From the IMG/VR virus record IMGVR_UViG_3300043015_002513, positions 1 through 20,259 of that record: a DNA stretch of 20,259 bases. One strand, 5' to 3'. Positions 1-20,259 of the stretch are shown here, piece after piece; positions within the stretch are counted from its first letter, which is position 1, and every line of letters starts with the position of its first letter. Below the pieces are notes generated by a model. The model was not told the origin of the DNA. It saw only the letters and a list, made by a program, of their open reading frames with translations, and did no database searches. Source of the stretch: a virus. A program made the position numbers and the translations under genes.

Positions 1-1
1 G

Positions 2-367
2 GCAGAATATACTATATATAAAACAGCAACAGGCGATATAACAACTTGTGGATCAACGAATCTTACTATTAATGACATTATTTTAGAAAGTGATGAGTCA
101 ATTATAGAAGGGTTATATGAAGCAGAAAACTATAAAATAATTGGAGGTGAGGCTGTTGAGCAAAACATTTCAATATGGAACTCAATAAGACCAATAAGAA
201 ATACTATGTTGTCCGAATCAGATTGGACACAGTTTCCAGACAGCCCACTATCAGATTCTAAGAAAACAGAGTGGTCAACTTACAGACAACAACTAAGAGA
301 TCTACCATCAACTCAGTCAAGTGCAACAACTATAGACGATGTTGTATTCCCCACAGAGCCTTCTTAA
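2..367 (+). CDS. Phage tail assembly chaperone-like protein, C-terminal part (5' end outside window)
   Basis: An open frame enters from the left edge and ends at TAA 365-367; 121 codons are visible and no start is seen. The C-terminal third holds RNTMLSESDWTQFPD, then SPLSDSKKTEW and YRQQLRDLPS. This L-x-x-[ST]-D-W-T-Q-x-P-D ... W-x-x-Y-R-Q-x-L-R-D motif is typical of the small phage tail assembly chaperone family (Phage_tail_APC type), often found at the C-terminus of proteins next to tail-fibre genes. The part before it is not recognised. In a podovirus such a protein is usually linked to the tail or receptor-binding module. The family call rests on the motif; the exact role is inferred. 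The 44-base gap after it is very AT-rich and shows no convincing promoter or terminator. Confidence 0.7.
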   Translation, partial: AEYTIYKTATGDITTCGSTNLTINDIILESDESIIEGLYEAENYKIIGGEAVEQNISIWNSIRPIRNTMLSESDWTQFPDSPLSDSKKTEWSTYRQQLRDLPSTQSSATTIDDVVFPTEPS

Positions 368-411
368 TTAGTAATATAATGCTACATTATTATATAATTT
401 AATGGTATCTT

Positions 412-825
412 ATGGGTAAAATGCTATCACAAGTAGATGTTAGGACATATTGGGATTTCATAGAACCGGGATTGCGGGAAATAAAAAAAGAAGCAAAACC
501 CGAATGGAGACCAGAAGATATATACTCAGCATTAGCAAGTGGGATAGCAGAGCTTTATGTAGATATAGAGCAAGACCCATGTGAGAGCTTTATTATTCTA
601 CAAGTAAAGCCTAGTGTTTTTAAGCCAACACAATCATTATTAATTTGGGTGGCTTACGATAAAAGAGAAAACGCTAATGGCAAATACATGGAGTATATTG
701 AACATATGGCTGAACAAAGAGGTTGTAACAAAGTAGAGTTTTGGACACCTTGGAAGGGATTAGCAGATGTCTTGTCTCATATAGGGTATGAAACAAAACA
801 ATACATAGTGGAGAAAGAAATATAA
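412..825 (+). CDS. GNAT-like acetyltransferase-fold protein, T7 gp13-like position
   Basis: 137 residues. The second half reads like the C-terminal part of a GNAT fold: a hydrophobic strand (SLLIWVAY, about residues 75-82), a helix over EYIEHMAEQRGCNKVEFWTP (about 93-112), then a helix and GYETKQYIVEKEI at the end, matching the usual A-x-x-R-G-C ... G-[YF] pattern. Podoviruses often carry such a protein just before the internal-virion genes, and T7 gp13 belongs to this type, so a role in virion assembly rather than metabolic acetylation is likely. No clear acetyl-CoA loop (Q/R-x-x-G-x-G/A) is seen, so catalysis is doubtful. ATG 412 is chosen because an upstream ATG at 402 stops after five codons; ATG 421 is a possible alternative. 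The stop overlaps the next start by one base (TAATG). Confidence 0.6.
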   Translation: MGKMLSQVDVRTYWDFIEPGLREIKKEAKPEWRPEDIYSALASGIAELYVDIEQDPCESFIILQVKPSVFKPTQSLLIWVAYDKRENANGKYMEYIEHMAEQRGCNKVEFWTPWKGLADVLSHIGYETKQYIVEKEI

Positions 826-1400
826 TGTCAGGCGGCGGCGGATCAACAACAATAAAAGATACTAAATCACAGAAGGCTTTAGCCTCAATTGCTGCACAAA
901 GGTTTAACCTTTATCAACAATACTACGTTCCTTTAGAAAATCAGTATATGTCTGATGTTTTTGCCATGAAAAATGAATCTAGTTTTTCAAATGTTGAAAG
1001 CTTTGTTACCGCTTTGCAACAACCAGAATTTCAGGCTGCAAGAAGACAAATGCAACAAAGAGCATTCTCGGTTGGAGCTGACCCTACTAGTGGACAGTAC
1101 CAGGCGGCAGCATCACAAATGCAACAAGCACAAGCCCAAGGCATGGGAAGAGGAACCGCAGAGGGCTTATCAGGACAATTAGATAGATATTATCAAGGTA
1201 TGCAAAACATTATAGCAATGGGTCAGGGTCAGGCTGGTCAAGCTATGGCGGGTCTTGGTGATGTTGGACAGCTCGCACAACAAAGAGGAAAGGCAATTGC
1301 ACAAGAATCTTTGGGTGATTATACATCCGCACTAGGTGCGGCGGGAACCGCAGCAGGACTGGGTTTTGGTTATTATTCACAACAAAAAGGTAAGGGTTGA
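825..1400 (+). CDS. Probable internal virion (DNA ejection) protein, T7 gp14-like position
   Basis: 191 residues. It starts with a Ser-Gly-Gly-Gly-Gly stretch and continues as a mostly helical, Gln- and Ala-rich protein (AARRQMQQRAF, QAAASQMQQAQAQ, QGQAGQAMAGLG). It ends in a small hydrophobic Gly/Ala segment (ALGAAGTAAGLGFGYY) and a basic tail. Gln/Ala-rich helical proteins ending in a glycine-zipper-like segment are typical of podovirus internal head proteins that leave with the DNA and line or breach the envelope. No enzymatic motif is seen. Position between the GNAT-like gene and the coiled-coil internal protein supports the call. TAATG overlap with the previous gene and 1-base overlap with the next suggest translational coupling. 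Confidence 0.55.
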   Translation: MSGGGGSTTIKDTKSQKALASIAAQRFNLYQQYYVPLENQYMSDVFAMKNESSFSNVESFVTALQQPEFQAARRQMQQRAFSVGADPTSGQYQAAASQMQQAQAQGMGRGTAEGLSGQLDRYYQGMQNIIAMGQGQAGQAMAGLGDVGQLAQQRGKAIAQESLGDYTSALGAAGTAAGLGFGYYSQQKGKG

Positions 1401-1879
1401 TGATTAGTTTTGTTAATGGTTTATTCGGAGAGCAGAAAGGATATGACGATTCTTTTTATTCAGGAAATAATTTATATGTAAATCCATTTAGATCTGGAGA
1501 TCAGGCTGCTCAAGATACTTTAGCAGATTTATACGAAGCAGAGTTTCAAGATTACTTGCAAAGATTTTTTCCAGTTGAACAAGATCTTATTCAACAAATG
1601 ACAACAGGCTTTGAAGGGTTGCAACAAGAAGAAATAAGCAGAGCTCAAGAAGCGGTTGCTAGACAATATGCTAATGTTAGAGGGCAGGAAGGAAGAAGAC
1701 AAGCTGGATATGGTTTAAATTTAAGACCAGAAACACAATCAGATTTTCAAAGATCTGAAACCTCTGCATTAATAGCAGCAAGAAATTTTGCACGCATGAG
1801 AGCGGGAGAAAGAAGACAACAAATACTTTCTGGCGGTCTTGGAAGTGCTTTAACACAAAGGAGTGTAGTAAGTGGCTAG
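1400..1879 (+). CDS. Hypothetical internal virion-associated protein
   Basis: 159 residues from ATG 1400, which overlaps the last base of the previous TGA. A TTG three bases upstream is in frame, but ATG is preferred, with GGTAAGGG about 6 bases before it. The N-terminus is aromatic and polar; the rest (from about residue 40) is a long amphipathic helix region rich in Glu, Gln and Arg (FPVEQDLIQQMTTGFEGLQ, EEISRAQEAVARQYANVRGQ). I do not recognise a family. Size, helix content and position inside the ejection-protein block suggest a small structural component carried in the capsid. It overlaps the next gene by 8 bases. Confidence 0.5.
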   Translation: MISFVNGLFGEQKGYDDSFYSGNNLYVNPFRSGDQAAQDTLADLYEAEFQDYLQRFFPVEQDLIQQMTTGFEGLQQEEISRAQEAVARQYANVRGQEGRRQAGYGLNLRPETQSDFQRSETSALIAARNFARMRAGERRQQILSGGLGSALTQRSVVSG

Positions 1880-2282
1880 AGGATTAGGCGGATTAATAGG
1901 TGTTGGTAGAGTTCAAAAAGAACAAGCTCTTGCTGGTTTAACAAGGGCAGCTCAACTAGAGACACAACAGGAAACAATTGAAAGAGGATTAGAAGCTCAA
2001 AAAAAAGCAGCACAAATGAATGTTGTTGGAACTGCTGGAGGTATAGGAACCGCAGCACTTCTTACACAAGGAGCTACTACAACAGCACCGGTAGTTGCAG
2101 CAGAGGTAGCAGCAGCAGAGGCAGCAGCAGGTGCTGGAGCAGGTGCTGGAGCAGGAGCAGGTGCTGGAGCAGGTGCAGGTGCTGGAGCAGGAGCAGGTGC
2201 TGGAGCAGGTGCTGGAGCAGCATTACCCTGGGTAGCATTAATTATTGGTGGAGGATATCTTCTTAAGAAGTTATTTGATTAA
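1872..2282 (+). CDS. Gly-Ala repeat protein with C-terminal hydrophobic segment, probable ejection/membrane protein
   Basis: 136 residues from GTG 1872, overlapping the previous stop. Layout: a short Gly-rich N-terminus, a polar helix with many Gln and Glu (about residues 18-52), a hydrophobic Gly/Ala/Val segment (VVGTAGGIGTAALL, about 53-66), an Ala-rich stretch, then 15 perfect Gly-Ala dipeptides (residues 87-116). It ends with a hydrophobic stretch with Trp (ALPWVALIIGGGYLLKKLFD) that could span a membrane, basic end last. Alternating small residues resemble glycine zippers that pack helices in membranes. Together with its place among internal-virion genes this suggests membrane insertion during DNA ejection. 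A holin role is possible but there is no lysis gene nearby. The repeat length is probably variable between relatives. Confidence 0.5.
   Translation: MARGLGGLIGVGRVQKEQALAGLTRAAQLETQQETIERGLEAQKKAAQMNVVGTAGGIGTAALLTQGATTTAPVVAAEVAAAEAAAGAGAGAGAGAGAGAGAGAGAGAGAGAGAGAALPWVALIIGGGYLLKKLFD
2130..2219 (+). repeat. 90-bp Gly-Ala coding repeat built from a 12-mer
   Basis: Six copies of GGTGCTGGAGCA (unit A) plus three 6-base half units are arranged A A b A c A b A A, with b = GGAGCA and c = GGTGCA. The order of units reads the same from both ends. Every unit keeps the frame and encodes Gly-Ala, so copy-number changes would not shift the frame. The array is far more GC-rich than its surroundings. Confidence 0.9.
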
Positions 2283-2284
2283 AT

Positions 2285-3865
2285 ATGGCAAATGAATTTG
2301 GAAAAGGTTTCGGTGCTGGTCTTTCGTATTTTAATGCGTTTGCAGAGCTTGAGGAAAAAAAATTATTAAATGAGCAAAAACTAAAAACCGAAGAGCTAAG
2401 ACAACAGTCATATCAAGCCACTATAGAGGAGGCTGAGGCTACAAGAGATGTAAGAATAGAAGGCATACAAGCAGACACAGAATTTAAAACAAGCAGAGCA
2501 GAAAAAGAAAGTTTATTGCTTAAAGAATATAAAGACACAGCCGATCAAAGAAAAGAACAAGCCGAATTAATATTAGACCAAAACAGAAATAAATTAAAAG
2601 AAGGAGAGGCAAATTTAGAAATTGCATTAAATAATCTGGAGGACGACAACCAGAGAAGGGCAATGACCAATTTGATAAATTCATATCAAATGGCTGGTGA
2701 TGAGAGCATCCCACTAAACGTAAGAGCTCACAAGGTTGAGGAATCTTTGACTCAAGTTAGACCATTTATGGACTGGACAAAATTTACCAAAGATGAATAC
2801 TGGCAAAGTTGGGAAAAAATATCTAGCAAGTTAGAGCAGGGTGACTTTGAAAAAATAGCAACAGAAAATACAGAAGAACTATCAATCATATATAAAGATA
2901 GTTTAGAGGTCTTTAATGGAAAACAGTTTATAGCAAAAGATGGAAAGAAGGGAATAATAAAAGGTGCAAAACTTTCTGGTGATTTTAATGCTATAGAAAA
3001 CTCTGCAAACATGCTTGTTGGTGTAAATTATTCTGTCCTGTTTGACGGAGAGGACCAGGAGCAAAATGTTTTTAGTTATGCTCCAGACAAAACTGAATTT
3101 GCAAAAGTTATAAAAGAAGATCAAGAAGGAACAGATGCAAAAGTGGTTTCTGTTGCAGACATAGTTGACAAAATTTCTGCTGAAAAAGATTTTGCAATGC
3201 ATATGATTAATGATCGTCAGACCTTTGATGTTTTTATGAAAGCATCAAAAGGGTATTTAAATTTTCAAGGAAGCTCTGCGGAAAAAAAGGCAAAATCAGA
3301 TATTTATTTTGAACAAAAAGACAAGTCACTTGCAAGACTTGGGACTATATTTAAAACAGCGAACGCTGCTCAAGAAGAAAGCTTTGATGCTTCAGAAAGT
3401 GCTTTTCTTGAAAGCTTATATTCAAACCTTCCTGGAACCCTTGCAAGCAAACATATTGTAAAAACAACCGATGAATTTGGTGATGATCTATACGAATATA
3501 AAGAAGGATCAAGCTCAGGTTTAATACAAGAAGACTTTGTAGATACTTATGCAAATTCTGAAAAATTGACAGCAGAAATTGAAAATGTATATCAAAACTT
3601 TAAAACCTTTGACAACCTACTTCCAGGGCAAAAAGCTACCTATAACTTTGGCGGAATTATAAATATCTCTTTTGATAAATCTAAAAATTATGTTGATGTC
3701 ACTCTTGAAGAAACCCTTGGTGCAAAATATCAAGATTATAAGAAGGCAGCAGAAAGCTATTATGAAAGAGTTTACCCTGGTAAAAAACTTGAAGATTCTA
3801 CAGATATGGAATATATGGCGTTTATGTCAGATTATATTAATAAAATAGCATTACAAGGTAAATAG
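2285..3865 (+). CDS. Internal virion protein with N-terminal coiled coil (T7 gp15-like position)
   Basis: 526 residues from ATG 2285, two bases after the previous stop. Residues about 18-120 are strongly charged with many Glu, Lys and Gln in a heptad-like arrangement (a long coiled coil). Residues about 120-200 contain a helical region with Trp (FMDWTKFTKDEYWQSWEKI). The remainder is mixed, with no catalytic signature that I recognise. Size and place, directly before the giant terminal gene of the late cluster, fit the second internal-virion protein of podoviruses, which forms part of the trans-envelope conduit during DNA ejection. The function is inferred from position and architecture only. 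Confidence 0.5.
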   Translation: MANEFGKGFGAGLSYFNAFAELEEKKLLNEQKLKTEELRQQSYQATIEEAEATRDVRIEGIQADTEFKTSRAEKESLLLKEYKDTADQRKEQAELILDQNRNKLKEGEANLEIALNNLEDDNQRRAMTNLINSYQMAGDESIPLNVRAHKVEESLTQVRPFMDWTKFTKDEYWQSWEKISSKLEQGDFEKIATENTEELSIIYKDSLEVFNGKQFIAKDGKKGIIKGAKLSGDFNAIENSANMLVGVNYSVLFDGEDQEQNVFSYAPDKTEFAKVIKEDQEGTDAKVVSVADIVDKISAEKDFAMHMINDRQTFDVFMKASKGYLNFQGSSAEKKAKSDIYFEQKDKSLARLGTIFKTANAAQEESFDASESAFLESLYSNLPGTLASKHIVKTTDEFGDDLYEYKEGSSSGLIQEDFVDTYANSEKLTAEIENVYQNFKTFDNLLPGQKATYNFGGIINISFDKSKNYVDVTLEETLGAKYQDYKKAAESYYERVYPGKKLEDSTDMEYMAFMSDYINKIALQGK

Positions 3866-3868
3866 AGT

Positions 3869-6800
3869 GTGGCAAATCCTTTTGACTTTACAGATCCCTT
3901 AAGACTTTCAGCAGAAGAGTTAGAAAAAGAAGAGGAAGAATTTCCAGAACCTTCTTTGGGAGAGGGTGTAGAAGAAAACTACGGTCAGTTTGATTTTAAT
4001 GACCCATTAAAAGGTGAGCGTATAGACCCATATACAAACACAGGACCCAAGCCAGAAGACTTTGCAGACACACCAATTGGAAAAGTTGGAAATTTCTTTG
4101 GCGATGTTTTTATAAAACCTTTCGCAGGGGCAATGGCTGAGGCAGAAGAAAGATATCCGGACTCACCAATAGAAAATATACGCTATGGCTTAGATATAGT
4201 TAAAGCTACAGCATTTAAAGAAAACACACAAAAAATATTTTCTGCTTTCAAGCTTGGTTCAGCAGAACAAATGGACGACATCCTCAAAGGCAAAAAACCT
4301 ATTGGAATTTCTAGTCCATATGGAGCCTCTGGTTTTTCAGACCTTTATAATATGAAATTGCAGTTAAAAGCAAAAGAAGATTATAACAACGATGAGTCAT
4401 ATAGAAAAGAAGTTGATGACACTCTTGCTAAAGCACAAGAAGAGGGCTTGAAAGAATTTAAAAAAATTGACAAAGCCATAGCTAAAAAAAGAGCCGATAA
4501 TAATATAGGTCCATACGGAAGCTCTATCTCTAGCGGAGTAGAGAGCTTAGCAATAATAGGCACCGGAATGGCAGTAAATTATGCCAGTGGAGGTGCTGCT
4601 TTTCCAGCAGTTACTGGAGGAACGCTTACATATTTTGGATTAATGACTGGTGCGGCATCATATTCAGAAGCAAGACAGCAAGGTCTTCCTCACGAATCAG
4701 CTCTTGGCTACGCTAGTATAAACAGTTTACTTGAAGTTGGTACAGAGGCTGTTCCTGTAATGAGATTTTTATCTCCAGGATCAAGAGGCACTATAAAAGA
4801 TATTTTTAAAAGAGATCTTACAACTGTTGGAATTGATGTTAGCATGGAAAATGTTAACTCTGTTTTACAAGAACTTAACTCGGTTTGGTTTGATCTAGAT
4901 TCAGAGCTCAAGACTGCTTTTGATAATGCAAACAATCCTCTATATGAAGGAAGATCTGTAAGTGAGGTTTTGGTAGATATTGCTGGACACACAACTTTAG
5001 CATCTATAGTAGCCTCTGGGTCCATAGCAGCATTTAGAACTACAGGCGGTGTTGTTTATAGTGAGGATGTTAAGACATTTATAAGAAACCAGAAAGACAA
5101 TCCAGAACTAGAGTTATTTATTGAAGATTTTAATAATAACGTAAATAATCTACAACTTAATTACAATGCAATAGATAGTGCTTCTAGAACATTATTAGAC
5201 CCAAACACTGATGGAAAGGGCTGGACAGCAGATGAGATTATTGCATTAGAATATTTTAATCAGCCATTTATTGATTACAGAAAACCCCTGGTAGTTGGAG
5301 AAGAGGGTCGTGTTTCACAGCCAGATGATTATGCGGAAACCTTAGAGCTAAAATTTCCTCCAGTTAAAGAGCCTGGTTTTAATTTTGTAGATCCATTAAA
5401 TTCTGGAGTAGAGAAAAAAGTTGCAGGATCAAAAACATCTGAAATAGATTTAGATCTTTCTCCTATAATAACTGAAAGAGTCAATAATGCTACAAACATT
5501 CTTGAATTAGATTTACCCTCAAGCCCAACCCTAAATATAGATTTAATTAAAAATGACTCCTATGACGCAAAAGAAATAGATTTAACAAAAAGCCTAATAG
5601 TTGACAGCAGAACATTTGAAGAAAAGTTTTTACTAGAGCCCAATGGTGAAGAGAAATATTATAGATTTAGAGATCTTAATACAGAGGAGGCAACAAATGC
5701 ATCTAAAAGTATTATTGATTTAAGCAAGGCAGGAATGCCAATTGATATATTTTCTGATTTAGATTTTATAGGAGCACATGTAAGAGACAATAGATATAAA
5801 ACCTATGAGACATCTTATGGTGTTTATATGCCCACATTAAAGGGAATATCTTTTTCTCCTATATCTGGTATTGCTAACTTAAACTTTCAAAACAACCTGG
5901 GTTCTAAGTTAAATTTAAGATCAACAATGGCACACGAAATGGGACACCATATTGATTTTACTATAGGAAGAAACCCAAGCATTGATGCAAATATATTACA
6001 ACCAGTAACGTCTGAATCACCATTATTTGATTTACCAACATTTAAATATAATGAGGCAAATAACACCCTCGATATTGAAGATGGTACGGGTGGTCAGGTT
6101 ATGCAAGAGGCAATCAAAATTTTTAACGAAAGTGAAAAGGGTAAATATTATGATGGAAACCTATTAAGGTATCCTTTTAATGAAATGATTTCTTTAAATA
6201 ATAATATGACCCAGCCGATACAAAGAATGATTAAGGCAGAGGTCTTTGGTCAATTACACGAATTATATTATACTAATAGATCATTGCTTGAGGAGAAGGC
6301 TCCGACAGCATTAAAATTAATAGAGGACTTAAACGATGCAATATCAATTGACGGAACTACAAAGAAAGCTGAGAGAGTACAACTCGCTTTTCAATCACCC
6401 CGTGCCGAGCGAGGTGTTGAGGTTCGAGCCAGAGATAGAGATCTTGGACAAGATCAACCAGGCGATAGCATCCCAGAAACCAGTCGTAGAGTGGATGGAG
6501 AGGTCCAGCCTACAGACGGGGACCGTGTTCGACCTGAAGTACCAGATTTAAGACAAGTAGGAACAACCGGTCAGGTTGTGGGAGCTCCAGAGGGAATGGA
6601 CTCCAAACAAAAAGTAGGTGCTCTCAGAAGAAAAATGAGAGGGCTTGCAAAAGAAGGAGTGTCTCAAAGATTCTGGTATGAACAAAGCGGTCAAGCACTT
6701 TTAGATATAACAAACAACAACAAAGAAGATGCAGATAAGCTTGCACAGGTTATTGCCATAACTTCACCAGGAACACCGGTAGAGGCTAACTTTAATTATG

Positions 6801-9800
6801 CATTACAAGCATACTATCAATATGCCGCCGGAGAAACAGTAAAGACTGGAAGATTTCCTCAAGCAATGAGTGAAAAAATAGTTAATGTTTTTGAAGGCAA
6901 GGATTGGGGAGGAAGAAAAACTAACGAATTCTATAACAACATTATGAGAGTTATAGATCCAACTAGAACTCAAGGTGTTACGGTTGATGTCTGGATGGTT
7001 AGAGCTTTCGGTTTTGATACGGACGCACCAACAAACGCTCAATATTCTTTTGTAGAGAATGAAATACAAAAAATAAGTAATCAACTTGGATGGGAGCCGC
7101 AGCAGGTTCAAGCAGCAATATGGACATCTCAAAAAGCAAGACAAGAAAAAACTGATGTAAATGCAGCTGGTTTTAATTATGCCAACGCTCTAGAAAAATC
7201 ACTTGGTCAAATAAGCTGGGAGTCTATCCCTGGAGCAACATCTGCACATATGCAAGAGATGTTTAATGCTCCATATGAACAGCTTCAAGAATATCATGTT
7301 GCAATATCAAAAGCCTTACAAGACGAAAACGGAATAGACTTTATAGCCAACAGGTTGGGAATATTATCACCAGGAATTGTTGAGGCACCAGGATTTTCTG
7401 AGGGAAAAGTAAGCCCCGGATCTCAAACAGAAGTTGCTCTTACCAAAGTATATAAGGCTGACCCAAAAACAGAATTTGCAAAACTAGAGCCAGCAGCTGA
7501 AGATCTTGTAAAAGCCTACTCAGCAGCACTTGGAATCTTATTAAAACAAGACGGCGTTGGTTACCATAAACCCTTCTTTCAAAAGGGTATAGCAAAAACA
7601 AAATTAAATGGTATGGATATAGACATAGGCAGACCATTAACCGAAAATGAAACACGAATGCTTGCAGAAGCATTAGAAAAAGAATCTGGAATAAAAGATT
7701 ATAATCCTGTTGGTACAAGCAGGGGAGCAAGAGTAATTAATTTCTCATATCTTGATATACCAAACTTAAAATTTAAAAAGATTGTAAACAATGTATTAAA
7801 TGAGTTACAATTTGAAAATAACGAAGATGTTGTTCTTGGACAATTTGCGTCTAGTGAAGGATATCTTTCTAACGACTGGAGTAAAAACAAAAATGGCGAA
7901 AGTTACATTGAAAGTATTAGAGGAATCTCACCCGATCTTCAAGGAAGGGTTGAAAATATCATCAGGGAGCTCAAATCGAGAATTGATGAAGTCGATCAAA
8001 CCTTCTCAGAAAAGTATGGATGGACAAGAGATGAATCAATTAACTCAGAATACAAAGGACCAGCAGACCTAACACCACCAACCTTAGCTAAAAAGGTTTT
8101 ACCAGAAGAATCTCCAGACTTTAATATATACGAAACACTTACAGCAAACGATGCGTCTGTTATGTTTCAAGCATTCTCATTTTTTCAAGAACAAGCTGTA
8201 GATAAACTTGATAGACTTAAAGAGTTTGAGAAAAAGTTTTCAGAGTTTATAGACCCACAAGAAATGAAAAGACTTTCTGTAATAAGAAAGACAGATGTAT
8301 ATCATGGAAAAGTTAAATATGGTATGGATAATGCTGTAGAGGCTACAACAAAAATTAGTGAATTTTTAAATAACAAAAATATATCCAGGGAAGACTTTAA
8401 TATATTCCTTAAAAATCTACATGCACCAGAAAGAAATGCAAAGATCAATGAAAAATATAATGCTGAGCTTCCGGGACTAGAGGCAGAACTTTTAGCTGAA
8501 ACAGACAAGAAGAAAAGAACTGTTTTAAAAGGAAAGATCACAAAAAGAAAAAATGTTTTAGCAAAATATCAAGACAGTGGTTCCGGAATAAAGACAGACA
8601 AGGCAATTGAAACTTTAAATAAATTTGGAATTAAATTTAATGAAAAAACAGGGAAGGCAACAGCAAACAATCAAAAAGGAAAAGATCTTTTAGCTGCTTT
8701 CAAATTGTTAGAAGCGTATCAACAAGACACATTAAATATATATAGAGATCAGGATCTTGTAGACGAACAAACTTTAGAAGACTGGGATAGCTCATATAAA
8801 TACTATGTACCTTTAGTGGGTTTCTCGGTTGAAACTATTGAAGGCAGTTCTCCAAAAACAGGCGGAGGGGGTATAAGTGTTTTTGGAAGAGAGGTTATGG
8901 AAGCTAAGGGAAGAACATCAGAGTCTGGACCCCCACTTGAACAAGCAGTTATAAGAAGACAGTCTGCCGTGGTTCGCGGGGAGAAAAACTTTGTTGACAA
9001 GTCTCTTGCTGAATTGGTTAATAAATTCCCAGATAAAAAAATATGGCAAGTAAGGGGTGTAAAAAGAAATGAAAGACCTCACGCATGGGATGGAAGAGAA
9101 TCAAAGATAGGGTTCAAAGAAGGCGGCAAACAAAAGTTTATTGTTATCAGAGATGAAAGACTTGCCAAAGGATTAGACTCTTGGGGTAATAACAGCTTGC
9201 ATTGGAGCCTTGGTGTAATGAGGGGTTTAACAGGAACACTTTCAAGTTTATATACATCACTTGCTCCTGAGTTTATTGTTGGAAACTTCTTTAGAGATTA
9301 CCAAACAGGCTATTTTAATTTAATTAAAGAACAAGAAATAAAAGATGGAAGAGCTCAAGGATTGAATTTAACAAAGGCATTTAAACCAAATAATATTGCT
9401 AAAACAATGAGACAGCTTAAAGATGGCTATGTCACCAGAACTCTTAAAAATAAAGATCCAGAAACATATAAGTTGTTTGATGCTTTTAGAAAATTTGGCG
9501 GTCAAACTGGGTATGTAAACGCTAAAGATATAGATCAAATAGAAAAAGCAATGGAAGAGATGTCGCTTGCTCACTCCGGGAAAAAAAGAATTAGTGCCAA
9601 AAAGCTATATAACTCCACATTCCAGTTTGTCGAAAACATTAACAATGCTGTAGAAAACACTGCAAGATTTGCAGTATTTAAAGAATATATAAATGCAGCT
9701 GGAGGAGCTAATAAGGCATCTAAACAGGACTTTGATGATGCAGCAGTTCTTGCCAAAAACCTTACAATAAACTTTAACAGATCAGGAAAACTTGGACCAT

Positions 9801-11107
9801 TGGTCAACTCCTTTTATATATTTGCAAATGCATCCGTTCAGGGGTCTGTAAATATGTTTAGAGGAATGAATCCTATTGGATTCCAAGACGGTAAAATGGT
9901 TTGGTCTGGAATGTCTAAGTCTTCAAGAAATATAATAGGAGGCTTAACCGGTCTTGGTGCGTTAGTACAAATGTATTCCATGCTTGTTTCAGATGAAGAT
10001 GAAGATGGAAAACTTCTTATAGATAAAATACCAGATCATGAAAAAGAAAGGTTTATGGTTGTTCCAATTCCTGGAGTTAAATACAGAGATGGAGAAATAA
10101 AATTTAATAAATACAGTAGAAGATATACTGTAGATGGAAAACCTTTTGCTCTAGCAATACCTTTACCCTATGGCTATAACATATTCTATAACCTTGGAAG
10201 AATGGGTGTAGAGGTTTCAAGTAAGCCCGTTCTTGGTTATCAAAAACGAACTCCTATAGAAATGAGTAAAGACATGGCTGGAATAATATCTGGTGCATTT
10301 TCTCCAGTAGGAATAGGATATTCACAAGATCAAGGTATTGATATAGTTAAAACAATTGTTCCATCAATAGCCAAACCAATCTATGAATCTAGGGTTAATG
10401 AAAAATGGACCGGTGCTCCAGTTTATAAAGAACAATTTCCAGGAACAGCAGAGATTCCACGGTCTTCTAGAAAATTAAAAAACACCAATGAGTTTTATAG
10501 AAAATTTACAATGTTGATCAACGAAAAAACTGATGGAGGAAAGTTTGATAAAGGAATGATAGATTGGAGCCCAGATAAAATGAAGTTCTATTTGCAATCA
10601 TATCTTGGTGGTATGTACACAATGGCTGAAAGAACTGCTTCAATAAGCAACAAGGTTTATGACAACTTAGTTCTGGGAACTGATCAAAAAATAGAATTAA
10701 ACGAAACACCATTTATAAGAGTTTTAACAGCAGAGCCAATGGATTATGTTGATGCATCTAACTTCTATGATAATAAAGAGATGATAGTTCAAAAGGCTGG
10801 AGAGTACCTTAATTACAAAAAAGATAATGATAAAGCGGCTTTACAAGACTATATTGAAAGAACTGGTTTTGATAAAGAATACCTATCTCTTAATGATGCT
10901 GCAAAGAAAGCCAACTCAGAATTAAGAAAACTAGGATCAAGGGAAAAAACCATTCTCAACCTTAGAGAAAAAGATTATGTTAGATATGTAAGACTATCAG
11001 ACGAGATAGATATGCAAAGGCACGACATACACCTTAAATATAATAAGATTTTTACTAGAGGTCTTGAGAAAATAGAAAAGAAAAAGAAGAAAAAGGAGCA
11101 GGACTAG
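3869..11107 (+). CDS. Giant polyvalent internal-virion protein (zinc metallopeptidase site, DUF7178-like and LPD38-like regions)
   Basis: 2412 residues from GTG 3869, three bases after the previous stop. In order: a Glu/Pro-rich N-terminus with F-[DN]-F-x-D-P-L motifs at residues 5-11 and 41-47, and a third at 504-510; a hydrophobic Gly/Ala domain (about 223-275) and another hydrophobic stretch (about 371-388); a metallopeptidase-like domain with HEMGH at 689-693 and a likely third zinc ligand E791 in KAEVFGQL; an Arg/Asp/Gln-rich linker (about 833-893); a helical domain starting FWYEQSGQALLDI (935 to about 1090) that I recall as DUF7178; coiled-coil stretches (about 1480-1560); a C-terminal region (about 1785-2150) with APEFIVGNFFRDYQTGYFNL and NFNRSGKLGPLVNSFYIFAN that matches the LPD38 type; a Lys-rich end. 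Such multi-domain polyvalent proteins are packaged and injected with phage DNA. No lytic transglycosylase motif is seen. Targets of the peptidase are unknown. Confidence 0.75.
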   Translation: MANPFDFTDPLRLSAEELEKEEEEFPEPSLGEGVEENYGQFDFNDPLKGERIDPYTNTGPKPEDFADTPIGKVGNFFGDVFIKPFAGAMAEAEERYPDSPIENIRYGLDIVKATAFKENTQKIFSAFKLGSAEQMDDILKGKKPIGISSPYGASGFSDLYNMKLQLKAKEDYNNDESYRKEVDDTLAKAQEEGLKEFKKIDKAIAKKRADNNIGPYGSSISSGVESLAIIGTGMAVNYASGGAAFPAVTGGTLTYFGLMTGAASYSEARQQGLPHESALGYASINSLLEVGTEAVPVMRFLSPGSRGTIKDIFKRDLTTVGIDVSMENVNSVLQELNSVWFDLDSELKTAFDNANNPLYEGRSVSEVLVDIAGHTTLASIVASGSIAAFRTTGGVVYSEDVKTFIRNQKDNPELELFIEDFNNNVNNLQLNYNAIDSASRTLLDPNTDGKGWTADEIIALEYFNQPFIDYRKPLVVGEEGRVSQPDDYAETLELKFPPVKEPGFNFVDPLNSGVEKKVAGSKTSEIDLDLSPIITERVNNATNILELDLPSSPTLNIDLIKNDSYDAKEIDLTKSLIVDSRTFEEKFLLEPNGEEKYYRFRDLNTEEATNASKSIIDLSKAGMPIDIFSDLDFIGAHVRDNRYKTYETSYGVYMPTLKGISFSPISGIANLNFQNNLGSKLNLRSTMAHEMGHHIDFTIGRNPSIDANILQPVTSESPLFDLPTFKYNEANNTLDIEDGTGGQVMQEAIKIFNESEKGKYYDGNLLRYPFNEMISLNNNMTQPIQRMIKAEVFGQLHELYYTNRSLLEEKAPTALKLIEDLNDAISIDGTTKKAERVQLAFQSPRAERGVEVRARDRDLGQDQPGDSIPETSRRVDGEVQPTDGDRVRPEVPDLRQVGTTGQVVGAPEGMDSKQKVGALRRKMRGLAKEGVSQRFWYEQSGQALLDITNNNKEDADKLAQVIAITSPGTPVEANFNYALQAYYQYAAGETVKTGRFPQAMSEKIVNVFEGKDWGGRKTNEFYNNIMRVIDPTRTQGVTVDVWMVRAFGFDTDAPTNAQYSFVENEIQKISNQLGWEPQQVQAAIWTSQKARQEKTDVNAAGFNYANALEKSLGQISWESIPGATSAHMQEMFNAPYEQLQEYHVAISKALQDENGIDFIANRLGILSPGIVEAPGFSEGKVSPGSQTEVALTKVYKADPKTEFAKLEPAAEDLVKAYSAALGILLKQDGVGYHKPFFQKGIAKTKLNGMDIDIGRPLTENETRMLAEALEKESGIKDYNPVGTSRGARVINFSYLDIPNLKFKKIVNNVLNELQFENNEDVVLGQFASSEGYLSNDWSKNKNGESYIESIRGISPDLQGRVENIIRELKSRIDEVDQTFSEKYGWTRDESINSEYKGPADLTPPTLAKKVLPEESPDFNIYETLTANDASVMFQAFSFFQEQAVDKLDRLKEFEKKFSEFIDPQEMKRLSVIRKTDVYHGKVKYGMDNAVEATTKISEFLNNKNISREDFNIFLKNLHAPERNAKINEKYNAELPGLEAELLAETDKKKRTVLKGKITKRKNVLAKYQDSGSGIKTDKAIETLNKFGIKFNEKTGKATANNQKGKDLLAAFKLLEAYQQDTLNIYRDQDLVDEQTLEDWDSSYKYYVPLVGFSVETIEGSSPKTGGGGISVFGREVMEAKGRTSESGPPLEQAVIRRQSAVVRGEKNFVDKSLAELVNKFPDKKIWQVRGVKRNERPHAWDGRESKIGFKEGGKQKFIVIRDERLAKGLDSWGNNSLHWSLGVMRGLTGTLSSLYTSLAPEFIVGNFFRDYQTGYFNLIKEQEIKDGRAQGLNLTKAFKPNNIAKTMRQLKDGYVTRTLKNKDPETYKLFDAFRKFGGQTGYVNAKDIDQIEKAMEEMSLAHSGKKRISAKKLYNSTFQFVENINNAVENTARFAVFKEYINAAGGANKASKQDFDDAAVLAKNLTINFNRSGKLGPLVNSFYIFANASVQGSVNMFRGMNPIGFQDGKMVWSGMSKSSRNIIGGLTGLGALVQMYSMLVSDEDEDGKLLIDKIPDHEKERFMVVPIPGVKYRDGEIKFNKYSRRYTVDGKPFALAIPLPYGYNIFYNLGRMGVEVSSKPVLGYQKRTPIEMSKDMAGIISGAFSPVGIGYSQDQGIDIVKTIVPSIAKPIYESRVNEKWTGAPVYKEQFPGTAEIPRSSRKLKNTNEFYRKFTMLINEKTDGGKFDKGMIDWSPDKMKFYLQSYLGGMYTMAERTASISNKVYDNLVLGTDQKIELNETPFIRVLTAEPMDYVDASNFYDNKEMIVQKAGEYLNYKKDNDKAALQDYIERTGFDKEYLSLNDAAKKANSELRKLGSREKTILNLREKDYVRYVRLSDEIDMQRHDIHLKYNKIFTRGLEKIEKKKKKKEQD
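6366..6545 (+). other. High-GC segment with codon bias of a different reading frame, inside the giant gene
   Basis: In the frame whose codons start at 6366, 49 of 60 third positions are G or C, unlike the AT-rich third positions of surrounding genes. That frame stays open from ATG 6336 to TAA 6549-6551 and has ordinary protein composition (for example VLRFEPEIEILDKINQAIAS). In the giant gene's own frame the same bases encode an Arg/Asp/Gln/Pro-rich linker with six CGN arginine codons, whereas AGA is used almost everywhere else. I do not call the alternative frame a gene, as no ribosome site precedes ATG 6336. It looks like captured coding DNA read out of frame. Confidence 0.55.
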
Positions 11108-11168
11108 TAAACATACTAATGAGGGAGGTATGAAAAATATCACCAGCCCCGCTGAAGGTTTTAAGCTA
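11108..11168. other. Convergent junction between late genes and integrase
   Basis: The rightward late cluster and the leftward integrase operon end facing each other across 61 bases. The only structure I see is a short CAGC-CCC-GCTG hairpin with a few T or A residues on each side, which is too weak to call a terminator with confidence. No tRNA-like sequence is visible, so an attP core cannot be placed here, although the position beside the integrase would suit one. A 26-codon frame at ATG 11130 has GGGAGGT directly against the start and is not called. Confidence 0.35.
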
Positions 11169-11969
11169 CTAAGATATCAGAGTATTACTTGCCTCACAAG
11201 CTTCGCTTAAATAATCTTTTGATAGGTGTGCATACCTATTTACAATATTAAAATCGGACCACCCACCAAGATGTTGGAGCGTATGCAGAGGAGTACCGTT
11301 CTGCACATGGTGGGTAGCCCAGGTATGACGAATATCATGCCATCTGAATCCTTCCAGGTTTGCTTTCTTTAATGCGTTATACCATCCAGTATTAGAGGCT
11401 CTACTGATTTTTCTTCCTGAGTAGGTAAAAACATAAGGGCTTTGTTTTTTAATTGATTTTAGAAGCTCTCTGCATTTTTCGTTTAAAGGAACGCAAAGAC
11501 TTTTACCATTTTTGGTTTCGGTTCCATCAATGGCTATTTGATCTTTTTTAATATCTTCCCATTTAAGATTAAAGCAGTTGGACATTCTAACCCCAGTAAG
11601 GAGGGAAAAGATAAAAGGTTTCTGCAAGTGCAGGGGAAGCACATTGTGCAGTTTCTTTATATCTTCAAGAGTAAAGTATTTAGTTTTTTTAGGGAACTCC
11701 CTTACTCTTTTAACAGAGGGCTTAGTGTCCAACCACCCTAACTCTTCATATGCATACATAAGTATTGCACGGAAGTAGTTTAAATATCTATTGACAGTTC
11801 CGGGACTCCCCTTTATTCCCGATCTGGCATTAGCGATATGTTCTTTTGTAATGCTTCTTAAGTCTATATTAGCAAACAATGGATCAAAATACCTTCTATA
11901 AGTAAAATCATTTTTACCCATCTTGTTAAACCTATAATACTGTCTTACAGCGTCATTCCAAGTATTCAT
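11169..11969 (-). CDS. int: Tyrosine recombinase / phage integrase
   Basis: 266 residues. An N-terminal helical core-binding domain (about 1-90) is followed by the catalytic domain with all expected residues: R128 in TGVRMSNCFNLKW, K153 in the beta-hairpin TKNGKS, H211 and R214 in HDIRH, W237 in LGGWS (Trp replacing the usual second His, a common variant) and the nucleophile Y246 in VNRYAHLS. It would integrate and excise the phage genome by site-specific recombination between attP and a host attB. The protein is intact and full length. Its ATG overlaps the stop of the 40-residue gene (ATGA), and it is the last gene of a leftward unit with its own promoter. Presence of int suggests a temperate or recently temperate phage. 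The attachment site is not identifiable here. Confidence 0.93.
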   Translation of the reverse strand: MNTWNDAVRQYYRFNKMGKNDFTYRRYFDPLFANIDLRSITKEHIANARSGIKGSPGTVNRYLNYFRAILMYAYEELGWLDTKPSVKRVREFPKKTKYFTLEDIKKLHNVLPLHLQKPFIFSLLTGVRMSNCFNLKWEDIKKDQIAIDGTETKNGKSLCVPLNEKCRELLKSIKKQSPYVFTYSGRKISRASNTGWYNALKKANLEGFRWHDIRHTWATHHVQNGTPLHTLQHLGGWSDFNIVNRYAHLSKDYLSEACEASNTLIS

Positions 11970-12088
11970 CTTTTAGATCTTTTTAATAAAGCATTTAAAT
12001 GATTCTGCCAGACTTTCTTAAACTCTGGATCTTTTGCATTTCTCATTGCTGTTCTTATAGCAATACATCTTTTAGTTAAGTTATCCAT
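11966..12088 (-). CDS. Small basic protein upstream of integrase (possible excisionase/directionality factor)
   Basis: 40 residues from ATG 12088, preceded by AAGGGG five bases upstream and one base after the previous stop. Its stop overlaps the integrase start. A longer in-frame opening to 12175 exists, but it lies entirely inside the neighbouring gene and lacks a ribosome site. The sequence is helical and basic (about 10 Lys/Arg in 40) with no recognised motif. Tiny basic proteins translated with an integrase are often recombination directionality factors, but this one is shorter than most, so that role is only a guess. Confidence 0.5.
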   Translation of the reverse strand: MDNLTKRCIAIRTAMRNAKDPEFKKVWQNHLNALLKRSKR

Positions 12089-12089
12089 A

Positions 12090-12359
12090 TTACCCCTTGA
12101 TCTTATTAGCCTTATGTAATTTATATAGATCTTTAAAGTAGTTAATTTCTCCCTGTAAGTCTTCCCAAATTGCATCTTTAACCTCTTGTTTATTTATAGA
12201 CTTTTGAGTAGATATAATTTCTAACTCAGATTTCTTTGGAGTCCACCATTGATAGTTAAGTGATTTATATGCAGGTGAAGGATCACCAGTTGTTTTCCAT
12301 CTCCAGATTACATTACCAGTTTCAGTTTGCCAGTAAAAAGTATTTAATACATCATTCAT
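12090..12359 (-). CDS. Hypothetical protein, Trp-rich, first gene of the integrase unit
   Basis: 89 residues from ATG 12359 with GAGGGA upstream. Aromatic N-terminal half (FYWQTETGNVIWRWKTTGD, then LNYQWWTPKK) and a helical, charged C-terminal half (QEVKDAIWEDLQGEINYFKD). I do not recognise the family. It is the promoter-proximal gene of the three-gene integrase unit, separated by one base from the 40-residue gene. A regulatory or integration-related job is possible from context alone. Confidence 0.6.
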   Translation of the reverse strand: MNDVLNTFYWQTETGNVIWRWKTTGDPSPAYKSLNYQWWTPKKSELEIISTQKSINKQEVKDAIWEDLQGEINYFKDLYKLHKANKIKG

Positions 12360-12377
12360 TTTATTCCCTCAAATAAT

Positions 12378-12398
12378 TAGTAATGTAAACATAGTAAT
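12378..12398. repeat. Direct repeat TAGTAAT around the integrase promoter -10
   Basis: TAGTAAT occurs at 12378-12384 and 12392-12398, 14 bases apart, covering the -10 box and the expected start point. Spacing near one and a half helical turns and the position would suit a repressor site, but short AT-rich repeats also arise by chance here. Confidence 0.3.
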
Positions 12399-12419
12399 TT
12401 ATTATTTCATCAATGTCAA
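12391..12419 (-). promoter_or_regulatory. Sigma70-type promoter for the integrase unit
   Basis: On the minus strand a perfect -35 TTGACA (12414-12419) is followed by a 17-base spacer and TACTAT (12391-12396) as -10, matching four of six. Transcription would start about 12384 and give a short leader with GAGGGA before ATG 12359. The -35 overlaps the stop codon of the nuclease gene upstream, so the integrase unit can be expressed apart from the recombination genes. Confidence 0.65.
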
Positions 12420-12865
12420 ATAATATATCTTTTAAAGATATTTATAGGAATTAAACAAGCAAGCTTTTTCTCAGAGTCACCATCTCCCAATATTTTTTGG
12501 GACCTTATGTTGTTTAATATAATGCATTCAACTATTTTGTTTGGGGTGATCCACATGGTTTCTTTTCCAGTGTATATAATCCAGTAGTCTGCCTCAGTGC
12601 TTAGAAGAGCAGAGGGGCTGCCAAACATAAACAGCTCAATAATAATGTTGCCTGTTTCTTGGCTCTTATAATCAACCTTTACTTCTATCTTTAAATCTTT
12701 TTCTGGAATAAAGATGTCGTAAGGTTTGAACTTTCCAGGAACAAGAACTGCTGTTGGATATTTTTTTCTTATAGAAACAAGTATTTTTTGCTCTAACTCT
12801 TTTCCTATCAACAGATCTTTTTGAAAAGCCTTACTCGAATTTATTTTTGACTTCTGTATAGTCAT
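12416..12865 (-). CDS. PD-(D/E)XK family nuclease
   Basis: 149 residues. The core is a conserved Glu in GKELEQKIL (E23), D50 in KPYDIFIP, and E61-V-K63 in LKIEVKVD, giving the D-x10-E-x-K pattern of restriction-endonuclease-fold nucleases, followed by GNIIIE (about 72-77). Small proteins of this type in phage recombination operons act as Holliday-junction resolvases or similar structure-specific endonucleases; which one is not decided by sequence. Its start overlaps the previous gene by 35 bases and has no strong ribosome site, so coupling or a later start is possible. It ends the operon section driven from the divergent promoter. Confidence 0.7.
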   Translation of the reverse strand: MTIQKSKINSSKAFQKDLLIGKELEQKILVSIRKKYPTAVLVPGKFKPYDIFIPEKDLKIEVKVDYKSQETGNIIIELFMFGSPSALLSTEADYWIIYTGKETMWITPNKIVECIILNNIRSQKILGDGDSEKKLACLIPINIFKRYII

Positions 12866-13319
12866 CTTGCGACATTATTGACTGAACAGATATCTCATTA
12901 AACTTATGGTTTGATGTGATTATCTTACTCAACAATTCAATACACTTATGATCTTGAGGATACATTTCTGATTGATGTGCAGCAACTTGCACAACCCTCT
13001 TTATTGCATCTCTTACTGTTAAATTATCTATGCTTTTCAATTTTTGTAGATCCCTCCATCTATCTTCTTGTGATATAACTTGCCTTATTTTAAAACCTTC
13101 TGAGGCATTTTTTACATTAATGATTTTTCGTTCTGTTTCTGATAATTGATTCCACTTAATTATTTCTTGCTCATGTCTTCCACAGGTTTTACACCTAGTA
13201 TCGCCTAATGTTGTAGAGCAGAAATTACCATTACAAGGTGAGCCAGATAGTGACCCCTCGCCTAGAACAGATGAGAGCCTCTCTGATGAAGAGAGACCCT
13301 TTTCTAAGTTGGTATCCAT
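12831..13319 (-). CDS. DUF1289-domain fusion protein
   Basis: 162 residues. Residues about 27-68 match the DUF1289 pattern: SPCNGNFC, then RCKTCGRHEQEI, then KWNQLSETER, with four cysteines (C29, C34, C43, C46) placed to bind a metal. The usual bacterial family is a short stand-alone protein of unknown function, read as C-x4-C ... C-x2-C-G-R-T-x-x-E-I-x-x-W. Here a Ser/Gly-rich N-terminus precedes it and a helical domain of about 90 residues follows (including VRDAIKRVVQVAAHQSEMY), which I do not recognise. Position between the DUF6447-like gene and a nuclease suggests a DNA-metabolism accessory role, possibly through nucleic-acid or protein contact by the metal-binding knuckle. Confidence 0.7.
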   Translation of the reverse strand: MDTNLEKGLSSSERLSSVLGEGSLSGSPCNGNFCSTTLGDTRCKTCGRHEQEIIKWNQLSETERKIINVKNASEGFKIRQVISQEDRWRDLQKLKSIDNLTVRDAIKRVVQVAAHQSEMYPQDHKCIELLSKIITSNHKFNEISVQSIMSQDDYTEVKNKFE

Positions 13320-13327
13320 CAGATTTG

Positions 13328-13612
13328 TTAAGAAGTTTCCTCGTTTGATGTTTCTTCTTTATTGTCTGATTTTACTTTATTTTCCTCGTTTTGTACAACG
13401 ACATAGTCCTTGGGAAGCAGTGATGACAAGTCTCCTTGATCAACCTTACTACCAAGTTGTGCCAGTCTCATAACCTCAGAAAATATTGGTGCTATACTTT
13501 GATTATAAAATTGTATCTGAGCTATTTTTTGATTCGCAGCTTCAGACAAAGAATCCATTTTATATTCTCGTACTTCTCCATCAGTTGTTAGCTTTATAGT
13601 TTCATTAGCCAT
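13328..13612 (-). CDS. DUF6447-like small protein
   Basis: 94 residues. It opens with ETIKLTTDGEVREYKMDSLS and a helix EAANQKIAQIQFYNQSI, the arrangement of a family I recall as DUF6447 (a short strand pair with the word Y-x-[LM]-D-x-L-S, then a helix of A-x-x-x-I-A-x-[LI]-Q-F). The C-terminus is acidic and low in complexity (NEENKVKSDNKEETSNEETS). AAGGA precedes the ATG. Function unknown; it lies between the SSB-like and DUF1289 genes. Confidence 0.55.
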   Translation of the reverse strand: MANETIKLTTDGEVREYKMDSLSEAANQKIAQIQFYNQSIAPIFSEVMRLAQLGSKVDQGDLSSLLPKDYVVVQNEENKVKSDNKEETSNEETS

Positions 13613-13624
13613 AGTTATTCCTTA

Positions 13625-13882
13625 TTAAAATGGTAGATCGTCTTCTACGGTGTCTTTTGGAAAAATTTCTTCAGACTTTGGTTGAAATGTTTGTGCGTCT
13701 TTTGGTGTAAAAGAAAAACTTAAAGCAGGTGATTTCTCATTTGCTCCGGGCTTTCTTTTCCAAGCACTAACCCAAAAGTCTTTACCATTACAGTTAGCCT
13801 CACCCTTAAAGTCAGGATGTTTTTCAGTTTCTTTTTTATCGTTCTTCCAAATCGCACCGCGATTGCTATTATCATATTCCAT
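13625..13882 (-). CDS. Single-stranded DNA-binding-like protein with acidic DDLPF tail
   Basis: 85 residues from ATG 13882 with AAGGAG eight bases upstream. The body (NRGAIWKN, HPDFKGEANCNGKDFWVSAW, PALSFSFTP) is a compact strand-rich pattern, W-x-N-D-K-K ... G-x-x-x-W-V-S-A-W-x-R, found in many phage recombination and replication clusters and plausibly a small OB-fold-like protein. The last residues, VEDDLPF, copy the acidic tip of bacterial SSB (D-D-D-I-P-F), which docks replication and repair partners. Context next to ERF and an exonuclease supports an SSB role. The standard SSB fold is not obvious from sequence, so the call rests on tail plus context. Confidence 0.6.
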   Translation of the reverse strand: MEYDNSNRGAIWKNDKKETEKHPDFKGEANCNGKDFWVSAWKRKPGANEKSPALSFSFTPKDAQTFQPKSEEIFPKDTVEDDLPF

Positions 13883-14046
13883 TATATATTTTTCTCCTTA
13901 TTAACCCAAGATTCTAAAATTTTATTTACCATATAAGCAATTTTTCTATCATAAAACTTATGATTTTCTTTCTTACTTACAGCTATAAGCCTGTCGTAAA
14001 CATCCTCTTCAATTCTCGAACTAATAGATTTTTTATTATTAGCCAT
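13882..14046 (-). CDS. Ribbon-helix-helix (Arc/CopG-type) DNA-binding protein
   Basis: 54 residues from ATG 14046, with GAGGA eight bases upstream in the end of the exonuclease gene; its TAA overlaps the next ATG by one base. A short strand KSISSRIEEDVYDRL leads into two helices (about residues 16-26 and 32-50, KIAYMVNKILESWVNKEKN), the layout of ribbon-helix-helix repressors. It probably binds an operator and may control this operon, perhaps at the 12-bp palindrome in the divergent region or at the integrase promoter. Both targets are guesses. Confidence 0.7.
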   Translation of the reverse strand: MANNKKSISSRIEEDVYDRLIAVSKKENHKFYDRKIAYMVNKILESWVNKEKNI

Positions 14047-14048
14047 TT

Positions 14049-14996
14049 TTATTCCTCTAGTAATTTGGTATAAATCCTAGCATCACCTTCAGATCTGTAC
14101 CCTTCGAGCACATCTCTTTCAATGTTCTGATCTTTTACCAGTCGACTATAGTTAATTCTGCCTCTAGCTTGTGTCATATGACATTTTACTAAAGACGTAC
14201 CAAACGCTCCGCCATGTTTTTTTATCAACATAGCAGATAAATCTTTTTTTCTGGAGTCCAGAATTGCAGATCTATCTCTGAGCTGTTTTAGTTCTTTTAA
14301 TACAGATGCAAGTTCAGATGTTTCACTGTCCTCATCAACTGTTTTGTAATTTATTCCAGGTTCTTCCTTGGTTTCAGACCATCTAGCAATATATGTTGGG
14401 TCTTTAGATTTTTCAGCATACCAATCCATAAACTTTTGTGCTTTTGGTATATAGATATCTGCCCATCTTGGATCTCTTTCAACCCACTCTTGATAGTGTT
14501 CATTGTCGTTATACCACTGAAAGAAAAGCATCTCATCAATATCCATGCACTCCATAGCCAACTGCATTTGATGCCAGTAATTTCTTTTTTGTTCTTTAAC
14601 ATTGGTACAAGGTTTTGTTTGTGGGCACTTAACCTCAACAGCAGAGACAGACCCGCTTCTACCTTTCATCATAATTCCATCAGGAGACATACCAAGCCAA
14701 TCATATTTGGGATGCACCACAAAAGATGGTTGTGTTATTTTATAACCCATTCTTTCTAGTGTAGCCAAAGCAAGTGGCTCGCTGTTTTTACCATGCGTTA
14801 TTGCAAACATAGCTCTTTGATCAAAAGGGTCTTGTGTTAAATGGTGAGCTTCTCTATAAATATCTCTTCCCAAAGCCTCCCACTGATCTCCTTTTGTCCA
14901 CATACACTCATCAGCAGCTTTAGGTATTCTTGTTCCCGTAATTCTATTAGCTCTTTGCTCATGCCAAGCAGCGGTGCCTTGTTGTATCTGTACCAT
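14049..14996 (-). CDS. YqaJ/lambda-exonuclease-type recombination nuclease
   Basis: 315 residues from ATG 14996, which overlaps the last base of the ERF stop (TGATG); a GTG one codon earlier is less likely. The family's motifs are in order: GTAAWHEQRANRITGTRI (7-24), HGKNSEPLA with E73, the catalytic block SPDG (D106), EVKCP (E121, K123), and YWHQMQLAM (140-148, Q144). These form the two-metal PD-(D/E)XK site of lambda Exo relatives, which chew 5' strands from double-strand ends to make 3' single strands. The adjacent ERF protein would anneal those strands, so the pair forms a Red-like recombination system. The C-terminal 90 residues are charged and helical. Confidence 0.92.
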   Translation of the reverse strand: MVQIQQGTAAWHEQRANRITGTRIPKAADECMWTKGDQWEALGRDIYREAHHLTQDPFDQRAMFAITHGKNSEPLALATLERMGYKITQPSFVVHPKYDWLGMSPDGIMMKGRSGSVSAVEVKCPQTKPCTNVKEQKRNYWHQMQLAMECMDIDEMLFFQWYNDNEHYQEWVERDPRWADIYIPKAQKFMDWYAEKSKDPTYIARWSETKEEPGINYKTVDEDSETSELASVLKELKQLRDRSAILDSRKKDLSAMLIKKHGGAFGTSLVKCHMTQARGRINYSRLVKDQNIERDVLEGYRSEGDARIYTKLLEE

Positions 14997-15613
14997 CACT
15001 TGACCGCCTTGCTATAAACAAGGTTTAATTGGACCCTTGTCTCTTTATCATTGCTAAGCTCAGCAACTTTATCATATCTTTTAAATATTTTTTGTGCCTC
15101 TTCCTTGGTTTGTGCCGTCTTAAGTTCCCTTTTAAAGTCCTCTAATACGGAAAACTCTTCTTGGTCTTGTTCTGGCGTTGATCCTTTATCCACGCCCTCA
15201 AGCTCTGGCTCCTCAATACCCTCAAAGGGTACGCAAAAAGTTTCAAGCAAGGCGTTTCTATAAGCAAAAGATCTTGCTGATTCCAAATCTTTTCCTTGTT
15301 GAGACTTGCTATGACCAACATAAGATCTATCAATATAGGAACCATCCTCTGTTGATATAAATCTTAATGTCCCAACCACTCTTGTAAGGGTGGATCTTCC
15401 GTCCTCTAAAAACTTAGTTGAAACATTTAGATCGGGCTGTACCACCGTGAGAACATTGTTATCATGCAGTGGTTTTGAAAAAGATTGTATAATCTGATCA
15501 ATACCCCTGTATTTATATTTTTGAAAACTGTTAACGCCTTCTTTTGCAATAGGGTTAGTCAGCATGTGTTTTTGCACGTTTTGTAGTGCTGTATATATTT
15601 TTTCTTTTGACAT
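14996..15613 (-). CDS. erf: ERF-family single-strand annealing protein
   Basis: 205 residues from ATG 15613. The ERF core is clear: YKYRGIDQIIQSFSKPLHDN (33-52), a strand region GTLRFISTEDGSYI, and GKDLESARSFAYRNALLETF (108-127), the most conserved block. ERF proteins bind single-stranded DNA and anneal complementary strands, serving end-joining and circularisation in phages such as P22. The C-terminal part is acidic and ends in a helical region. An in-frame ATG at 15649 is rejected as start: GGAGG lies only 10 bases before ATG 15613, and the upstream ATG falls inside the promoter. First gene of the leftward operon. Confidence 0.9.
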   Translation of the reverse strand: MSKEKIYTALQNVQKHMLTNPIAKEGVNSFQKYKYRGIDQIIQSFSKPLHDNNVLTVVQPDLNVSTKFLEDGRSTLTRVVGTLRFISTEDGSYIDRSYVGHSKSQQGKDLESARSFAYRNALLETFCVPFEGIEEPELEGVDKGSTPEQDQEEFSVLEDFKRELKTAQTKEEAQKIFKRYDKVAELSNDKETRVQLNLVYSKAVK

Positions 15614-15634
15614 TGTATTAAAACCTCCAGGTAG

Positions 15635-15663
15635 ATTGTAAACATTCATTTATTTTAAATCAA
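15635..15663 (-). promoter_or_regulatory. Leftward early promoter (ERF operon)
   Basis: On the minus strand TTGATT (-35, 15658-15663), a 17-base spacer and TACAAT (-10, 15635-15640, five of six) precede the ERF gene. The start point would be about 15628, leaving a leader of about 15 bases with GGAGG before ATG 15613. This fits expression of the recombination genes by host RNA polymerase. Confidence 0.6.
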
Positions 15664-15666
15664 TAC

Positions 15667-15695
15667 TTTACAATAATTATTTTTTAATATTAAAT
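15667..15695 (+). promoter_or_regulatory. Rightward early promoter (replication genes)
   Basis: TTTACA (-35, 15667-15672, five of six), a 17-base spacer and TTAAAT (-10, 15690-15695, four of six) point rightward. The initiator gene's GAGGG and ATG 15715 follow closely. Its -35 lies three bases from that of the leftward promoter, so the two are back to back and could be controlled together. Confidence 0.5.
15683..15694. promoter_or_regulatory. 12-bp perfect palindrome, candidate operator
   Basis: TTTAATATTAAA is perfectly self-complementary and overlaps the -10 of the rightward promoter, a position where a dimeric repressor would block it. All-AT palindromes of this length can arise by chance in such DNA, so this is only a candidate. 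Confidence 0.35.
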
Positions 15696-15714
15696 ATGCA
15701 AATGAGGGAAACAT

Positions 15715-16347
15715 ATGTCACTTGAATATATAACAAAGGTTTTAAAGGTAGAGGTCAACTCCACACAGAAATTAATTTTAATAGTTCTGGCTAACTATTC
15801 TGACGAGCATGGTCAGTCATACCCAAGCCATAAAAAATTAACCGAGCTCACAAATCTTTCTTTGTCTGCAATTAAAGACAATTTAAAAAAATTAAAAGAA
15901 AAAGGTTTAGTAGAGTGGGAACAAAGAACCAATACAAGTAATTTTTATAAATTAAAAGTATCGCCGGGAGATGGCTACCCCCCGCCGGGAGGTGGCTACA
16001 ATACTAAAGGTAATACTAAAAAGGTATTAATACTAGATGTCGATAAAATAAATGATATTTTTAAAAAAACTACTGATAAATCATTTTATCAACATAGTGC
16101 TAATGCATTTAAAGCCGTGCCGAGGTGGAAGGAATTAAAAGAAATATCAAGAAAAGGAATTGTTTCTCCAAAGACCGGAAAAAAAATAAACCTTAATACA
16201 GAAGAGTTTTGGTATAAGTATTTTGAGATAGCAAACTCTGAGGGTCATAAAAAATGGATAAGATCTTTTTGGGATAAGAAGCCAAGTCTAATGACAATGT
16301 TAGGTATTAATCAGTTTGAAGCAATTATAGAGAGGAGATATGGATAG
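15715..16347 (+). CDS. Phage replication initiator / helicase-loader-type protein (winged HTH)
   Basis: 210 residues from ATG 15715 with GAGGG seven bases upstream. Residues 1-80 form a helix-turn-helix of the HTH_36 type (QKLILIVLANYSDEHGQSYP, then LTELTNLSLSAIKDNLKKLK), common in phage replisome organisers. A Pro/Gly linker (about 82-100) follows. The C-terminal part (about 115-205) has FWYKYFEIANSEGHKKW, PSLMTML and NQFEAIIERRY, like the helicase-loading end of such proteins, which close with N-x-F-x-x-I-I-x-x-[RK]-Y. It would bind the origin and bring DnaB, whose gene starts inside the end of this one (8-base overlap). The linker DNA contains repeats listed separately. Confidence 0.7.
   Translation: MSLEYITKVLKVEVNSTQKLILIVLANYSDEHGQSYPSHKKLTELTNLSLSAIKDNLKKLKEKGLVEWEQRTNTSNFYKLKVSPGDGYPPPGGGYNTKGNTKKVLILDVDKINDIFKKTTDKSFYQHSANAFKAVPRWKELKEISRKGIVSPKTGKKINLNTEEFWYKYFEIANSEGHKKWIRSFWDKKPSLMTMLGINQFEAIIERRYG
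15962..16036 (+). other. Candidate replication origin: repeats inside the initiator gene
   Basis: Two 17-bp copies of CGCCGGGAG[A/G]TGGCTAC (15962-15978 and 15983-15999, one mismatch, 21-base period) are followed by AATACTA at 16000-16006, 16012-16018 and 16029-16035, and a 10-bp palindrome GTATTAATAC at 16024-16033. Next comes an AT-rich stretch (16040 to about 16090) that could unwind. In lambda the origin lies within gene O in the same way. GC-rich repeats in an AT-rich genome are unlikely by drift alone, though they also encode a repetitive Pro-Gly linker. Confidence 0.5.
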
Positions 16348-17647
16348 CAGCATATATGAATTAGAAGCGAATGTTGTTGGGGCTATGATTTTAAGCCATG
16401 ACAAATTTAGAGAAGCACAAGAAAATGGTTTATTGCCAGAGGATTTTGAAAAAAGATCATATGCAAAAGCATATGAAATTATGTTAGAAAAACAGGCATG
16501 TGACATAGTGACCTTAAGAAACAATATAAAAAATAAAGATCAATTTGAAGACATAAGAGAGGCGGCAGCCCATTGTGTCAGCCCCGCTGGATTTGGTGGG
16601 TGGTTAAAACAAATGCAAGATAAAAATGCCAACAGAAAACTTATTAATATGTCACAAAAAATACCAGATATTGTTGATCAAGATATACCTATAGAAAAAA
16701 AAGTAGATCTTGTAAATGAATTAATAATTAATAACAAGGTCACAAAAAATACCGGGGCACCTAAAGAGGTAAAAGATGTTTTAGAGCTGGTGCAAGATGA
16801 AATATCTAATGCTGGTACAAATAATGAAACTGTAATTAAAACAGGCTTTCAAGAATTTGATAAAAAAATAAACGGATTTAAAGCTGGAGATTTAGTAATT
16901 GTTGCTGGAAGACCGGCTATGGGTAAAACAACATGGGCTCTTAATATTGCTACAAATAATATACTTAAAGACAAGACGGTTTTAGTTTTTAGTTTAGAGA
17001 TGACTAACGAGCAATTGGTCAAAAAAATAATAAGCTCTGAGTCTGGTGTTTCTATGGACAAAATGCTTAGCGGACAACTATCTCAGTCTGATTGGAACCT
17101 TTTTAAAAATACCAAAGAAAAACTAGCAAAATCAAATCTATACATTTATGACAAGTCACCAATTACTATAGAAACTCTTATAAATAAAACAAAAGCAATA
17201 CAAGCTATAAAAAATATAGATCTTATTGTTGTGGACTACCTACAGTTGCTTATGACATCTAGTCAAGCACCAAGCAACTCAGACTCAAGGACCGCATCTA
17301 TGACCTATATTTCAAATCTTCTGAAGGGACTGGCAAAGGACATAGGATGTCCATTAATCTCGTTATCTCAATTAAACAGGGGTGTGGAATCGAGAACGGA
17401 TAAAAGACCAGTTCTTTCAGATCTTAGGGATTCTGGATCTATAGAACAAGATGCTGATATGGTTATTATGTTATATAGACAGGATTATTATGATTCACTA
17501 GATACTGGCAACGCTGAAGTAATTGTCAGAAAAAATAGAATGGGCGAAACTGGAGAGTTTGAACTATCTTTTGATGGAGCACTATCAAAGTTTCTTGATC
17601 CAGAGGACGCTGCATTCGGGAGAAAAAAAGAAGATGGACCAATCTGA
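16340..17647 (+). CDS. dnaB: Replicative DNA helicase, DnaB family
   Basis: 435 residues from ATG 16340 with GAGAGGAG just upstream. The N-terminal DnaB domain (about 1-100) is followed by the RecA-like motor: Walker A GRPAMGKTT (190-198), SLEM (218-221), Walker B LIVVDYLQLL (295-304), SQLNRGVE (343-350), the conserved RPVLSDLRDSGSIEQDAD (356-373), and the arginine-finger-bearing KNRMGETG (398-405). It unwinds the fork 5' to 3' as a hexamer at phage replication forks, loaded by the preceding initiator. Length and all motifs are normal for the family, so it is probably active. No primase or DNA polymerase gene follows in this window, so host enzymes may be used, or the genes lie elsewhere. Confidence 0.96.
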   Translation: MDSSIYELEANVVGAMILSHDKFREAQENGLLPEDFEKRSYAKAYEIMLEKQACDIVTLRNNIKNKDQFEDIREAAAHCVSPAGFGGWLKQMQDKNANRKLINMSQKIPDIVDQDIPIEKKVDLVNELIINNKVTKNTGAPKEVKDVLELVQDEISNAGTNNETVIKTGFQEFDKKINGFKAGDLVIVAGRPAMGKTTWALNIATNNILKDKTVLVFSLEMTNEQLVKKIISSESGVSMDKMLSGQLSQSDWNLFKNTKEKLAKSNLYIYDKSPITIETLINKTKAIQAIKNIDLIVVDYLQLLMTSSQAPSNSDSRTASMTYISNLLKGLAKDIGCPLISLSQLNRGVESRTDKRPVLSDLRDSGSIEQDADMVIMLYRQDYYDSLDTGNAEVIVRKNRMGETGEFELSFDGALSKFLDPEDAAFGRKKEDGPI

Positions 17648-17969
17648 AAATTTTCATCAACAACTAAGAAATATTATTCCAAAGATATCAGAAGCAAGAG
17701 TAGAAGTTTTAAAATCTGAAGTAAATTTAAAAAGATCTTTTTGGATTGAGCTATGTAAAGCCAAAGAAGATGGTGAGCGTAGCTACAACGCACAAAAAGC
17801 TAAGGCAGAAGCCACTGAGAGCTATTATGAGGCATCCTTAAAGGTTGCTGGTGCTAAGGCTAGGCTTGACGCTTTACAAACAGAGAAGCAGGCTGTTGAT
17901 ATGCAGTTTGAAGAATGGAGAACAAAAATGGCTAACTTAAGAATGGAGAGAAATAGATATGGAGCTTAA
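17634..17969 (+). CDS. Hypothetical coiled-coil protein
   Basis: 111 residues from ATG 17634, overlapping the end of dnaB by 14 bases. The frame opens further upstream (to 17523), but that part lies in dnaB and is not credible. Nearly the whole protein is helical and highly charged (EARVEVLKSEVNLKRSFWIE, KAKAEATESYYEASLKVAGA, EKQAVDMQFEEWRTKMANLR), which suggests a coiled-coil dimer. No family recognised. The location suggests an accessory of replication. Confidence 0.6.
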   Translation: MDQSENFHQQLRNIIPKISEARVEVLKSEVNLKRSFWIELCKAKEDGERSYNAQKAKAEATESYYEASLKVAGAKARLDALQTEKQAVDMQFEEWRTKMANLRMERNRYGA

Positions 17970-18147
17970 ATTTGAAACGTTTAGAGGGTTTTGTGACCAT
18001 ATGCATATTGAATGTAATGTTGAAAGATCAATTAATGGTGATCCCCCAATAGAGTATAATAAATATTTGGTTAATAACTTAGACTTTTTATTTAATGAGT
18101 ATGAAAGGCAGAAGTCCTACGAAAAAAGAGCGGGAGTGGATGGATAA
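17959..18147 (+). CDS. Hypothetical protein
   Basis: 62 residues from ATG 17959, overlapping the coiled-coil gene by 11 bases and the Ref-type nuclease gene by 53 bases. Contains FRGFCDHMHIECNVERSI and EYNKYLVNNLDFLFNEYERQ; a Cys and two His close together (C12, H14, H16) are seen, but no complete metal site. Not recognised. The long overlap makes it less certain than its neighbours, though the overlap style is shared by the whole operon. Confidence 0.45.
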   Translation: MELKFETFRGFCDHMHIECNVERSINGDPPIEYNKYLVNNLDFLFNEYERQKSYEKRAGVDG

Positions 18148-18406
18148 GATTTCCCAGATTGGGTGTATTGTTTGTAGAGAACACCTACACTGCTATAGTC
18201 CGGCAGAGGTCCACCATATAGACGGTAAGACAAAACCAAACGCCCACTTAATGTCATTACCCCTTTGCTATAAACATCACAGAGAGGGTGTGAATAACGA
18301 TATGTATGTCTCCAGGCATCCATTTAAAAGGGAGTTTGAAAAAAGATACGGTAAACAAACTGATCTTTTAAAAAAATTACAGGAGATTATTTATGACAAC
18401 TCGTGA
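18095..18406 (+). CDS. Ref-type HNH nuclease (RecA-dependent nuclease family)
   Basis: 103 residues from ATG 18095; a second in-frame ATG at 18101 is equally possible. The pattern GRSPTKKEREWMD, GCIVC, EVHHIDG, LPLCYKHH and RHPFKREFEKRYG matches the Ref family known from phage P1 (HNH fold with a structural Cys/His zinc site, C24, C27, C58, H61, H62, and catalytic HH at 40-41). P1 Ref cuts DNA at RecA-formed displacement loops. No RecA gene is present here, so host RecA would be the partner. It may assist recombination or resolve intermediates in replicating phage DNA. Confidence 0.8.
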   Translation: MSMKGRSPTKKEREWMDKISQIGCIVCREHLHCYSPAEVHHIDGKTKPNAHLMSLPLCYKHHREGVNNDMYVSRHPFKREFEKRYGKQTDLLKKLQEIIYDNS

Positions 18407-18545
18407 AAGACTTGGAGCTTGGCATGGTGGCAAGGGAGATAGAGACAGAACAACAGATAGAAAGAAATACGAAGACAATTTTGAAAAGATCTTTGGCAAA
18501 AGAAAAAAGAAGGAGAAGGAATGTCAGCAAGAAAAAAACAAGTAG
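18393..18545 (+). CDS. Small charged phage protein
   Basis: 50 residues from ATG 18393, with AGGAG seven bases upstream. It overlaps the Ref gene by 14 bases and the DUF3310 gene by 25 bases. Sequence opens MTTRERLGAWHGGKGD, then DRTTDRKKYEDNFEKIFGK and a Lys/Glu tail. No family recognised. The strong ribosome site and conserved-looking start favour a real gene over chance. Confidence 0.55.
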   Translation: MTTRERLGAWHGGKGDRDRTTDRKKYEDNFEKIFGKRKKKEKECQQEKNK

Positions 18546-18733
18546 ATGGAACCCATTATAAAAAATATAAGATACAGCCAGTAGAGTTTGCTCAGGCTAA
18601 TGAACTTAACTACTGCGAATCTAATATTATTAAGTATGCTGTTAGACACAGAGACAAGAACGGCAAATCTGATGTTCTTAAAATTATACATTACGCTGAG
18701 CTTTTATTAGAACTAGAATACTCAGACAAGTGA
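18521..18733 (+). CDS. DUF3310 (SaV-like) protein
   Basis: 70 residues from ATG 18521, with AAGGAGAAGG upstream. It follows the DUF3310 pattern: DGTHYKKYKIQPVEFAQAN, then YCESNIIKYAVRHRDKNGK, then DVLKIIHYAELLLELE, covering the whole length. The family is widespread in phages next to nucleotide or replication genes, and its function is not established. Stop and next start overlap (GTGA). Confidence 0.85.
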   Translation: MSARKKQVDGTHYKKYKIQPVEFAQANELNYCESNIIKYAVRHRDKNGKSDVLKIIHYAELLLELEYSDK

Positions 18734-19023
18734 AACACTTAGATTCTTTTGGGCAAATAGATACTCTTAAGTATGCCTTTGAGATAAGTAAGTTGCCAAC
18801 TCATAAGCAACGATTAGATTATCTTAATGATGTAGATGAAAAATTTTACGATTTGTTGTATCTTCTAGCTATGCAAATGGGAATTTCAAATACCATTGCC
18901 AACCTCTCAACTCGGGAAAAAAGAAAAAAGGCATGGGAAGAATTACCAGAGCATAACAGGACTATGAAAGGCATGAAACAAATGGTCTATCATAGAGTGG
19001 TAAAAAAATTTAAAAGGAGTTAG
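18730..19023 (+). CDS. Hypothetical protein with two similar helical halves
   Basis: 97 residues from GTG 18730. Two stretches resemble each other: SKLPTHKQRLDYLNDV (about 20-35) and ANLSTREKRKKAWEELP (about 57-73), both of the form L-[PS]-T-x-x-x-R-x-x-[LW]. Each is followed by a hydrophobic helix, as in small phage proteins with a repeated L-x-T-x-x-x-R motif. Otherwise not recognised. The C-terminus is basic. Confidence 0.55.
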   Translation: MKHLDSFGQIDTLKYAFEISKLPTHKQRLDYLNDVDEKFYDLLYLLAMQMGISNTIANLSTREKRKKAWEELPEHNRTMKGMKQMVYHRVVKKFKRS

Positions 19024-19025
19024 CT

Positions 19026-19115
19026 ATGCCAATGGGAAAAGGAACATACGGATCTAAAGTAGGTAGACCTAAAAAGAAAAAAACAAAAAAGAAAAGTGGT
19101 AAAAAGAAAGCCTAG
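19026..19115 (+). CDS. Tiny Lys-rich phage protein (MPMGKGTYGSKVGRP type)
   Basis: 29 residues from ATG 19026. It begins MPMGKGTYGSKVGRPKKK, a start that I recall from many small phage proteins near packaging genes, followed by a Lys tail; 13 of 29 residues are Lys or Arg and none is acidic. The family-like start makes a real gene likely despite its size. Function unknown. Confidence 0.6.
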   Translation: MPMGKGTYGSKVGRPKKKKTKKKSGKKKA

Positions 19116-19296
19116 TAAGGCTAAATCAAAGTCAAAGGTTAATTCCGCTGGCAACTATACCAAACCAACAATGCGTAAGAACCTTTTTAATCAAATTAAA
19201 AGAGGGTCAAAAGGCGGAAGACCGGGTCAATGGTCAGCAAGAAAGGCTCAAATGTTAGCTAGAATGTATAAAGCAAAAGGTGGTGGTTATAAATGA
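19096..19296 (+). CDS. Basic small protein with GQWSARKAQML motif
   Basis: 66 residues from GTG 19096, overlapping the tiny Lys-rich gene by 20 bases. After a Lys/Ser-rich N-terminus comes NLFNQIKRGSKGGRPGQWSA, RKAQMLARMYKAKGGGYK, a motif that I recall from several marine phage and giant-virus proteins, name uncertain. 20 of 66 residues are Lys or Arg and none is acidic. It may bind DNA; no direct evidence. Confidence 0.6.
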   Translation: MVKRKPSKAKSKSKVNSAGNYTKPTMRKNLFNQIKRGSKGGRPGQWSARKAQMLARMYKAKGGGYK

Positions 19297-19436
19297 TAGG
19301 TAAATTATTTGATAGATTTGTTGAATGGTCTTTAAAAAGACAAGCAGATCACATAAACAAGAATGCAAAAAAGAAAGCCCCTGTTAGAAAAAGAACGTCA
19401 AGGGTTAGAAGAAGGGCTAACGCCAAAAGAAAATAG
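19293..19436 (+). CDS. Very basic 47-residue protein
   Basis: 47 residues from ATG 19293, overlapping the previous stop (ATGA). An amphipathic start (MIGKLFDRFVEWSLKRQ) is followed by a Lys/Arg-rich tail (APVRKRTSRVRRRANAKRK); 18 of 47 residues are Lys or Arg. The tail resembles protamine- or histone-like DNA-condensing sequences. No family recognised. Confidence 0.5.
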   Translation: MIGKLFDRFVEWSLKRQADHINKNAKKKAPVRKRTSRVRRRANAKRK

Positions 19437-19439
19437 ATT

Positions 19440-19682
19440 ATGGCGTTAAAGAAAACTCAAAAGTCTTTAATCAAATGGACTGGACAAAAATGGAGAACTG
19501 CTAGTGGTAAAAAATCTAGCAAGACTGGTGAGGTATATGCACCAGCAAAAACTATTGCGAAGCTAAAGTCTACAAAAAAAGGCAGAAAAAAGTTGGCGGC
19601 GGCAAATCGGGTGAAAAGAAAAGCGACCGCAAAAGGTAAACAACATGCTAAACACGGACTGCACAAGGGAAGGAAAAGATAA
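19440..19682 (+). CDS. DUF5872-like basic protein
   Basis: 80 residues from ATG 19440. It follows the layout I recall as DUF5872: SLIKWTGQKWRTASGKKSS, then GEVYAPAKTIAKLKS and a tail of Lys/Arg with KQHAKHGLHKGRK. 28 of 80 residues are Lys or Arg and only one is acidic. Members occur in phages and giant viruses; the function is not established, and DNA binding is plausible from charge. The stop overlaps the next ATG by one base. Confidence 0.6.
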   Translation: MALKKTQKSLIKWTGQKWRTASGKKSSKTGEVYAPAKTIAKLKSTKKGRKKLAAANRVKRKATAKGKQHAKHGLHKGRKR

Positions 19683-20026
19683 TGGCTACAGTTAAAGATA
19701 CTAAAAGAGTCTCTAATGGTGTTGTCTATAGAGGTAAGAAGTACCCAGGGTTTAATAAACCAAGAAGAAATACAGGATCAAGCAAACACAAAATGGAAGT
19801 GTTAGCTAAAAAAGGAAATGAAATTAAAGTTGTCAGATTTGGGCATAAAGATTATGGGCATAATTATTCTAGTAAAGCTAGGAAGTCTTATCTTGCAAGA
19901 TCCGGGGGAATCAAAGACAAATCAGGCAGGCTTACAAAGAATGATAAGTTCTCTGCGAACTATTGGGCGAGGAAAAAGCTCTGGGCAGGCAGCGGAGGAA
20001 GTAAGAAAAGCCCTAGCAAGAAATGA
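19682..20026 (+). CDS. DUF6321-like basic protein
   Basis: 114 residues from ATG 19682. The middle KHKMEVLAKKGNEIKVVRFG and the later ARKSYLARSGGIKDKSG, FSANYWARKKLW resemble a family that I recall as DUF6321 (V-L-A-K-x-G-x-x-[IV]-K-x-[IV]-R-F-G ... R-x-[SA]-[FY]-x-[AS]-R ... K-x-x-x-x-Y-W-x-x-x-x-W), found near packaging genes in several phages. Strongly basic C-terminus. Function unknown. Confidence 0.6.
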   Translation: MATVKDTKRVSNGVVYRGKKYPGFNKPRRNTGSSKHKMEVLAKKGNEIKVVRFGHKDYGHNYSSKARKSYLARSGGIKDKSGRLTKNDKFSANYWARKKLWAGSGGSKKSPSKK

Positions 20027-20208
20027 AAATGTTCCTTACAGAGTTCCAAAAGGATGATCGAATCCATGAGGGACCTGTTATTCACGCAGTCAGTCAAGAG
20101 AAAGCAGAAGAAGTAGCAGACCGCCTAGGTCTTGTTGTCGTTGCTAGATTGGACGACATCTATGTTTCTGAATATAATGTTGACGAAGAAGATATAATTA
20201 TTCATTAA
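20023..20208 (+). CDS. Hypothetical acidic protein
   Basis: 61 residues from ATG 20023, overlapping the previous stop by four bases. Unlike its neighbours it is acidic (EGPVIHAVSQEKAEEVADRL, then YNVDEEDIIIH). A small alternating strand-helix pattern is visible, no family recognised. Placed just before the gene at the right edge. Confidence 0.6.
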   Translation: MKMFLTEFQKDDRIHEGPVIHAVSQEKAEEVADRLGLVVVARLDDIYVSEYNVDEEDIIIH

Positions 20209-20211
20209 CAT

Positions 20212-20259
20212 ATGGCTAGTAAAAAAGAAGAGTTGATTCAAAAATTTGCAGAGAGGGGT
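20212..20259 (+). CDS. Partial gene at right edge, possibly terminase
   Basis: ATG 20212 opens a frame of 16 codons running off the window (MASKKEELIQKFAERG), four bases after the previous stop. A short charged N-terminus like this could begin a large or small terminase subunit, expected here from layout, but 16 residues cannot settle it. Confidence 0.4.
   Translation, partial: MASKKEELIQKFAERG

Follow-up and report, generated by a model that had tools for sequence, protein, structure and literature searches.

Overprinted overlapping genes have mostly been described in small RNA and ssDNA viruses. In such overlaps the novel frame has atypical codon usage, as reviewed in PMC8227390. Among phages, the Rz/Rz1 spanin genes of lambda and its relatives provide a case of a small +1 gene embedded inside another phage gene and often missed by gene callers (PMC6139136). 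Phage polyvalent proteins with zincin-like metallopeptidase domains were described by Iyer et al. in 2017 (PMC5512222), a paper in which a word search found no mention of overlapping genes, and a DarB-like giant of Burkholderia phage JC1 has been found in virions (PMC9144972). In the literature that we searched, the coverage of which is incomplete, we found no mention of genes nested in these giants. Nested +1 phage genes (Rz1) and viral overprinting are already known; nested genes in giant polyvalent genes appear to be new.

The window analyzed in this study is a stretch of viral DNA of 20,259 nucleotides (IMG/VR record IMGVR_UViG_3300043015_002513), and all of its features discussed below are on the plus strand. 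Its giant gene (3869-11107) is an open reading frame of 2412 aa with Pfam matches above cut-off to LPD38 (10022-10714, 3e-27) and DUF7178 (6668-7129, giant residues 934-1087, 4e-13). The protein falls in PHROG 14770/616, of unknown function, and has homologues among K249-type Vibrio phage giants and among Burkholderia phage giants annotated as DarB-like. A HEMGH motif of the HExxH type (5933-5947) marks a zincin-like region, and its first H, E and last H do not vary among the aligned relatives. With its large, multidomain architecture of LPD-type and zincin-like domains, the latter assigned by motif, the gene product qualifies by sequence as a phage polyvalent protein. It is thus of the same host gene type as the proteins of Iyer et al., a multidomain giant combining an HExxH region with LPD38, but differs in that the linker between its zincin and DUF7178 regions (6335-6552), polar and rich in Arg, Asp, Gln and Pro, is dual-coded. 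In one of the related contigs, 3300046167_000572 (L010, L023 and L050), the first 550 residues of the giant gene are spread over three frames, reflecting either an assembly error or a broken gene.

The first-pass annotation had drawn attention to 6366-6545, reporting that 49 of 60 third positions of an alternative frame are G or C. This count is correct and goes beyond chance. No other 60-codon window in the 7.2-kb giant gene reaches a higher value, the mean at that position being 48%; the G+C of the segment as a whole (97/180) lies at the 99.9th percentile. The reported openness of the alternative frame also holds, with the +1 frame open over 6333-6548 and the ORF with its ATG at 6336-6551. 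The same is true of the unusual arginine codons, since 6 of the 10 in the segment are CGN versus 7 of 98 elsewhere in the giant gene, and of the placement in a linker, the HExxH motif lying upstream and DUF7178 downstream. The reverse strand, described there as open too, is not: its three frames contain 1, 1 and 2 stops over the segment in the window and are not consistently open in relatives either, which rules out a reverse-strand gene. Two explanations had been offered, namely capture of a coding segment from high-GC DNA followed by its out-of-frame reading, or retention of an overlapping gene.

The overlapping ORF, nested gene 1 (6336-6551), runs from ATG to stop entirely within the giant gene in its +1 frame and would encode a helical protein of 71 aa (71 codons). 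A Shine-Dalgarno-like AGAGGA (6322-6327) lies 8 nt 5' of the ATG. Sites of the AGGA/GAGAG type occur at the same place in most relatives, being weak or absent in L092 and L122, and predicted anti-Shine-Dalgarno pairing at the nested starts is better than at the giants' other +1 ATGs (p = 7e-6). IMG/VR was searched for relatives with three queries, namely the giant protein, its zincin region and the alternative-frame peptide, and each giant found to carry the zincin-peptidase region (about 25 distinct sequences, all of them from metagenomic contigs) has the nested ORF complete and at the same +1 offset. An exception is L109, where the match covers 30 residues only and is probably not homologous. 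Giants beyond the zincin-bearing ones lack the region altogether.

Conservation of the small protein extends over large distances. Its identity to the window copy ranges from 99% down to about 24%, and its length is about 70-79 codons in most copies, the longest being that of L108 with an extended tail. Identity of the giant protein falls to about 39% (L013) and 27-38% (L040/L060), with the zincin regions of deeper relatives at 27-34%; start, stop and length of the nested ORF are kept across these very divergent sequences. In L013 the small protein is 59% identical whereas the giant is 39% identical overall. The giant frame drifts over the overlap while the small protein is kept, which is the opposite of relatives preserving the linker and breaking the alternative frame, the pattern named in the first-pass annotation as evidence against capture from a coding source. 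No giant-frame stop occurs over the overlap in any relative, and the small-protein tree largely follows the giant tree.

Substitution patterns point to purifying selection on the nested frame. In a 15-sequence giant alignment, no other 60-codon window is free of +1 stops in 15/15 sequences, the mean elsewhere being 4.4 stops. Differences at giant-synonymous sites drop to 0.04-0.14 in the overlap versus about 0.45 elsewhere, with one other comparable trough in the profile. Within the near clade, changes that are synonymous in the giant frame and nonsynonymous in the nested frame are reduced (0.11 vs 0.63-0.68 in the flanks), those that are nested-synonymous and giant-nonsynonymous are raised (0.43 vs 0.09-0.16), and the nonsynonymous/synonymous-type ratio of the giant frame reaches 1.32 in the linker as against 0.08-0.20 in the flanks. 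Nine independent sister pairs were compared, every one of which forms a clade in the tree of the upstream region; all nine show substitutions in the overlap shifted to the nested wobble base. Pooled over these pairs, changes at giant codon positions 1/2/3 number 176/99/87 inside the overlap as against 4112/2607/8974 outside it (chi-square 160, p about 2e-35), a result far beyond any correction for the many tests run.

The strong constraint on giant-frame synonymous sites over about 220 nt could also be produced by an RNA or DNA element, such as a structure or a regulatory or packaging site, with the open frame as its by-product. Suppression of change is uneven, however: nested third positions vary freely (0.27 per site vs 0.21 in the flank) while the other positions are held, and start, stop and length are maintained at great divergence. 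We regard it as exceedingly improbable. A +1 ribosomal frameshift from the giant frame, yielding a truncated zincin protein with an alternative C-terminal tail, would fit the offset being always +1; it is very unlikely given that conservation begins at the ATG, that the Shine-Dalgarno site precedes this ATG, and that a +1 stop lies 1-4 codons upstream of it in the copies checked. Taken at the level of sequence, 6336-6551 is very probably a real gene that encodes a protein in the +1 frame, inside the giant polyvalent gene, a statement about its existence and not its function. The second of the two explanations offered initially, that an overlapping gene is kept, is strongly supported by the intact +1 frame and the purifying selection on it in relatives. 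Translation would be initiated from the internal Shine-Dalgarno site of the giant mRNA, and the small protein would thereby be made together with the giant.

Capture of a high-GC gene piece, now serving only as an out-of-frame linker with the alternative frame as a fossil, has in its favor that codon usage of this frame is foreign to the genome (GC3 of 0.73 vs 0.23). But a fossil would decay, whereas all relatives have kept the frame intact, under purifying selection. Nested-frame GC3 is 0.53-0.73 versus 0.20-0.31 in all relatives, and the wobble positions stay GC-rich in these low-GC genomes despite turning over fast. No donor homologue was found in phage records, bacterial genome contigs, PHROGs or Pfam, and neither the small protein nor the C-terminal part of the giant, used as query, returned a relative from bacterial genome contigs. 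We therefore give almost no credence to the capture reading. High GC3 is a consequence of the frame offset, which places the nested wobble base on the first base of the giant codon; throughout 6366-6545 the alternative-frame third positions are exactly the giant-frame first positions. When the nested amino acids were fixed and codons redrawn 20,000 times from genome codon usage, the giant frame was open in at most 0.06% of the synonymous redraws, which hardly ever attained the observed GC3. The linker is also more hydrophilic than the redraws in several lineages, though not in all (below 0.001 in L054, L055 and L057; 0.007 in the window). In codon usage the giant linker tracks the remainder of the gene (r 0.42-0.71), and the nested frame shows no correlation with it (r about 0). 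From the redraws and these correlations, the signature reflects dual coding, with the giant frame probably the older one and nested gene 1 overprinted later, in what would have been a tolerant inter-domain linker. As no zincin giant without the nested gene was found, this order of origin is read from codon usage alone.

The reverse order has also been considered, in which separate giant segments were fused across an older small gene that survived in the other frame. The position of the nested gene at a domain boundary, and the exchange between relatives of the cassette that follows it, agree with such a history. It is the giant linker, though, that matches the genome in codon usage and the nested frame that does not, and no stand-alone copy of nested gene 1 outside the giant gene was found in the collections searched; this order is unlikely. 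Later overprinting of nested gene 1 would share with the overprinted viral genes a +1 internal overlap, atypical codon usage of the novel frame, and a polar or disordered partner. It would differ from them in its host, a 7-kb gene of a dsDNA phage with apparently two nested genes in one host gene.

The second of these, nested gene 2 (7893-8072), would encode 59 aa in the +1 frame (MAKVTLKVLEESHPIFKEG...) and was recognized from the alignment by its synonymous trough. The trough, at about 7880-8030, is the second of only two in the giant gene and lies inside a +1 ORF with a conserved ATG at 7893; the open frame at 7800-8072 had been chosen as a negative control, and contained this second constrained region. 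A Shine-Dalgarno-like GGAG (7878-7881) is located 11 nt 5' of the ATG, and the ribosome site is strong in 18/18 sequences, with predicted pairing of -5.7 to -10.9 kcal/mol. The trough recurs in independent pairs. Since both frames are conserved here, the periodicity test is weaker (53/31/60, p = 8e-4). Within the close clade the trough extends further upstream, which may reflect recombination. On these sequence data, a second nested gene is probable. Just before it, around 7790-7890 of the window and in L044, L046 and L059, two alleles of the giant segment are common to different clades, suggesting recombination.

Other giants contain further +1 ORFs. A third, unrelated one (MKQEQNKESKSSKK..., MKQEQ...) takes the place of nested gene 2 in L057 (9639-9803), L058 (9633-9794) and L062 (9486-9629), where the cassette after nested gene 1 differs; its substitutions show a shifted periodicity (22/12/11, L062 vs L057). 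Two Vibrio phage giants, K249 (L042, 9646-9795) and D171 (L111, 2764-2946), have +1-open stretches with few synonymous differences, in sequences whose similarity is too high for a judgment. DarB-like giants of Burkholderia phages carry a +1 ORF (MTETQLLELLTKALQNKAP...) at 6372-6695 in DC1 (L114), at 6363-6686 in BcepIL02 (L113), and from 6001 in both JC1 (L133) and BcepMigl (L134). It spans about 107-112 aa in a D/R/G-rich linker and is preceded in DC1 and BcepIL02 by an AAGGAGG site; in these phages the only feature annotated under the match is the giant gene itself. Between DC1 and JC1, 78% of nested residues are shared as against about 60% of the giant residues there, and the synonymous difference is 0.08 compared with a mean of 0.20. 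The Burkholderia Lessievirus giants (BcepIL02, DC1 and JC1) are homologous to the window's giant in the C-terminal LPD38 part; their N-terminal domains differ, and their nested proteins show no sequence similarity beyond chance to the one described here. By sequence, this would be an independent case, and it is suggestive only, because the phages are closely related, their GC-rich genomes commonly have long open frames, and other stretches of the giant are equally low in synonymous difference.

As for the small protein itself, an AlphaFold2 model of nested protein 1 is helical with a moderate pLDDT of 73 (about 78-86 in the core), and a deeper alignment gave no better model (72.7). Fold searches with this model found nothing in the PDB and no significant structural or sequence match; the top BFVD match, A0A8S5MVT4 (E 0.16, probability 0.97, 25% identity), is a lead only. 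Matches in Pfam and PHROGs (FliJ, 0.034; phrog_8169, 0.03) were judged to be due to chance. The likeness to Rz1 is that of a complete small +1 gene within another phage gene. Rz1, however, is a secreted lipoprotein encoded in an i-spanin gene, whereas the protein here is encoded in a giant polyvalent gene and has no cysteine, none being present among the 16 nested proteins counted. An embedded o-spanin of the Rz1 type is ruled out by the absent lipobox cysteine and the polyvalent giant as host gene. Our best guess, a doubtful one drawn from its constant location and its strict association with the zincin region, is that the product might be a small helical partner of the giant that governs, for example, how the giant is folded, packaged or processed by the neighboring zincin-like domain. 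Alternatively, it could be a virion component in its own right or a protein that interacts with the host.

Considering the two nested genes per giant here, the third family at a swapped cassette and the independent one in Burkholderia Lessievirus giants, it is conceivable, if somewhat short of likely, that giant polyvalent phage genes systematically nest small +1 genes in inter-domain linkers, as dedicated partners controlling giant assembly, processing or injection. Standard annotation leaves such nested genes out. Should dual-coded linkers be a regular feature of giant polyvalent genes, a class of conserved phage proteins would have gone unnoticed so far, and deletions or truncations in these giants would strike two proteins at once. 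The GC-rich codon signature in a low-GC gene is possible without foreign DNA, which calls for caution in compositional scans. The locus also offers a clear system for studying how one sequence meets the needs of a structured small protein as well as those of a polar linker across great evolutionary distances.
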